Shown piece after piece: positions 1 to 64,000 of a stretch of 64,000 bases of DNA. Positions within the stretch are counted from its first letter, which is position 1, and each line of letters begins with the position of its first letter. The notes under the pieces are model-generated. The model did not search any database. It was not told the origin of the DNA and worked only from the letters and a program-made list of their open reading frames with translations. The position numbers were made by a program, and so were the translations under genes. Origin of the DNA: Olsenella sp. An270 (lineage in GTDB: Bacteria; Actinomycetota; Coriobacteriia; Coriobacteriales; Atopobiaceae); NCBI RefSeq assembly GCF_002159735.1, contig NZ_NFJF01000001.1:248001-312000 (forward strand), read 5' to 3'.

Positions 1-321
1 AAGTCCGACGACTTCATCGCCGACCTCCGCGTCCAGGCCGAGGAGCGCGCGCGTCAGTCCCTGGCGCTCGACGCCCTCGCCGCCAAGCTCGGCGTCGAGG
101 TCAGCGACGAGGAGGTGCGCGAGGAGTTCGAGAAGGCCGGCGTCGAGGACGTTGACGCCTCCGTCGAGCAGTGGCGCTCCGAGGGTCGTCTCCCCGCCAT
201 CCGCGACTCCATCCGTCGCACCAAGGCCCTCGACTGGCTCGTCGAGAACGCCAAGGTCAACATCGTCGATGAGATCGCCGAGCGCGCCGCCGAGGGCGAC
301 AAGGCCGAGGACGCCGAGTAG
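1..321 (+). CDS. tig: Trigger factor, C-terminal part (5' end outside window)
   Basis: The first 106 codons of the window are an open frame ending in TAG and have no start, so this is the 3' end of a longer gene. The protein is highly charged and helical, ending in an Asp/Glu/Lys-rich tail, like the C-terminal chaperone arms of the ribosome-bound peptidyl-prolyl isomerase trigger factor. The assignment leans on context: tig directly upstream of clpP and clpX is a common bacterial order. The N-terminal ribosome-binding and PPIase domains cannot be seen here. Confidence 0.85.
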   Translation, partial: KSDDFIADLRVQAEERARQSLALDALAAKLGVEVSDEEVREEFEKAGVEDVDASVEQWRSEGRLPAIRDSIRRTKALDWLVENAKVNIVDEIAERAAEGDKAEDAE

Positions 322-341
322 CCTCGTCTCACGGATCGGAA

Positions 342-374
342 GCGCCCCGGGCGGCGACCGCTCGCCCGGGGCGC
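342..374 (+). terminator. Hairpin between tig and clpP
   Basis: A perfect 11-bp GC-only stem (342-352 with 364-374) closes an 11-nt loop 20 bases after the tig stop. There is no T-run, so it may be a weak or Rho-assisted terminator or an mRNA-stabilising hairpin that separates tig from clpPX expression. Confidence 0.5.
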
Positions 375-396
375 ACACATACGAAACGGAGAGCAC

Positions 397-1014
397 ATGC
401 ACCAGCCTACCAACATCCCGCTCATCCCGTACGTCGTGGAGCAGACGCCGCGCGGCGAGCGCAGCTACGACATCTACTCCCGCCTGCTCAACGACCGCAT
501 CGTGTTTCTCGGCGAGGAGGTCACGCGCGACTCCGCGAACCTCGTGATCGCGCAGCTCCTTCACCTGGAGAGCCAGGACCCCGACAAGGACATCTCCCTG
601 TACATCGACTCGCCCGGCGGCGACGTCTACGCGGGTCTGGGCATCATCGACACGATGAACTTCATCAAGCCCGACGTCTCCACCATCTGCGTGGGCATGG
701 CCGCCTCCATGGGCGCCGCTATCCTCGCGTGCGGCGCCAAGGGCAAGCGCCTGGCGCTGCCCAACTCGATGGTCCTCATCCACCAGCCGAGCTCCGGCGT
801 CTCCGGCCAGCAGACCGACATCCAGATCGTCGCAGACGAGACCCGCTGGATCCGCAAGCGCCTGAACGAGATCCTCGCGGAGGCGACCGGCCAGCCGATC
901 GAGAAGATCAACGCCGACACCGAGCGCGACAACTACATGCGCGCCGCCGAGGCCTGCGAGTACGGTCTCGTCGACAAGGTCATCACCTCTCGCACCGACC
1001 AGAGCCAGGAGTAG
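397..1014 (+). CDS. clpP: ATP-dependent Clp protease proteolytic subunit
   Basis: Serine peptidase (S14) that forms the barrel of the Clp protease and degrades substrates fed by ClpX. The 205 residues match the family length. The catalytic triad is visible: Ser104 in GMAASMGAA, His129 in LIHQPSSG and Asp178 in the TERDNY segment. The start ATG is preceded by a GGAGAG Shine-Dalgarno. The gene ends 3 nt before clpX, so both are translated from one mRNA. Nothing unusual was seen; only this one clpP copy lies in the window. Confidence 0.97.
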
Positions 1015-1017
1015 CAC

Positions 1018-2325
1018 ATGCCCAACAACGACACCGACTCGTTCGGCGGCGAGATGCGCTGCTCCTTCTGCGGGAAGACCCGCAGCCAGGTGAGCAAGCT
1101 CATCGCCGGTCCTGCAGGCGTCTTCATCTGCGACGAGTGCGTGCACGCGTGCACCGACATGATCGATGACGCGGAGGTCTCCGAGGAGGGCGTCGAGGGC
1201 GGAGAGGGCGCCGACGACGGCCTGCCCATCAAGAACCTGCCCACGCCACACGAGATCTACGACGAGCTCTCGCAGTACGTCATGGGGCAGGAGCAGGCCA
1301 AGCGCGCCATGAGCGTGGCCGTCTACAACCACTACCGTCGCATCCTCTCCGGCAACGACGAGGTCGCCGAGGGCGAGGAGGACGTGGAGATCGCCAAGAG
1401 CAACATCCTGCTGCTGGGCCCCACGGGCACGGGCAAGACGCTGCTCGCCCAGACGCTCGCGCGCTTCCTCGAGGTGCCCTTCGCCATCGCCGACGCCACC
1501 ACCCTCACCGAGGCGGGCTATGTGGGCGAGGACGTGGAGAACATCCTCCTCAAGCTCATCACCGCCGCCGACGGCAACGTCGAGCGCGCCCAGGTGGGCA
1601 TCGTCTACGTGGATGAGATCGACAAGATCGCCCGCAAGGCCGAGAACCTCTCCATCACGCGCGACGTCTCCGGCGAGGGCGTGCAGCAGGCGCTCCTCAA
1701 GATTCTCGAGGGCACCGAGGCGAGCGTCCCCCCGCAGGGCGGTCGCAAGCACCCCCAGCAGGAGCTCATTCGCATCGACACCACCAACATCCTCTTCATC
1801 TGCGGCGGCGCCTTCGTCGGCCTGGACAAGATCGTGGCCGATCGCATCGGCAAGAAGGGCATTGGCTTCAACGCCGAGGTCGGGCAGAGCGCCGAGAAGA
1901 ACGAGGACTACCTCATGGAGCAGGTCATGCCTCAGGACCTGCACAAGTTCGGCATGATTCCCGAGTTCCTCGGGCGCATCCCGGTCATCACCGCCACACG
2001 CGAGCTCACCGAGGAGGACCTCGTGAGCATCCTCACGCAGCCGCGCAACGCGCTCGTGAAGCAGTATCGCCGCATGTTCGAGCTCGAGGGCGTCGAGCTC
2101 GTCTTCGAAGACGACGCGCTCACCGAGATCGCGCACCAGGCGATCGCCCGCGGCACCGGTGCCCGCGGCCTGCGTGCGATCTGCGAGGCCACGCTCCAGG
2201 ACACGATGTTCGACCTGCCGAGCGACCTGGACATCACCAAGGTCGTCGTCACCAAGGAGAGCGTCGGCGGGGGAGCGTCGCCGCGCCTCGTCAGCAAGGC
2301 CCACGGCAAGCATCACGTGGCCTAG
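1018..2325 (+). CDS. clpX: ClpX unfoldase, ATP-binding subunit of ClpXP
   Basis: AAA+ unfoldase that recognises tagged proteins and threads them into ClpP. An N-terminal zinc-binding domain has Cys15, Cys18, Cys38 and Cys41; the Walker A GPTGTGKT is at about 134-141, the Walker B VYVDEID at 196-202, and the ClpP-docking IGF loop at 282-284. The sensor-2 arginine lies in GTGARGLR. At 435 residues it has the expected length. It starts 3 nt after clpP, which indicates translational coupling, and ends before a strong intrinsic terminator. Confidence 0.97.
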
Positions 2326-2361
2326 CGACGCGGGCTTCGCTCGCCTTCATGCGTCCGGACG

Positions 2362-2395
2362 GGGACGTCGCCTTCGGGCGGCGTCCCTTCTTGTT
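2362..2395 (+). terminator. Intrinsic terminator after clpX
   Basis: An 11-bp stem (2362-2372 with 2377-2387) with one mismatch, capped by a TTCG tetraloop, is followed by TTCTTGTT. It ends the tig-clpPX transcript before the convergent glycosyltransferase gene. Confidence 0.85.
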
Positions 2396-2414
2396 GGCTG
2401 TCAGAGGCTAGGGG

Positions 2415-3539
2415 CTAGAGGTTGGAGCCGCCGAGAGCCATGTAGGAGCGGATGACGGCGTCGCGGCGGCGGGAGCCGGCGGGGCAGACCTTGTCGAAGG
2501 CGGGCATTATGCCCTTGTAGATGGCGATGACCTGCAGGCGCTTCGCCAGGCCTGCGGCAGAGGCGCGCGACTCCTCGAGCTGGCCGCGGATCTCGTCGAG
2601 ATAGGGCGAGCGCATGGCGTAGTGCCAGAAGAGGTCGGCTCGGTCGGCGTCGGGGTAGAGCCAGGGGCGGTTGTCCGGCCCTGCGAAGTGGATGATCGCG
2701 GGGTCCGCGGCCGCCTCCTCGTACTCGGCGCGCACGTCGGCCGGCGCGTTGGCCACGATGTGGGTGCGCCGCAGGTGCTGCCAGTCCATGAGGTAGTTCC
2801 AGCGCATGTGCACGCGGACATAGTTGCCGTCGACAACCTTGTTGAGCACGTCCTGGTCGAGCCAGCGCCACATGCGCTGCGTCGAGAGGGCGAGGAACTC
2901 CTCCGGCGTGACGGTCGCCCGGAGCTCGGCGAGGTTCAGGAGCAGCACGCCCGCCTGGAAGTAGTCGTGCGGGTCGCTCATGCCGAGCTCGTTCTTAAGG
3001 TAGGGTCCGACGGTGGTGTCGTAGCCGTCGATCTGACCGATCGTGTCGGCGTCGCGCGTGGCGGCGAGCAGGTGGCCCGTCACGTCCACGTCGAAGAGCT
3101 TGGCGACGTCGTCGTCGACGATGAGGTCGGAGTCGAGGTAGATGGCCTTGTCGACGTTGGGGAGCAGCTGCGGTGCGAGCAGGCGGTAGTACGTCTCCGG
3201 GCGGAAGTGCCCGTGGTGGGGGAGCTCGATGTCTCCCAGCGCCGCATCCACGTCCAAAAAGCCGATGCCAACGTTGTCGGCCTTGGTCTGACGCGTGAGC
3301 GTGATCATGCTCGCCGGCGAGATGTTGCGCGTGAGCACGATGATGTCGTAGCGGCGCTCCGGGCTCGAGTTGTCGAAGATCGACTGGATCGCCACGGAGA
3401 GGTACGGCACGAAGTTCTCGCTGCAGGCAAAGACGATGACGACGTCGTTGAGCGGCAGGTCGAGGTCGCCCGACGTGCTCGCGAGCATCGTCGAGGAGAG
3501 GGGGTTTCTCACGTGCGTGGTCTTGCGCAGCGGCTTCAT
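2415..3539 (-). CDS. Glycosyltransferase family 8 protein
   Basis: Retaining GT-A fold glycosyltransferase, probably adding glucose or galactose from a nucleotide sugar to a lipooligosaccharide or cell-surface glycan. It shows the GT8 layout: a first beta strand VVIVFACSENFVPYLSVAI, the metal/sugar-nucleotide DxD as YLDSDLIVDDD (DSD at about 136-138), and the family signature DYFQAGVLLLNL near 190-205, followed by a WLDQDVLN segment. No signal peptide or membrane helix is visible, so it should act in the cytoplasm. The start follows a GAGG ribosome site. The acceptor cannot be inferred from the sequence. Confidence 0.85.
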   Translation of the reverse strand: MKPLRKTTHVRNPLSSTMLASTSGDLDLPLNDVVIVFACSENFVPYLSVAIQSIFDNSSPERRYDIIVLTRNISPASMITLTRQTKADNVGIGFLDVDAALGDIELPHHGHFRPETYYRLLAPQLLPNVDKAIYLDSDLIVDDDVAKLFDVDVTGHLLAATRDADTIGQIDGYDTTVGPYLKNELGMSDPHDYFQAGVLLLNLAELRATVTPEEFLALSTQRMWRWLDQDVLNKVVDGNYVRVHMRWNYLMDWQHLRRTHIVANAPADVRAEYEEAAADPAIIHFAGPDNRPWLYPDADRADLFWHYAMRSPYLDEIRGQLEESRASAAGLAKRLQVIAIYKGIMPAFDKVCPAGSRRRDAVIRSYMALGGSNL

Positions 3540-3599
3540 GTGACCTCGGTTCGTGCGCCTTCAGGGCCTCATAAACTCTACCATGCGTCGCGTCGGCTC

Positions 3600-4367
3600 T
3601 CAAACGTCGAGCAGGGACAGCGCATTGTCTACGAAGAGTCTGCGCACTTCTCCCGAGTCGACACCGCGCGCCGTTGCCACCGCGTCGATGGTTCGCTCGA
3701 GGGAGGAGACGACCTCGTCCGCGCATGCTCGCGCGCCCTCGTCCTCCGGCAGGTCGGTCTCGGAGAGGATGAGGCCGGCGGGCAGGATGCGCGCGAACTC
3801 TCGGCCGCGACGCGTGGCGAGGGAGCGCTCTCCCAGCGAGAAACGGCAGCCCATGCGAGCGGCGCGCCAGAGGTCGTCAGAGGAGCCGGAGAACCAGTGG
3901 AGGACGCAGCGGCAGCGCTCGCCGGCCCCGGTGCGCTCGAGCACGTCGAGGACGGTGCCGGCGGCACGCACCGCGTGGATCGAGAGCACCTTGGGCGCCT
4001 CGGGGTCGCTCGTCTCCGCGCACGTCACGCAGATACGCTCGAACGCCCCCAGCTGCGCCTCCCATGTCCCTGCGTGCCTCGGCGCGGCGTCGAGTCCGAC
4101 CTCGCCGACGAAGCGCGCCTTGGGGAGGACGGCGATCAACGCGTCGGCGTCCTCCGGCCTGCGGACCCACCAAGGATGCAGGCCCGCGGCGAGCAAGACG
4201 TTGGCCTCGCCTGCCAGGGGCTCTCGCCAGGTGAGGTACTCGTCCGGCGTCACCGTGACGGCGAGGAGCCCGAGGCCCTCCCGTGCCGCGCTGCGCGCCG
4301 TGGCGATGGGGTCGGCGAACCACCCCAGGTGACAGTGGGAGTCAAAGAGGTCGCACTTTCCGGTCAT
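3600..4367 (-). CDS. TatD-family metal-dependent hydrolase
   Basis: TIM-barrel metallohydrolase of the TatD DNase family. Visible metal-site motifs are the N-terminal SHCHLG (His11, His13), Glu in FVGEVGLD, His in VLSIHAVR, His in VLHWFSG and Asp in LSETDLPE. The frame is open 17 codons further upstream, but the ATG at 4367 has a good GGGAGAG Shine-Dalgarno and puts the HxH motif at the usual position, so I chose it (255 residues). It is divergent from valS and shares a control region carrying four motif copies. Confidence 0.85.
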   Translation of the reverse strand: MTGKCDLFDSHCHLGWFADPIATARSAAREGLGLLAVTVTPDEYLTWREPLAGEANVLLAAGLHPWWVRRPEDADALIAVLPKARFVGEVGLDAAPRHAGTWEAQLGAFERICVTCAETSDPEAPKVLSIHAVRAAGTVLDVLERTGAGERCRCVLHWFSGSSDDLWRAARMGCRFSLGERSLATRRGREFARILPAGLILSETDLPEDEGARACADEVVSSLERTIDAVATARGVDSGEVRRLFVDNALSLLDV

Positions 4368-4393
4368 AAGACTCTCCCGCGAGACGCTGGATG

Positions 4394-4621
4394 CATAAAA
4401 CAGTCGCTCATGCGACATTTTGCCCTTCCAGGAATCAAAACGTCCATTCGTGTAGCGTAGATTTTGAGTTCAGGTGAATCCGCGATTGCGTTTCCGCAGG
4501 TAAAATATAAATCATTTAATGCATCACAGTCGCGAGGCGCGGTTTTGGGCCAAAACTACGCTACACGAGCGAGCGTTTTGATTTCAAATCCGTCGTAATG
4601 TTGCACGAGCGAGCTTTTTGA
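4394..4621. promoter_or_regulatory. Four-copy motif region between tatD-like gene and valS
   Basis: The AT-richer gap carries four copies of a ~25-bp motif with core CACGAGCGAGCGTTTTGA: two read leftward (4394-4418, 4434-4460) and two rightward (4556-4582, 4597-4621). The inner pair forms an imperfect inverted repeat (21 of 27 positions). The spacing between the CA of the motif is exactly 40 bp in both pairs (4412/4452 and 4564/4604), about four helical turns. The mirror symmetry and helical phasing suggest operator sites for one regulator serving both genes. The regulator is unknown. Confidence 0.6.
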
Positions 4622-4677
4622 GCACGCCATGCTGTCCCAGCGGAGAAAAGCCGAAGCGAGGACGGGGTGTGCCCACG

Positions 4678-4686
4678 TGCTATCCT
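4678..4686 (+). promoter_or_regulatory. Extended -10 promoter of valS
   Basis: TGCTATCCT is an extended -10 element; no good -35 is seen. Transcription would begin near 4693, which leaves a short leader holding GGGAGAGG before the GTG at 4725 and argues against the upstream ATG codons. Confidence 0.5.
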
Positions 4687-4724
4687 GTTGCACTGATATG
4701 CACACGACCGGGAGAGGATGCCCC

Positions 4725-7412
<2,688 letters not shown>

Positions 7413-7429
7413 ACTCTCACGTACCTGAC

Positions 7430-7510
7430 GGCCCGCCGGCACTTCTCGCCAGCTCATTGGGCTTCGCCCAAAAGTCGCTGGCCGAGAAGTGTCGGCGGGC
7501 CTTTCTGTTT
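7430..7510 (+). terminator. Long nested terminator after valS
   Basis: A near-perfect 24-bp stem (7430-7453 with 7478-7501) encloses a smaller TTGGGCTTCGCCCAA hairpin and is followed by TTTCTGTTT. The stem contains the over-represented TTCTCGCC octamer. Confidence 0.85.
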
Positions 7511-7521
7511 CGATTCTCGCG

Positions 7522-8313
7522 ATGGGGGAGAACGTGAACTCGCTGGAGAACCAGGCCGAATCGTACACGGACGTGAACGCGCGGGTCGTGGACGCGTGGG
7601 TGGCTGACGGCTGGGAGTGGGGGACGCCCGTCAGCCACGAGCGCTACCAGGCGGCGCTGGGCGGTGACTGGTCGATGGTGCTCACTCCCACGCGCGAGGT
7701 CCCGCGCGACTGGTTCTTCGACGACATGCGTGGCAAGCGCGTGCTCGGCCTGGCGTCCGGCGGCGGCCAGCAGATGCCGATCTTCGCGGCGATGGGCTGC
7801 GCGTGCACCGTGCTCGACTACTCCGAGGCCCAGATCGCGTCCGATGTCATGGTCGCCGAGCGCGAGGGCTACGAGATCCGCGCCGTGCGCGCGGATATGA
7901 CGCGCCCGCTGCCGTTCGAGGACGGAGCGTTCGATCTCATCTTCCATCCGGTTTCCAACTGCTACGTGGAGGAGGTGCTCCCCATCTGGCGCGAGTGCTT
8001 CCGCGTGCTGGCGCCGGGAGGGCGCCTGCTCGCCGGACTGGACAACGGCTTCAACTACGTCATGGACGACGGGGAGGAGTGCGTCGTGCGCGGTCTGCCG
8101 TTCAACCCGCTCCGCGACCCCTCGCTCATTTCCGAGAAGGACCTCCCGGAGTGGGGCATGCAGTTCTCGCATACCCTGGACGAACAGATTCGCGGGCAGA
8201 TTCAGGCAGGCCTGCGGATCCTGGACCTCTACGAGGACACCAACGGCGAGGGACGCCTCCACGAGCTGGGCATCCCCACGTTCTGGGCCACCTGCGCCGA
8301 GAAGCCCGCGTGA
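7522..8313 (+). CDS. Class I SAM-dependent methyltransferase
   Basis: Rossmann-fold methyltransferase. SAM motif I is VLGLASGGGQQ, the acidic ribose-binding end of strand 2 is VLDYSEAQ, motif II/III region is VRADMTRPLPFEDGAFDLIF and the post-motif segment is FRVLAPGGRLLAGLDNG. The substrate cannot be told. Two starts are possible: ATG at 7522 without a clear ribosome site, or GTG at 7534 with GGGGGAG unusually close; I report the former (263 residues). It follows the valS terminator, so it probably has its own promoter, and it precedes an ABC exporter pair by 88 nt. Confidence 0.75.
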   Translation: MGENVNSLENQAESYTDVNARVVDAWVADGWEWGTPVSHERYQAALGGDWSMVLTPTREVPRDWFFDDMRGKRVLGLASGGGQQMPIFAAMGCACTVLDYSEAQIASDVMVAEREGYEIRAVRADMTRPLPFEDGAFDLIFHPVSNCYVEEVLPIWRECFRVLAPGGRLLAGLDNGFNYVMDDGEECVVRGLPFNPLRDPSLISEKDLPEWGMQFSHTLDEQIRGQIQAGLRILDLYEDTNGEGRLHELGIPTFWATCAEKPA

Positions 8314-8401
8314 CTCCGAGAATCAATGGATGCCTGAACTCAACCGAGCTCTGCGGGAAGCGTATCATCTCGTCATTGTTTGATCGCGGTGAGGAGCTGA
8401 C

Positions 8402-9049
8402 ATGTCCGATACGGCGCTCGAGGTACGTGACCTCTGCTTTGGCTACGGGGACGTCCCGGTGTGGGAGGGCGTGTCCTTCTCGCTGGCGGCCGGGCAGGTG
8501 GCGTTTCTGACCGGCCCGAACGGTGCCGGCAAGTCGACGCTCTTCCGCTGCCTGGCGGGCTGGCTGGAGCCCGGCTCGGGCGAGGTTCTGGTCGCCGGCG
8601 AGCCCTTCACGGGGCGCATGCGTCTCGCGCCCGGCGCGCTCACCTTCGTGCCCGACGTGCCGAGCTTCTACGACGACCTCACGGCGATCGAGCACGTGGG
8701 GCTCGTGCTGGCGGCCAACCGCGCCGACGCCGCCCGCCCGCGTGCGGAGCGGCTGCTCGAGCGCTTCGGCCTCGTCGGGCACGAGCGCCTCCTGCCCTCG
8801 GCGTACTCGCGCGGCATGCGCGAGAAGCTCGCGCTCGTCCTGGCCCTTATGCTGCGCCCGCGCGTGCTGCTGCTCGACGAGCCGCACGGCCCGCTTGACC
8901 GCGAGGCGTCGCTCGTCCTCTCCGAGGAGCTCGCCGCCGTGGCAGCCGGGGGCACGGCGGTGCTCCTGAGCTGCCACCATGACGTTCCGGGCCTCACTGC
9001 AGACGTCAATCTTGTGCTCAGTGACGGCGCGCTGCGTCAGGAGCCCTGA
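8402..9049 (+). CDS. ABC transporter ATP-binding protein
   Basis: Single nucleotide-binding domain of 215 residues. Walker A is GPNGAGKST, the Q-loop region is followed by a degenerate signature AYSRGMREKLAL instead of LSGGQ, Walker B is VLLLDEP and the switch histidine is in LLSCHHD. Such degenerate signatures are typical of ABC-2 exporters. The next gene starts 2 nt after its stop and encodes the membrane partner. The substrate is unknown. Confidence 0.85.
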   Translation: MSDTALEVRDLCFGYGDVPVWEGVSFSLAAGQVAFLTGPNGAGKSTLFRCLAGWLEPGSGEVLVAGEPFTGRMRLAPGALTFVPDVPSFYDDLTAIEHVGLVLAANRADAARPRAERLLERFGLVGHERLLPSAYSRGMREKLALVLALMLRPRVLLLDEPHGPLDREASLVLSEELAAVAAGGTAVLLSCHHDVPGLTADVNLVLSDGALRQEP

Positions 9050-9050
9050 G

Positions 9051-10520
9051 ATGGCCGGCAACCTCGGCCTCCTGGCGCGCCTGCGCCTCCGCCACCTCCG
9101 CAGCGGCGCGCGCTTCCTGCTCTTTGCCGCCGGCGCCGACATCGACGAGGACTGCGGCTTTCTCGAGCGCACCTACCAGCTCTACCTCGTCGCCATCTTT
9201 GCCGTGGTCCTCGCACTCTCCTGGGCGCAGGTGGTCGACCTCGTCGAGGGCACGCGGGACGCGATGGGCTCGCTCGCGGGCGCTCTCGGGATGCTGCTGC
9301 TCGCGGTCGCGCCGTCGATCGCCCTCGTGTGCTGGGCCGTGGCCGCCCTGCGGGAGACCCCGCTGCGCCTGACCTCGCCCGATATCGCCTGGCTCTCGCG
9401 CGTTGTGCGCCCGCAGGAGCTGCTTGCCGTCCAGCTCGTCGGGAGCGCCCTGGTCGTGGCGACGGTGTCGGCGCTTCTCGGTTACCTGCTCGGGGTGCTC
9501 ACGCGCGCGCCCGCACCGCTCGCCTGGTGCCCGCTCGTCGCCTCGCTCGCTCTGGCCGCGCGGCTTCTTGCGCTCGTCCTCGGTCTGGCGAGAAGCGCCG
9601 TCCTGCCGCGACGCCGCCGGCTCGTCACGGTCGTCGCAGGCGTGCTCGCTGCCCTTCTCGCCGGGCTTCTGGCGCTCGCGCTGCCGACGCTCGTCTTTCT
9701 GCTGGGCTGGCTCGTCACCTTTGGGGCGCTGCTGCTCGACGTTGTGATCGCCGCGCTCGCCCTCTGGCTGGCCTCCCGTTCGGACATGACCTTTATCGTA
9801 GATGACAACGAGCTCTACGCTGCCCGCGTGTCCCTGAGCTTCCTTGCGTTCGCCAATGCGGGCGCCTACAAGGAGGCGTGTCGGCGACGTCGCCTCGGAC
9901 GCCGTCGGCAGGCGAGAAGGACCTGGCACTTCGCGCGGGGGAGCGCGGCGTACGTCTCCCATGCGCTCGTGAGCCTGGCGCGGCAGCCGTCGATGGCGCT
10001 CAGCGCTCTCCTGTGGGGCGGCGCGCTCGTCCCGGCGGGAGCCCTGCTCGTCGCCACGGGTGCGAACGCGGGCGTTCTGTTCTGCTGGTTCTTCGGCGTG
10101 GCGCTCGCCCAGCGCGAGCCGCTGCCGATCGCCCACGTGTTTCGCGCGGACTGCGCCAACCGGCTCGTCCGGCAGCTGCTGCCGTCCGCGCCGCTGGCCT
10201 TGCTTCTGCTCGACGCGCTGCCGCTGCTCGTGCTGGCGCTGGCGGCGTCTGCGGCCGTCGTGGTCCCGATGGCCCACCTGCTTGGGGTCGTCGCAGCGCC
10301 TGCGGTCCTGCTCGCCTGGGCCCTGCTTGTGGCGCTCGTGCTTGTCGCCGCCCTCGACGACCCCGGGCATGTGCGCTCCGTGGGATCCTTCCAGTTCACG
10401 GCCTTCGCGGGTGGCGTGCTCAGCGTCTTTGCCGTCTGCCTCGTCGGGCTGCTCGGGGCGGTTCCGGCGCTCGCGTGCGCTGTCCTCGTCGACGTCCTTC
10501 TCGCCCGGTCGTTGCGGTAG
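9051..10520 (+). CDS. Multi-spanning membrane protein, ABC-2-type permease partner
   Basis: A 489-residue hydrophobic protein rich in Leu/Ala/Val with about ten or more predicted transmembrane segments and short Arg-rich cytosolic loops (for example around the RRRRLGRRRQARR segment). I place the start at 9051 because CAGGAG lies 7 nt upstream and the ATG overlaps the end of the ATPase gene by one spacing base. It has no recognisable substrate-binding domain. Its position makes it the permease of the ABC pair. Function beyond that is unassigned. Confidence 0.65.
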   Translation: MAGNLGLLARLRLRHLRSGARFLLFAAGADIDEDCGFLERTYQLYLVAIFAVVLALSWAQVVDLVEGTRDAMGSLAGALGMLLLAVAPSIALVCWAVAALRETPLRLTSPDIAWLSRVVRPQELLAVQLVGSALVVATVSALLGYLLGVLTRAPAPLAWCPLVASLALAARLLALVLGLARSAVLPRRRRLVTVVAGVLAALLAGLLALALPTLVFLLGWLVTFGALLLDVVIAALALWLASRSDMTFIVDDNELYAARVSLSFLAFANAGAYKEACRRRRLGRRRQARRTWHFARGSAAYVSHALVSLARQPSMALSALLWGGALVPAGALLVATGANAGVLFCWFFGVALAQREPLPIAHVFRADCANRLVRQLLPSAPLALLLLDALPLLVLALAASAAVVVPMAHLLGVVAAPAVLLAWALLVALVLVAALDDPGHVRSVGSFQFTAFAGGVLSVFAVCLVGLLGAVPALACAVLVDVLLARSLR

Positions 10521-10531
10521 GCGACGCTCTT

Positions 10532-10765
10532 GAGGTTTGGGTTCACCGTTGTGGCTCGGGCTCGGTGCCCGTTTGCATTTGCGCAGGTCACAGCTTAGTT
10601 GCTCAATCGATATCTCGGCGAGCGGTGATAATTGAACCCAAACCGGAAATCGGTTTGGGTTCATCTGGAGCGAGGATCGTCTGGGCAAGATTGTAAAGGT
10701 GCTGGTCAGAAGCTTGCGCCAAAATCCCCTACTCCTGATAGAGCAAAATATCGAACCCAAACCTC
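10532..10765. repeat. Two tandem units bounded by GAGGTTTGGGTTC inverted repeats
   Basis: Unit 1 (10532-10644) and unit 2 (10652-10765) each begin with GGTTTGGGTTC and end with GAACCCAAACC; the outer ends extend to the 13-mer GAGGTTTGGGTTC. They are 113 and 114 bp long and meet at a perfect 13-bp palindrome around GAAAT. A third unit lies at 41988-42093. The interiors do not align well, so only the ends are conserved, as in REP/BIME-type palindromic repeats. No gene is seen in 10521-10927. Confidence 0.75.
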
Positions 10766-10776
10766 TCGAAGGGGCC

Positions 10777-10869
10777 CTACGCCCACCCCAAGAGGTCGCG
10801 GATCACGCGGCTGGCACATGATGGGAGGCAGGTAGCTCATCGTGCCCAGGAGTGACCCCTCGCGCAGCC
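10777..10869 (-). pseudogene. Degenerate 3' fragment of tcdA
   Basis: About 90 bp match the last codons of the intact tcdA gene at 16679-16771, on the same strand. The fragment can be read as LREGSLLGTMSYLPPIM, then an 11-bp deletion shifts the frame; the terminal DLLGWA-stop is present after the shift. Homology ends sharply at both sides. It has no start and cannot make protein. It begins 12 bp after repeat unit 2. Together with intact tcdA it brackets 10870-16678 as a direct repeat. Confidence 0.85.
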
Positions 10870-10927
10870 CACGTAGGGGCGTCGGGCGAACGTATCATGG
10901 TGAGGAAGCCAACCGAAGGAGGCGGCG

Positions 10928-12082
10928 ATGAGGTATCGGACGTTGGGCAGCACGGGGCTTATGGTCAGTGAGATCGGCTTTGGCGGCGAGTGGATGGACC
11001 GCTCTCCCGAGGAGACGCTTGCGGTGGTGCGCGCCGCGGAGGAGGCGGGCATCAACATCCTCGACTGCTGGATGAACGATACAACGCGGCGCTCCAATCT
11101 GGGCGACGCTCTCCAGGAACTCGGCAGCCGCGGGCGCTGGGTCATTCAGGGGCACCTGGGGTCGGTCACGGTGGACGGGCAGTACACGCGCACGCGCGAC
11201 CTCGACCTGGTGAGGCCGGCCTTCGAGGATCTTCTCGAGCGCTTTCACACCGACTACGTCGACTTGGGCATGATCCACTACGTGGACAAGGTTGAGGAGT
11301 ACGAGCGGATCGTTCTGGGCGACAGCCCCTTCATGCGCTACGTGCGCGAGCTGCGCACGGCGGGCACCATCCGCCACATCGGCCTCTCCACACACAACAC
11401 CGAGGTGGCGCGACGCGTCGCCGAGAACCCCGAGATCGAGACGATGCTCTTCTCGGTGAACCCGGCCTTTGACATGATGCCCGCGACCGACAACCTCGAC
11501 GACCTCTTTGGTGACTACACGGGCGTGGGGGAGGGCGGCATCAACGCCGACCGCGCCGAGCTCTACGCGCGCGCCGAGGAGACGGGCACGGGCATCACCG
11601 TCATGAAGGGGTACGCCGGCGGCCGTCTGCTCGACGCGGCGACCTCGCCCTTTGGCGTGGCGCTCACGCCCGTGCAGTGCATCCACTACGCGCTCACGCG
11701 CCCGGCGGTAGCGAGCATCATGGTGGGCTTCTCCACGCCCGCGCACGTGGTCGAGGCCGTTGCCTACGAGACCGCCTCTGCCGAGGAGCGCGACTATGCG
11801 AGCGTGCTCGCCGGGGCGCCGCGCCACGCCTACCTGGGTCAGTGCACCTACTGCGGCCACTGCGCGCCGTGCCCCAAGGGCATCGACATCCCCACGGTCA
11901 ACAAGTTCTACGACCTCGCCGCCCTGCACAACGAGGTACCCGATTCTGTGCGCGACCACTATCGCGCGCTCGATGCCCATGCGGGGGACTGCATCGCCTG
12001 CCACGCGTGCGAGGGCCGCTGTCCCTTTGGCGTGAAGGTTGCCGACAAGATGGCCGCGGCGGCGGGGCTCTTCGGGCTCTAG
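10928..12082 (+). CDS. Aldo/keto reductase fused to a C-terminal 2[4Fe-4S] ferredoxin domain
   Basis: The N-terminal ~290 residues follow the aldo/keto reductase barrel (RTLGSTGLMVSEIGFGG start, VDLGMIHYVD strand, IRHIGLSTHN). The C-terminus has two cysteine clusters, C306-x2-C-x2-C-x3-C and C355-x2-C-x2-C-x3-C, for two iron-sulfur clusters. The usual AKR tetrad is incomplete: Asp46 is present and His follows in MIHYV, but the positions of catalytic Tyr and Lys read differently (CWMND, VIQGHLG). It is probably a flavin- or ferredoxin-linked anaerobe-type redox protein rather than a classical NADPH reductase. GAAGGAGG precedes the ATG. Confidence 0.8.
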   Translation: MRYRTLGSTGLMVSEIGFGGEWMDRSPEETLAVVRAAEEAGINILDCWMNDTTRRSNLGDALQELGSRGRWVIQGHLGSVTVDGQYTRTRDLDLVRPAFEDLLERFHTDYVDLGMIHYVDKVEEYERIVLGDSPFMRYVRELRTAGTIRHIGLSTHNTEVARRVAENPEIETMLFSVNPAFDMMPATDNLDDLFGDYTGVGEGGINADRAELYARAEETGTGITVMKGYAGGRLLDAATSPFGVALTPVQCIHYALTRPAVASIMVGFSTPAHVVEAVAYETASAEERDYASVLAGAPRHAYLGQCTYCGHCAPCPKGIDIPTVNKFYDLAALHNEVPDSVRDHYRALDAHAGDCIACHACEGRCPFGVKVADKMAAAAGLFGL

Positions 12083-12115
12083 CGAGAGGCGCAACGAGTG
12101 TGCGCGGGGAGGGGC

Positions 12116-12979
12116 TCAGCGAGAGAGCCGTGGTAGCACGCGCTCGATGAGCTCAGAGCCCTTGCCCTGCCCGTCCGTGCGATACACAAGATAGAACGTC
12201 GCGCGGGCGCTGGCGTCGCTGAGCGGGACCGCGACGCGGGCAACGTTTTCAGTCTGATGCGATGTATACGGCGTTGCCGCCTCGGTGCTAAACGCGAGAG
12301 CATCGCTCGTGGAGAGCAGAATCTCAAACATCGAGCGATCCTCCTGCCAGAGGAATGTCGCATGCGGCAGCTCGCGCTCGACGATGCTGCGCCAGAAGCC
12401 GATGTTGGTGTATATGAGGAAGGTCTCGCCGTCGATGTCGCAAAAGCGCAGCGTCTGTTTGCTCGCGAGCGGGTGCGTGCGCGGCAGGAGCGCCGAGAGG
12501 CTCTCGGTCATGATGGGCTGCGAGATGAAGCCGGGGAGCGCAAGCGGGTTGAGCATGATGGCGGCATCGAGCGTGTTCTCCATGAGGGCGCGCCGCAGGT
12601 GTTGCTCATCAAGGGACTCGGAAGCGACGATGGTGCCGGGCGCTGCCTCCACCACGAGCTGCGTGACGCGCCAGAGCGGGGCTGGAGCGCAGGTGCCGAT
12701 TCTCAGCGTGCGCCGGCGCGTCTCGAGCGATGCCAGCGCATCACGCATGCGCCGATAGGTGCGGAGCAGATCGTCGGCGTAGTCTGCCGCGATGCAGCCC
12801 GCCTCGGTGAGCGCCGACCTGTTCGCGGTGCGGCGCAACAGGCCGCAGCCAAGCTCGTCCTCAAGCCGCCGGATGGAGCGGCTGAGCGCAGGCTGGGACA
12901 TATGGAGCTCGGCGGCGGCGCGGGATATGGATCCCGTTCGTGCGACGCAGGCTATGTGCTCGAGCTGCTCGATGGTCAT
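12116..12979 (-). CDS. LysR-family transcriptional regulator
   Basis: Winged HTH of the LysR type in residues 1-60 (GSISRAAAELHMSQPALSRS, then RRLEDELG) and a periplasmic-binding-like effector domain to 287 residues. It is divergent from the aldo/keto reductase gene at 13125, the usual LysR arrangement, so that gene is its likely target. An inverted repeat ATGCA-N5-TGCAT in the shared gap is a candidate binding site. The effector is unknown. Confidence 0.9.
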   Translation of the reverse strand: MTIEQLEHIACVARTGSISRAAAELHMSQPALSRSIRRLEDELGCGLLRRTANRSALTEAGCIAADYADDLLRTYRRMRDALASLETRRRTLRIGTCAPAPLWRVTQLVVEAAPGTIVASESLDEQHLRRALMENTLDAAIMLNPLALPGFISQPIMTESLSALLPRTHPLASKQTLRFCDIDGETFLIYTNIGFWRSIVERELPHATFLWQEDRSMFEILLSTSDALAFSTEAATPYTSHQTENVARVAVPLSDASARATFYLVYRTDGQGKGSELIERVLPRLSR

Positions 12980-13014
12980 GGGTGTCTCCCGTGTTCTGGT
13001 GTGTCCTTCTCAGT

Positions 13015-13029
13015 ATGCACGTTATGCAT
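13015..13029. promoter_or_regulatory. Candidate LysR operator
   Basis: The 15-bp dyad ATGCACGTTATGCAT lies between divergent lysR and the reductase gene, 36 bp before the lysR start. LysR proteins usually bind a T-N11-A dyad of this size. Binding is inferred from position only. Confidence 0.4.
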
Positions 13030-13106
13030 GCTAACTGCTCGAATGCGTAGGGCGCGGCATTCGCTTTTCGCAGCATGATGGTGGGGTCAAAGGACGGTGC
13101 GATTAG

Positions 13107-13994
<888 letters not shown>

Positions 13995-14009
13995 CGACGC
14001 AGGCGGACA

Positions 14010-14057
14010 GGGGACGCTTTGCTGGGAGCATCGATGCTGCCGGCAGAGCGCCCCTTT
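14010..14057 (+). terminator. Terminator after the aldo/keto reductase gene
   Basis: An imperfect stem GGGGACGCTTTGC / GCAGAGCGCCCC encloses an inner GAGCATCGATGCT hairpin and is followed by TTTCC. It lies between two convergent genes. Confidence 0.55.
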
Positions 14058-14080
14058 CCGGAACGTGTGAATCGTTTGAG

Positions 14081-14602
14081 CTACACGCGCACCACGTAGC
14101 CCTCCTTGCGCGGGGTGGCGGCGGGCTCGGGGCCGTCGGCGTAGCCGAGCGCGATGGCGCCCACACCGCGCAGCGCCTCGGGCAGGCCCCACTCCTTGAG
14201 GAGCGCCTTGCCCTCCTCGCTGTCGAAGATCTCGCGCTCGCGATGGATCCAGCAGCTGGAGAGGCCCACGGCGTGCGCCGCGAGCATGAGGTTCTCGAGC
14301 ACGCAGGAGCCGTCCTCCACGAAGGTGCCGCGTCCGCCGTCGGCGAGCACCACCACGATGGCCGGCGCGCCGTAGTACGGGTCGGTTTCCTTGCCCATGA
14401 CGGCGGCGTTGAGCGCGCGCAGGCGCTCGCGGGTCTCGGGGCTCGTCACGGCCACGATCACCGGCGATTGGTGCCCGCCGCCCGTGGGCGCGTAGGTGCC
14501 CGCCTCAAGCACGGTGTCGAGCAGCTCTTGGGGGACGGGGTCCGCCTTGTAGCTGCGCACGCTCCTGCGCGTCTTGATGAGGTCGATGAGTTCGTTCGCC
14601 AT
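14081..14602 (-). CDS. Nitroreductase-family flavoprotein
   Basis: FMN-dependent oxidoreductase of 173 residues. The family start is clear: KTRRSVRSYKADPVPQELLD gives the phosphate-binding Arg-Arg-Ser, and APTGGGHQSP and the C-terminal ALGYADG segment complete the fold. The short length is typical of the minimal, dimeric anaerobe type. A terminator-like hairpin stands in its leader. Likely role is reduction of quinones, nitro compounds or similar acceptors; the physiological acceptor is unknown. Confidence 0.85.
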   Translation of the reverse strand: MANELIDLIKTRRSVRSYKADPVPQELLDTVLEAGTYAPTGGGHQSPVIVAVTSPETRERLRALNAAVMGKETDPYYGAPAIVVVLADGGRGTFVEDGSCVLENLMLAAHAVGLSSCWIHREREIFDSEEGKALLKEWGLPEALRGVGAIALGYADGPEPAATPRKEGYVVRV

Positions 14603-14635
14603 GCCATGTCCCTTCTCTCGCCGGACCCGTCGATA

Positions 14636-14674
14636 CAGAAAAGCCGCCCACCTGCCCTAAGGCGGGTGAGCGGC
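14636..14674 (-). terminator. Terminator-like hairpin in the leader of the nitroreductase gene
   Basis: A stem of 14643-14656 with 14661-14674 (two mismatches, CTAA loop) is followed on the minus strand by TTTTCTG. It lies only ~35 nt before the start codon, so it may attenuate the nitroreductase gene rather than end an upstream transcript; no upstream minus-strand gene is near. Confidence 0.5.
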
Positions 14675-14779
14675 GAAAAGATGATGGCGGCATCCGGAAA
14701 AATCCGCTGGGATTTTCGAGACCTATTATGGGAGCTCTCTGTGCCGCGTCAAGCGTCGACAAGGACTTCTCGCCGTTGC

Positions 14780-14808
14780 TTGACTTCTGCAGGCAAGGCC
14801 CGTACAGT
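14780..14808 (+). promoter_or_regulatory. Consensus-like promoter of the EamA gene
   Basis: TTGACT (14780-14785) and TACAGT (14803-14808) are separated by 17 bp, the best sigma-70-type match in the window. It leaves a leader of ~170 nt before the ATG. Confidence 0.75.
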
Positions 14809-14857
14809 CAGTTCGTCTAAAATCGTGTGGACTTTTCTGGGCGCAAGCCACCTTTTT

Positions 14858-14891
14858 GCCGCACAACGGAGCTCCGGTTGTGCGGCATTTT
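14858..14891 (+). terminator. Terminator-like hairpin in the EamA leader
   Basis: A 10-bp perfect stem (GCCGCACAAC, 14858-14867, with 14877-14886) followed by ATTTT sits ~45 nt after the predicted transcription start and ~100 nt before the coding start. It could be an attenuator. The 5' segment before it is too short for known large riboswitches. Confidence 0.55.
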
Positions 14892-14988
14892 GCGCCGTCA
14901 ATCACGTGATGACGCGCCAGCCTCCCTCCGAGAGCCCGAGACGCACAGGGCCGAAGCCTCGCGTTGCGGGGCGAGAGGAGGAACGGCT

Positions 14989-15942
14989 ATGGAAAACGTG
15001 ATCGATCGGCCGATGCCGTCTGCGGGGATGGCGCCCTCGGGACGCCGCCGGGCGGTGGCGGCACTCCAGGTGTTCGCGGGCGGCGCCTGCTATGGGGCGA
15101 TGGCGACCACCTACAAGCTCGCCTACGCGGCGGGCTTCACCTCCGCGCAGGTGGTTGCAAGCCAGGCGTGGTTCGGCTTCCTGTTCTTCGGGCTCGCGGT
15201 GCTTCTCGGCCGTCTGCGCGGTGTGCGGTGGCAGCGTCTTTCCGGCAAGCAGGTGCTCAAACTCATGGGGCTCGGTGCCCTCACCTGCACGACCTCGATT
15301 CTGTACTGCTACGCCATGAGCGTGCTGCCCGCACCGGTGGCGCTCACGCTGCTCTTCCAGTTCACGTGGATGGGGCTCGTCTGGCAGACCATCATGACGC
15401 GCCGAGCTCCGCGCTTCGTGGAGGTCGCCTCGGCGGCGGTCATCGTGTTCGGCACCGTGTTCGCGAGCGGCGTCTACAGGACGGGGCTTGCGGGCTACGA
15501 CCCGGTGGCCCTCCTCTGCGCGCTCGGCGCCGCTGTGACCTGCTCGCTCTTCGTGACGCTCTCCGGTAAGGTGAAGGCCCTCTGCTCCAACGAGCAGCGC
15601 GGCCTCGTCGTGTGCCTGGGGGCGGGCGTGATGTCGCTCACCGTGTGCCCGGACTACCTGGTGTCGGGCGTCGTCTTCCAGGGCATCCTGCCCTTTGCCG
15701 CGGTCGCGGGCTTCTTCGGCCTCATGTGCCCCGTGCTGCTCTTTGGCCTGGGGTCGCCACACCTGCCCGCCGGCCTCTCAACCGTCATGGCCGCTGCGGA
15801 GCTTCCCGCGGGATTGTTCATCGCCATGGTCGTGCTCGGCGAGCCGCTCGGCGTCGTCGAGTGGCTGGGCGTGGTGGTGATTCTCGCGGGCGTATGCCTC
15901 GCACAGGCTCCGAGCCTTCTCTCACGGCATACAATGCGGTGA
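14989..15942 (+). CDS. EamA/DMT-superfamily transporter
   Basis: A 317-residue membrane protein with about ten transmembrane helices arranged as two EamA repeats (first repeat from AGGACYGAMATTYKLAYAAG, second starting near the middle of the protein). DMT transporters export or import small metabolites; this sequence gives no substrate. I use the ATG at 14989 with GAGAGGAGG just upstream; the frame is open further 5' but has no ribosome site there. It has its own promoter and a leader hairpin. Confidence 0.8.
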   Translation: MENVIDRPMPSAGMAPSGRRRAVAALQVFAGGACYGAMATTYKLAYAAGFTSAQVVASQAWFGFLFFGLAVLLGRLRGVRWQRLSGKQVLKLMGLGALTCTTSILYCYAMSVLPAPVALTLLFQFTWMGLVWQTIMTRRAPRFVEVASAAVIVFGTVFASGVYRTGLAGYDPVALLCALGAAVTCSLFVTLSGKVKALCSNEQRGLVVCLGAGVMSLTVCPDYLVSGVVFQGILPFAAVAGFFGLMCPVLLFGLGSPHLPAGLSTVMAAAELPAGLFIAMVVLGEPLGVVEWLGVVVILAGVCLAQAPSLLSRHTMR

Positions 15943-16024
15943 GGCCATGCCGGAGGGCCCCGAGCGCGATGCCGTGGGGGTTCCGTCGGTGGCCCGATCT
16001 GCCGGGAGAGCTGCGGGCGCCCGC

Positions 16025-16528
16025 TTACGCGCAGACCGGCTCCGCGAGCACCGTCCCCTCAGGGAACGCGCGGCGGAAGACCCAGCGGGAGAGCGGGCCC
16101 GCAACCAGCAGGTTCCACGGCAGCGCGGCGACGAAGTTCCACGGGATGCTCGTGATCCACGTGGGCAGGATCATGGCGGGATCGCCCGCGTGCGTGAATG
16201 CCTCGAGCGCGCCGTAGAGCGACATGAAGAGCACCATGGGGAAGACCATCATCGTGCTGATGGCCGGCGTGATGGCAAGGCGGCTGCTCTTGCCCGGCGT
16301 CACCAGGAAGCGGAGCGCAAACCACTTGGCAAACCGGCTGGCGAGAAGAACGTCCAGCAGCATCGCCACCACGTAGGCCGGCGGGATGCCGAGCCATGCG
16401 TCGGCCAGCGTTCCGGAGCCGAAGCTCCAGCCATGCACGCGAGCGACGTTGTAGACGGACATCCAGAGCACCATGCAGAAGCACATGATGATCGTAAAGA
16501 TGAGGCTCTCGCGTTTGTTGGTGGGCAT
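16025..16528 (-). CDS. DUF2798-type small membrane protein
   Basis: A 167-residue protein with four hydrophobic helices in two similar halves, each beginning with a helix like IIMCFCMVLWMSVYN or MMVFPMVLFMSLYGA followed by a Trp-rich helix. This matches the duplicated DUF2798 layout. Function is not known for the family. It stands alone, convergent with the EamA gene. Confidence 0.6.
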   Translation of the reverse strand: MPTNKRESLIFTIIMCFCMVLWMSVYNVARVHGWSFGSGTLADAWLGIPPAYVVAMLLDVLLASRFAKWFALRFLVTPGKSSRLAITPAISTMMVFPMVLFMSLYGALEAFTHAGDPAMILPTWITSIPWNFVAALPWNLLVAGPLSRWVFRRAFPEGTVLAEPVCA

Positions 16529-16678
16529 GGGGGCAGACCTTTCTCGACGGGACCCGCGGGGCGGGCGAATGCGAGGAGCTACCCTACCAACTTTTCACGT
16601 CGCGCGTAAGCGGTGATTATGTGGCGGACGCCCCTGCGCGACGGATGTCCCGGAGGGTTCTGTCGCACGCGGCTTGCG

Positions 16679-17404
16679 TCACGCCCACCCCAGGAGGTCG
16701 CGAATCACGCGGCTGGCGAGCATCTGGCCCATGATGGGGGGCAGGTAGCTCATCGTGCCCAGGAGCGACCCCTCGCGCAGCCACTGCTCGTCTGAGATGC
16801 GCTCCATGCGGACCGGCTCCTCGTCAGAGAAGAGCACGCGCAGGCCGCGGATGCCTCGGCGGCGGCACTCCTTTCGCATGACGCGCGCGAGCGGGCAGTT
16901 GACGGTGTCCTCGATGGCGGCGAAGCGCAGGCGGCAGGGGTCGAGCTTGTTGGCGCCGCCCATCGCGGAGAGCTCGGGGACGCCGCGCTCCTGGCACCAC
17001 TGCGCGAGGCGCAGCTTCTGGGCCACGGTGTCGATGGCGTCCACCACATAGTCGAGCGGACCCAGCCCGTCCATCTGCTCGGGCAGCGCGTCCTTGTCGA
17101 GAAACGCGGACACGGCGGTGACGTCCACAGCCGGGTTGATGTCGAGCGCCATGGCGCGCATGACCTCGGCCTTGGGGCGGCCGATGGTGCTCGTGAACGC
17201 GAGCGCCTGGCGGTTGAGGTTGCTCGGCGCCACCACGTCGCGGTCCAGGAGCACGAGACGCCCTACGCCGCCTCGGACCAGCGCCTCCGCGCAGGAGGAT
17301 CCCACGCCGCCGAGACCGATCACGGCCACGCGGGCCTCGCCCAGCCGCGCCAGCCCCTCGTCACCGATGACGAGCCTCAGCCTGTCTGTCGCCGTCTCTG
17401 CCAC
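16679..17404 (-). CDS. tcdA: tRNA threonylcarbamoyladenosine dehydratase-like E1 enzyme
   Basis: ThiF/E1-like ATP-dependent enzyme of 241 residues. The nucleotide-binding GLGGVGSSCAEALVRGGV, the LLDRDVVAPSNLNRQ segment with the catalytic Arg/Asn, and VVDAIDTVAQK follow the TcdA/CsdL pattern; TcdA cyclises t6A37 to ct6A in tRNAs that decode ANN codons. A CPLARVMRKECRRRGI stretch matches the family's mid region. Part of its 3' end is repeated in degenerate form at 10777-10869. Other ThiF relatives (thiamine or moco pathways) are less likely because no partner gene is nearby. Confidence 0.85.
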   Translation of the reverse strand: MAETATDRLRLVIGDEGLARLGEARVAVIGLGGVGSSCAEALVRGGVGRLVLLDRDVVAPSNLNRQALAFTSTIGRPKAEVMRAMALDINPAVDVTAVSAFLDKDALPEQMDGLGPLDYVVDAIDTVAQKLRLAQWCQERGVPELSAMGGANKLDPCRLRFAAIEDTVNCPLARVMRKECRRRGIRGLRVLFSDEEPVRMERISDEQWLREGSLLGTMSYLPPIMGQMLASRVIRDLLGWA

Positions 17405-17420
17405 GTCACCCTCCTCTGCA

Positions 17421-17532
17421 GTTTGGGGACGGGTTTATTCTTGCAGCTTTTCTGGGACAGGTCCAACCAGCGGGACGTCGCGCCGGCTTCAGGCCTGTCC
17501 CAAACGAGCAGCGGGTTTGAACCCGTCCCAAA
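17421..17532. repeat. REP-like nested palindromic element
   Basis: Outer arms TTTGGGGACGGGTT and AACCCGTCCCAAA enclose inner arms TGGGACAGGTCC and GGCCTGTCCCA. The 112-bp size is close to the other terminal-repeat units here. GGGACAGG/CCTGTCCC palindromes are typical of REP sequences mobilised by RAYT (Y1 transposase-like) proteins; no such gene is in the window. Confidence 0.7.
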
Positions 17533-17578
17533 ATTGCGTTACCGGTTTGCGACGGGTCGGCCAGAGGCCGCTTTGCTC

Positions 17579-17587
17579 TGCTAGAGT
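17579..17587 (+). promoter_or_regulatory. Extended -10 promoter of iorA
   Basis: TGCTAGAGT resembles the extended -10 elements before valS, adhE and the Gfo/Idh gene; no strong -35 is visible. It lies 24 bp before the ATG. Confidence 0.45.
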
Positions 17588-17610
17588 GCGGCGCAGCGAG
17601 GGAGGTCAGC

Positions 17611-19506
17611 ATGCACAGAGAATTCCTGATGGGCAACGAGGCTATGGCCCTGGGCGCGCTCGCTGCGGGCGTGAACGTGGTGGCCGGCTACCCGGGCACG
17701 CCGTCGACCGAGGTCCTGGAGACCGTGGCGCGCCGCCGGGGCGAGGGCGTCTACGTGGAGTGGTCCGTGAACGAGAAGGCGGCGCTCGAGGTGGCGGCCG
17801 GCGCGGCGTACGCCGGGGCCCGGGCGCTCGTGACGATGAAGCAGGTGGGCCTGAACGTCGCCTCCGACCCGCTCATGAGCCTCTCCTACATCGGCGTCAA
17901 GGGCGGCCTGGTGGTCCTCGTGGCCGACGACCCCGGTCCCATCTCGTCCCAGACCGAGCAGGACACGCGCACCTTTGCTGCCTACGCCAAGCTGCCGATC
18001 CTCGACCCCTCCAGCCCGAGCGAGGCCTACCAGATGATGGGGGAGGCCTTCGCGCTCTCCGAGGAGCTGGGCTGCCCCGTGATCGTGCGGCCCACGACGC
18101 GCGTGGACCACGGCTACGAGGACGTCGAGGTGGCCGAGCCCGAGGAGTGGCTGGTCAACGAGCCCGAGGGCTTCGTGCGCGACCCGTCCCGCTGGGTCAT
18201 CTTCCCCGCGCTCTCCGTGCGCGCCCACGCCGCCATCGAGGCGCGCGACGCGGAGCTCTCCGAGCGCCTCTCCGGCTACGCGAGAAACACCGTCCGGCAG
18301 ACGGCCGGCCCGGACGCGCGCCCGCGCCTCGGCATCGCAACGCACGGCATCAGCGCCACCTACGTCGCCGAGAACCTGAGCGAGAAGGACGACGTGCGGG
18401 TGCTCCGCGTGGCAACGCCGTATCCGTTCCCTGAGGACCTGGCAGCCGACTTCCTGGCCGGTCTTGACGAGGTCCTCTGCATCGAGGAGCTCGACCCCGT
18501 GATTGAGCGCGCCCTCATCGCCACCTGCGGCCGCCGCAGCCTCACGGTTAAGATCCGCGGCAAGCTCACCGACGACATCCAACCCTCCGGCGAGAACACC
18601 GTTGAATCGGTAGGGCGTGCGATTGACGCTTTCCTCGGTAGGGGAGCGGCCGACGAGAGCGAGGCGCCGGGCATTTCCCCGCGCGCAGTTCCGCAGCCGC
18701 GCAGCGGCGAGGACTGTTTGAGCACGGGGAATTGCCCGGCGCCCCCTACGCTCCCAGTCCGCCCTCCCGTCCTCTGCGCCGGCTGCCCGCACCGCGCGAG
18801 TTTCTATGCCGTCAAGAAGGCCATGCGCGGCCGCAAGACGCTCTTCTGCGGCGACATCGGCTGCTACACGCTCGGCAACGCCAAGCCGCTCGACATGGTG
18901 GACACGTGCCTGTGCATGGGCGCGGGCATCAACATCGCACAGGGTGTGACGCACGTGGAGCCGGACACCGCTGCCTTCGCCTTCGTCGGCGACTCCACCT
19001 TCTTCGCCTCCGGCATCACCGGCGTGGTCAACGCCTTCTACAACCAGGCCAGCATGACGCTCGTCGTCCTGGACAACTCCACCACGGCCATGACCGGCCA
19101 CCAGCCGCATCCCGGCACGGGTCGCACGATGATGGGCCAGGTCGTCGAGAAGGTCAGCATCGAGCGCGTGCTGCGCGCGATCGGCCTCACGGTCGTGGAG
19201 ACCGTCGACCCGCTCGACCACGAGCGCGCCGTCGAGACCGTCCGCCGCGTGGCCGACGAGCCGGGCGTCAAGGCGATCATTTTCCGGAACCCGTGCGTGG
19301 TTCTCGCCAGGCCCAAGGCGAGAAGTGCGGTGGATGCCGAGAAGTGTGTGGGCTGCCAGCGCTGCGTCCGCGAGCTGGGATGCCCCGCCCTCGTGCCTGA
19401 CGCCGCCACCGGCAAGGTGCGCATCGACCCCGCGCAGTGCACGGGCTGCACCCTCTGCGAGCAGATCTGTCCCACGCACGCCATCTCGGGAGGTGAGCGC
19501 CTGTGA
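17611..19506 (+). CDS. iorA: Indolepyruvate:ferredoxin oxidoreductase, alpha subunit
   Basis: Large subunit of the oxygen-sensitive enzyme that converts aryl pyruvates (from Trp, Phe, Tyr transamination) plus CoA to aryl-acetyl-CoA, CO2 and reduced ferredoxin. The N-terminal half begins with GYPGTPSTEVLE; the TPP-binding half contains CAGCPHRASFY, GDIGCYTLG and FVGDSTFFASG; the C-terminus carries two ferredoxin clusters (CVGCQRCVRELGCP, CTGCTLCEQICP). The 631 residues include an extra ~27-residue Pro-rich segment (residues ~352-378) encoded by a hairpin repeat (18664-18742) just before RPPVLCAGCPHR. GAGGGAGG precedes the ATG; iorB overlaps its stop. Confidence 0.95.
   Translation: MHREFLMGNEAMALGALAAGVNVVAGYPGTPSTEVLETVARRRGEGVYVEWSVNEKAALEVAAGAAYAGARALVTMKQVGLNVASDPLMSLSYIGVKGGLVVLVADDPGPISSQTEQDTRTFAAYAKLPILDPSSPSEAYQMMGEAFALSEELGCPVIVRPTTRVDHGYEDVEVAEPEEWLVNEPEGFVRDPSRWVIFPALSVRAHAAIEARDAELSERLSGYARNTVRQTAGPDARPRLGIATHGISATYVAENLSEKDDVRVLRVATPYPFPEDLAADFLAGLDEVLCIEELDPVIERALIATCGRRSLTVKIRGKLTDDIQPSGENTVESVGRAIDAFLGRGAADESEAPGISPRAVPQPRSGEDCLSTGNCPAPPTLPVRPPVLCAGCPHRASFYAVKKAMRGRKTLFCGDIGCYTLGNAKPLDMVDTCLCMGAGINIAQGVTHVEPDTAAFAFVGDSTFFASGITGVVNAFYNQASMTLVVLDNSTTAMTGHQPHPGTGRTMMGQVVEKVSIERVLRAIGLTVVETVDPLDHERAVETVRRVADEPGVKAIIFRNPCVVLARPKARSAVDAEKCVGCQRCVRELGCPALVPDAATGKVRIDPAQCTGCTLCEQICPTHAISGGERL
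18664..18742 (+). repeat. Hairpin repeat (copy E) in frame inside iorA
   Basis: A 79-bp element with 18-bp inverted arms (17 of 18 matched) and the same core as the four intergenic copies at 39827-40062 and 48735-48935: on the minus strand CCCCGTGCTCAAACAG near one end and GGAACTGCGCGCGGGG at the other. It is read in frame as part of IorA with no stop. It lies in a linker between domains. Confidence 0.8.
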
Positions 19507-20078
19507 GCACCAATGTCATCCTCGCCGGCGTGGGCGGACAGGGCGCCGTCCTCGCCTCCAAGCTCCTCGCCCGCGCTGCGATGGAGCGTGACCTCCCCGT
19601 CAAGACCGCCGAGACCATCGGCATGGCGCAGCGCGGCGGCTCCGTGTTCAGCCACGTGCGGATGGGGGAGGGTGCTCACTCGCCGCTCATCGGACGCGGT
19701 CGGGCGGACGCGATCGTTGCCTTCGAGCCGGCCGAGGCGGTGCGCCAGCTGCCGTTCCTTCGTCCGGGCGGCATGGTCGTCACGAGCGACGCACCTGTCG
19801 TTCCCGTCTCGGCGGCGACTGGAGGCCCCGCCTACGACCTGCCCGCCATCATGTCCCACCTGCACGAACGCGTGGGCGAGAAGAACCTCGTAATCGTCGA
19901 CGCCTCCGCGGCGGCTGCCAAGATCGGCACTGCCAAGGCGCTGAACGTCGTCCTTCTCGGTGCCGCCGCCCGAGCCGGCGCGCTCGGGCCCGTCACGACC
20001 GACGACCTCGTCGCCGCCGTCCGCGCCCTCGTCAAACCCGCCTTCGTCGATCTCGACCTGCGCGCCCTCAACCTCTAG
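19503..20078 (+). CDS. iorB: Indolepyruvate:ferredoxin oxidoreductase, beta subunit
   Basis: Gamma/beta-type POR subunit of 191 residues that completes the IorAB heterotetramer. The start VILAGVGGQGAVLASKLLA is the family nucleotide/CoA-site motif, followed by VKTAETIGMAQRGGSVFSHV. It starts with GTG overlapping the iorA stop (GTGA), so translation is coupled. The paaK gene follows after 9 nt. Confidence 0.95.
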   Translation: MSTNVILAGVGGQGAVLASKLLARAAMERDLPVKTAETIGMAQRGGSVFSHVRMGEGAHSPLIGRGRADAIVAFEPAEAVRQLPFLRPGGMVVTSDAPVVPVSAATGGPAYDLPAIMSHLHERVGEKNLVIVDASAAAAKIGTAKALNVVLLGAAARAGALGPVTTDDLVAAVRALVKPAFVDLDLRALNL

Positions 20079-20087
20079 GAGCCTTCC

Positions 20088-21323
20088 ATGCACATCAGCG
20101 AGTCCCAGCTCAAGCTCGTCAACAACCAGGTCCAGCGCCTCGTGGCGTCGGGCAACTACTTTGGCCGACGCCTCCAGGAGGCGGGCGTCACCGAGGTCCG
20201 CACCGAGGAGGACTTCCTCGCGCTGCCGTTCTCCGAGAAGGAGGACCTGCGCAACTGCTACCCGCTCGGCGTCTCCGCCGTGGACGAGCGAGAGATCGTG
20301 CGCATCCACTCGAGCTCGGGTACCACGGGCACGCCGGTCATCATCCCCTACACCGCGCGCGACGTCGACGACTGGGCGGAGCAGTTCAAGCGCTGCTACG
20401 AGGTGGCGGGCATCACGGCCGAGGACCGCATCCAGATCACGCCCGGCTACGGCCTCTGGACCGCGGGCATCGGCTTCCAGGCGGGAGCCGAGAAGCTCGG
20501 GGCGATGGTCGTTCCCATGGGCCCCGGCAACACCGAGAAGCAGCTCCAGTTCATGGTCGACCTCCAGACAACGGTCATCGGCGCCACGTCAAGCTATGCG
20601 CTCCTGCTTGCCGAGGAGATCGAGAGGCGCGGCATGAAGGACCAGGTCGCCCTCACCAAGGGCGTCATCGGCTCCGAGCGCTGGGGCAAGAAGATGCGAG
20701 ACCGCGTGAAGGCGGGCCTGGGCATCTCCATCTACGACATCTACGGCCTCACCGAGGTCTATGGCCCCGGCATCGGCATCTCCTGCGACGCCGAGGACGG
20801 CATGCACTACTGGGACGACTACATCTACATCGAGATCGTCGATCCTGCGACGGGCGAGCCGCTCCCGGACGGGGAGTGGGGAGAGATCGTCATCACCACG
20901 CTCGTCAAGGAGGGCGCGCCGCTCATCCGTTTCCGCACCCACGACCTCAGCCGCATCATCCCCGGGACGTGCCCCTGCGGCTGCGCGTACCCGCGCATCG
21001 ACGCGCTGCAGGGCCGCTCCGACGACATGGTCAAGATCCACGGCGTCAACGTCTTCCCGCGCCAGATCGAGGAGATCCTCCAGACGTTCCCGGCGCTCTC
21101 GAGCGAGTATCAGATCCGCCTCTCGCACCTCGAGGGTCGCGACACCATGCGTATCTACGTCGAGACGGACGGCACACAGGACTTCCTCGACACCGCCGAC
21201 GCCGTTGCCGCCGAGGTCAAGCGTCGCATCGGCTTCACGCCGCTCGTCAAGGTCGTCGAGCTCGGCGTGCTCCCGAGGAGCGAGAAGAAGACCAAGCGCG
21301 TCTTCGACGAGAGGTATGAGTAG
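20088..21323 (+). CDS. paaK: Phenylacetate-CoA ligase family protein
   Basis: AMP-forming aryl-acid:CoA ligase of 411 residues. The AMP-binding motif is HSSSGTTGTPVII; later motifs are IYDIYGLTEVYGPG, FRTHDLSRIIPG and GRSDDMVKIHGVNVFP, as in PaaK. It follows iorB with a GGAG ribosome site, forming an iorA-iorB-paaK operon. It either activates imported aryl acetates for reductive carboxylation to aryl pyruvates (amino-acid synthesis) or works on IorAB products; the sequence does not decide the direction. Confidence 0.9.
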   Translation: MHISESQLKLVNNQVQRLVASGNYFGRRLQEAGVTEVRTEEDFLALPFSEKEDLRNCYPLGVSAVDEREIVRIHSSSGTTGTPVIIPYTARDVDDWAEQFKRCYEVAGITAEDRIQITPGYGLWTAGIGFQAGAEKLGAMVVPMGPGNTEKQLQFMVDLQTTVIGATSSYALLLAEEIERRGMKDQVALTKGVIGSERWGKKMRDRVKAGLGISIYDIYGLTEVYGPGIGISCDAEDGMHYWDDYIYIEIVDPATGEPLPDGEWGEIVITTLVKEGAPLIRFRTHDLSRIIPGTCPCGCAYPRIDALQGRSDDMVKIHGVNVFPRQIEEILQTFPALSSEYQIRLSHLEGRDTMRIYVETDGTQDFLDTADAVAAEVKRRIGFTPLVKVVELGVLPRSEKKTKRVFDERYE

Positions 21324-21431
21324 TCAGAAACCTGTTCCTTAAACCAAAGTTGTCGTTCTCACCGCTCACGCGTCCCATCCGACCGTCGGGCGATGATTGG
21401 CGGCGAACCTTCCCGACCGTCGGCGAGCCGG

Positions 21432-21445
21432 TGTTAACGTACTCA
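21432..21445. promoter_or_regulatory. Candidate LacI-type operator before mglB
   Basis: TGTTAACGTACTCA has the central CG of LacI-family operators and shares TGTTAACGTAC with a site between galM and the lacI-family gene (27716-27729). It lies 58 bp before the mglB start. Confidence 0.5.
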
Positions 21446-21502
21446 CAAGACAAGGGCACGCGTATGGCGCGTGTCTGGGGAAACGGGGAAAGGAAACCCA
21501 CC

Positions 21503-22795
21503 ATGGATCTGACTCGTCGCAACTTCGTGAAGGTCTGCGGCCTCGGTCTCGCCGGTGCCGGCACCGTCGCGCTCGTCGGCTGCGGTGGCGAGACTGCCGA
21601 GCAGCCCGCCGAGGAGGGTGGCGACGCCGCCGCTACCGGCAACGCCGCCAAGCCGGTCATCTTCTTCAACCGTCAGCCGTCCAACTCCACCACGGGCGAG
21701 CTCGACATGGACACCCTGACCTTCAACGAGAACACCTACTACGTCGGCTTTGACGCCACCCAGGGTGGCGACCTCCAGGGCGAGATGGTCCTGGCTCACA
21801 TCAAGGCCCACGCCGCCGAGCTCGACCGCAACGGCGACGGCATCATCGGCTACGTCCTCGCCGTCGGTGACATCGGCCACAACGACTCCATCGCCCGTAC
21901 GCGCGGCACCCGCAAGGCGCTCGGCACCGCCGTCGAGCAGGACGGCAACATCGTCTCCGACCCCGTCGGCACCAACACCGACGGCTCCTCCACCCTCGTC
22001 GTCGACGGCAAGGTCACCGCTGATGACGGCAAGGAGTACATCATCCGCGAGCTCGCCTCGCAGGAGATGAAGAACCAGTCCGGCGCCACCTGGGACGCTG
22101 CCACGGCCGGCAACGCCATCGGCACCTGGGCCTCCTCCTTCGGCGACCAGATCGACGTCGTCGTCTCCAACAACGACGGCATGGGCATGTCCATGTTCAA
22201 CGCCTGGTCCAAGGAGAACGGCGTCCCGACCTTCGGCTACGACGCCAACTCCGACGCCGTCGCGGCCATCGCCGAGGGCTACGCGGGCACCATCTCCCAG
22301 AACCCCGCCGTCCAGGCCTACCTCACCCTGCGCCTGCTCCGCAACGTCTTCGACGGCGCCGACATCAACACCGGCATCGCCACCGAGGATGACGCGGGCA
22401 ACGTCATCGCCGAGGCTGACTACGTCTACAACGAGGACGAGCGCTCCTACTACGCGATGAACATCGCGGTCACCGCCGAGAACTACGAGCAGTACCTCGA
22501 CGCCACCACGCTCTATTCCACGGCTCAGAGCCAGCTCGACGAGTCCGCTCACCCCAACAAGAGCGTCTGGCTCGACATCTACAACGCCGCGGACAACTTC
22601 CTCTCCGCGACCTACCAGCCGCTCCTCGAGAAGTACGACGACCTGCTCAACCTCACGGTCGAGTACATCGGCGGCGACGGCCAGACCGAGGCCAACATCA
22701 CCAACCGTCTCGGCAACCCGGACCAGTACGACGGCTTCGCCATCAACATGGTGAAGACCGACAACGGCGCCTCCTACACCTCGCTGCTCGCGTAG
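21503..22795 (+). CDS. mglB: Galactose/glucose-binding lipoprotein, circularly permuted
   Basis: Substrate-binding protein of the Mgl-type ABC transporter, 430 residues. The N-terminus has a twin-arginine TRRNFVK and a lipobox LVGC (Cys27), then an acidic linker. From residue 50 it matches Escherichia coli MglB starting near its residue 85 (PVIFFNRQPS, YYVGFD, the Ca loop D108-N110-D112, GHND), and residues ~354-430 match the canonical N-terminus (IYNAADNF, then GDGQTEANI and FAINMVKTDNG). Ligand positions are all present: Asn56, His126, Asp128, Arg132, Trp197, Asn224 region, Asp247, Asn267, Asp364, Phe366. The start at 21503 has an AAAGGAAA ribosome site. Confidence 0.9.
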   Translation: MDLTRRNFVKVCGLGLAGAGTVALVGCGGETAEQPAEEGGDAAATGNAAKPVIFFNRQPSNSTTGELDMDTLTFNENTYYVGFDATQGGDLQGEMVLAHIKAHAAELDRNGDGIIGYVLAVGDIGHNDSIARTRGTRKALGTAVEQDGNIVSDPVGTNTDGSSTLVVDGKVTADDGKEYIIRELASQEMKNQSGATWDAATAGNAIGTWASSFGDQIDVVVSNNDGMGMSMFNAWSKENGVPTFGYDANSDAVAAIAEGYAGTISQNPAVQAYLTLRLLRNVFDGADINTGIATEDDAGNVIAEADYVYNEDERSYYAMNIAVTAENYEQYLDATTLYSTAQSQLDESAHPNKSVWLDIYNAADNFLSATYQPLLEKYDDLLNLTVEYIGGDGQTEANITNRLGNPDQYDGFAINMVKTDNGASYTSLLA

Positions 22796-22834
22796 GCAGG
22801 AATATGGCTTCGTTCCGCTGACACGGAAGAACAA

Positions 22835-22864
22835 GGGAGGGAGGAGGTCATGCTCCTCCCTCCC
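22835..22864 (+). other. Strong hairpin between mglB and mglA
   Basis: A perfect 12-bp stem (22835-22846 with 22853-22864) with a 6-nt loop and no T-run. Such hairpins commonly protect the binding-protein message and lower downstream expression in ABC operons. Confidence 0.65.
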
Positions 22865-22943
22865 TATGCGTCTGAAGACTTTGGGTTAGCGGTGTTTCTC
22901 TGGAGGCGCGCCAGCGCCACGAATTACGTAAGGGGTGAAACTA

Positions 22944-24452
22944 TTGGCTGACAAGCAAGATGACATCATCCTGTCGATCCAGGGCATGAGCAAGTCGTTC
23001 GGACGCAACCGGGTTCTGAACCACATCAACCTCAACGTTCGGCGCGGCACCGTCATGGGCCTCATGGGCGAGAACGGCGCAGGCAAGTCCACGATGATGA
23101 ACTGCCTGTTCGGCACCTACCAGAAGGACGAGGGCACCATCCTGCTCAACGGCAAGGAGGTCGCCTTCTCCGGTCCCAAGGACGCGCTCGAGAACGGCAT
23201 CGCGATGGTGCACCAGGAGCTCAACCAGTGCCTGGACCGCAACGTCAAGGACAACCTGTTCCTCGGCCGCTTCCCGACGAACTCGCTCGGCATCGTTGAC
23301 GAGGGCCGCATGCGCAAGGAGGCATCCGACCTCTTCCGCAAGCTCGGCCTCACGGTCAACCTGAACACGCCCATGCGCAACATGTCGGTCTCCCAGCGCC
23401 AGATGTGCGAGATCGCAAAGGCCATCTCCTACAACGCCCAGGTCATCGTTCTGGACGAGCCCACCTCCTCGCTCATGACCCAGGAGGTCGAGAAGCTCTT
23501 TGCGATGATGCGCATGCTCAAGGAGCAGGGCATCTCGCTGATCTACATCTCCCACAAGATGGACGAGATCTTCGAGATCTGCGACGACGTCTCGGTGCTG
23601 CGCGACGGCGAGCTCGTCATGACCAAGCGCATCGAGGACACCAACATGAACGAGCTCATCGCCGCCATGGTCGGTCGTTCCCTCGACAACCGCTTCCCGC
23701 CCGTGGACAACACGCCCGGCGAGCCCATCCTCTCGATCCAGCACCTCTCCACCAAGTACGCCCCCAACCTCTCGGACATCACCTTCGACGTCCGCAAGGG
23801 TGAGATCTTCGGCCTCTACGGCCTCGTCGGCGCCGGGCGCACCGAGCTTTTGGAGACGATCTTCGGCATCCGCACGCGCGCCTCGGGTCGCGTCTACTTC
23901 CGCGACCACCTCATGAACTTCAACAACGCCCAGGAGGCGATGGACTACGGCTTCGCCCTCATCACCGAGGAGCGCAAGGCCAACGGCCTCTTCCTCAAGG
24001 GCGACCTGACGTTCAACACCACGATCGCGAACCTGGGGCACTACAAGACCGGCATCGCCCTCTCCAAGCCGAGGATGGTCAACGCCACCAACGAGGAGAT
24101 CAAGACCATGCGCACCAAGTGCATGGGACCCGATGACCTCATCTCCTCGCTCTCCGGCGGCAACCAGCAGAAGGTCATCTTCGGCAAGTGGCTCGAGCGC
24201 GCCCCGCAGGTCTTCCTGATGGACGAGCCGACCCGCGGCATCGACGTCGGTGCCAAGTACGAGATCTACGAGCTCATCATCAAGATGGCGAAGGAGGGCA
24301 AGACCATCATCGTGGTCTCCTCCGAGATGCCCGAGATTCTCGGCATCACCAACCGCATCGGTGTCATGTCCAACGGCAGGCTCTCCGGCATCGTCAACAC
24401 CAAGGAGACGAACCAGGAAGAGCTCCTTCGCCTCAGCGCCAAGTATCTGTAA
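22944..24452 (+). CDS. mglA: Galactose/methyl galactoside ABC transporter ATPase
   Basis: Sugar-import ATPase with two ATP-binding domains, 502 residues. Domain 1 has Walker A GENGAGKST, signature NMSVSQRQM and Walker B VIVLDEPTSS; domain 2 has GLVGAGRTELL, SLSGGNQQKV and VFLMDEPTRG. This is the standard MglA/RbsA pattern. I start at the TTG at 22944, which has AGGGGTG 7 nt upstream, rather than the GTG that overlaps that ribosome site. It sits between mglB and mglC. Confidence 0.93.
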   Translation: MADKQDDIILSIQGMSKSFGRNRVLNHINLNVRRGTVMGLMGENGAGKSTMMNCLFGTYQKDEGTILLNGKEVAFSGPKDALENGIAMVHQELNQCLDRNVKDNLFLGRFPTNSLGIVDEGRMRKEASDLFRKLGLTVNLNTPMRNMSVSQRQMCEIAKAISYNAQVIVLDEPTSSLMTQEVEKLFAMMRMLKEQGISLIYISHKMDEIFEICDDVSVLRDGELVMTKRIEDTNMNELIAAMVGRSLDNRFPPVDNTPGEPILSIQHLSTKYAPNLSDITFDVRKGEIFGLYGLVGAGRTELLETIFGIRTRASGRVYFRDHLMNFNNAQEAMDYGFALITEERKANGLFLKGDLTFNTTIANLGHYKTGIALSKPRMVNATNEEIKTMRTKCMGPDDLISSLSGGNQQKVIFGKWLERAPQVFLMDEPTRGIDVGAKYEIYELIIKMAKEGKTIIVVSSEMPEILGITNRIGVMSNGRLSGIVNTKETNQEELLRLSAKYL

Positions 24453-24464
24453 GGGGGATAACCT

Positions 24465-26111
24465 ATGGCAAACGCAATTCTCACGCACGAGGAGGAGATG
24501 GCCCTGCGCAAGCCGATCGACGACCACGTCGGCGCCATCCAGGCCAAGATCGACGCCCTGCGCGTCGACGGCACGGACAAGGTCGTTGCGCTCGAGGGCT
24601 CCATCGACGACGCCAAGCGCGACAAGATCCTGACCAAGGACGAGCGCGAGCGCGCCATCGCCGCCTACCAGAAGGACCTCGAGAAGGCCAAGGCCGTCGA
24701 GAGCCAGAACAAGTCCCAGGTCGACGCCCTCATCAAGGAGGCTGTCGACTACCTCTCCGCGCACTACGACAAGGACTATCTCGACGCGGTCAAGCAGGCC
24801 TGCGCCTCCGAGAAGGTCGTCGCCAAGCAGAACTATGACAAGCGCCTCGCCGAGCTTGAGAAGGAGCACCAGGCCAACCTCGCCAAGCTCTCCGACAGCG
24901 CCGAGATCAAGGACGAGAACTACGTCTACAAGAACCGTCGCTTCGACGCCAAGATCGAGTACGAGAAGGCGCTGCAGCTCGTCAAGGACCGCGGCCACGA
25001 GGCCTTCACCCACCGCTACCACCTGATCGACATGCTCCGTATGTCCAAGTTCACCTTCGCGGAGAACCAGGCCCAGCGCTGGGAGAACTACAAGTACACG
25101 TTCGACCGCCGTCAGTTCCTGCTGCGCAACGGCCTCTACATCGCAATCCTCGCCGTCTTCATCGGCCTGTGCGTCGCCGCGCCGATCGTCAAGGGCACGC
25201 AGCTCCTCACGGTCAACAACGTGCTCAACATCCTGCAGCAGGCCTCGCCGCGCATGTTCCTCGCGCTCGGCGTCGCCGGCCTCATCCTCCAGACGGGCAC
25301 CGACCTCTCGATCGGCCGCATGGTGGGCATGGGCATGACCGCTTCGACGATCATCATGCACCAGGGCATCAACACCGGCACGGTCTTCGGCATGACGTTC
25401 GACCTCACCTCCGTCCCCGTCGTCGGCCGCATCATCCTGGCCCTTCTCGTCTGCATCGTGCTCTGCGTCTTCTTTGCCACGATCGCCGGCTTCTTCACGG
25501 CCAAGTTCAAGATGCACTGGTTCATCTCCACGATGGCCAACATGCTGATCATCTTCGGCCTGCTCACCTACGCCACGAAGGGCGTCTCCTTCGGCTCCAT
25601 CGAGACCGCCATCCCCGGCATGGTCATCCCCAAGATCGGCGGGTTCCCGACGATCATCCTGTGGGCCGTCGCGGCCATCGCCATCGTCTGGTTCATCTGG
25701 AACAAGACCACGTTCGGCAAGAACATGTACGCGGTCGGTGGCAACCCTGAGGCCGCTGCCGTCTCCGGCATCAACGTCTTCTGGGTCATGCTCGGCACCT
25801 TCATGCTCGCCGGCGTCCTCTACGGCTTTGGCTCCTGGCTCGAGTGCCTGCGCATGACCGGTTCCGGCTCCGCGGCTTACGGCCAGGGCTGGGAGACCGA
25901 CGCCATCGCGGCCTGCGTCGTCGGCGGCGTCTCCTTCACCGGCGGCATCGGCAAGATCTCGGGCGTCACGATCGGCGTTCTCATCTTCACCGCGCTGACC
26001 TACTCGCTCACGATTCTCGGCGTCGACACGAACCTCCAGTTCGTCTTCTCCGGCGTCATCATCCTGCTGGCCGTCACCCTCGACTGCCTGAAGTACATCC
26101 AGAAGAAGTAG
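24465..26111 (+). CDS. mglC: Galactose/methyl galactoside permease with long N-terminal extension
   Basis: Residues ~224-548 form a standard MglC-type permease: helices beginning NGLYIAILAVFIGL, the FLALGVAGLILQTGTDLSIG segment, and GGVSFTGGIGKISG near the end. Residues 1-~222 are extra: highly charged, rich in Lys/Glu/Asp/Ala and probably long helices or coiled coil, with no hydrophobic segment, so likely cytosolic. Ordinary MglC is about 330-340 residues. GGGGG precedes the ATG, 12 nt after mglA. The continuous frame and even codon use argue against an error. Confidence 0.88.
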   Translation: MANAILTHEEEMALRKPIDDHVGAIQAKIDALRVDGTDKVVALEGSIDDAKRDKILTKDERERAIAAYQKDLEKAKAVESQNKSQVDALIKEAVDYLSAHYDKDYLDAVKQACASEKVVAKQNYDKRLAELEKEHQANLAKLSDSAEIKDENYVYKNRRFDAKIEYEKALQLVKDRGHEAFTHRYHLIDMLRMSKFTFAENQAQRWENYKYTFDRRQFLLRNGLYIAILAVFIGLCVAAPIVKGTQLLTVNNVLNILQQASPRMFLALGVAGLILQTGTDLSIGRMVGMGMTASTIIMHQGINTGTVFGMTFDLTSVPVVGRIILALLVCIVLCVFFATIAGFFTAKFKMHWFISTMANMLIIFGLLTYATKGVSFGSIETAIPGMVIPKIGGFPTIILWAVAAIAIVWFIWNKTTFGKNMYAVGGNPEAAAVSGINVFWVMLGTFMLAGVLYGFGSWLECLRMTGSGSAAYGQGWETDAIAACVVGGVSFTGGIGKISGVTIGVLIFTALTYSLTILGVDTNLQFVFSGVIILLAVTLDCLKYIQKK

Positions 26112-26138
26112 CCACCTCCTCAGATGTGCTCCCCCAGG

Positions 26139-26174
26139 CCCGCCCGGACCCCGCGTCCGGGCGGGTTCTTCTGT
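26139..26174 (+). terminator. Terminator of the mgl operon
   Basis: An 11-bp stem (26139-26149 with 26155-26165) followed by TTCTTCTGT, 27 nt after the mglC stop. Confidence 0.85.
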
Positions 26175-26492
26175 GACGGGCGTACGGATCTAAGGATTGC
26201 CGGCCTTGTCCTGGCGGCATCTAGGATTTGCTGCCGTTGTCCAGGGGGGTCCCAGGAATCGCGGCCCTTGTCGTCCGCGCTTCTAGAAATACGCGGGATT
26301 GATCGGTTGCGGGGCCCGATGTCGTGCAAACCTCGTGAATTCTAGAGGGCTGCATGACAAGGGCGGCAAAACTTAGATGCGCGGGCGACAAGGACAGTGA
26401 TCCCTAGAAGTCACAAGGACAAGCGCTCCAATTCCTAGATGCCTTCACGACAAGGGCGGCAATTCCTAGAAGCGCGGTCGACAAGAACGAGG
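26168..26492. repeat. Divergent array of ~31-bp imperfect repeats
   Basis: About eight or nine units share a TTCCTAGA start, a central CGACAAGG and a GGCGGCAA end. Units at 26338-26370, 26371-26401, 26402-26431, 26432-26462 and 26463-26492 read rightward; about four units from 26289 down to 26168 read leftward. The centre (26290-26337) is less similar. Units differ from each other at many places, unlike CRISPR repeats. No gene lies in 26112-26562; flanking terminators serve mglC and galM. Function unknown. Confidence 0.7.
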
Positions 26493-26501
26493 GCCTCCGG
26501 A

Positions 26502-26533
26502 GCAAACGAAAAGGGCCCCGCATGCGGGGCCCT
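26502..26533 (-). terminator. Terminator of galM
   Basis: A perfect 22-bp palindrome AGGGCCCCGCA/TGCGGGGCCCT (26512-26533) is followed on the minus strand by TTTTCGTTTGC. Confidence 0.85.
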
Positions 26534-26562
26534 CCACGGGAGCGGTTGTGTTGACGCGCGCC

Positions 26563-27642
26563 CTAGATCGTCGAGAAGCGGTAGACGATCGTCTGCGCGT
26601 AGGGACGACCGGGCTCGCAGACGGGCTGGTCCCACTCGGGGTGATGCGGGAAGTCGGGGTAGAACTCCGGCTCGAAGGCAACCCCGTCGCGCGGGCGGTA
26701 GCTGGCCCCGTCCTTCACGCCCTCGGCGTCGTCGCACCAGTTTCCGGTGTAGAGGTGCGCACCCGGCATGGTGATGAGGATGTCGAGCGCACGGCCGCTC
26801 GCGGGGTCCTCGAGGCGCATGGCGTGACGAGGCGCGGCGTCAGGCTCGTAGTCGCGCACACAGAGGCAGTGGTCGTAGCCACGCGCGCGGCGCAGCTGCT
26901 CGCAGTCGGCGTCGATGTCCCGTCCGAGCGCCTTGGGGCTCCGGAAGTCGAACGGCGTCCCCTCGACGTCCTCGACGACACCCTCGGAGACCGAGTCCTC
27001 GCGGAGGGGGAGGAACGTGTCGGCGTCGATGGTGGCGACCTGGTCGAGAACGGAGCCCGCGTCGTGACCGGCGAGGTTCACGTAGGTGTGGCTCGTCATG
27101 TTGACGCACGTCTTGGCGTCGGTCGTGCAGTCGAACGTGAGGGCGAGCTCGCTCACGCCCTCCTCCGGCTCGGAGAGCCGGTAGCTGGCGGTGAACGTGC
27201 GGTTGCCGGGGAGGCCGAGCTCGCCGTCTGCCAGCGAGCAGCTCAGGCTAAGCGTGTTGGAGGCCTCGTCATAGCTCGTCTCCCAGGCGCGCTTGTGCAG
27301 CCCGCGCATGAGGTCGGAGTGGAGGTTGTTCTCGCCGTTCGGTCCGTCGTTCCCCAGAAGGTGGTACACCGTCCCGTCGACGGGGACCTCGGCCCGGTCG
27401 GTGCGGTTGGCCATGGGGCCGATGACGCCGCCGTAGCACGACCCGTTCACGCCGGCATAGCCCTCGACGGAGGCGAAGCCAAGGACGACGTCGGCCGTCG
27501 TGCCGTCTCGACCCGGGACCTCCATGCCGAGGAGCGTGGCGCCGAAGTCCGAGATGCGCGCCCGGGTGTGCTCGGTCGAGAGCGTGTAGGCGCTCGCCTC
27601 GAAGCCGTCCGGGGTGCTGCCAAACGAAGTGACCTCCAGCAT
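26563..27642 (-). CDS. galM: Aldose 1-epimerase (mutarotase)
   Basis: Interconverts alpha and beta anomers of galactose/glucose, feeding the Leloir pathway after uptake by Mgl. The 359-residue protein has the GalM motifs: substrate Arg in GPMANRTDRA, HSDLMRGLHKR, the catalytic His in NMTSHTYVNLAGH, YDHCLCV, and the C-terminal catalytic Glu in FEPEFYPDFPHHPEW. The ATG at 27642 has AAGGGAG upstream; the longer frame has none. It is divergent from the LacI gene with a shared operator-like site. Confidence 0.93.
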   Translation of the reverse strand: MLEVTSFGSTPDGFEASAYTLSTEHTRARISDFGATLLGMEVPGRDGTTADVVLGFASVEGYAGVNGSCYGGVIGPMANRTDRAEVPVDGTVYHLLGNDGPNGENNLHSDLMRGLHKRAWETSYDEASNTLSLSCSLADGELGLPGNRTFTASYRLSEPEEGVSELALTFDCTTDAKTCVNMTSHTYVNLAGHDAGSVLDQVATIDADTFLPLREDSVSEGVVEDVEGTPFDFRSPKALGRDIDADCEQLRRARGYDHCLCVRDYEPDAAPRHAMRLEDPASGRALDILITMPGAHLYTGNWCDDAEGVKDGASYRPRDGVAFEPEFYPDFPHHPEWDQPVCEPGRPYAQTIVYRFSTI

Positions 27643-27715
27643 GAGGGCTCCCTTCTCTCGCAGACGGGACGGACGCCGCCGCTCACCGTCTACGCGTGGA
27701 CGAATCATGTCCTGA

Positions 27716-27729
27716 TGTTAACGTACACA
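27716..27729. promoter_or_regulatory. Candidate LacI-type operator between galM and its regulator
   Basis: TGTTAACGTACACA, nearly the same as the site before mglB, lies 74 bp before galM and 80 bp before the regulator gene. The central CG and partial dyad fit LacI-family operators. Confidence 0.5.
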
Positions 27730-27808
27730 TATCCGGTGGCGCCCAGCATGGCGCCCGTTTTTCGCCGTTGGAGTCCAAACGGCTTGTGAGCGGTCGGGAG
27801 GTGCGGGG

Positions 27809-28834
27809 ATGCCAAGGCTCGGAGGGACCCTCCCAGACGCGAGGCCGGTCTCGATGGCGGAGGTCGCCCGCGCGGCCGGCGTCTCTCAGCAGACCGTCTC
27901 GCGTGTGGTCAACGGCCACCCCAACGTGAGCGAGCGCACGCGCGAGCGCGTTCTCGCCGCCATCCGCGACCTGGGGTTCAGGCCCAACTTTGCCGGCAAG
28001 TCCCTTCGCAGCGGGCGCTACAACTCGATCGGCCTGTGCCTCTACAACGTGGACCAGTTCGGCAACCTCGCCACGGTGAAGGGGATCCTCTCGGCGGCGG
28101 GGGAGATGGGCTACGCGGTGACGACGCTCGAGATGGACGACCGCGTCCCCCTCTCGCTCGCCGAGGCGACGAGGAGGATGATGGCGCTGCCCATCGACGC
28201 CCTCGTCATAAGCATGAGCATACGGGCGAGCGACTTCGAGGAGTTCCAGCCGCAGCCCGGCCTCTCGACGGTCCTGCTCTCCATGTACGAGCACCCGCTC
28301 TGTACGACCGTGGACTCGGACCAGTACGAGTGCTCGCGTCTCGTCATGGACCACCTCTTCTCCCACGGTCATCGAGAGATCCGCTTCGTGAGCGGCCCCT
28401 CCTACTCGGTCGACTCCGTCTTTCGCGAGCGGGGATGGCGAGACGAGCTCACTGCCCGGAACCTCTACGTCAGCGAGCCGCTGCGGGGAGACTGGACCGC
28501 GAGCAGCGGCTACGAGCTCGGCCGCCGGATCGCGCGCGACGAGCGTGCGACTGCCGTCTACGTTGCCAACGATCAGATGGCGGTCGGTGTCTGGGCGGCG
28601 CTCGTGGAGGCGGGGAGGCGCGTCCCCGAGGACGTGAGCATCGTCGGCGTGGACGACTCGCTCGAGCGCTCGATCCCCAACGTGCGCCTCACCACCGTGA
28701 GCTTCGACCTCTTCGCCCGCGGGCGGGTCGCCGTGGAGCATGCCCTGCTCGGCTCGGCTCCGGGCTATCGCCCCACCTCCATCAGGATCGCCCCGACCCT
28801 CGTCGTGCGCGACAGCGTGGCTGACGCGCGCTGA
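27809..28834 (+). CDS. LacI-family transcriptional regulator
   Basis: Residues ~14-65 form the LacI HTH and hinge (MAEVARAAGVSQQTVSRVVN, then NVSERTRERVLAAI and NFAGKSLRSGR); the remainder is a sugar-binding effector domain ending with a typical VAVEHALLG and TLVVRDSV segment. Its position next to galM and the shared operator sequence before mglB suggest that it represses galactose/glucose uptake and use until the sugar appears. The start has GGAGGTGCGGGG upstream. A galactose effector is inferred. Confidence 0.9.
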   Translation: MPRLGGTLPDARPVSMAEVARAAGVSQQTVSRVVNGHPNVSERTRERVLAAIRDLGFRPNFAGKSLRSGRYNSIGLCLYNVDQFGNLATVKGILSAAGEMGYAVTTLEMDDRVPLSLAEATRRMMALPIDALVISMSIRASDFEEFQPQPGLSTVLLSMYEHPLCTTVDSDQYECSRLVMDHLFSHGHREIRFVSGPSYSVDSVFRERGWRDELTARNLYVSEPLRGDWTASSGYELGRRIARDERATAVYVANDQMAVGVWAALVEAGRRVPEDVSIVGVDDSLERSIPNVRLTTVSFDLFARGRVAVEHALLGSAPGYRPTSIRIAPTLVVRDSVADAR

Positions 28835-28993
28835 GGCGGAGGGCGCGCGACACCGTGCGCTCTGTGGGGGCGGAGCGCCGCATAACCCTACGATTCGTCG
28901 GATGGGCCTTCGAGAGGCCGGGTGGGATAGTGCCCTCAGAGGCAAGAGGGGCTTGCCCTGACGATGCCCGGTCGCGGGCGACGAGGAGGAGCC

Positions 28994-29209
28994 ATGGCGC
29001 TTTCTGTTGATTCCAAGATCAAGGTCCTGAGCAAGAACGCGGAGGCGAGCGCGATCATCTCCGAATACTCGGCAGGGTTCTCGACCGACCCGCAGATGAA
29101 GATGGTTGCCGGCCTGACGTTGCGCAAGCTCGCGTCATTCCCCCAGGCAGCCGAGCTCGCCGAGCACCTCGACGAGATTGACGAGCGGCTCAAGGCCATC
29201 GAGGAGTAG
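28994..29209 (+). CDS. Small helical protein of unknown function
   Basis: A 71-residue acidic protein with no membrane helix. It reads SKIKVLSKNAEASAIISEYS, then GFSTDPQMKMVAGLTLRKLA and an AELAEHLDEIDERL end. The pattern (alpha helix, Pro-containing NPQ-like turn, LRxLA helix) resembles short C-terminal domains that I associate from memory with some carbohydrate-active and esterase-like proteins; this is weak. GAGGAGGAG precedes the ATG, so expression is likely. It stands between the LacI gene and a convergent regulator, with a hairpin after it. Confidence 0.6.
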   Translation: MALSVDSKIKVLSKNAEASAIISEYSAGFSTDPQMKMVAGLTLRKLASFPQAAELAEHLDEIDERLKAIEE

Positions 29210-29247
29210 GCCTGTCCAAAAGCTGGCAGCTGCGCATCCGCCCATGC

Positions 29248-29285
29248 GTCGCGGCACCCCGAGGGAATGCCCGGGGTGCCGCGAC
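29248..29285. terminator. Hairpin between convergent genes
   Basis: A perfect 13-bp stem (29248-29260 with 29273-29285) with a 12-nt loop and no T-run on either strand; probably a bidirectional or weak terminator. Confidence 0.5.
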
Positions 29286-29300
29286 GCCCTCATGTGACGG

Positions 29301-30842
29301 CTACGTGGTGCTCAGCTCTCCGAGGGAGCGCTCGAGCCTGCGTGCCTCAAGCAGGAGCTGAATGCGCAGCCGGGTCTTGGGGTCGTCGAGCTCCTGCCCC
29401 ATGTCCGCCCTGATGCGGGAGAGGCGCTCGATGAGGGTGGAGCGATGCAGGTAGAGCTCGCGTGCCGTGGCACTTACGTTCATGTTGAGGGAGAGGTAGC
29501 GCTCCAGGGTGTCGATGTAGGAGACGGAGCCGTGCTCGTCGTGCTCGAGGAGGCGGCGCAGGCCGGGGGTGTAATAGGCCTCAACCGACAGCTCGCCCAG
29601 GGAGTTCATGATGAGCTCCGGCAGGGCGTACTGCTGGAAGCGATAGACCGTCCCTTTGGGATCGAGTGCCATCCCCAGTTCGAGCGCGACGCCCGCCTGC
29701 AGGTAGTAGGTTCGTGCGCTCTCGAGGCCGAGCAGGTGGTCCGAGATTCCCACGCGCATGCCGACCGAGTCGGTCATGGGCGCGAGGAGCCGTTCGAGCG
29801 CTGCGCGGCGCTCCCCCTCGGGGGCGAGCCCGTCAAGCCGCGAGAACGCCACGACGTAGGAGCGCTGGTGGATGAAGGCCACGGTGTCCGGCAGATTGCC
29901 CTCCACCAGGTTGCGGACGTATGAGAGCGGCAGCTGACGACCGCGGCTGTTGAGGCGCATCTTGAGGCACACGTAGGAGCCTCTCTCGGCGGCAAGCGCC
30001 GAGAGGGAGAGCGCGTCGAGCTGCTCGGCGGCGACCAGGGCAGCGAGAGATCGCCTGAGATCGCCCTTCGTCTTCTCCGTCGTGACGTCGAGCCTGCGCA
30101 GCGCCTTGAGCACCATGTCGGCAAGCAGTGCCATGACGGGGGCGTCCGCCATGTCGCATGTCGTGCCCGGGTCGGCCATCTGCGTGAGGCATCCCAAGTA
30201 GGTGCCATTGTCGAGAAGGTTGGCGTTCAGCGTGCTCACGCCCGAGACGTCCATGACGAAGGGGGTCGAGACGTCCATGGCGAGGTCGTGCTGCGAGAGG
30301 AACTCGTTCATGCTGTCCGGGTACAGGTTGCCACCCTCGTCGGCGATGGACGCCCGCTCACGTGATGCGTTCTGGGAGATCGTCTGCCCAAGAAGCCTGA
30401 GATTGGCGTCGAGCACGTCGAGCGAGCCGTCGAGCACGGAGGCTGAGGCGTCGAGAAGTGCCTGGATGGAAGAGTCGTCATCGAGGATCTCCCAGAGGCT
30501 CTCCTCCCAGTGGGCGTAGCGCTGGAAGAGGCGTTGAACCTCGTTGAAGACCGCAGGGAGGTCGCAGGGCTCTTCGACCTCGATTACGCTGCAGCGCTCG
30601 CGAAACCAGCGCAGCCTCGGCGAGGGCCCCACGACGACGAGCGCCACGTCCGTGCCGATCAGGACGCGTTGGGGAAGCTGGTCGGTGCGCCCCACATAGA
30701 GGTGATGGGGGATGAGCTCGCACGTGGACGGCTCGAGGAGTTCGGGGCGATGCAGCGCGAGCTCACGCCCCGCAGTGCCGTGCACGCGGATCCGATGCGA
30801 GCGCGCGAGCTCACGTGCCACGAGTTCAACGCTGAGTCTCAT
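29301..30842 (-). CDS. PucR-type transcriptional regulator
   Basis: A 513-residue regulator with the PucR C-terminal HTH: YIDTLERYLSLNMNVSATAR, ELYLHRSTLIERLSRI and a DDPKTRLRIQLLLEARRL end. The long N-terminal part is a sensor region without membrane helices. I start at 30842 (ATG with GAAGGA 8 nt upstream) rather than three codons earlier. It is divergent from the one-carbon operon starting at 31103, so it probably controls that operon in response to its substrate. The ligand is unknown. Confidence 0.82.
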   Translation of the reverse strand: MRLSVELVARELARSHRIRVHGTAGRELALHRPELLEPSTCELIPHHLYVGRTDQLPQRVLIGTDVALVVVGPSPRLRWFRERCSVIEVEEPCDLPAVFNEVQRLFQRYAHWEESLWEILDDDSSIQALLDASASVLDGSLDVLDANLRLLGQTISQNASRERASIADEGGNLYPDSMNEFLSQHDLAMDVSTPFVMDVSGVSTLNANLLDNGTYLGCLTQMADPGTTCDMADAPVMALLADMVLKALRRLDVTTEKTKGDLRRSLAALVAAEQLDALSLSALAAERGSYVCLKMRLNSRGRQLPLSYVRNLVEGNLPDTVAFIHQRSYVVAFSRLDGLAPEGERRAALERLLAPMTDSVGMRVGISDHLLGLESARTYYLQAGVALELGMALDPKGTVYRFQQYALPELIMNSLGELSVEAYYTPGLRRLLEHDEHGSVSYIDTLERYLSLNMNVSATARELYLHRSTLIERLSRIRADMGQELDDPKTRLRIQLLLEARRLERSLGELSTT

Positions 30843-30984
30843 GGCTACCATCCTTCACGTTGTACGTAAACGCTTCCAACGAAGATGCCATGACAGACAG
30901 TCTAGACATGGATTGAAGAAGAAACGACACGCTCAGAGCGCTTCTCGACGAGCGGACGAGTTTCTCGGCGATGGAGAGAGCGCA

Positions 30985-30999
30985 CCTACAACTTGTAGG
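30985..30999. promoter_or_regulatory. Palindrome in the control region of the one-carbon operon
   Basis: CCTACAACTTGTAGG is a perfect 15-bp dyad in the 260-bp gap between the PucR-type gene and the operon; a candidate operator. A second short dyad, TCTAGA, is at about 30901. Confidence 0.45.
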
Positions 31000-31102
31000 G
31001 CCAACCTTCTCTCAAACCGCACACAGTGAAGCGGTGATGCGAGCCACCTTCCGAGGCACACTGGGCGCACGATGCGCGACGGCGCCGACGAAAGGAGAGG
31101 CT

Positions 31103-32335
31103 ATGGCTCTGAGGGAGCACGTGGAGGCGTGCAGGGGTGTCGAGACCCCATTCGGGAAGATCATCCCCGAGAAGGAGGCCTATTCGTACTGCCTGCGGAC
31201 GATAGCCGCGTTCTCGGCGAACATCTTCCAGGTCATGCGCCTCCTGAACGACGACTGGGAGGACCGCACCGCCTCCATCACCGAGATCGCCAACATGATG
31301 AACTGCGCGGCCTGCGCCGGCGGGGAGGGTCAGCTGCGCGAGTACCTCGACCAGTTCTACGACGACTGGAACATTCCGGAGCTGGTCGACCGGGAGGCCT
31401 GGATCGGCGCGATCTGGGGTGACTACGGCGACGAGGCCGAGGACATGGCGGGGCGCGTCATCCAGTTCACCAAGAACCGCGTGGAGAAGGAGCTCGACAC
31501 CTGCCCCTGGGACATCGTCGGCTCCGAGATGTGCAACATGACCACCGGCATGTTCACGGCGAACTTCGACATCGCCGCGGGTGACAAGCCCGGTGCCATC
31601 ACCAACGACGTCCAGCTCAACATGTGCGAGGCACGGGGCTGCGGAGACCGCCACTGCCGCGTGGTGGCCGAGCGCCTCGATCACTACGGCCTCGAGCGCC
31701 AGGGCTGGCTCGACCACCGCGGTCCCAGCCACGATCCCGTGCACAACACGCCCGAGGAGCGGTGCGTGCGTCATGCCCAGGGCATTCGCAACGGCCAGTA
31801 CACCCAGACCTTCGGCGAGGAGAACTCGCTGGAGTGGCAGTACAACTGGGTCGCGCAGATGGGGTGGGTGTGGTCGATCAGCTTCCCGCTCATCGCGATT
31901 CGTGACATGGCGGACGACGACGAGACGTTCGAGCGCTTCCTCCAGATCGTCTTTGCCACCGCGGGCAAGAACTCCTTCATCGACCCCTTCGCCCGCGAGG
32001 GTCTGCGCGCCTGGCTCGACGTGCCGCGTGAGATCGGCGACAACGACCCGCGCCTCATGGGTGCCTACATCGCCGCCGTCATGGGCTGCCAGCTCGTTCC
32101 CTTCGAGTGGGAGGCATTCGACAAGGACGGCGTCACGATCAAGGTCTCCACGGACGACTTCAACGGGCGCTTCCCGATGGCCCCGCTCGACGAGATCACG
32201 ATGGGCTACGAGGCGCATTGGAACGGTGCCGTCAAGACGCTCGTATCGCCCGAGTGGTCGGTCTGGATCGACGGCAAGGACGACGAGTTCCAGTACATCA
32301 ACGTCGGTCGCAAGATCGACCCGCGCATGCTCTAG
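31103..32335 (+). CDS. Unknown protein, first gene of the one-carbon operon
   Basis: I do not recognise this 410-residue protein. It is acidic, rich in Trp, Met and Cys, and has no signal peptide or membrane helix. Cysteines cluster at MNCAACAGG (~70) and MCEARGCGDRHCRV (~175-190); the latter C-x4-CGD-x2-C pattern recalls the cysteine motif of V4R-like ligand domains, which is only suggestive. The second half has repeated aromatic segments (WQYNWVAQMGWVWSISF). AAAGGAGAGG precedes the ATG. It is followed after 13 nt by the GcvT-like gene, so it is likely a partner or a substrate-activating enzyme of that protein. Confidence 0.7.
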   Translation: MALREHVEACRGVETPFGKIIPEKEAYSYCLRTIAAFSANIFQVMRLLNDDWEDRTASITEIANMMNCAACAGGEGQLREYLDQFYDDWNIPELVDREAWIGAIWGDYGDEAEDMAGRVIQFTKNRVEKELDTCPWDIVGSEMCNMTTGMFTANFDIAAGDKPGAITNDVQLNMCEARGCGDRHCRVVAERLDHYGLERQGWLDHRGPSHDPVHNTPEERCVRHAQGIRNGQYTQTFGEENSLEWQYNWVAQMGWVWSISFPLIAIRDMADDDETFERFLQIVFATAGKNSFIDPFAREGLRAWLDVPREIGDNDPRLMGAYIAAVMGCQLVPFEWEAFDKDGVTIKVSTDDFNGRFPMAPLDEITMGYEAHWNGAVKTLVSPEWSVWIDGKDDEFQYINVGRKIDPRML

Positions 32336-32348
32336 GGGGATGAGTGCG

Positions 32349-33338
32349 ATGCTATTCAAGGAAGACGAGGTCGCACGTGCCGACGCGATGGCCGTGCGCA
32401 AGGACACAGGATGGTTCCGCTGGACGCACGACACCGTCGAGGTGAAGGGTCCCGACGCGACGGGGCTTCTCGACCGCCTGCTCGTCAACACCGTCGCGGC
32501 ATGCCCCGTGGGTCGCGAGCGCTACACGACGATGCTGAATGAGGATGGCCTCATCATCGATGACCTCATGGCCATGCACCTGGACGAGGACCATTGGTGG
32601 CTCTCGACCCTCTACGGTCCGCACATGGTGCGTTGGATCGACGCCCACAAGGGCGACGCCGACGTGACGTACGAGGACATCACCCCGTCGGTCGACATGT
32701 ACTCGGTCCAGGGCCCCACCTCTGGCGAGGTCATGGACGCCGTCTGCGCCGACCCGGTGTCCGGGCTCAGGCGATTCGAGCTCGCGAGGACCAAGGTCGC
32801 CGAGAGGGACGTGCTCGTGGACCGAGGTGGCTTCACGGGAGAGCTCGGCTTTGAGGTCTACTGCTCCCGCGCGGACTCCGACGCCGTGGCGGCGGCGCTC
32901 AGGGCGACCGGCAAGCGCGAGCTCCAGACGCTCGAGGTCTACGTTCGCTCGCTCCCCATAGAGAAGGGCATGGCTCTGCGCCAGGACTACCACCTGCTCA
33001 CTCCCTTCGAGGCCAACCTCGGCTGGTCCGTCCACTTTGACAAGAAGGGTGACTTCGTGGGTCGGGAGGCACTCGAGGCGTCGCATGCCGCCGGCGAGCG
33101 CCGGGCGTTCGTCGGCGTCGAGATCGAGCGCGAGTCCTACGAGGACATCGCGCAGAACGAGATCGTCTACAAGCGCGGCGTGCCGGTGGGCAGGTGCCGT
33201 CAGATGATCTATGGCTACACCGTCGACAAGAACATCGGATTCGCGATCGTCGACCGCGAGAAGTGTCCGCTGGGCACCAGGGTGACCATCGGCACCAACG
33301 ACTCGCCGGCCGTCATCGTCGAGCCTACGTGGTGCTAG
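32349..33338 (+). CDS. GcvT-family aminomethyltransferase-like protein, THF-dependent
   Basis: A 329-residue member of the GcvT/DmdA/LigM superfamily. These enzymes move a methyl or methylene group from an N-, S- or O-linked substrate to tetrahydrofolate. Visible family segments: LNEDGLIIDDLMAM, MYSVQGPTSGEVMD, RGGFTGELGFEVYC and LPIEKGMALRQDYHLLTPFE followed by FVGREAL. The glycine-cleavage partners GcvH and GcvP are absent, so it is not a normal T-protein. I use the ATG at 32349 (AGGGGG 9 nt upstream). The substrate is unknown; methylamine- or methoxy-type compounds are possible. Confidence 0.82.
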   Translation: MLFKEDEVARADAMAVRKDTGWFRWTHDTVEVKGPDATGLLDRLLVNTVAACPVGRERYTTMLNEDGLIIDDLMAMHLDEDHWWLSTLYGPHMVRWIDAHKGDADVTYEDITPSVDMYSVQGPTSGEVMDAVCADPVSGLRRFELARTKVAERDVLVDRGGFTGELGFEVYCSRADSDAVAAALRATGKRELQTLEVYVRSLPIEKGMALRQDYHLLTPFEANLGWSVHFDKKGDFVGREALEASHAAGERRAFVGVEIERESYEDIAQNEIVYKRGVPVGRCRQMIYGYTVDKNIGFAIVDREKCPLGTRVTIGTNDSPAVIVEPTWC

Positions 33339-33347
33339 GAGGAAGCG

Positions 33348-34175
33348 ATGGAGTTCGACTGCAAGGACAAGGTGACGTTGATTCTGGGCTGCGCCTCGGG
33401 CATGGGCGCGGCGACGCTCAAGATGCTGCTCGCGGGCGGTGCGAGGGTGGTCGGCTTTGACAACAACCAGGAGAACATGGAGGAGACGCTCGAGGAGATC
33501 GCCGACGAGATGCCCGACCACCCCGGCACGCTCGACGTGGTCTACGGCGACCTGACGAGCGCCGAGGACCGGGCACGCGTCCTCGATCTCGTGCGCGAGA
33601 AGTACGGCCGGATCGACAACCTGCTCTACGTCGCGGGCGTGCTCGACCTCATGTGTCCCGCGCACAAGTGCGACGACGAGCTGTGGAACTACGTCATGGA
33701 CGTGAACGTCAACGACTGCTTCTACACGATCCGTGACGCGCTTCCGATGCTGCTCGACCACGAGGGGCCGGCGGCGAACGTCGTCATCGTCGGATCGGTG
33801 GGAGGGCTCTACGGCTCCACGGCCGGCGCGGCCTACGTGACGTCCAAGCACGCGGTCCTCGGTCTCGCGCGAAGCCTCGCCTGGAGCTATCACTGGAGGA
33901 ACCTCCGCGTGAACGTGGTGAACCCCGGCGCGATCATGACCGGGATTCTCGGCAACGCGATGGAGAGGTGGCCCGACCGCGACGTCATGGACGAGGAGGG
34001 CAACGACCTCTACAACGTGCGCGGCGGCGTGAGCCTTGGGCTCGACGCAGAGGGCAACAACATGATGGGGGACGCCGAGGACATCGCGCGGACAATCATG
34101 TTCCTGATCGATGACGAGAGCAAGTACATCAACGGCGCCCAGGTGACCGTCGACGGCGGCTGGACGAGCTTCTAG
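33348..34175 (+). CDS. Short-chain dehydrogenase/reductase (first of two)
   Basis: NAD(P)-dependent SDR of 275 residues: cofactor motif LGCASGMGAATL, GFDNN acidic end of strand 2 (favours NAD), active-site Ser in IVGSVGG and YVTSK as YxxxK, and C-terminal INGAQVTVDGGW. AGGAGGAAG precedes the ATG, 9 nt after the GcvT-like gene. It probably oxidises or reduces a hydroxyl group of the operon's substrate. It is not folate-specific by sequence. Confidence 0.88.
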   Translation: MEFDCKDKVTLILGCASGMGAATLKMLLAGGARVVGFDNNQENMEETLEEIADEMPDHPGTLDVVYGDLTSAEDRARVLDLVREKYGRIDNLLYVAGVLDLMCPAHKCDDELWNYVMDVNVNDCFYTIRDALPMLLDHEGPAANVVIVGSVGGLYGSTAGAAYVTSKHAVLGLARSLAWSYHWRNLRVNVVNPGAIMTGILGNAMERWPDRDVMDEEGNDLYNVRGGVSLGLDAEGNNMMGDAEDIARTIMFLIDDESKYINGAQVTVDGGWTSF

Positions 34176-34184
34176 GGGGAGATC

Positions 34185-35030
34185 GTGGACATAGGAGGCC
34201 TCTTCGGGCTTGAGGGCAAGAACGTCGTCGTGACCGGGGCCGGCTCCGGCATGGGAAGGGCCGCGTCGCGGCTCCTCGCCGAGCTGGGCGCAAACGTGTA
34301 CGCGACCGTTCGCCGCCACCCGCTCGACTTCCCGGTGAAGCGCGAGATTCCCTCCGAGCTTGGGACCAGGGAGGGGCTCGACGCGCTCGTCGCCGAGCTC
34401 CCTCCCGTGATCGACGCGCTCTTCGTGTGCCACGGGATTTCCAATTCCGTTGGCATGACCAACGGGCTCGAGGTCCAGCTCACGAACTTCCTGAGCTTTC
34501 GCTACCTGACGGAGGCCCTGCTCCCGCGCATGAGCGAGGGTTCGTCGGTGACCTTCATCTCGTCGAACGGAGGCTGGGAGTGGCGAGAGCGCGCGGCCGC
34601 GTGCATGGAGCTCATCGAGACGGCCGGTTGGGACGAAGCCCTGGCCTGGTACGCATCGCACCCGGAGCTGACGAACGACGGCTACGTCTTTGCCAAGCAG
34701 TGCCAGAACGTCTACGTGTACGCCAAGGTCCACGACCCGGCGTTCGTCTCGCGACACGTGCGCATAAACGCAATTGCCCCGGGTCTCACCAAGACGGGCC
34801 TTACGGATGACTTCAACAGGTCGCTGACGGGGGATGCCGCCTTTGGCCAGAGCGTCCTGGAGGACATGTACCTCTCTACCTGGAATGGCAGATGGGCGAC
34901 GCCGGAGGAGATGGGTTACCCGATGGTGGTGCTGGGAAGCAGACTGTGCAGCTACGTCAGCGGTCAGGTGCTCTACATCGACTGGGGATCGGCTGCCGAG
35001 TGGGAGCTGGAGACCATTTTGAGCGCATGA
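34185..35030 (+). CDS. Short-chain dehydrogenase/reductase (second of two)
   Basis: SDR of 281 residues starting with GTG after AGGGGGA. Cofactor motif VTGAGSGMGRAA, active-site Ser in FISSNGGWEW, YVFAK as YxxxK and a C-terminal SYVSGQVLYIDWG. The long insertion between Ser and Tyr (about 40 residues) and the overall layout resemble 3-alpha-hydroxysteroid dehydrogenase/carbonyl reductases. It follows the first SDR by 9 nt. A bulky alicyclic, aromatic or steroid-like alcohol is a possible substrate; this is inference. Confidence 0.85.
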   Translation: MDIGGLFGLEGKNVVVTGAGSGMGRAASRLLAELGANVYATVRRHPLDFPVKREIPSELGTREGLDALVAELPPVIDALFVCHGISNSVGMTNGLEVQLTNFLSFRYLTEALLPRMSEGSSVTFISSNGGWEWRERAAACMELIETAGWDEALAWYASHPELTNDGYVFAKQCQNVYVYAKVHDPAFVSRHVRINAIAPGLTKTGLTDDFNRSLTGDAAFGQSVLEDMYLSTWNGRWATPEEMGYPMVVLGSRLCSYVSGQVLYIDWGSAAEWELETILSA

Positions 35031-35042
35031 ACAGTGCCCCCG

Positions 35043-35127
35043 GTCCTTCTCGCCGGCTTATTGCGCGCCCCGCGAACGGGGTGTCCGAACGGCGAGGAGG
35101 ACCTCGGGGGACCCGGCGCGGTATAGT
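35043..35127 (+). promoter_or_regulatory. Hairpin and internal promoter before fhs
   Basis: Arms at 35043-35055 and 35090-35102 (GTCCTTCTCGCCG / CGGCGAGGAGGAC) enclose a CCCCGCGAACGGGG hairpin just after the second SDR gene; TATAGT at 35122-35127 is a good -10 element, 35 bp before fhs. The upstream and downstream parts of the cluster may thus be transcribed separately. Confidence 0.5.
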
Positions 35128-35162
35128 AGGAACCGTATGCAACATCGCAGAGAGGGGGCCTG

Positions 35163-36836
35163 ATGGCCGAGCACAAGTCTGACATCGAGATCGCGCAGGA
35201 AGCGGAGATGCTGCCCATCTTCGAGGTCGCGAAGAGGGCGGGACTCACCGACGACATGATCGAGCCCTACGGCTACTCCAAGGCCAAGGTCGACATCCAC
35301 TCGCTCGCCGACCGGCCCCGCAAGGGCAAGCTCATCCTCGTGACCGCCATCAACCCCACCCCCGCCGGTGAGGGCAAGACCACGACCTCCATCGGTCTGG
35401 CCGACGCCATGAACCTCGACGGGCACAAGACCATGCTCGCCCTGCGCGAGCCCTCGCTCGGACCGGTCTTTGGCATCAAGGGCGGGGCGGCCGGCGGCGG
35501 CTACGCTCAGGTCGTCCCCATGGAGGACATCAACCTCCACTTCACGGGCGACTTCCACGCCATCGGCGCCGCCAACAACCTCTGCGCTGCGATGCTCGAC
35601 AACCACATCAAGCAGGGCAACGCGCTCGGGATCGACCCGCGCCGCGTCGTCTGGAAGCGCTGCGTCGACATGAACGACCGCCAGCTCCGCAACGTCGTGG
35701 ACGGCCTCGGCGGCGTCGCCGATGGCATGCCGCGCCAGGACGGCTTTGACATCACCGTGGCCTCCGAGGTCATGGCGGTCTTCTGCCTCGCGACCGACCT
35801 CATGGACCTGAAGGCGCGCCTCGCCCGCATGGTCATCGCCTACACCTACGACCGCAAGCCCGTGACCGTGGCCGACATCCACGCCGAGGGCGCCATGACG
35901 GCCCTGCTCAAGGATGCCATCAAGCCCAACCTGGTCCAGACGCTCGAGGGCAACCCGGCCTTCGTGCACGGCGGCCCCTTCGCCAACATCGCCCATGGCT
36001 GCAACTCCGTCGAGGCCACGACCACGGCGCTCAAGCTCGCCGACTACGTCGTCACCGAGGCGGGCTTCGGCGCCGACCTCGGTGCCGAGAAGTTCCTCGA
36101 CATCAAGTGCCGCTACGCCGGCATCCAGCCGAGCGCCGTGGTGCTCGTCGCCACCGTGCGCGCGCTCAAGTACAACGGCGGCGTCGCGAAGCCCGACCTG
36201 AACGTCGAGAACCTCGAGGCGCTCGAGGCGGGCATGCCCAACCTGCTGCAGCACGTCTCCAACATCCGCGACGTCTGGGGGCTGCCCGTCGTCGTGGCGA
36301 TCAACGCCTTCCCCACGGACACCGCCGCCGAGCTGGAGCTCGTCGAGCGCAGGTGCAACGAGCTCGGCGTCAACGTCGCCCTCTCCGAGGTCTGGGCCAA
36401 GGGCGGCGAGGGCGGCCGTGCGCTCGCCGAGGAGGTCGTACGCCTGTGCGAGCAGCCGAGCGACTTCCGCTTTGCCTACGACGTGGAGGACTCGATCGAG
36501 AACAAGCTGAACGCCATCGCCACGAAGGTCTACCACGCCGACGGCGTCGACTTCACGAGCTCCGCCGCCAAGCAGCTCAAGCAGCTCGAGGACCTCGGCT
36601 ACGGCAATCTGCCCATCTGCGTGGCGAAGACGCAGTACTCGTTCTCGGACGATCAGACGAAGCTCGGTGCCCCGCGCGGCTTCCGCATCACCGTACGCAA
36701 CCTCAGGGTGTCCGCCGGCGCCGGCTTCATCGTGGCGCTCACGGGCGACATCATGACGATGCCGGGACTCCCCAAGTTCCCGGCAGCCGAGAAGATCGAC
36801 GTCACGCCCGACGGTCGTATCGTCGGCCTGTTCTAG
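35163..36836 (+). CDS. fhs: Formate-tetrahydrofolate ligase
   Basis: Reversibly forms 10-formyl-THF from formate, ATP and THF; in catabolism of C1 units it runs backward and yields ATP. The 557 residues match the family; the nucleotide loop is [13 protein letters not shown], followed by [20 protein letters not shown] and [11 protein letters not shown]. It leads a tight run with fchA, folD, focA and folE. GAGAGGGGGCC precedes the ATG. Together these suggest a formate-producing route rather than only purine or fMet supply. Confidence 0.96.
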
Positions 36837-36882
36837 GTCCTCGCCGGCAGGCGTGCTCAAAACAACATAGTGAGGAGCTCGT

Positions 36883-37518
36883 ATGAGCGAGAGAATCGCA
36901 GATCTCACGATAGGCGGTTTCGGGGAGGCTCTGTCCTCGAAGGCGCCGGTGCCGGGCGGCGGCGGGGCCTCCTCCGTGGCGGCTGCCGTGGGGTGCTCGC
37001 TGGGGTGCATGGTCGCGAGCCTGACCGTGGGCAAGAAGCGCTATGCCGACGTCGAGGTGCGCGTGCGGGAGATTGCCGAGCGCCTGGACGCCCTGCGAGA
37101 CGAGCTTCTCGCCCTCGCCGACGACGATGCTGAGGCGTTCGAGCCGCTCTCGCGCGCCTATGGCCTCCCCAAGACGACTGATGCTGAGCGCGCCCGCAAG
37201 GCTGAGGTCATGGAGGCGGCGCTCAGGCGCGCCTGCGAGCCGCCGATGGCCATCCTCGAGAGAATCGCCGAGGCTGCGGCGCTTGTCGGCGAGCTCGCGC
37301 GCATTGGGAGTCGCATCGCCGTGAGCGACGCCGGGGCCGGTGCGGCCCTGCTTGCCGCCGCGGCACGCGCCGTGAGCCTCAACGTGTACATCAACGCACG
37401 GTCGATGGCCGACAGGGGCTACGCCGAGGACCTTGTCGCACGGGCAGACTCCCTCGTGGCTCGAGCCGCCGAGCTCGGTGACGTTGCCTACGAACAGGTG
37501 AGGGAGGAGATCAGATGA
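36883..37518 (+). CDS. fchA: Methenyl-THF cyclohydrolase / formimino-THF cyclodeaminase family
   Basis: A 211-residue all-helical FTCD_C-type protein. The family glycine loop PVPGGGGASSVAAA lies near residues 22-35. In clostridia FchA hydrolyses 5,10-methenyl-THF to 10-formyl-THF. No formiminotransferase or histidine-degradation gene is nearby, so the cyclohydrolase role is favoured, particularly because the adjacent FolD lacks cyclohydrolase residues. Its stop overlaps the folD start (ATGA). Confidence 0.9.
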   Translation: MSERIADLTIGGFGEALSSKAPVPGGGGASSVAAAVGCSLGCMVASLTVGKKRYADVEVRVREIAERLDALRDELLALADDDAEAFEPLSRAYGLPKTTDAERARKAEVMEAALRRACEPPMAILERIAEAAALVGELARIGSRIAVSDAGAGAALLAAAARAVSLNVYINARSMADRGYAEDLVARADSLVARAAELGDVAYEQVREEIR

Positions 37519-38369
37519 GCAGGCTGCTCAAGGGCGCTCCCGTCGCGGCGGAGCTTTCCGAGCGGGCCGCCGAGCGTGCGCGGGCGCTCTCCGACCGGGG
37601 AATCACGCCGACGCTGGCCATCGTGCGGGTGGGGGAGCGCGCTGACGACCTCTCCTACGAGCGCGGTGCCCTCAAGCGCTGCGAGAAGGTCGGTGTCGCC
37701 GTTCGCCGCTTCGCCTTCCCCGAGGGCGTGAGCGCCGAGGAGCTCCTCGGGGTGATCGACCGCATCAACGACGACGCCTCGATCCACGGCTGCCTGATCT
37801 TCAGACCGCTGCCCGCACCCCTCGACGACGCGGTCGTCTGTGCCGCGCTCGACCCCGCCAAGGATGTCGACTGCGTGACGGACGGCTCGCTGTGCGGGGT
37901 GTTCTCGAGCCGGCCCGTGGGCTTTCCCCCGTGCACGGCGGAGGCGGTGCTCGCCCTGCTCGACCACTACGACGTGAGTCTCGAGGGCGCCCGCGTCGCG
38001 GTTGTGGGACGCTCCCTCGTGATCGGCAAGCCCGTGGCGATGATGCTGCTGGCGAGAAACGCCACCGTCACGATGTGCCATACGCGCACGGTCGACCTCG
38101 CCTCTGAGCTGCGGCGCGCCGACGTCGTGGTGGCCGCGGCGGGGCATGCCCGCACCGTGGGCGCGGACGCGCTGCGCGAGGGGCAGGTCGTGGTCGACGT
38201 CGGCATCAACTGGGACGAGCGGAGCGCGCGTCTCGTCGGTGACGTAGACTATGACGCCGTCAGCGGCGTCGTCGACGCCATCACGCCCGTCCCGGGAGGG
38301 GTGGGCTCCGTGACCACCGCGGTTCTCGCCAAGCATGTGGTCGAGGCCGCCGAAAGGAGCTGCCGATGA
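37515..38369 (+). CDS. folD: Methylene-THF dehydrogenase (FolD) lacking cyclohydrolase residues
   Basis: A 284-residue FolD: C-terminal Rossmann motif [16 protein letters not shown] and [16 protein letters not shown]. The conserved YxxxK reads Tyr48-E-R-G-Ala52, so the lysine needed for cyclohydrolase chemistry (human Lys56) is absent, and the partner glutamine in VQLPLP reads IFRPLP (Arg97). The Asp in KDVD is kept. Dehydrogenase activity is expected; cyclohydrolase is probably lost and supplied by FchA. It overlaps both neighbours by ATGA, so coupling is tight. Confidence 0.92.
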
Positions 38370-39205
38370 GGGTTACCGAGAAGCCGTCCTCGTCATACAG
38401 CGGGGCGATGACCCCTGCGTCGATGGAGCTCAAGAACGAGCGCGTCGCAGAGACGAAGGCGGGCACCGACGTAGTGAGCGAGCTCGTGCTCTCCGTGCTG
38501 GCTGGGGTCTTCATCTCCATGGGTGCGACGTTCATGCTCGTCGTCAAGTCCGACGCGACGCTGCCCTTCGCGGCGACCCAGCTCCTGGGCGGCCTCTCCT
38601 TCGCCCTCGGGCTCTTTCTGATCCTGGCGGCCGGCGCCGAGCTCTTCACGGGGAACTGCCTCATGGTCATGGGCCCGCTCTCGGGTCGCTTCTCCTGGGG
38701 CAGGCTGCTCGCGAGCTGGGGCGTTGTCCTTCTCGGCAACCTGCTGGGAAGCGTCCTCGCCGTCGTGCTCGTGCTCGCCGCCGACGTCGCCTCGGCGAAC
38801 GACGGGGCGCTCGGCGAGGCCGCCGTCGCCGTTGCGGAGGGGAAGGTGGCGCTCGGATGGGGCGTCGCGTTCTTCCGCGCGATCCTGTGCAACCTGCTCG
38901 TCTGCCTCGCGGTCTGGGTGGGCCACTCCGCCAACTCCGTCACCGACAAGTTCTTCTCGGCCCTCCTGCCCGTCATGGCCTTCATGGCGGCGGGCTTCGA
39001 GCACTGCGTCGCCAACATGTTCTTCCTGCCCTTCGCCCTCATGCTGCAGGCGACGGGCGCTGCGTCCGGGACGGTGGAGCTCGGCGGCGTCCTGCACAAC
39101 CTGAGCGCCGCGACGCTGGGCAACCTCGTCGGCGGCGTCGTGCTCGTCGGCTTCTCGTACTGGTTCGTCTACGGGCGCTCTCGCGCCGAGGGAGGGAAAG
39201 CGTGA
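38366..39205 (+). CDS. Formate/nitrite transporter family protein, probable formate channel
   Basis: FNT-family pentameric channel, 279 residues, six helices. Family motifs: GAELFTGN in the first half and [10 protein letters not shown] with the conserved central His in the second half. Position between folD and folE, downstream of fhs, points to formate export (FocA role). It starts with an ATG overlapping the folD stop; AAAGGAG lies upstream. The N-terminal ~30 residues are cytosolic. Nitrite or other small anions are less likely from context. Confidence 0.9.
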
Positions 39206-39816
39206 CCGTCGATCGCCGCGACCTCGTGACCGAGGCCAACTCACAGGGGTTCCACCCCATCGACAAGCCGCGCGTCGAGGCGGCGGTCCGCGAGCTTCTG
39301 CTCGCGATCGGCGAGGACCCGGACCGCGAGGGGCTCGTTGGCACGCCGGACCGCGTCGCGCGGGCCTGCGAGGAGGTCCTCGGCGGCATGCAGGAGGATC
39401 CGGGCGCCCACCTTCGCAAGCAGTTCCATGAGCCGGGCAACCAGGAGATGGTGATCGTCAAGGACATCCCGTTCTCGTCCCTCTGCGAGCATCACATCCT
39501 GCCGTTCACCGGGCGGGCGCACGTCTGCTACATCCCCCGGGACGGGCGCATCACCGGGCTCTCCAAGATCGCCCGCTGCGTCTCGGGCTACGCGAGGCGC
39601 CTGCAGGTGCAGGAGCGGCTTACGGGTCAGATCGCCGACGCCATGGTGCGTGAGCTCGACCCGCTCGGCGTGCTCGTGGTCCTCGAGGCCGAGCACACGT
39701 GCATGACTATGCGCGGCATTCGCGCGGCCGGTGCGCTCACCACCACCTCGGCGGTGCGCGGCTGCCTGCGCGACCTCAAGACCCGCGAGGAGGCCCTGCG
39801 CCTCCTCGAGCTGTAG
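39202..39816 (+). CDS. folE: GTP cyclohydrolase I
   Basis: First enzyme of folate synthesis, making dihydroneopterin triphosphate from GTP. The 204-residue sequence has the zinc/active-site motifs [10 protein letters not shown] and EHTCMTMRG, and GTPDRVARA near the start. The GTG start overlaps the transporter stop (GTGA). It ends the fhs-fchA-folD-focA-folE run; hairpin A begins 10 nt after its stop. Confidence 0.96.
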
Positions 39817-39826
39817 GCTCGTTCTG

Positions 39827-39937
39827 CGCGTCCCCGGGCGGGGTCGGCGGGCATACCCCGGCGCTCAGACAGCTTGCCGCAAAGGACGCGGCAAGAACTC
39901 GCGGCGGGTTATGCCCGCCGCCCCCGCCCGGGGCGCG
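39827..39937 (+). repeat. Hairpin element A after folE
   Basis: A long hairpin with ~33-bp arms (three mismatches) and the conserved core CCCCGGCGCTCAGACAG ... AACTCGCGGCGGG. It starts 10 nt after the folE stop. The core differs from copy D (after thyA) at two bases, while the arms are unrelated. No T-run follows. Confidence 0.85.
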
Positions 39938-39970
39938 CCGCATGTCGTACGAGCTCGATTACCCTTGCGT

Positions 39971-40062
39971 CGGGGTTCGCTGGGTTGCCCCGCCGCGAGT
40001 TCCGCAGCCGCGCCCTTTGCGGCGAGGACTGTCCGAGCGCCGGGGCAACCCAGCGAACCCCG
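39971..40062 (+). repeat. Hairpin element B before folC
   Basis: Perfect 22-bp arms (39971-39992 with 40041-40062) around the core in the opposite orientation to A (CCGCGAGTTCCGC ... CTGTCCGAGCGCCGG). It ends 26 nt before the folC start and lies 33 nt after A. A and B cores are reverse complements and could pair with each other. Confidence 0.85.
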
Positions 40063-40088
40063 CCGGATGAGTGACAAGGGAGATAGTT

Positions 40089-41417
40089 GTGTATCAGTTG
40101 CCGTTCGAGGTGCCGGAGATGACGTATGCGGAGGCGCTCGCGCATGTGCGCGGGGCGCTGCGCTTTGGCATCTGCCCGCTGCTGGAGACCGTGGAGGACA
40201 TGCTTGCCGAGCTCGGTGACCCCGACCTCGCGTTCGAGTGCGTGCAGATCGCCGGCACCAACGGAAAGACGTCCACGGCGCGCTACACGGCCGCCATCCT
40301 CGCGGGGGAGGGGCTCGACGTTGCCCTCTACACCTCGCCGGAGCTCGTGAGCTACACGGAGCGCATGGAGGTCGGTGGGCGGCCCGTCTCCGAGGGGGCG
40401 TTCGCACACGGCGTCGCCGCGGCGAAGGTCGCCGGCGAGCGCGTGAACGCTCGGCGCGCGGCGGCGGGGGAGCGACCCTATGACATCACCGAGTTCGACA
40501 CGCTCACCGTCGCGGCGATGGTCGTCTTCGCCGAGGCGGGGGTAGACGTTGCGGTGCTCGAGTGCGGGCTCGGCGGCCGTTGGGACGCGACCTCGGCCGC
40601 AAAGTCCATCCGCTCGGTCGCGGTGACCGGCATCGGGCTCGACCACACGCGCATCCTCGGCGACACGCTCGAGGAGATCGCGGGCGAGAAGGCCGCCATC
40701 ATCAAGCCCGGGCGCAGGTGCGTGCTCGGGGCTGGGACCGCCGAGCCCAAGAGCGTCGAGGACGTGTTTCTCGCCCGGGCAGCCGAGACGGGCGTGTCTC
40801 CCGTGAGGCCCGGCTTCAGGGTCACCAAGCGTCCGCATCGCCTGGGCGCGCCGCTCGAGCTCGACGTGATGACGCCACGCGCCACCTATGCCGAGCTCGC
40901 CGCGCTCAAGCCCGCCTACCAGGCCGCCAACATCGCCTGCGCCGTCGCGCTCTGCGAGGAGCACCTCGGTCGCGCGCTCGACCCCGACGCGCTCTTCACC
41001 TCGGTCGTCCAGTGTCCGACGCCCGGGCGCTTCCAGCTGCTGCGCCCCGAGCCGCCCGTGCTGATTGACGCCTGTCACAACCCCCAGTCCGTCGAGGCGT
41101 TCCTCATGGCGCTGGAAGACGTCGCGCCCGCGCGCGACGAGCGGCCCGTCCTTCTCGCCGCCGTGCTCGCCGACAAGGACGTGGACGGGATCGTCGAACT
41201 CCTCGCCGGGGCGTTCCCTCGCGTCGCGGTCACGCAGACCTCGAGCCCGCGCGCCCTTGCCGCCGAGGAGCTCGCACGGCGCTTCTCCGACGCGGGCGCC
41301 CACGTGGTCGGGACGTATCCAACGGTTGAGGACGCATCGTCGGCATTGTGTGGAGAATCGTACGTCGCGTGCGGCTCCATCACCCTTGCGGGAGAGCTTG
41401 CGGCCATCTTCCGGTAG
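40089..41417 (+). CDS. folC: Folylpolyglutamate synthase / dihydrofolate synthase
   Basis: Adds glutamate to dihydropteroate or THF. Motifs: P-loop IAGTNGKTSTARY, VLECGLGGRWDATS, GLDHTRILGDTLEEIAGEKA and DACHNPQS. I start at GTG 40089 with AAGGGAG five bases upstream (442 residues); a GTG six codons earlier would place the ribosome site inside the gene. It follows the folE run across the hairpin pair A/B, so co-transcription depends on those elements. Confidence 0.93.
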   Translation: MYQLPFEVPEMTYAEALAHVRGALRFGICPLLETVEDMLAELGDPDLAFECVQIAGTNGKTSTARYTAAILAGEGLDVALYTSPELVSYTERMEVGGRPVSEGAFAHGVAAAKVAGERVNARRAAAGERPYDITEFDTLTVAAMVVFAEAGVDVAVLECGLGGRWDATSAAKSIRSVAVTGIGLDHTRILGDTLEEIAGEKAAIIKPGRRCVLGAGTAEPKSVEDVFLARAAETGVSPVRPGFRVTKRPHRLGAPLELDVMTPRATYAELAALKPAYQAANIACAVALCEEHLGRALDPDALFTSVVQCPTPGRFQLLRPEPPVLIDACHNPQSVEAFLMALEDVAPARDERPVLLAAVLADKDVDGIVELLAGAFPRVAVTQTSSPRALAAEELARRFSDAGAHVVGTYPTVEDASSALCGESYVACGSITLAGELAAIFR

Positions 41418-41484
41418 TTTTGTTACAATCTGGCTTGTATGTGGCGGCTTGACGCCGCGCCCGCAGTCCGAAGGAGTCCCCGAC

Positions 41485-41919
41485 ATGCAAGAACTTCTCG
41501 ACCAGATCATCACCCCCGAGGTCCGCATGGTCCTCTACCTCATGGTCGTGTGCGTCGTCATGCTCTACATCCTCTCCATCGTCTACGTCATCCGCGACGC
41601 CCAGCGCCGCGGCGCCGAGCCCTGGTGGATGTGGGCCATCATCTCGGTCATCCCCATCGTGGGCCTGCTCGCCTACGTCATCCTGCGTCCCAGCTCCTAC
41701 CTCATCGACCGCGAGGAGCAGGACCTGGACATCGCCCTGCGCGAGCACCAGCTCTCCCACTACGGCATCTGCCCCAAGTGCGGCGCCCCGATCGACCGCG
41801 ACTTCGTGGTCTGCCCGATCTGCAACACGCAGGTCCGCAACGTCTGCCCCACCTGCCACCGCCCGCTCAACGCCGACTGGAAGGTGTGCCCCTACTGCCG
41901 CACCCGCATCCAGCAGTAG
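41485..41919 (+). CDS. Small membrane protein with double zinc ribbon
   Basis: A 144-residue protein. Two hydrophobic segments (MVLYLMVVCVVMLYILSIVY and MWAIISVIPIVGLLAYVIL) are joined by a short RDAQRRGAEP loop, and the C-terminus has four CxxC pairs (CPKCG, CPICN, CPTCH, CPYCR) forming two zinc ribbons in the cytosol. AAGGAG precedes the ATG. TACAAT at about 41426 may be its -10. Function is unknown; such proteins are common in actinobacteria. Confidence 0.75.
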   Translation: MQELLDQIITPEVRMVLYLMVVCVVMLYILSIVYVIRDAQRRGAEPWWMWAIISVIPIVGLLAYVILRPSSYLIDREEQDLDIALREHQLSHYGICPKCGAPIDRDFVVCPICNTQVRNVCPTCHRPLNADWKVCPYCRTRIQQ

Positions 41920-41943
41920 CACGCACGCTCAACTTGCTCTTCG

Positions 41944-41976
41944 AGGGGCCCGCGACGCACGGGCCCCTTTCTTTTT
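41944..41976 (+). terminator. Intrinsic terminator after the zinc-ribbon gene
   Basis: GGGGCCCG / CGGGCCCC with a 7-nt loop, followed by TTTCTTTTT. Confidence 0.9.
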
Positions 41977-41987
41977 GCGTCACCTTT

Positions 41988-42093
41988 GAGGTTTGGGTTC
42001 GCCGGCGCGACGAAAGGGGCCTACGAGCACACAAAAGCCCAGTTGAGCACCAAGCATGAGACGTCTTTGCAGAAAACGATGAACCCAAACCTC
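41988..42093. repeat. Third unit bounded by GAGGTTTGGGTTC inverted repeats
   Basis: A 106-bp unit with perfect 13-bp terminal inverted repeats identical to those at 10532-10765. The interior is not clearly similar to the other two units and has no open frame of note. Confidence 0.75.
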
Positions 42094-42238
42094 CGCGAAG
42101 CGGTGGTGCGTCTGGGTATTCGCGCGCTCCCCGCGCATACTGCCGGCCCAGTTGTGGTAAACCTAGGGTGTGCAACCAAGACGAAGGGCTCAGATGCGCC
42201 GCATCGCCGCACATAGCGCTCGAACGCAGACTATCTAG

Positions 42239-42323
42239 GCGTCTGTCCATCCCGGCCGGCAGGCCCCGGACAGGCGCCGCATATCGCTCGACGCCGTCAC
42301 TGCGACGGCGTGCGGGCGTTTTT
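42239..42323 (+). promoter_or_regulatory. Structured leader with terminator before thrS
   Basis: A ten-base-pair stem GCGTCTGTCC / GGACAGGCGC (one G-T mismatch pair; 42239-42248 with 42268-42277) is followed by ACGCCGTC-ACTGC-GACGGCGT (42291-42311) and GTTTTT, 36 nt before the thrS start. The layout suggests transcription attenuation of thrS. I could not find a T-box sequence. Confidence 0.5.
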
Positions 42324-42358
42324 CATGTTTGGTGACCATGCCAGAGAAAGGTATTCCC

Positions 42359-44122
42359 ATGAAGGTCCTGTACAACGACGGCCACATCGACGAGTGCCCG
42401 GAGGACGAGGTCACCCACGTCGTCCGCCACAGCGCCGCCCACATCATGGCCCAGGCCGTGAAGCGCCTGTATCCCGAGGCCGACTTCGCCTACGGCCCCG
42501 CCACCGACAACGGCTTCTACTACGACATCGACCTGCCCGAGGGTCAGAAGATCTCCGAGGAGGACTTCCCCGCCATCGAGGCCGAGATGAAGAAGATCGT
42601 GAAGGAGAACCTCAAGTTCACCGTCTTCGAGCTCCCGCGCGAGGAGGCCATCGCCCTCATGGAGGAGCGCGGCGAGAAGTACAAGGTCGAGCACATCGGC
42701 GACCTCGACCCCGACGCCCGCATCACCTTCTACCAGCAGGGCGAGTACATCGACATGTGCGTGGGCCCGCACCTCACCTACACCAAGGCGCTCAAGGCCT
42801 TCAAGCTCACCGGCGTCTCGGGCGCCTACTGGAAGGGCGACAAGGACAACAAGATGCTCACGCGCGTCAACGGCACCGCCTTCGCCACGAAGGAGGAGCT
42901 CGACGAGCACCTGCGCCTGCTCGAGGAGGCCAAGAAGCGCGACCACCGCAGGATCGGTCGCGAGATGGACATCTTCATGATGCGCGACGAGGCCCCCGGC
43001 TTCCCGTTCTTCCTGCCCAACGGCATGACCCTCAAGAACGAGCTGCTCCAGTACTGGCGCGAGATTCACCGCGCGGCCGGCTACGTTGAGATCTCCACGC
43101 CCATGATCATGAGCAAGGAGCTCTGGAAGACCTCCGGTCACTGGGACCACTACAAGGACAACATGTACTCCACGATCATCGATGACGAGGAGTACTGCGT
43201 TAAGCCCATGAACTGCCCGGGCGGCGTGCTCGTGTACTCCTCCAAGCCGCACAGCTATCGCGAGCTGCCCATCCGTGCCGGCGAGATCGGCCTGGTCCAC
43301 CGTCACGAGATGCGCGGCGCCCTGCACGGCCTCTTCCGCGTGCGCTGCTTCAACCAGGACGACGCCCACCTCTTCGTCCGTCCCGACCAGCTCACCGACG
43401 AGATCGTGGGCGTGGTGAACCTCATCGACTCGGTGTACGAGAAGTTCGGCTTCACCTACCACCTCGAGCTCTCCACGCGCCCCGAGGACTCCATGGGCTC
43501 CGACGAGGACTGGGAGCGCGCCGAGGAGGCCCTGCGCGTCGCGCTCGAGAAGCTCGGCAAGGACTACGTGGTCAACGAGGGCGACGGCGCCTTCTACGGC
43601 CCCAAGATCGACTTCCACCTGGAGGACTCGCTCGGCCGCACCTGGCAGTGCGGCACGGTCCAGTTGGACTTCCAGATGCCGATCAACTTCGACCTCGAGT
43701 ACACCGACGCCGACGGCTCCAAGAAGCGCCCGATCATGCTGCACCGCGTGTGCTTCGGCTCCATCGAGCGCTTCATCGGAATCCTGATCGAGCACTTCGC
43801 CGGCAAGTTCCCCACGTGGCTCGCGCCGTGCCAGGTGAAGGTCCTGCCCGTCTCCGAGAAGAGCCGCGACTACGCGCGCTCCGTCACCGAGAGGCTCGAG
43901 ACCGCCGGCATCCGTGCCGTCCTCGACGAGCGCGACGAGAAGATCGGCTACAAGATCCGCGAGGCGCGCAACGTCGACCGCCCGCCCTACATGCTCATCC
44001 TGGGCGAGAAGGAGGTCGAGTCCGGCACCATCTCCGTCCGCGACCGCTCCAACGAGACCGTCTCCCGCGAGCTCGACGAGTTCATCGCCGACGTCTGCGC
44101 GGAGATCTCCGAGCGCCGCTAG
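42359..44122 (+). CDS. thrS: Threonine-tRNA ligase lacking the TGS domain
   Basis: Class II synthetase of 587 residues. The editing domain has HSAAH and DMCVGPH; the catalytic core has MNCPGG, the motif-2 VHRHEMRGALHGLFRVR and motif-3 HRVCFGSIERF; the anticodon-binding domain ends the protein. It begins almost directly at the editing domain, so the ~60-residue N-terminal TGS domain usual in bacteria is missing. The ATG at 42359 has GAAAGG 8 nt upstream; the ATGs 5' of it lack a ribosome site and would add only ten residues. Confidence 0.94.
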   Translation: MKVLYNDGHIDECPEDEVTHVVRHSAAHIMAQAVKRLYPEADFAYGPATDNGFYYDIDLPEGQKISEEDFPAIEAEMKKIVKENLKFTVFELPREEAIALMEERGEKYKVEHIGDLDPDARITFYQQGEYIDMCVGPHLTYTKALKAFKLTGVSGAYWKGDKDNKMLTRVNGTAFATKEELDEHLRLLEEAKKRDHRRIGREMDIFMMRDEAPGFPFFLPNGMTLKNELLQYWREIHRAAGYVEISTPMIMSKELWKTSGHWDHYKDNMYSTIIDDEEYCVKPMNCPGGVLVYSSKPHSYRELPIRAGEIGLVHRHEMRGALHGLFRVRCFNQDDAHLFVRPDQLTDEIVGVVNLIDSVYEKFGFTYHLELSTRPEDSMGSDEDWERAEEALRVALEKLGKDYVVNEGDGAFYGPKIDFHLEDSLGRTWQCGTVQLDFQMPINFDLEYTDADGSKKRPIMLHRVCFGSIERFIGILIEHFAGKFPTWLAPCQVKVLPVSEKSRDYARSVTERLETAGIRAVLDERDEKIGYKIREARNVDRPPYMLILGEKEVESGTISVRDRSNETVSRELDEFIADVCAEISERR

Positions 44123-44446
44123 GTGGGCGAGAAGCACCTCGACATAGGCACGCTCTCGGCGCTCTCGTCCCAGATGGGGCGGGAGCGCTGGCGCGTTGTG
44201 TCTGACGCGGCTCAGGTCGTTGCCAGCTATCTCGCGTGTCACCCGTGCGTGGAGGCCGTGCACTATCCCGGTCTCAAGGCGGACCCGGACTTCCCCCGCG
44301 CCGCGAATGAGCTCGTCGGCGGCTTTGGGCCGCGCGTCGCGTATCGCGTGGCAGGGGAGTGGCATCTCTGGGAGGCCGACGAGCGAGACGCGCGCGAGCA
44401 GGTGATGGAACTGGAGCGCGCCCTCGGTGCCTCGCTCGCTCGATAA
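44123..44446 (+). CDS. Orphan C-terminal piece of a trans-sulfuration-type PLP enzyme
   Basis: A 107-residue protein starting with GTG directly after the thrS stop. Residues ~30-75 (VVASYLACHPCVEAVHYPGL, then FPRAANELVGGFGPRVAYRV) match the C-terminal domain of cystathionine gamma-synthase/lyase family enzymes, around the segment after the PLP domain. The PLP-binding domain and its lysine are absent and no such frame lies upstream. It may be a relic or a small protein with a new role. There is no good ribosome site, so expression would depend on coupling to thrS. Confidence 0.6.
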   Translation: MGEKHLDIGTLSALSSQMGRERWRVVSDAAQVVASYLACHPCVEAVHYPGLKADPDFPRAANELVGGFGPRVAYRVAGEWHLWEADERDAREQVMELERALGASLAR

Positions 44447-44489
44447 ACGACCGCGCTCGGCCCTCAGGGGCCGGGCTCCCGTTGCGTCA

Positions 44490-44498
44490 TGCTATACT
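44490..44498 (+). promoter_or_regulatory. Extended -10 promoter of adhE
   Basis: TGCTATACT is a near-ideal extended -10, leaving a leader of ~108 nt before the adhE ATG. Confidence 0.55.
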
Positions 44499-44612
44499 CA
44501 ACGATGTATGCGCGGCGAGCGCATCCATGTCCGTACCACAGCGCTTTACCTTGTCCTTTGTACGACCGGGTCGCGATGCGTCGTCACTCGGTCCGAGAAA
44601 TAGGAGGAACGC

Positions 44613-47234
44613 ATGGCAGACATCGTCAGGACCCCGATTGACAGCGTCGAGGCGCTGCAGGAGCGCATCAAGGAGATGCGCGAAGCGCAGGCCGAGTTCG
44701 CGAAGTTCACCCAGGAGCAGGTGGACAAGATTTTCTATGAGGCCGCCATGGCCGCCAACAAGGCCCGCATCCCGCTGGCCAAGATGGCCGTCGAGGAGAC
44801 CGGCTACGGCGTCATGGAGGACAAGGTCATCAAGAACCACTACGCCTCCGAGTACATCTACAACAAGTACAAGGATATGAAGACGTGCGACGTCATCTCC
44901 GACGACCCCGCCTTCGGCTACAAGCAGATCGCCGAGCCGCTCGGCCTCGTCGCCGCCGTCATCCCGACGACCAACCCCACCTCCACGGCGATCTTCAAGA
45001 CGCTCATCTGCCTGAAGACCCGCAACGCTATCCTCATCTCCCCGCACCCGCGCGCCGGCAAGTGCACCGCTGAGGCCGCCCGCATCGTGCGCGAGGCCGC
45101 CGAGGCCGCCGGTGCCCCCAAGGGCATCATCGACTGGGTCGACGTGCCGTCCCTCGACATGACGTCCGAGCTCATGCGCTCCGCTGACATCATCCTCGCC
45201 ACCGGTGGCCCGGGCATGGTCAACGCCGCGTACTCCTCCGGCAAGCCGGCCCTCGGCGTCGGCCCGGGCAACAACCCCGCCATCATCGACGACACCGCCG
45301 ACATCGAGCTCTCCGTCAACTCGATCATCCACTCCAAGACCTTCGACTACGGCATGATCTGCGCGACCGAGCAGAACGTGATCGTCCTGGACAAGGTCTA
45401 CAACAAGGTCAAGGCTGAGTTCGAGAAGCGCGGCTGCTACTTCCTCAAGGGCGACGAGATCGCCAAGGTCGGCAACACCGTCATCGTCAACGGCGGCGTC
45501 AACGCCAAGATGGTCGGCCAGCCCGCCCCCAAGATCGCCGAGGCCGCCGGCGTCACCGTCCCGGCCAGCACCAAGGTCCTCATCGGCGAGGTCGAGTCCG
45601 TCGAGCCCTCCGAGCCGTGGGCGCACGAGAAGCTCACCACCATCCTCGGCATGTATCGCGCCAAGAACTGGGAGGACGCCCTCTCCAAGGCCGAGCGCCT
45701 CATCGCCGACGGCGGCTATGGTCACACGAGCTCGCTCTTTATCGACACGCGCGAGACCGAGAAGATGGCCGAGCACGCCAAGCGCATGAAGACCTGCCGC
45801 ATCCTCATCAACACCCCGGCCGCCCAGGGCGGCATCGGCGACATCTACAACTTCAAGATGCCGCCGTCGCTGACGCTCGGCTGCGGCTCCTGGGGCGGCA
45901 ACTCCGTCTCGGGCAACGTCGGCCCCCAGCACCTGCTCAACATCAAGTCCGTCGCAGAGAGGCGTGAGAACATGCTGTGGTTCCGTGTTCCCGAGAAGGT
46001 CTTCTTCAAGAAGGGCTGCATGCCCGTGGCGCTGCGCGAGCTCTCCGAGGTCTACAACAAGAAGCGCGCCTTCATCGTCACCGACTCCTTCCTCTACAAG
46101 AGCGGCTTCACCAAGAAGATCGAGGCGTCCCTCGACGAGCAGGGCATCGTCTACTCCAGCTTCTGGTCCATCTCGCCTGACCCCAAGCTCCAGGACTGCG
46201 AGCGTGGCCTCGAGCAGGTCAAGGCCTTCGAGCCCGACTGCATCATCGCCATCGGCGGCGGCTCCGCCATGGACGCCGGCAAGATCATGTGGATGATGTA
46301 CGAGCACCCCGAGGCCAAGTTCGAGGACATGGCCATGGACTTCATGGACATCCGCAAGCGCGTCTACACGTTCCCGCAGATGGGCGAGAAGGCCTTCTTC
46401 GTGGCCATCCCCACCTCCTCCGGCACCGGCTCCGAGGTGACGCCCTTCTCGATCATCACCGACGCCAACACCGGCACCAAGTGGCCGATCGCCGACTACC
46501 AGCTCCTGCCCAACATGGCCATCGTCGACACCGACAACATGATGACCCAGCCCAAGGGCCTGACCGCTGCCTCCGGCGTCGACGTCCTCACGCACGCCCT
46601 CGAGGCCTACGTCTCCATCATGGCGTCCGACTACACCGACGGCCTCGCCCTGCGTGCCATGAAGCTGGTCCTCACCTACCTCGAGCGCGCCTATGACGAC
46701 GGCACCGACGTCGAGGCCCGTGACCACATGGCCAACGCGTCCTGCCTCGCCGGCATGGCCTTCGCCAACGCCTTCCTCGGCGTCAACCACTCCATGGCCC
46801 ACAAGCTCGGTGCGTACCACCACATCGCCCACGGCCTGGCCAACGCCGTCATCCTCACCCGCGTCATGCGCTACAACGCCGCCGAGCGCCCGGTGAAGAT
46901 GGGCACCTTCCCGCAGTACGACCACCCCAAGACCCTGGCGCGCTACGCCGAGGCCGGTCGCTTCTGCGGCATCAAGGGCCGCAACGACCAGGAGGTCTTC
47001 GAGAACTTCATCGCCCGCATCGAGGAGCTCAAGGCTCACGTGGGCGTGCCCGAGACCATCGCCGGCTTTGGTGTCACCGAGGAGGACTTCCTCGCCACGC
47101 TCGACGAGATGTCCGAGAACGCGTTCAACGACCAGTGCACCGGCGCCAACCCGCGCTACCCGCTCATCTCCGAGATCAAGGAGCTCTACCTCGACGCCTT
47201 CTACGGTCGCGAGCCCAGCTCCTACGAGGACTAG
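44613..47234 (+). CDS. adhE: Bifunctional acetaldehyde-CoA/alcohol dehydrogenase
   Basis: Reduces acetyl-CoA to acetaldehyde and then ethanol, re-oxidising two NADH per acetyl-CoA. The N-terminal ALDH domain has the catalytic Cys250 in GMICATEQ; the C-terminal iron-ADH domain has GGGSAMDAGK (~546) and the metal histidines in GVNHSMAHKLGAYHHIAHG. The 873-residue length is normal for this spirosome-forming enzyme. AGGAGG precedes the ATG. The high share of GCC/GAG/AAG-type codons suggests strong expression. Confidence 0.97.
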   Translation: MADIVRTPIDSVEALQERIKEMREAQAEFAKFTQEQVDKIFYEAAMAANKARIPLAKMAVEETGYGVMEDKVIKNHYASEYIYNKYKDMKTCDVISDDPAFGYKQIAEPLGLVAAVIPTTNPTSTAIFKTLICLKTRNAILISPHPRAGKCTAEAARIVREAAEAAGAPKGIIDWVDVPSLDMTSELMRSADIILATGGPGMVNAAYSSGKPALGVGPGNNPAIIDDTADIELSVNSIIHSKTFDYGMICATEQNVIVLDKVYNKVKAEFEKRGCYFLKGDEIAKVGNTVIVNGGVNAKMVGQPAPKIAEAAGVTVPASTKVLIGEVESVEPSEPWAHEKLTTILGMYRAKNWEDALSKAERLIADGGYGHTSSLFIDTRETEKMAEHAKRMKTCRILINTPAAQGGIGDIYNFKMPPSLTLGCGSWGGNSVSGNVGPQHLLNIKSVAERRENMLWFRVPEKVFFKKGCMPVALRELSEVYNKKRAFIVTDSFLYKSGFTKKIEASLDEQGIVYSSFWSISPDPKLQDCERGLEQVKAFEPDCIIAIGGGSAMDAGKIMWMMYEHPEAKFEDMAMDFMDIRKRVYTFPQMGEKAFFVAIPTSSGTGSEVTPFSIITDANTGTKWPIADYQLLPNMAIVDTDNMMTQPKGLTAASGVDVLTHALEAYVSIMASDYTDGLALRAMKLVLTYLERAYDDGTDVEARDHMANASCLAGMAFANAFLGVNHSMAHKLGAYHHIAHGLANAVILTRVMRYNAAERPVKMGTFPQYDHPKTLARYAEAGRFCGIKGRNDQEVFENFIARIEELKAHVGVPETIAGFGVTEEDFLATLDEMSENAFNDQCTGANPRYPLISEIKELYLDAFYGREPSSYED

Positions 47235-47273
47235 TCCGCACACGTTCTTCTCGTTGCCCAGAAGGAGGCAGCA

Positions 47274-48047
47274 ATGGAACTTTCTGACAGCAAGCAGGTC
47301 ATCGTCGAGCGTCACAACAAGGTCGTCTACGTCGACGGCGGTCGCATCGTCAAGGTCTTCAAGTCCACGAAGCCCGCTTCCGACGTCTTCAACGAGGCGC
47401 TCAACATCGCCCGCGTCATCGAGGCCGGCGTCCGCGTCCCCAAGGTCCTCGAGGTCTCCCAGGTTGCCGACGGCTCCTGGGCCCTCTCCACGGAGTACGT
47501 CGAGGGCGTCACCATGCGCTCGCTGATGGACGCCGCCGAGGGCACCCCCGAGTACGACAAGCTCCTCGAGCAGTTCGTCGACTTCCAGATTGAGATCCAG
47601 GGCACCCACGCCCCCGACCTCATGAAGGACCAGAAGACCAAGATCGCCGGCATGGTCGGCAAGACGCCCGACCTCGACCCGTCCGTGCGCTACGACCTCC
47701 AGATGAGGGCCGACCGCATGGCGCCGGGCCGCAGCATCTGCCACTGCGACTTCAACCCGTCCAACGTGATCGTCGCCGAGGACGGCACGCTCTACGCCTG
47801 CGACTGGACCCACGTCACCCGTGGTCTCCCCGAGGCCGACGCCGCGATGACCTACATCCTCTTCAAGATGTATCACCCCGGCCACGCCGAGACCTACCTC
47901 GACATGTTCTCCAAGAAGGCCGACGTTGCCAAGCAGAAGGTGCACTACTGGGTGCCCGTCATGGCCGCCGCCGAGCTCTCCCGCGGCCGCAAGGAAGCCG
48001 AGGAGTTCCTCCGCAGCCAGGTCGACGCCGCGGTCGACACCGACTAG
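47274..48047 (+). CDS. Aminoglycoside-phosphotransferase/choline-kinase-like protein
   Basis: A 257-residue kinase-fold protein. The Brenner motif is CHCDFNPSNVIV (HxDxxxxN) and the metal-binding Asp follows in YACDWTH. The N-lobe is short, starting VERHNKVVYVDGGRIVKVF. Such proteins phosphorylate small alcohols or sugars; the substrate cannot be told. AAGGAGG precedes the ATG, 39 nt after adhE, so it is probably in the same transcript and ends with a strong terminator. Confidence 0.8.
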   Translation: MELSDSKQVIVERHNKVVYVDGGRIVKVFKSTKPASDVFNEALNIARVIEAGVRVPKVLEVSQVADGSWALSTEYVEGVTMRSLMDAAEGTPEYDKLLEQFVDFQIEIQGTHAPDLMKDQKTKIAGMVGKTPDLDPSVRYDLQMRADRMAPGRSICHCDFNPSNVIVAEDGTLYACDWTHVTRGLPEADAAMTYILFKMYHPGHAETYLDMFSKKADVAKQKVHYWVPVMAAAELSRGRKEAEEFLRSQVDAAVDTD

Positions 48048-48070
48048 CGTCGCCCTCGTCGCGTGATTCC

Positions 48071-48104
48071 GGGCCCGTCAGCCTCTCGGCTGGCGGGCCC
48101 TTCT
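48071..48104 (+). terminator. Terminator of the adhE-kinase unit
   Basis: A 13-bp stem GGGCCCGTCAGCC / GGCTGGCGGGCCC with a TCTC loop, followed by TTCTCG. Confidence 0.8.
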
Positions 48105-48133
48105 CGTCAGCAAGAAACGACAAGGGCGGCGAG

Positions 48134-48191
48134 ACAGAGAAACGGCACAGAATCAGCCTCTGAGATGCCCTGTTCTGTGCCGTTTCTCTGT
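48134..48191. repeat. 19-bp perfect inverted repeat between convergent genes
   Basis: Arms at 48134-48152 and 48173-48191 (ACAGAGAAACGGCACAGAA and its complement) with a 20-nt loop lie 22 nt from the folA stop, a likely bidirectional terminator. CGACAAGGGCGGC just before it (48119-48131) matches the repeat unit of the 26168-26492 array. Confidence 0.65.
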
Positions 48192-48212
48192 TTCGGCGTG
48201 TGTGGCGTCCGG

Positions 48213-48713
48213 CTAGCGGCGCTCGTAGGTTACGAAGTCAAAGGGAACGCCCTCGGGGGTGACGCCGCCCTCCCGGGTTTCGGTGAGCTTCCAGGCGGGG
48301 TCTGCGTCGAGGTCGGGGAAGTACGTGTCACAAGGTCGCACGCAGCGGTTGCGTGTCACGACGGCGCGCTCGCAGTGGGGGAGGAGCAGCTCGTAGACCT
48401 GCCCGCCGCCGATGACCCAGGCCTCGTCCTCGTCCGTGACCGCAGCGAGCGCCTCGTCGACCGAGTGCACAACGTCCACGCCCTCGGGCGAGAAGGACGT
48501 GTCACGCGTGAGCACCACATTGTGACGGTTCTTGAGCGGACGGCCGCCCGGGAAGCTCTCGAGCGTACGACGGCCCATGATGACCGTATGCCCCGTCGTG
48601 CAGGACACGAAGTGCCGCATGTCCTCGCGGTTCTCGACGACCATCCCGCCGTCGAGCCCGATCCCCCAGTCGTCGCACACCGCCACGATCGCACTCAGCT
48701 TGCAGCTCATCAT
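48213..48713 (-). CDS. folA: Dihydrofolate reductase
   Basis: Reduces dihydrofolate to THF with NADPH. The 166-residue sequence has IVAVCDDWGIGLDGGM at the N-terminus, VIMGRRTLESFPGGRPL for the NADPH site and WVIGGGQVYELLLP. It lies downstream of thyA, the enzyme that makes dihydrofolate, across hairpins D and C. The ATG follows AGGTATGA-type sequence with a GAAAGG ribosome site. Confidence 0.95.
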   Translation of the reverse strand: MMSCKLSAIVAVCDDWGIGLDGGMVVENREDMRHFVSCTTGHTVIMGRRTLESFPGGRPLKNRHNVVLTRDTSFSPEGVDVVHSVDEALAAVTDEDEAWVIGGGQVYELLLPHCERAVVTRNRCVRPCDTYFPDLDADPAWKLTETREGGVTPEGVPFDFVTYERR

Positions 48714-48734
48714 TCATACCTTTCTGTGGGTCAT

Positions 48735-48818
48735 GGCCCGGCACATTTCCCCGTGCTCAAACAGCTTCGGCGCAAAGGGCGCGCCTGCAGAACTGCGCGC
48801 GGGACAATATGCCGGGCC
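48735..48818 (-). repeat. Hairpin element C before folA
   Basis: Arms at 48735-48753 and 48800-48818 (three mismatches in 19) around the conserved core. Read in the direction of folA it has the same orientation as B (before folC) and ends 21 nt before the folA start. The apical CGCGCCCTTTGCG is shared with B. Confidence 0.85.
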
Positions 48819-48839
48819 CCGAGCTGGAGAAACGCAGGC

Positions 48840-48935
48840 GAGAGGGCGAGAAGGACATTGTCCCGCCGCGAGTTCTTGCCGCGCTCTTTGCGGCAAGCTG
48901 TCTGAGCGCCGGGGCATTGTCCTTCTCGCCCTCTC
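48840..48935 (-). repeat. Hairpin element D after thyA
   Basis: Arms of 26 bp (48840-48865 with 48910-48935, one or two mismatches) around a core almost identical to A. It starts 9 nt after the thyA stop. Each arm contains the over-represented GGCGAGAAGGAC motif in inverted orientation. Confidence 0.85.
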
Positions 48936-48944
48936 GCCGGGTGC

Positions 48945-49793
48945 TCAGACCGCGATCGGGATGTCCGTGACCTGCGGGCCGTGCTGGTAGTTCTCGACGA
49001 TCAGGTCGGCGGTCGTGAAGTCGTAGAAGTCCGTGACCTCGGGGTTCAGGCGGACGGTGGGCGCCGGATACGTGGGGCGCGAGATGAGCTCGCGCACGAC
49101 GTCCACGTGACGGTCGTAGATGTGGGCGTCGGCGATCATGTGGACGAGCTCGCCGGCGTTCATGTTCGAGACCTGGGCCACCATCATGAGCAGGATCGCG
49201 TACTGGCACACGTTCCAGTTGTTGGCTGCGAGCACGTCTTGGCTGCGCTGGACGAGCACCATGTTGAGGGTGGGTCGCTCCTCGCCCGGCTCCTGCGTGA
49301 CGTTGTAGATCGCGTTGTAGGCGCAGGGGTAGAGGTTCATCTCCGAGAGGTCGGCAAACGTGTAGAGGTTCGTCATGATGCGGCGGGAGTAGGGGTTCTC
49401 GCGCAGGTCCTTGAGGACGCGGTCCATCTGGTCGTAGTCGCCGTCAGGGTAGTGGGACTTCACGCCAACCTGATAGCCGTACGCCTTGCCGATCGAGCCC
49501 GACTCGTCGGCCCACTCGTCCCAGATGTGGGAGTTGAGGTCGTGGATGTTGTTGGACTTGCGCTGGTATATCCAGAGGACCTCGTCCATCGCGGACTTGA
49601 GGGCGGTGCGGCGAAGCGTCAGTGCCGGGAACTCCTCGCGCAGGTCGTAGCGGTTGCACACGCCAAAGCGCTTGATGGTGTAGGCGGGCGTGCCGTCCTC
49701 CCAGCGGGGGCGAACCCTCTGCCCCTCGGTGGTCGTGCCGTGCTCGATGATGTCGGAGCACATCGAGACGAAGATGTCGTCTGCCTTGCTCAT
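48945..49793 (-). CDS. thyA: Thymidylate synthase
   Basis: Converts dUMP plus methylene-THF to dTMP plus dihydrofolate. The 282-residue protein shows the expected substrate segments: SRRIMTNLYTFADLSEMNLY with the nucleotide Arg pair; the catalytic Cys lies in the YPCAYNAIYNVT segment; QRSQDVLAANNWNVCQYAIL, and HIYDRHVDVV. It is one of the longer TS forms with an SIGKAYGYQ insert. It precedes folA in the same direction. Confidence 0.94.
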   Translation of the reverse strand: MSKADDIFVSMCSDIIEHGTTTEGQRVRPRWEDGTPAYTIKRFGVCNRYDLREEFPALTLRRTALKSAMDEVLWIYQRKSNNIHDLNSHIWDEWADESGSIGKAYGYQVGVKSHYPDGDYDQMDRVLKDLRENPYSRRIMTNLYTFADLSEMNLYPCAYNAIYNVTQEPGEERPTLNMVLVQRSQDVLAANNWNVCQYAILLMMVAQVSNMNAGELVHMIADAHIYDRHVDVVRELISRPTYPAPTVRLNPEVTDFYDFTTADLIVENYQHGPQVTDIPIAV

Positions 49794-49808
49794 GGCGCTC
49801 CCTTCGCG

Positions 49809-50126
49809 TCAGGCCCTGGTGAGCGGCTCGCTGGCGTCCCAGTCGCCGTTGACGTGCTCGTCAAAGTCATGCTCCCAGTCCCACTCGTCAAGGGTGTCGG
49901 GGGAGGATTCGAACTCGGGCTCGTCGTAGTGCGTGGCGACGAACGTCCCGAGGGCGCTCACGCAGTTGGTGAGGCTGAGGACGAGCAGGGCGAGAAGCGC
50001 GACGGCGATGGCGAAGACGACGTAGGCCGTGGGGCCGGAGTCGGCGTTGCCCGGGTCGGTCGTGGCGCTCGGGCCCTCTATGACGGGCGTCTCGTCGCAG
50101 CGCTCCGGGGTGCTCTCTTCTGACAT
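49809..50126 (-). CDS. Small single-pass membrane protein of unknown function
   Basis: A 105-residue acidic protein: a Glu/Thr/Pro-rich N-terminus, one helix (TAYVVFAIAVALLALLVLSL) near residues 33-53, and an Asp/Glu/Trp-rich C-terminal tail. GAGAGGAG precedes the ATG. It lies 15 nt before thyA and is probably co-transcribed. No family was recognised. Confidence 0.65.
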   Translation of the reverse strand: MSEESTPERCDETPVIEGPSATTDPGNADSGPTAYVVFAIAVALLALLVLSLTNCVSALGTFVATHYDEPEFESSPDTLDEWDWEHDFDEHVNGDWDASEPLTRA

Positions 50127-50161
50127 TGGTGCTCCTCTCGTCGGCTCCATCATACAGGACG

Positions 50162-50581
50162 CTAGAGGAGCTGGTCGGCGAAGGCCTCGTCCCAGTAGTA
50201 GGAGAGCGAGCGCATCAGCGTGACGTCGGCGGGGAGCCACTCGACGTCGAACAGCTCGTCGCGGCCGAGCCAGCGCAGCTCGGAGTGGACCCCCTCGTGC
50301 GCCACGGGCTCGGACCCGTCCGCGAGCCGGCAGACGAAGCAGTCCATCGTGAGATGGAACTCGGGGTAGTCGTGCTCGACGGTGTCGTAGAGCCAGGCGG
50401 CGCCGACCTCGACCCCGAGCTCCTCGGCTACCTCGCGGCGCAGCGCCTCGTCGGCGCGCTCGCCCACGCGAACCTTGCCGCCCGGGAGCTCCCAGAGGCC
50501 CTCCTGCTCGCCCGCGGCCCGCCTTGCCGCGAGCAGCCTTCCGTCGCGGCAGATCAGCGCCGCGGAGACGTGTACGTTCAT
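50162..50581 (-). CDS. Nudix hydrolase, MutT type
   Basis: A 139-residue Nudix enzyme with the box [18 protein letters not shown], continuing AEELG (G-x5-E-x7-REVxEELG). It starts MNVHVSAALICRDGRLLAAR, as in MutT proteins that cleanse 8-oxo-dGTP or similar nucleotides. Its ATG overlaps the stop of the thioesterase gene upstream, so both are translated together. The precise nucleotide substrate is not determined. Confidence 0.85.
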   Translation of the reverse strand: MNVHVSAALICRDGRLLAARRAAGEQEGLWELPGGKVRVGERADEALRREVAEELGVEVGAAWLYDTVEHDYPEFHLTMDCFVCRLADGSEPVAHEGVHSELRWLGRDELFDVEWLPADVTLMRSLSYYWDEAFADQLL

Positions 50582-51306
50582 GCTTCCTCCCGTCGAAGCT
50601 CAAACTGAACGAGCGCGTAGGTGTCGCCGTCCGCGTCGGTCAGGCCCACGTCGCAGCCATGGGCGCCCTCGTGGACGACGGGCGTCACGACGTCGCCGAG
50701 AAGCGCCATCTTCCGGTAGAGAACCGTGATGCTCCCCAGCCCTCCCGAGACGCCCAGCTCCTCCATCGCATCGTGGGCGAGAAGGACGTACTGCGCGTTG
50801 TTCATGTGGTGGTTGGTGTCGAGGTTGTGCGCCCGGACCCGCGCCGGCGAGGTGGGGGTCCCCGGTCCCTCGGGGCGGATGCGCCGACCGAGCGGGCCCA
50901 TGTCGCCGCGGGGCTCGGCTGAGAGGTAGGCGCGCTGGTCGTCCGGAACGCGCGTCACGTGACCGCTCGTCGTGTCGAGGACGAACCACTGGGAGTCGGC
51001 CCTGACCACCTCTCTCCCGGCCTCGTCGGTGATGGCGAAGCGTCGCAGGGCGTGGGAGCGCGTCATCTCGTAGCACCAGGTGGACACCTCGATGCGCTCC
51101 CCGAGGCGGGGAAGTCGGTCCACCTCGATTCGCCAGTTGGCGAGAATCCAGGCGATGCCCTTGTCTCGCAGGCTCGCAAAGCCACGGTCGAACTCCTCCG
51201 ACTGGAACGTCGAGGCGTCCTGCAGATAGTTGACCATCGCGACGACCGAGAGACGACCCGTATCGTCGCACTCGCTGTATCGCACCCTGCTCTGAAAGGA
51301 GTACAT
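50578..51306 (-). CDS. Acyl-ACP thioesterase
   Basis: A 242-residue double hot-dog protein of the FatA/FatB family that releases fatty acids from acyl carrier protein. Its start (FQSRVRYSECDDTGRLSVVA) and the second-domain segment NLDTNHHMNNAQYVLLAHD, with the Asn/His catalytic residues, match. It is divergent from the Gfo/Idh gene. GAAAGGAG precedes the ATG. Confidence 0.88.
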   Translation of the reverse strand: MYSFQSRVRYSECDDTGRLSVVAMVNYLQDASTFQSEEFDRGFASLRDKGIAWILANWRIEVDRLPRLGERIEVSTWCYEMTRSHALRRFAITDEAGREVVRADSQWFVLDTTSGHVTRVPDDQRAYLSAEPRGDMGPLGRRIRPEGPGTPTSPARVRAHNLDTNHHMNNAQYVLLAHDAMEELGVSGGLGSITVLYRKMALLGDVVTPVVHEGAHGCDVGLTDADGDTYALVQFELRREEA

Positions 51307-51376
51307 GTCACCCGTTCCTCTCGCCCGACGAACAAGACCATAGCAGTCCTCGAGCCCGCGTGCGAGAAAAGCGCGG

Positions 51377-51385
51377 TGCTAGAAT
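51377..51385 (+). promoter_or_regulatory. Extended -10 promoter of the Gfo/Idh gene
   Basis: TGCTAGAAT lies 29 bp before the ATG; no strong -35 is seen. Confidence 0.5.
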
Positions 51386-51413
51386 CGAACGAGGCCTAAG
51401 AAAGGGGAGGAAG

Positions 51414-52478
51414 ATGGGCACGGTCAGGTTTGCGACCATCGGTACGAGCGGAATCTGCGAGCGCTTCCTCGAGGCGCTCTCCGAGGCGAAGGGCGTCGAG
51501 TACGTGGGCACCTACTCGCGCGACCTCGCGCGCGCCCGTGACTTTGGGGGCAGGTACGGAGCGCGGCTGTTCTTCGACGACCTCCGCGAGCTCGCGTCAT
51601 GCCCGGAGGTGGACGCCGTCTACGTGGCGAGCCCCAATGCCGCCCACGCCCGACAGGCGCTCGAGATGATCGCGGGCGGCAAGCACGTCCTCGTCGAGAA
51701 GTCGCTCGCGTCCAACGAGCGCGAGGCACGCGGGGTGTTCGACGCGGCGCGCGAGCGCGGTGTGGTCGTCATGGAGGCCATGCGCAACCTCCACGTGCCC
51801 ACCTTCGCCGCGATCGAGCGCGCCTGCGCGTCCGATCTCGGAGCGATCCGCCTTGCCACGCTGCGCTTCGCCAAGGTGACCTCCCGCATGGCGCGCCTGC
51901 GCGCGGGCGAGCGGCTGAACGTCTTCGATCCCGCGCTCGCCGGCGGGGCCCTCATGGACATCGGCGTCTACTGCGTCGAGCCCGCCGTCGCGCTCTTCGG
52001 GCGCCCCGAGACCGTCCGCGCCCTCGCCGTGACCACGGCCGTTCCCGGCTGCGCCGAGGACGACCCCTGCGGCACCGTGGACCTCGCCGGCGAGGCGCTG
52101 CTCGGCTACGGAGACAAGATCGTGAGCCTGTCCTACGGGAAGATGAGCGACGACCTTCTGCCCTCCCAGGTCGAGGGCGAGGAGGGGACGCTCCTGTGGG
52201 ACCAGACCTCGTGCCCCGTGAACCCGCGCCTCCACGTCCACGAGGACAAGGGCCTCATCTTCCGCATGGAGGGCATGGAGGCCACCCCCATCCCCGTCGA
52301 CGTCCCCGACAACGACATGGTCTGCGAGATCGACGACTTCGTCGCCGCGGTGACCGGCGACGAGAGGGCCCTTCTCGCCCGCGACCGCTTCGAGCGCGTC
52401 ACGGTCGACTCGCTCGCGGTCATGGACGAGATCCGTCGACAGGTGGGCGTGCGCTTCCCGGCGGACGACGACCGCTAG
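51414..52478 (+). CDS. Gfo/Idh/MocA-family oxidoreductase
   Basis: A 354-residue NAD(P)-dependent sugar or polyol dehydrogenase. The Rossmann start is RFATIGTSGICERFLEAL, the strand-4 motif VYVASPNAAHARQALEMIAG is followed by KHVLVEKSLASN with the family EKP-like lysine, and LMDIGVYCVEPA occupies the active-site region. GGGGAGGAAG precedes the ATG. The azlC gene starts 1 nt after its stop, so the three genes may be one transcript though functionally unrelated. The substrate is unknown. Confidence 0.88.
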   Translation: MGTVRFATIGTSGICERFLEALSEAKGVEYVGTYSRDLARARDFGGRYGARLFFDDLRELASCPEVDAVYVASPNAAHARQALEMIAGGKHVLVEKSLASNEREARGVFDAARERGVVVMEAMRNLHVPTFAAIERACASDLGAIRLATLRFAKVTSRMARLRAGERLNVFDPALAGGALMDIGVYCVEPAVALFGRPETVRALAVTTAVPGCAEDDPCGTVDLAGEALLGYGDKIVSLSYGKMSDDLLPSQVEGEEGTLLWDQTSCPVNPRLHVHEDKGLIFRMEGMEATPIPVDVPDNDMVCEIDDFVAAVTGDERALLARDRFERVTVDSLAVMDEIRRQVGVRFPADDDR

Positions 52479-52479
52479 C

Positions 52480-53178
52480 ATGGTCGCGCGCTCCGACCTC
52501 GGCTGCGCCCTGCGCGCGGCGCTTCCCGTCATGCTCGGCTACGTCACGATCGGCATCCCGTGCGGCGTGATGGCGGCCGAGGTTGGCATCGGCCCGATCG
52601 CCGCGTTCGTGGTCTCGGCGACCTTCTACTCGGGGGCGGGCCAGTTCATGATGGCGTCGCTCGCGCTCGCGGGGACGCCGCTCGCCTCCATGATCGCGAG
52701 CGTCGCGCTCGTGAGCACCCGCCAGGTCCTCTACTCGGCGGCGCTCTCGCCCTACGTCGCCCGCGCGCCGCGGCCGCTCGCCGCCCTCTTCGCCGCGACC
52801 GTCACCGACGAGAGCTTTGGCGTGAACCTCGAGCGCTTCGTCGAGGACGACTCGTGGACTCCCGCCCGCGCGACGCTCGTCAACCTGCTGAGCATGTTCT
52901 CCTGGGCCCTCGCGAACGCGCTGGGCGCCCTCGTCGGTCCGGCGCTCGCCATCCCCACGACGATCATGTCGTTCGCGATGACGTCGATCTTCGTGTGCCT
53001 GCTCGTCTCGCGTCGCTGGTCGGCCGTCACGGTCGCGGTCGTTGCGACCTCGGCCCTCACCGTCGTGGCGCTCAAGGCACTCGGCCTGGGCTCGCTGTCG
53101 GTTCTGCTCGGGGCCGTCGCCGGCGTGTGCGCGGGGTTGGTCGCCGGCGCGCGGGGGCGCGGGGAGGCGAGGGCATGA
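52480..53178 (+). CDS. azlC: AzlC-family branched-chain amino-acid exporter, large subunit
   Basis: A 232-residue membrane protein with about six to eight helices. The AzlC signature is visible: LPVMLGYVTIGIPCGVMA at the start, then FYSGAGQFMMASL and STRQVLYSAALSPY. With AzlD it exports leucine, isoleucine, valine or analogues. The stop overlaps the azlD start (ATGA). Confidence 0.9.
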   Translation: MVARSDLGCALRAALPVMLGYVTIGIPCGVMAAEVGIGPIAAFVVSATFYSGAGQFMMASLALAGTPLASMIASVALVSTRQVLYSAALSPYVARAPRPLAALFAATVTDESFGVNLERFVEDDSWTPARATLVNLLSMFSWALANALGALVGPALAIPTTIMSFAMTSIFVCLLVSRRWSAVTVAVVATSALTVVALKALGLGSLSVLLGAVAGVCAGLVAGARGRGEARA

Positions 53179-53486
53179 GCTGGGGAGACTTCCTCGTCTT
53201 CTACGTCTGCGTGCTCGCCGTGATCCTGGCGTGCCGCTGCGTCCCGCTGCTCGCGCTCAAGGGCAGGGAGCTGTCCCCGCGCGTGAGCGAGGCGCTCGGC
53301 CTCATCCCTCCCGCGGCATTCGCCGCGCTCGTTGCCAACGACCTCTTCGACCCGGCCGGCGGCCTCTCCTGGAGGCAGCTCGCCGCCGCCGGCGCCGTGG
53401 TGGTGGTGGCGAGAAGGACGGGGTCGCTGATCTGGTGCGCGCTCGTCGGGATGGCGGCCTACGCGCTGCTCACGCTCGTGCCCTGA
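53175..53486 (+). CDS. azlD: AzlD-family membrane subunit
   Basis: A 103-residue hydrophobic protein with three to four helices and the AzlD pattern RCVPLLALKGRELSPRVSEA, then LGLIPPAAFAALVANDLF. It overlaps azlC by ATGA and is the small partner of the exporter. Its stop faces the lipid kinase gene 6 nt away. Confidence 0.88.
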   Translation: MSWGDFLVFYVCVLAVILACRCVPLLALKGRELSPRVSEALGLIPPAAFAALVANDLFDPAGGLSWRQLAAAGAVVVVARRTGSLIWCALVGMAAYALLTLVP

Positions 53487-53492
53487 CGCGCC

Positions 53493-54464
53493 CTACTTGG
53501 GGTAGGCGATGACGTCGGAGCCGCCGAAGCGGGAGGAGCCGTCGTCGGCCGTGCCGTAGGGGCTCATGGGATCCACGACGAGCTGGGCGGCCCGGGGAAG
53601 GACGCGCGCCTCGTAGGAGCTCACGAGCCCGGGGGCGACGTCGCCGTCGACCTCGAGCGGGACCGGGACCGAGGACACGATCTTGATCTCCCTGCCCCTG
53701 AACGACTCGATGTGCGGCCTTCCCACGGCGTGTCCGCTGCGGTCGAGCAGGCCGACGGCCAGGGGCTTCAGGAGCTGCGCGGCGTCGGACGTCTCCACGA
53801 CGATGACGTCGAGAAGGCCGTCGTCCATGCGGCAGTCGGGGATGATCTGGATGTCCCCCTGGATAGTCGCCGTGTTTGCGACGAGGCAGGTGATTCCCTC
53901 GCGCTCGTGCGTCTCGCCGTCGACGGTGATGGAGAAGCGCGCCACCGTCGGGCGGGGGTTCGCGAGCGCGGCGGCGAAGTAGGCCGCCTGGCCCATGATC
54001 GCCTTGTTGGGGAGGGCCGCCTGCATGAGCTGGGCGTCGAACCCGGTGCCCGACATGAGGGCGAAGCCGGTGGTGTGCTCCTCCCCGTCGTCGGACGCCC
54101 ACGAGATCTCCCCGAGGTCGAGCGCCGCCGTCTTGCCTATGCGGCAGGCGCGAGCGAGCGCGAAGGGCTCGGGGGCGTTTCCGAGGTTGGAGCAGAGGAG
54201 GTTCGCCGTGCCGGAGGGAAACGCGCAGACGGGCACCGACAGGTCGCGGAGCTCGTAGAGCAGCGAGGAGATCGTGCCGTCGCCCCCCGAGAGCACGACG
54301 ACGTCGAACCCGGCGGCGTCCGAGACCGCCTCGCGCGCCACGAAGTCGTCGGTCAGCACGCGCATGACGCACTCGTCGCCCGCCTGGAGCAGGGCTCTCT
54401 CAAACTGGAAGATCGCGTCCGACCCAAAGCCGGAGCGGGGGTTGTGGACGATGAGGGCGCGCAA
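53493..54464 (-). CDS. Diacylglycerol/lipid kinase family protein
   Basis: DagK/YegS-like kinase that phosphorylates diacylglycerol or a related lipid. The N-terminus LRALIVHNPRSG, the nucleotide motif LSGGDGTISSLLYEL and FPSGTANLLCSNLG are typical. I favour the TTG at 54464 (323 residues), which has GGGAGGAG six bases upstream; an ATG at 54485 exists but has no ribosome site and lies too near a TATGAT -10-like box on the minus strand. It is divergent from rnd. Confidence 0.85.
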   Translation of the reverse strand: MRALIVHNPRSGFGSDAIFQFERALLQAGDECVMRVLTDDFVAREAVSDAAGFDVVVLSGGDGTISSLLYELRDLSVPVCAFPSGTANLLCSNLGNAPEPFALARACRIGKTAALDLGEISWASDDGEEHTTGFALMSGTGFDAQLMQAALPNKAIMGQAAYFAAALANPRPTVARFSITVDGETHEREGITCLVANTATIQGDIQIIPDCRMDDGLLDVIVVETSDAAQLLKPLAVGLLDRSGHAVGRPHIESFRGREIKIVSSVPVPLEVDGDVAPGLVSSYEARVLPRAAQLVVDPMSPYGTADDGSSRFGGSDVIAYPK

Positions 54465-54576
54465 GGGAATCTCCTCCCGGGCCATGGCGGCCGATTGGCT
54501 ATCATAGGGGTCGGCCTCGCGAGGGGCCGACCCCATCGTAGCGTACCCGGCCCCCTCGGGGGGAGAATCGAGCGAC

Positions 54577-55707
54577 TTGTACATCTCCACCAAGACCGAG
54601 CTTGAGCGGTTCTGCGAGCTCGCCTCCGCGGCGAAGGTGATCGCCGTCGACACCGAGTTCCTCCGCGAGAGGACCTACTTCCCCAAGCTCTGCCTCGTCC
54701 AGGTGGCGGTCGGCGACGACATCGCCGCCATCGACCCGATCCTGATCGACGACCTCGCCCCGCTCGCGGCCGTCTTCGAGGACCCGTCCGTCACCAAGGT
54801 GTTCCACGCATGCGGACAGGACCTCGAGGTGCTGCTCGACGGCATGGGCGTCACCTGCGCGCCCGTGTTCGACACGCAGCTCGCCGCGGCCTTTCTCGGC
54901 CTCCGCCAGCAGGTGAGCTATGCCTCGCTCGTCGAGTCCTACTGCGGCGTCAGGCTCCCCAAGGCGGAGTCCCTCACCGACTGGTCGCGCAGACCGCTCG
55001 ACCCCGAGCAGCTCACCTACGCGGAGGACGACGTCCGCTACCTCCCCGGCATCTACGAGCGGATGATGACGGAGCTCGTCGAGCGGGACCGCCTCTCGTG
55101 GGTGGCCCCCGAGATGGAGGCCCTCTGCGACCCGTCCCGCATCCGTCGCGACCCGCGCGAGGCGTTCCGCCGTCTGCGGAGGGCGGGCTCGCTCACCAGG
55201 CGCCAGCTCGCCATCGCGCGGGAGGTCTGCGCCTGGCGCGAGGACACCGCCGCCCGTCGCGACCTGCCCCGCAAGTGGGTGGCGTCCGACGAGGTCATAG
55301 TCGAGGTGTGCAAGCGCACGCCCTCCACGCTCGACCGCCTGCGGCGCATTCGCGGCACCGACCAGATCGGCGAGCGCGACGGCCGCGCCCTTCTCGAGGC
55401 GGTCGCCCGCGGGACGGCATGCCCGGCAGAGGAGTGCCCGAAGGTCGACCGTCACGTGCGGCCGAGCGCCGAGGCAGAGGGCGTGGTCGACCTCATGTAC
55501 GCGGTGCTGAGGCTCGTCTCCGAGAGGAGCGGCGTGGCGACGCAGCTCATCGCGACCAGGGACGACCTCCTCGACTTCATGCAGGATCACGACAGCTCGC
55601 CCCTCGCCTCGGGATGGCGCCACGAGCTCGCGGGCTCGACGCTCGAGCGGCTTCTCTCGGGCGAGGTCGGCCTCACCGTTCGCGACGGGAGGATCGAGCT
55701 CCTCTAG
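54577..55707 (+). CDS. rnd: Ribonuclease D
   Basis: 3'-5' exoribonuclease that trims tRNA and other RNAs, 376 residues. The DEDD motifs are AVDTEFLRERTYFP (Exo I), FHACGQDLEVLLD (Exo II) and YAEDDVRYLPG (Exo III, with Tyr). A HRDC-type helical region follows (ALCREVCAWREDTAARRDLP-like). It begins with TTG at 54577, 11 nt after GGGGGAG; no better start exists. Divergent from the lipid kinase gene. Confidence 0.9.
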   Translation: MYISTKTELERFCELASAAKVIAVDTEFLRERTYFPKLCLVQVAVGDDIAAIDPILIDDLAPLAAVFEDPSVTKVFHACGQDLEVLLDGMGVTCAPVFDTQLAAAFLGLRQQVSYASLVESYCGVRLPKAESLTDWSRRPLDPEQLTYAEDDVRYLPGIYERMMTELVERDRLSWVAPEMEALCDPSRIRRDPREAFRRLRRAGSLTRRQLAIAREVCAWREDTAARRDLPRKWVASDEVIVEVCKRTPSTLDRLRRIRGTDQIGERDGRALLEAVARGTACPAEECPKVDRHVRPSAEAEGVVDLMYAVLRLVSERSGVATQLIATRDDLLDFMQDHDSSPLASGWRHELAGSTLERLLSGEVGLTVRDGRIELL

Positions 55708-55774
55708 ACGTCCTGCCGATTGTCGTCCGGTCGGGCGGGTAGAATGGTCCACGTACCCGACGATTGGAGACAGG

Positions 55775-56473
55775 ATGCCCTTCTACATTGGCTATGGCGT
55801 GGACGCCGGATACCTCGTCGTCGTTCTCGTCGCGCTCGTCCTGGGCACCGCCGCGCAGGCATACATCAAGAGCACCTACCGCAAGTGGTCCCAGGTCGAC
55901 GCCGGCATCCCCGGGACCGGGGCCGAGGTCGCCCGCGTCATGCTCGCCGACGGGGGAGCCTCCGGCGTTGGCATCACCCGCGTGGCGGGTACGCTGACCG
56001 ACCACTACGATCCCCGCGACAACAAGCTCCACCTCTCGGATGACAACTACCGCGGCGCCTCTGTCGCCTCGCTCGCCGTCGCCTGCCACGAGGCCGGGCA
56101 CGCCATCCAGGCCGCTCAGGGGTTCTTCCCGTACCGCGTCCGGACCATGCTCGTCCCGGCCGTCGGCATCGCCGAGAACTCCTGGATCCTCGTTCTTCTC
56201 GCGGGCGTGCTGCTCAACCTCGGCGGCCTCGTGCAGCTCGCGATCGTCCTGTTCGCGGTGGCGGTCGTCTTCCAGGTCGTCACGCTTCCCGTAGAGATCG
56301 ACGCGTCGCGCCGTGCCGTCGCGTTCCTCTCCTCCCGCGGCTCCGGGCTCGACGAGAAGGGCGCGCGCTCGGTGCTGATCGCCGCCGCGCTCACCTACGT
56401 CGCCGCGGCGCTGACCTCCATCATGCAGCTCGTCTACCTTCTCGGCCGCTACGGCGGCAGGAGCAACGACTGA
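55775..56473 (+). CDS. Zinc metallopeptidase, YugP family
   Basis: A 232-residue membrane metallopeptidase. The zinc site is VACHEAGHAIQAAQG (HExxH), with helices before it and in the C-terminal half (ILVLLAGVLLNLGGLVQLAI; LIAAALTYVAAALTS). The SRKWSQVDAGIPGTGAEVAR region before the site is typical of YugP. Its function in bacteria is poorly known. The stop overlaps the xseA start by one base. Confidence 0.88.
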   Translation: MPFYIGYGVDAGYLVVVLVALVLGTAAQAYIKSTYRKWSQVDAGIPGTGAEVARVMLADGGASGVGITRVAGTLTDHYDPRDNKLHLSDDNYRGASVASLAVACHEAGHAIQAAQGFFPYRVRTMLVPAVGIAENSWILVLLAGVLLNLGGLVQLAIVLFAVAVVFQVVTLPVEIDASRRAVAFLSSRGSGLDEKGARSVLIAAALTYVAAALTSIMQLVYLLGRYGGRSND

Positions 56474-57819
56474 TGTCGGACGAGCGCACCCAGCCCCTGT
56501 CCGTCACCGACGCCGTGGCGCTCGCCAAGGGCGCCGTCTCCGCGTGGCCCACGCTCGTCGTGAACGGCGAGGTGTCTGGCTTCCGCGGCCCCAACGCGCG
56601 CTCCGGCCACTGCTACTTCGAGGTGAAGGACGACGGAGCCTCGATGAGCGTCATCGTGTGGCGCGGCACGGCCCAGAAGATGGGGTTCGAGCTGCGCGAC
56701 GGGCTCTCGGTGCAGCTCACCGGCAAGTTTGACGTCTACAAGGCCTCGGGCAAGCTGTCGTTCGTCGCGAGCCGCGTGGAGGCGGCGGGGGAGGGCCTCC
56801 TGCGTCAGCAGGTCGCCGAGCTCGCCCGCGCCCTCGAGCGCGAGGGTCTCATGGAAGCGTCCCGCAAGCGTCACGTGCCGGCGTTCTGCTCTCGGGTGTG
56901 CGTCGTGACGTCGCTCTCGGGCAGCGTGATCGAGGACGTGAAGCGCACGCTCGCCCGTCGCAACCCGCTCGTCCAGATCGACGTCGTCGGCTGCTCGGTC
57001 CAGGGCTCCGACGCGCCGGCGACCATCATCCGCGCGCTCGGCGTCGCCGCAGCCTCACGCCCCGACGCCGTCCTGCTCGTGAGGGGCGGCGGCTCCTTCG
57101 AGGACCTCATGTGCTTCAACGACGAGGGGCTGGCCCGGGCGATCGCGGCCTGCCCCGTCCCGGTCGTGACCGGGATCGGGCACGAGCCCGACACCACGAT
57201 CTCCGACATGGTGGCCGACCGTCGCGCCTCGACGCCCACCGCCGCCGCCGAGTCCGTCGCCCCCGCGATCGACGAGGTCGAGCGTCAGATGCTGCAGCGC
57301 CAGGTCAGGCTCGGCAGGGCCATGACGGCCGCGCTCGAGTTCAGGCGCCAGCGCCTCGACTCCTCGGCGCGCCTCATGGCGAGGAGCGTCGAGGCGGACG
57401 TCTCGCGCCGTCGCGTGGCGCTCGACGCCCTCGGCGCCCGCCGCTGCCTCGCCGACCCGCTGTCCTCCGTGCGCGACCGCGCTTCCGACCTCCTGCAGAC
57501 CGAGCAGCGCCTCCATGACGCAGTCCCGCGCTCGCTCTCGCGCTCGCGCGACCGCAGCGAGCAGCTCGCTTCGCGTCTGAGCGCCGCCGGGTCGCAGATC
57601 GCACGTCCGGCCGAGTCCACGCTGGCGCGCCTCGCCGCCTCCCTCGACGCCCTCTCGCCCCTGTCGGTCCTCGCGCGCGGCTACGCGATAGCGCGCGACT
57701 CGGGGGGCGGCGTCGTGAAGGACGCGGCCGAGCTCGCGAGGGGAGACGAGGTCAGGGTCCTTCTCGGGAGCGGGTCCTTTGACGCGACGGTCACCAAGGT
57801 AAACACCGATCGGGCCTAG
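56473..57819 (+). CDS. xseA: Exodeoxyribonuclease VII, large subunit
   Basis: Large subunit of the single-strand DNA exonuclease, 448 residues. An N-terminal OB fold (VVNGEVSGFRGPNARSGHCY) leads into the catalytic domain with VVTSLSGSVIEDVKRTLARR, VLLVRGGGSFEDLMCFND and GIGHEPDTTISDMVADRRAS, then a long Arg-rich coiled-coil and the LSPLSVLARGYAIA tail. xseB follows after 19 nt. Confidence 0.95.
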   Translation: MSDERTQPLSVTDAVALAKGAVSAWPTLVVNGEVSGFRGPNARSGHCYFEVKDDGASMSVIVWRGTAQKMGFELRDGLSVQLTGKFDVYKASGKLSFVASRVEAAGEGLLRQQVAELARALEREGLMEASRKRHVPAFCSRVCVVTSLSGSVIEDVKRTLARRNPLVQIDVVGCSVQGSDAPATIIRALGVAAASRPDAVLLVRGGGSFEDLMCFNDEGLARAIAACPVPVVTGIGHEPDTTISDMVADRRASTPTAAAESVAPAIDEVERQMLQRQVRLGRAMTAALEFRRQRLDSSARLMARSVEADVSRRRVALDALGARRCLADPLSSVRDRASDLLQTEQRLHDAVPRSLSRSRDRSEQLASRLSAAGSQIARPAESTLARLAASLDALSPLSVLARGYAIARDSGGGVVKDAAELARGDEVRVLLGSGSFDATVTKVNTDRA

Positions 57820-57838
57820 CGCCCGGAAAGGGGAAGAG

Positions 57839-58108
57839 ATGGCAGACGAGCCCAGGAAGATCGAGGACATGACGTTCAAGGAGGCCTCCATCGAGCTCGA
57901 GCAGATCGTGCGGGCGCTCGAGTCGGGCGAGCTCGAGCTCGAGGAGTCGCTCGAGCGCTACAGCCGAGGCGTCGAGCTCCTCAAGAGCCTGCGAGAGCGG
58001 CTCGCCGGCGCCGAGCAGAAGGTGCGCGTCCTTCTCGACGCAACCGACGAGGGCGCCGTCACGACCGACACCGCGTCGGCCCCCAAGACCGCCTATCTCG
58101 ACGAGTAG
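57839..58108 (+). CDS. xseB: Exodeoxyribonuclease VII, small subunit
   Basis: An 89-residue helical protein with the family core TFKEASIELEQIVRALESGE, then ELEESLERYSRGVELLK. It binds the XseA coiled coil. AAAGGGGAAG precedes the ATG. The acidic C-terminal tail is slightly longer than usual. Confidence 0.95.
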   Translation: MADEPRKIEDMTFKEASIELEQIVRALESGELELEESLERYSRGVELLKSLRERLAGAEQKVRVLLDATDEGAVTTDTASAPKTAYLDE

Positions 58109-58128
58109 CAACCCAGAAGGAGGTAACC

Positions 58129-58473
58129 ATGTCCGACTGCATCTTCTGCAAGATCGCCAACGGGGAGATCCCCACCGAGTTCCTCTACGAGGACGAGAAC
58201 GTCGTCGCCTTCAACGACCTCAACCCGCAGGCGCCCGTCCACGTCCTCGTGGTCCCCAAGGCCCATCACGACAACTTCGTCGACGACGTGCCGGCCGAGA
58301 CGCTCGCCTCGATGGAGGCCGCCGTCCGCGCGGTGGCCGAGAGGTGCGGCGTCGCCGAGAGCGGCTTCCGCTGCATCATGAACACGGGCACCGCCGCCGG
58401 CCAGACCGTCATGCACCTGCACATGCACGTCCTCGGGGGCAAGCCGCTCGGCGAGGGGCTCATCCCGGCCTAG
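58129..58473 (+). CDS. HIT-family nucleotide-binding protein
   Basis: A 114-residue histidine-triad protein of the Hint branch: start CIFCKIANGEIPTEFLYEDE with a CxxC pair, and the active site QTVMHLHMHVLGG. Hint proteins hydrolyse purine nucleoside phosphoramidates. AAGGAGG precedes the ATG, 20 nt after xseB. Confidence 0.92.
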   Translation: MSDCIFCKIANGEIPTEFLYEDENVVAFNDLNPQAPVHVLVVPKAHHDNFVDDVPAETLASMEAAVRAVAERCGVAESGFRCIMNTGTAAGQTVMHLHMHVLGGKPLGEGLIPA

Positions 58474-58579
58474 GTTGCTGCGCGCTCGCCGAAGTCACCC
58501 GTTGCGGTGACGTGCCGGGCGTATCATGTGAGTGTTGTGTTTCAGCGCCGAGTGGGGGAGACCCCGCGGGAGGAGAGTC

Positions 58580-59749
58580 ATGAACGTCCTTGTTATCAAC
58601 GCCGGCAGCTCGTCGCTCAAGTACCAGCTCCTGGACGTGGACACGCGCGAGGTCTACGCCAAGGGCAACTGCGAGCGCATCGGCATCGACGGTTCCTTCG
58701 TCGGTCACGAGGAGATGGGCGGGGAGAAGCAGAAGCTCGAGGTCGCGCTCCCGGACCACAAGACCGCCATCAAGTACGTCTTCGACATCCTCAAGACCGT
58801 TGACAAGCCCATCGGCGGCATCGGCCACCGCGTGGTCCAGGGCGGCTGGTACTTCCCCGAGTCCGCCGTCGTGACCGACGAGACGCTCGCCCAGGTCCGC
58901 GAGGTCGCGCCGCTGGCGCCGCTGCACAACTACGCCGAGGCCGACGTCATCGAGATCTGCCGCGACATGTTCCCCGAGCTCGGCAACGTCATCGTGCCCG
59001 ACACCTCCTTCCACTACCACATGCCCGAGCACGCCTGGCGCTATGCCATCCCGCGTGACGTCGCCGACACCTACCACGTCCGCAAGTACGGCGCCCACGG
59101 CACGAGCCACCGCTTCATCTGGCGCACGGTCCACGAGATGATGGGCGACAAGACCCACAAGCTCGTGAGCTGCCACCTCGGCTCCGGTGCCAGCCTCTGC
59201 GCCATCCAGGACGGCAAGTGCATGGACACCACCATGGGCCTCACGCCGCTCGACGGCCTCATCATGGGCACGCGCTGCGGCACGCTCGACCCCGCCACGG
59301 TCTTCTACCTCAGCCGCGAGGCGCACATGAGCATCGACGAGATCGACACGATGATGAACAAGAAGTCCGGTCTTCTCGCCGTTTCCGAGGTCTCGTCCGA
59401 CTCCCGCGACATCGAGGCCGGTGCCGCCGAGGGCGACGAGAAGTGCCAGATGGCCCTCGACATGTTCAACTACCGGGTCTCCCAGCTCTTCGCCGAGATG
59501 GCCGCCTCCATGCAGGGCGTCGACACGATGGTCTTCACCGCGGGCATCGGCGAGAACGCGCCCGAGATTCGTGCCGACATCTGCAAGCTCCTCGGCTGGA
59601 TGGGCGTCAAGATCGACGCCGAGAAGAACGCGCCGCGCTCCGACGAGCCGCGCGTGATCTCCACGCCCGACTCCGCGATCACCGTCATGGTGGTCCCCAC
59701 CAACGAGGAGTACATGATCGCGCTCGACGTCGAGGAGCTGTTGGGGTAG
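58580..59749 (+). CDS. ackA: Acetate kinase
   Basis: Makes ATP and acetate from acetyl phosphate, 389 residues. Motifs: NVLVINAGSSSLKYQLLDV, HRVVQGGWYF, GTSHRFIWR, CHLGSGASLCAI and FTAGIGENAPEIR. The ATG at 58580 has GGGAGGAGAG upstream. The partner phosphotransacetylase gene is not in the window. A 100-bp palindrome begins at its stop codon. Confidence 0.96.
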   Translation: MNVLVINAGSSSLKYQLLDVDTREVYAKGNCERIGIDGSFVGHEEMGGEKQKLEVALPDHKTAIKYVFDILKTVDKPIGGIGHRVVQGGWYFPESAVVTDETLAQVREVAPLAPLHNYAEADVIEICRDMFPELGNVIVPDTSFHYHMPEHAWRYAIPRDVADTYHVRKYGAHGTSHRFIWRTVHEMMGDKTHKLVSCHLGSGASLCAIQDGKCMDTTMGLTPLDGLIMGTRCGTLDPATVFYLSREAHMSIDEIDTMMNKKSGLLAVSEVSSDSRDIEAGAAEGDEKCQMALDMFNYRVSQLFAEMAASMQGVDTMVFTAGIGENAPEIRADICKLLGWMGVKIDAEKNAPRSDEPRVISTPDSAITVMVVPTNEEYMIALDVEELLG

Positions 59750-59848
59750 CGCCACGGGCATTTCCCTCCGCATGTGCTTTCGAGAGGCCCGGCTCCTGGG
59801 GAGCCGGGCCTCTCTCAAGAAACATGCTTCGAGAAATGCCCGTGGCGC
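59749..59848. repeat. 100-bp palindrome after ackA
   Basis: Arms of ~48 nt, imperfect, start with GCGCCACGGGCATTT at the ackA stop and end with AAATGCCCGTGGCGC; the tip is AGAGGCCCGGCTC / GAGCCGGGCCTCT. There is no T-run. The long-armed layout recalls the A-E hairpins, but the core is different. Confidence 0.75.
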
Positions 59849-59925
59849 CGCAGGTCTCCTCGAGTCGAGGTTACGGGGAGGTGACGGGTGAGCGGCTGAC
59901 GGGATTTAATTCCTAGTGTTTTGGG

Positions 59926-59931
59926 TACAAT
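59926..59931 (+). promoter_or_regulatory. -10 element of the amino-acid ABC operon
   Basis: TACAAT in an AT-rich stretch 41 bp before the ATG; the -35 region is weak. Confidence 0.45.
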
Positions 59932-59971
59932 TTGCAAATGTGTACGGAGACCCCATCGAAAGGAAGTCCCC

Positions 59972-60937
59972 ATGTCGCTCAACGACCTCATGCTCAACCG
60001 CCGCCAGGCCCTCGGCCTCGGCGCCGCTGCCCTTGCCTCCCTCGGCCTCGTCGCCTGCGGCGACGCTGAGGCCCCCGCCCCCGAGACCGACGAGGGCGCG
60101 ACCGAGGAGACAAAGCTCGACGCCACCGCCTACGACGAGCTCATCGCCTCGGGTGCCGTTGCCGCCGACGACGTCGTCGCCGCGAGCGCGTGGGCCACGG
60201 CCGTGCGTGAGGCCGGCAAGCTCCGCGTCGGCGGCGTCCAGACCTCGCTGCTCTTCTCGTCGCTGAACGAGCAGGACGGCAAGACCCGCGGCTTCGACGC
60301 GGGCCTGTCCCAGCTGCTCACGCGCTACATCCTCGGGGACGAGACCAAGCAGGAGATCACTCAGGTCACCTCTGACACGCGCGAGTCGGTCCTGCAGAAC
60401 GACCAGGTCGACGTCGTCTTTGCCACCTACTCGATCAACGACGACCGCAAGAAGGTCATCTCCTTCGCCGGCCCGTACTACACCACGCAGCAGTCCATCC
60501 TCGTGATGGCCGACAACTCCGACATCAACTCCGTCGAGGACCTCGCGGGCAAGAACGTGGCCGCACAGTCCGGTTCCACCGGCCCGGCGATCCTGGAGGA
60601 GTACGCCCCCGACGCCAGCGTCCAGGAGTTCAAGACCGACGAGGAGGCGCGCACCGCGCTCTCCCAGGGTCGCGTCGACGCCTACGTCATCGACACCGCC
60701 ATGCAGATGGGCTCGATGACGCGCAACCCCGGTCGCTACCGCCTCGCGGGCGAGGAGTTTGGCCCCGTCGACGCCTACGGCATCGGCCTGCCGCTCGACT
60801 CCGACGGCGTGGCCTTCGTGAACGCCTGGCTCCAGCAGATCGAGGACGAGGGCGTCTGGGAGGAGCTCTGGCAGCTCTGCATCGGCGACCGTGCCGGCAT
60901 CGACGCCGTCCCCGAGCCGCCCGCGATTGGCGCGTAG
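59972..60937 (+). CDS. Polar amino-acid ABC transporter, binding lipoprotein
   Basis: Family-3 solute-binding protein, 321 residues. The N-terminus has NRRQALGLG (twin arginine) and lipobox LVAC. The mature part shows family features: FDAGLSQLLTRYILG, the VDVVFATYSINDDRKKVISF segment with the amino-acid-binding Arg, and AGKNVAAQSGSTG. Glutamate or glutamine is the likely ligand from similarity of layout to GluB/GlnH, but specificity is not certain. AAAGGAAG precedes the ATG; two permeases and an ATPase follow. Confidence 0.88.
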   Translation: MSLNDLMLNRRQALGLGAAALASLGLVACGDAEAPAPETDEGATEETKLDATAYDELIASGAVAADDVVAASAWATAVREAGKLRVGGVQTSLLFSSLNEQDGKTRGFDAGLSQLLTRYILGDETKQEITQVTSDTRESVLQNDQVDVVFATYSINDDRKKVISFAGPYYTTQQSILVMADNSDINSVEDLAGKNVAAQSGSTGPAILEEYAPDASVQEFKTDEEARTALSQGRVDAYVIDTAMQMGSMTRNPGRYRLAGEEFGPVDAYGIGLPLDSDGVAFVNAWLQQIEDEGVWEELWQLCIGDRAGIDAVPEPPAIGA

Positions 60938-60955
60938 GGTTCGCGGGGGAGTCGC

Positions 60956-61615
60956 ATGAGCCTCGCTGAGCTTCTCGGGACATACGGGCAGAACTACCTG
61001 GACGGGCTTCTCGCCACGTGGTCGATGACGGCGGTCTCGTTCGTCTTCGTCATGGTGCTCGCCGTGCTCGTGACCGTCGCGCGGGTGAGCCCCGTGGCGC
61101 CGCTGCGTGCCCTCGGCGAGCTCTACGTCCAGGTGTTCCGCAACATCCCCGGCGTCGCGCTGCTCATCCTCATTGCCTACGCGCTGCCGCAGCTTCGCGT
61201 GGTCCTCGACTGGCGCACCTGCGTCATCGTGACGGTCGTGCTGCTGGGCTCGGCCTTTGGCTCCGAGAACTTCATGAGCGGCATCAACACGATCGGCGTC
61301 GGGCAGATCGAGGCGGCGCGCTCCGTCGGGCTCACGTTCACTCAGATCCTGCGGCACATCGTGATTCCGCAGGCGCTGCGCACCACGGTGCTGCCCATGA
61401 CGAACCTTCTCATCGCCGTCATGCTCACCACGGCGCTCGGCTCCCAGGTGCCCCTCGCGCCGCAGGAGCTCACGGGCGTCGTCTCCTACGTCAACACGCG
61501 CGCCACGGGTGGCATCCTCGCCTTCCTGATCTCGGCGCTCGGCTACGTGCTCACGGCGTTCGTCATCTCCTTCGTCGGCAACCGCCTCGACAAGAGGGTG
61601 AGGATCCTCCGATGA
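60956..61615 (+). CDS. Polar amino-acid ABC permease 1
   Basis: A 219-residue HisM-type permease with about five helices. FRNIPGVALLILIAYALPQL is the family segment after helix 2, and the cytoplasmic EAA loop reads GQIEAARSVGLTFTQILRHI. Its stop overlaps the next permease start (ATGA). Confidence 0.9.
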   Translation: MSLAELLGTYGQNYLDGLLATWSMTAVSFVFVMVLAVLVTVARVSPVAPLRALGELYVQVFRNIPGVALLILIAYALPQLRVVLDWRTCVIVTVVLLGSAFGSENFMSGINTIGVGQIEAARSVGLTFTQILRHIVIPQALRTTVLPMTNLLIAVMLTTALGSQVPLAPQELTGVVSYVNTRATGGILAFLISALGYVLTAFVISFVGNRLDKRVRILR

Positions 61616-62445
61616 GCGCGCGCACCCAGACAGCACCCAGCGTGCGTACGGCCCTCTATGAGGCGCCCGGCCCGCGGACGCGCCGGCGCATCGCGATCGG
61701 CACGGCGGTCTCCGCGGTCCTTCTCGCCCTGCTCGTGGCTCTCGTGGTCCGCCAGTTCTACGTGACGGGTCAGCTGGCGCCACGCTACTGGTCGTTTCTG
61801 CTCGAGTGGCCCACGTGGCGCTTCCTGCTGCAGGGCTTCGTCGGCACGGTTGAGGTCGCGCTCACGGCGGGCGCCATCGCGCTCGTGCTGGGCCTCGCGC
61901 TCATGCTGGGCCGCACGAGCGGCATCGCCCCGCTCTCGGCCGCCTGCCGCGTGGTCACCGACTTCTTCCGCGGCGTGCCGAGCCTGCTTCTGATCTACTT
62001 CTTCTTCCTCGTGGTTCCGCAGTACGGCATCCAGATGCCCGCCTTCTGGATGCTCACGCTGCCGGTGGCGCTCGCCGCGTCGGGCGTGCTCGCCGAGGTC
62101 TTCCGCGCCGGCGTCAACGCCGTTCCCAAGGGTCAGGTGGAGGCGGCGTACTCGATCGGGCTCAGCCGCTGGAAGACGATGGGGCTGATCGTGCTGCCCC
62201 AGGCGATCCGCTACGTCATCCCCTCGCTCATCGCCCAGCTCGTCGTCGTGGTGAAGGACACGACGGTCGCCTACGTGGTGAGCTACCCCGACCTCATGCA
62301 GAACGCGCGCGTGCTCATCACCAACTACGACGCGCTGCTCTCCATGTACCTGGTCGTCGCCGTGATCTACGTCCTCATCAACTTTGCCATCAACAAGGCG
62401 TCCGTCTACGTCGCGCACCGCACGGGCGTCAAGATCATTCGCTAG
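61612..62445 (+). CDS. Polar amino-acid ABC permease 2
   Basis: A 277-residue permease with a ~35-residue basic N-terminal tail. The family segment [20 protein letters not shown] and EAA loop [20 protein letters not shown] pair it with permease 1. The two form the heterodimeric channel. Confidence 0.9.
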
Positions 62446-62458
62446 GAACGGGATCGTC

Positions 62459-63223
62459 ATGAGCCAAGACAGCGCAGCCGAGAAGAACGTGCCGGTGATA
62501 GAGCTTCGCCACGTGGACAAGCACTACGGCGACCTCCACGTCCTGCGTGACGTGAACCTGACCGTGAGCAGGGGAGAGGTGCTCGTCGTGATCGGCCCCT
62601 CCGGGTCGGGCAAGTCGACCATGTGCCGGACCATCAACCGCCTGGAGACCATCGACTCGGGCGAGATCCTCATCGAGGGAGAGCCGCTGCCGCAGGAGGG
62701 ACGCGACCTCGCACGCATGCGCTCGGAGCTCGGCATGGTGTTCCAGCAGTTCAACCTCTTCGCCCACAAGACGATTCTGGAGAACGTGACCCTCGGTCCC
62801 CGCGAAGTGCTTGGTCAGAGCAAGGAAGAGGCCGAGAAGTACGCGATGGAGCTCCTGGAGCGCGTCGGCGTCGCCGAGCAGGCCCACAAGGTGCCCGCCC
62901 AGCTCTCCGGGGGTCAGCAGCAGCGAGCCGCTATTGCGCGCTCGCTCGCCATGCGCCCCAAGGCGATGATGTTCGACGAGCCCACGAGCGCGCTCGATCC
63001 CGAGATGATCAACGAGGTCCTCGACGTCATGGTCGAGCTCGCCCGCGGCGGCATGACCATGGTCGTGGTCACGCACGAGATGAGCTTCGCGCGCCGCGTG
63101 GCCGACCGCGTGGTCTTCATGGCCGACGGCCAGATCGTGGAGGAGGGCTCGCCCGACGAGTTCTTCGACCATCCCAAGACTCAGCGCGCCCGCGAGTTCC
63201 TCGATTCGATCAAGGGGCACTAG
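62459..63223 (+). CDS. Polar amino-acid ABC transporter ATPase
   Basis: A 254-residue GlnQ/HisP-type ATPase: Walker [11 protein letters not shown]-loop VFQQFNLF, signature LSGGQQQR, Walker [14 protein letters not shown] and switch TVVVTHE-like [10 protein letters not shown]. It begins 13 nt after permease 2 and ends the transporter genes. Confidence 0.93.
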
Positions 63224-63225
63224 AC

Positions 63226-63966
63226 ATGGCGAGAAGACCGGTCGTTCTTGTCGCCCCTCGCTGGGAGGCGCCTGTCGTGGAGGGCTCGGAGACGATCGCC
63301 CCCCAGGAGGCCATCGCAGACTGCTTCGTGGACGCCATCACGGCGGCGGGAGGGCTGCCCCTCATGATGGCGCTCACCGAGGATAAGGACGTCATAGCCG
63401 ACTACGTTTCCCGCGCCGACGGCATCGCCGTGCCGGGGGGACCCGACGTCAACCCCGTGCTCTGGGGTGACGAGCGGCCGTACGACCCGACGCTCCTCTG
63501 CCCCCAGCGCGACGCCTTCGAGCTGCCGCTCTTGCGCGCCGCTGTCGCCGCCGACAAGCCCCTTCTCACCACCTGTCGCGGCACGCAGCTCCTGAATGTC
63601 GCGCTCGGCGGCACGCTCTGCATGGACGTACCGAGCCTCGGCGCCCGAGAGGGCATGGTCCAGTGGCGCCACACCGGCATCTTGAACACCGTCTGCCACC
63701 CCGTCGAGGTCGAGGAGGGCTCGCTGCTGTCCTGCGCGCTCGGCGGGGCAACGCTCGTGCAGACCAACTCTGCCCACCATTGCTGCGTGGACCGGCTGGG
63801 GGAGGACGTTCGTCTGGTCGCGCACGCCACCGACGGCGTCCCCGAGGGCATCGAGGTCTCCGGCAGGCGCTTCTGCATCGGCGTTCAGTGGCACCCCGAG
63901 TACACGTGGCGCACCGTTGAGACCGACTTCACGCTCTGGAAGAGCTTCGTCGACGCGTGCCGCTGA
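63226..63966 (+). CDS. Peptidase C26 / gamma-glutamyl-GABA hydrolase-like protein
   Basis: A 246-residue class-I glutamine-amidotransferase-like hydrolase. The nucleophile elbow is PLLTTCRGTQLLN, the catalytic His and Glu are in GVQWHPEYTW, and PGGPDVNPVLWG matches PuuD. It starts 2 nt after the ATPase, so it is in the transporter operon. It may cleave gamma-glutamyl compounds (such as gamma-Glu peptides) taken up or made in the cell, releasing glutamate; this link is inferred from position. Confidence 0.87.
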   Translation: MARRPVVLVAPRWEAPVVEGSETIAPQEAIADCFVDAITAAGGLPLMMALTEDKDVIADYVSRADGIAVPGGPDVNPVLWGDERPYDPTLLCPQRDAFELPLLRAAVAADKPLLTTCRGTQLLNVALGGTLCMDVPSLGAREGMVQWRHTGILNTVCHPVEVEEGSLLSCALGGATLVQTNSAHHCCVDRLGEDVRLVAHATDGVPEGIEVSGRRFCIGVQWHPEYTWRTVETDFTLWKSFVDACR

Positions 63967-64000
63967 CCGAGCGGCCACAGCCTGTTTCGACAGGCGATTT

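Follow-up and report, generated by a model that had tools for sequence, protein, structure and literature searches.

The closest described systems are the REPs of the GTAG and CGTC superfamilies which, in the accessible text of the source, carry tags, have stems of 5-13 and 8-9 bp and occur mainly as head-to-head dimers; association with a transposase gene is given there for the GTAG class only and not reported for the CGTC class (PMC3733652). RAYT genes are described, in the available portion of another study, as always flanked by two inverted REPs (PMC2817692). The accessible part of Cozzuto et al. 2008 presents 92 families of stem-loop repeats with no role assigned (PMC2267715).

Here we analyse a family of hairpins detected in a 64-kb stretch of an Olsenella genome (hereafter, the window; C1:248001-312000 of a 2.01-Mb assembly in 14 contigs). 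Like GTAG/CGTC REPs and BIMEs as presented in the accessible text, the family consists of short intergenic palindromes in tens of copies, some of them intragenic, that lie near the ends of coding regions and form head-to-head dimers mostly 20-100 bp apart (PMC3733652, PMC2817692). Unlike REPs as characterised in the same portions of text, the hairpins have no conserved terminal tag, their arms have a median length of 22 bp compared to REP stems of 5-13 bp, the arm sequence depends on the locus, and the conserved part is an internal loop that is common to two phyla; unlike RAYT-linked REPs, no copy was found at the RAYT genes examined. Inverted doublets are common, as in REPINs, but, compared with the available part of the REPIN description, the spacers of the two pairs in the window are unrelated by eye, single copies are common, and each partner is already a long hairpin (PMC3116915). 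The hairpins also resemble the stem-loop families in the accessible part of Cozzuto et al. in that they share a secondary structure and are mostly intergenic (PMC2267715). The family works like REP/BIME elements, yet we do not file it as a member. Among the titles listed by literature searches, nothing was recognisable as this hairpin family.

Hairpin pairs in two folate gene spacers

A covariance-model search detects five core copies in the window (E < 1e-5, filters off), the next-best match having an E value of 0.42. The copies and the neighbouring genes are:

17629..19506, + strand: ORF holding the fifth copy
18663..18743, + strand: fifth copy (core 18679-18728), in frame within the ORF
39202..39816, + strand: folE, GTP cyclohydrolase I (NCBIfam)
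39827..39937, - strand: hairpin A (A-type core 39858-39907), directly 3' of the folE stop, core antisense to folE
39971..40062, + strand: hairpin B (B-type core 39990-40043), 5' of folC, core sense to folC
40092..41417, + strand: folC, bifunctional protein FolC (NCBIfam)
48213..48713, - strand: folA, dihydrofolate reductase (NCBIfam, best families under the curated cut-offs)
48735..48821, - strand: hairpin C (C-type core GCGCAGTTC..CTGTTTGAGCAC, 48750-48802), 5' of folA, core sense to folA
48837..48938, + strand: hairpin D (A-type core 48863-48912), directly 3' of the thyA stop, core antisense to thyA
48945..49793, - strand: thyA, thymidylate synthase (NCBIfam)

The ORF that holds the fifth copy presumably encodes the alpha subunit of indolepyruvate ferredoxin oxidoreductase. 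The first-pass annotation had described matching inverted hairpin pairs in the folE-folC and thyA-folA spacers, in the same transcriptional order, and the model matches and folds bear this out: A (-) follows folE and B (+) precedes folC, with D and C arranged likewise on the other strand. The spacings come close to those it gave: the distance of 9-10 nt from the upstream stop to the first hairpin holds for A (10 nt), whereas D, measured by its arms, starts 6 nt from the thyA stop. The two-base difference between the A and D cores was reproduced; the arms differ by locus and nevertheless pair, as claimed (inverted arms of 33 nt at 91% identity in A, 36 nt at 86% in B, 33 nt at 91% in D and 39 nt at 72% in C); and the cores within each pair are mutually complementary, which is true of any inverted pair. 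For each of the four intergenic copies, both strands fold as a single long hairpin (-57.1 to -94.6 kcal/mol), and the full A-type core pattern has two exact matches in the window compared to 0.00 expected from 100 shuffles. No clean empty site was found for the fifth copy, the sole other match among the collected loci being too distant for comparison. Four more long spacer hairpins in the window, at 7430-7501, 29246-29287, 48130-48195 and 59749-59848, do not contain the core.

Genome-wide census

With a covariance model built from nine copies and a threshold of E ≤ 0.01, the source genome yields 17 copies, spread over 14 intergenic sites and one ORF. All four intergenic copies in the window adjoin folate genes, as had been pointed out, the fifth being intragenic; genome-wide, however, folate junctions make up only 2 of the 14 intergenic sites and 4 of the 17 copies, and the folate-linked cis-acting RNA device proposed in the first-pass annotation does not survive this census. 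The non-folate sites include the spacers between a pheA-like gene (below the cut-off) and aroC, between argJ and argB, between ispD and ispF, between a leuD-type gene and its neighbour, and between a ptsH-like gene (assigned by eye) and tgt, along with sites at genes for a heavy-metal ATPase, an MTA/SAH nucleosidase (beside degV), a formamidase, a dipeptidase-like protein and Ogt. The other suggestion made at the outset, REP-type repeats that landed there by chance, came nearer the mark, although the tag, the 5-13-bp stem and the RAYT neighbour of REPs were not found. Scatter with no folate link and no conserved orientation had been named as the mark of ordinary REP/BIME elements; the copies are indeed scattered irrespective of folate genes, but their orientation relative to genes is strongly kept. 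The covariance-model scan of this genome and its relatives, with flanking genes recorded, which had also been suggested, showed a family present throughout most of the genus, with mostly non-folate flanks in the source genome. Altogether, the initial observation is confirmed, and its interpretation as a whole is partly supported.

Core and arms

In the hairpin unit, arms that differ from locus to locus (about 22 bp) enclose a conserved internal loop of two strands and an apical helix with a type-dependent sequence. The loop is formed by 5' GCGAGTTC ... CTGTCTGAGCGC 3', within which the core strand can adopt a tandem G.A / A.G step, and the core as a whole reads CCGCCGCGAGTTC - apical helix - CTGTCTGAGCGCCGG. 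The B core contains an additional loop, GTTCCGCAG..CGAGGACTG, and the C core contains GCGCAGTTC..CTGTTTGAGCAC.

The 17 model matches in the source genome provide a check that is free of arm-based selection, and in all 17, 12-14 of the 14 arm positions are paired (counting G.T and taking the best of five registers). A larger set of 140 Coriobacterial copies was obtained by applying a pattern and an arm filter (9 of 14 pairs) to the collected loci, as opposed to whole genomes; the filter rejected 17 more pattern contexts, 5 of them with the full core, and the pattern partly missed C-type copies. The median arm in this set is 22 bp, and 2870 of the 3120 arm cells are Watson-Crick pairs, a level of pairing that is partly built in by the filter and further raised because arm length was set where pairing stops; by script, 8 copies have just 3-4 bp. 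The arms show a weak consensus, both close to the core and as far as position -13 (1.18 bits, without thinning of orthologues), which would be expected if they travel with the core; most arm positions carry little information.

Orthologous arms change in pairs. Across three orthologous slots, to which copies were assigned by our own rules (the A copy of the window, the copy of L213 and all C- and E-type copies fall outside all three sets), 219 of 234 cells form Watson-Crick pairs in slot 2 of folE-folC (13 sequences), and 141 of 180 pair in slot 1 of folE-folC (10 sequences) and 141 of 162 in the remaining slot (9 sequences); in each slot, 9 of the 18 pair positions show at least two pair types. 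After a one-base slide of the arms, no more than 108, 76 and 56 cells remain paired, respectively, and the observed pairing was reached by 0, 10 and 0 of 500 shuffles, the shuffle maximum for slot 2 of folE-folC being 198. Covariation is less clear in slot 1 of folE-folC, the weakest of the three, which includes L184, L185 and L189 with arms from different copies. Paired stem changes between orthologues, such as mark a structured RNA element, are present and are clear in two of the three slots; stem covariation alone does not separate RNA from folded DNA. The ratio of G.T to A.C on the core strand is 37:36 for antisense copies at 3' ends in tandem spacers, 38:16 for sense copies at 5' ends in tandem spacers, 19:5 for convergent antisense copies and 111:68 over all 140.

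Placement and orientation relative to genes

Among the 140 copies, counted as distinct by sequence rather than by locus and placed against gene calls from our own codon-score script, 101 lie in tandem spacers; for 61 of these the closest gene end is a 3' end and for 40 a 5' end, and the core is antisense in 54 of the 61 and sense in 39 of the 40. The distance from stop codon to core is 27-38 nt in 49 of the 54 antisense 3'-end copies. Convergent spacers hold 17 copies (11 antisense and 6 sense to the nearest gene), compared to 1 in divergent spacers (P about 1e-4, the placement P values being too small because orthologues count several times). The orientation counts omit 12 copies at locus edges, 5 within predicted genes and 4 in spacers longer than 800 nt. 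Close pairs number 29, of which 28 are distinct by sequence; every one is arranged (-)(+), with a core-to-core distance of 64-102 nt in 27 of the 28 distinct pairs and 312 nt in one. Given the antisense bias at 3' ends, the sense bias at starts and the uniform arrangement of the pairs, most copies point out of the spacer, towards the closest gene.

Presence, absence and core swaps at orthologous junctions

The folE-folC junction was compared across 31 genomes of the genus, 30 of which yielded the locus, 4 of these being unreadable. Among the 26 readable species, 11 have two cores, 7 have one and 8 have none (by eye). Sister species differ at this junction: G012 has no core and G013 two, and G011 has none and G022 one. 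In two species (L187 and L194), the spacer is occupied instead by an unrelated long hairpin with GGGGACAGGCCCC. At thyA-folA, two copies are present in 15 of the 30 loci (by eye), and within a slot, the core type varies between species, sometimes together with the inner part of the arm, with the base of the stem unchanged. Core types also differ between L177 and L179, which have nearly identical slot-2 arms around a B core and an A core, respectively. The thyA-folA junction itself differs in L224, L226, L227 and L228, where the best match to folA has an identity of only about 54% and begins at the extreme end of thyA.

Fused or reduced pairs were observed in L184, L185, L220, L221 and L225, and between argJ and argB, the apex of a B copy holds a nested A copy that has arms of its own. 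No clean insertion with a target duplication was seen; an automatic comparison of occupied and empty sites in at least 169 pairs serves as a guide only, since many of the "empty" rows held copies missed by the pattern. Because the arms are locus-specific, we considered the possibility that cores land in pre-existing hairpins and rejected it: the empty junctions of L192, L198 and L199 have no arms either, and arms carry a weak consensus.

Distribution across bacterial genomes

In 24 of the 25 genomes of the genus, the source genome included, the model matches at E ≤ 0.01 with 5-30 copies each, the exception being G021; in the same sample and at the same threshold, none of the 15 genomes from other genera of the order Coriobacteriales matched. 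In a sample of 396 genomes of the phylum, matches came from four genomes of the genus and from single places, each with complementary arms of its own, in 3 genomes belonging to a different family of the order. When named genomes were scanned with a pattern, the matches listed included Olsenella, Thermophilibacter and other Atopobiaceae records and, unexpectedly, at least 15 loci of Candidatus Omnitrophota OFTM55 and at least 1 of UBA2337. A broader model, R2, detects 54 copies in OFTM55 and 6 in UBA2337 (E ≤ 0.1), and matches 9 of 384 Omnitrophota genomes, these two seed genomes included (E ≤ 1e-4, strict filters). The Coriobacteria and Omnitrophota share an A core and a B core around one internal loop, and differ in the apical helices and arms.

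Isolated single matches outside both groups, among the matches listed, are taken as chance (about 30 are expected by our estimate), and R2, in a search with no positive control, found nothing in 22 genomes of other groups that hold such matches. The viral collection gave one contig match, in which the arms are not paired. The T1 queries found nothing, or one weak partial match, in plasmids; the T2 queries gave 318 partial matches in enterobacterial records, mostly annotated phage tail genes among the matches listed, three weak matches and two viral contigs elsewhere, and no match in the phage collection.

Hairpin arrays in an Omnitrophota genome

Of the 54 copies in OFTM55, 32 distinct ones were examined; 30 have a gene in view, and 28 of these follow a stop codon with the core antisense. 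Arm pairing is high here as well, with 515 of 554 cells Watson-Crick in 27 copies, and the wobble split in the arms favours the transcript strand, 22 vs 7. In 20 of the 32 copies, a second hairpin follows 63-76 nt further on, its loop being constant (CATCGAG type) and its stem locus-specific; 19 such stems, chosen for at least 8 of 13 pairs, have 225 of 247 cells Watson-Crick, with 2 G.T vs 5 A.C. The second hairpin is often followed by a third (L234-L263, by eye), so that the series looks like an ordered 3'-UTR array. A second hairpin of this type adjoins just 1 of the 140 Coriobacterial copies. In five OFTM55 loci (L246, L247, L248, L250 and L261), GTGAC..GTCAC palindromes lie within the apical helix, as though members of one repeat family had inserted into those of another.

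Terminal tags and Y1 transposases

No conserved terminal tag was found in the 125 of 140 copies compared: near the base, GTAG occurs in 14 and 16 of 125, and CGTC in 12 and 20 of 125, on the two strands. In background 16-mers, the respective frequencies are 4.3% and 13.6%, so that GTAG is above background in the copies, an excess that TAG stop codons adjoining the hairpin may explain. The stems, with median arms of 22 bp and little sequence information, depart from the 5-13-bp stems with family-specific sequence that define REPs, and the head-to-head arrangement of REP dimers recurs in all 28 distinct pairs.

A profile search for Y1 transposases gave no Y1_Tnp match in the source genome; such genes are present in 28 of the 32 genomes checked, with 77 places in the relatives. 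The model found no hairpin-family copy at the 40 of these 77 places that were tested (best E 0.25), and mobilisation by RAYTs was rejected on these grounds. Several of the ten Y1_Tnp places listed are flanked by other palindromes, GGGGACAGTCCCC-like or GTGAC..GTCAC; the RAYT-like genes of the genus and of OFTM55 among which such flanks occur are at L284, L287, L292-L294 and L299.

Possible origins and roles of the hairpins

The reading that we favour, with roughly even confidence, is that these are dispersed non-coding REP/BIME-like hairpin repeats, copied as folded non-autonomous units by a putative enzyme. It builds on the observed scatter of the copies, their patchiness at orthologous junctions, core swaps, fusion and reduction, nesting, placement at gene ends and paired drift of the arms. 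The copies would multiply as non-autonomous folded strands, which the putative enzyme may recognise through the internal loop; the arms would drift by paired changes either because foldability only is selected or because they are repaired by template switching between the arms. The host would tolerate hairpins in spacers that separate co-directional genes, and their effect there is probably on the decay or processing of mRNA and not on transcription termination. A mobiliser was not found (the search covered Y1 transposases in the source genome and 40 of the 77 Y1_Tnp places in relatives), and the strict post-stop placement in OFTM55, with the second hairpin at a near-fixed distance, resembles a 3'-UTR RNA more than a mobile palindrome. 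It is chiefly this genome that makes an RNA-level 3'-UTR element, kept because it is functional, the strongest rival: a transcribed hairpin would set mRNA 3' ends or stability as the target of a trans-acting factor, which would bind it (a decay-blocking protein, for instance) or cut it (a double-strand-specific nuclease, for instance). We consider this account possible but doubtful. It would be in line with the antisense post-stop position of 28 of the 30 OFTM55 copies, with the second hairpin in 20 of 32 and its well-paired stems (225/247), with the arm wobbles that favour the transcript strand and with the like orientation of 54 of the 61 Coriobacterial 3'-end copies. It fits poorly with the 40 of 101 tandem copies in Coriobacteria whose closest gene end is a start codon (39 of these have the opposite orientation), with the mixed Coriobacterial wobble counts (37:36, 38:16 and 19:5; 111:68 overall), with the 2 G.T vs 5 A.C in the second hairpin and its occurrence beside 1 of 140 Coriobacterial copies, and with the 8 of 26 species that have no copy at folE-folC.

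Classical REP elements moved by a REP-associated Y1 (RAYT) transposase would likewise be palindromic and intergenic, form head-to-head doublets and allow for the one intragenic copy in the window, and 28 of 32 genomes do carry Y1_Tnp genes; we nevertheless judge this origin unlikely, given the source genome with no Y1_Tnp match, the 40 of 77 places that have no family copy (best E 0.25), the different palindromes that flank several of the places listed, the lack of a conserved GTAG/CGTC tag, and stems far above 5-13 bp. Still less probable is a role as intrinsic transcription terminators or two-way insulators between genes. Stable GC-rich hairpins directly after stop codons and almost empty divergent spacers would suit it, but at least 6 T within 10 nt past the hairpin were found in none of 139 cases for the core strand and in 2 of 140 for its complement, and several sites separate co-directional genes of the same pathway (argJ/argB, ispD/ispF and folE/folC); intrinsic termination was rejected for lack of a U-tract. 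We give next to no credence to a folate-responsive cis-acting RNA, riboswitch or attenuator: the four intergenic copies in the window all adjoin folate genes and two exclusive folds can form, but the family is scattered at gene ends in this genome (just 2 of 14 intergenic sites being folate junctions), in its relatives and in some members of a distant phylum, and is therefore not a folate switch. Copies are, moreover, patchy at the same junctions in relatives, and Rfam, folate riboswitches included, has no match in the window at the gathering score; 14 matches in 4 loci are each under that score.

The loop as a structural motif and its permuted form

Dispersed palindromes are usually recognised by a common sequence, whereas the part shared here is a small internal loop. 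The unusual feature is a short conserved internal motif within long stems whose sequence depends on the site and whose pairing is retained, the 22-bp arms being free to vary provided that both sides vary together; hairpin families of this kind could be missed by sequence clustering. A broader proposal, which we put forward tentatively and with less confidence than the copying of folded units, is that the internal loop GCGAGTTC / CTGTCTGAGCGC is a widespread structural motif that would be recognised as a folded strand by a putative conserved enzyme in Coriobacteriales and Omnitrophota and would be permuted in some Pseudomonadota; the hairpins would mark gene ends, with arms free but complementary, and in one Omnitrophota genome, would form an ordered 3'-UTR array with a constant-loop second hairpin. 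If this reading is true, the class of elements would be defined by shape and loop, not by sequence. That two phyla have this loop and both core types in common suggests a conserved recogniser, which could be fished out. Within the genus, the same junctions offer a natural series of occupied and empty sites, swapped or nested copies and deletions, from which one could ask directly whether selection or arm-to-arm copying keeps the arms complementary.

The permuted form, which may represent the same motif, has the two strands of the loop swapped in order (CTGTYTGAGCG..CGAGTTYTG) around a short closing loop. Of 398 genomes in the phylum to which G826 (a gammaproteobacterial record) belongs, 2 contain it, at 5 sites in all; a backward control pattern matched nothing. 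The sites (L331-L335) sit in long imperfect hairpins, and the form is identical at two places on Variovorax paradoxus CP063167.1, one of which is seen between annotated genes (L336:2501-2566).
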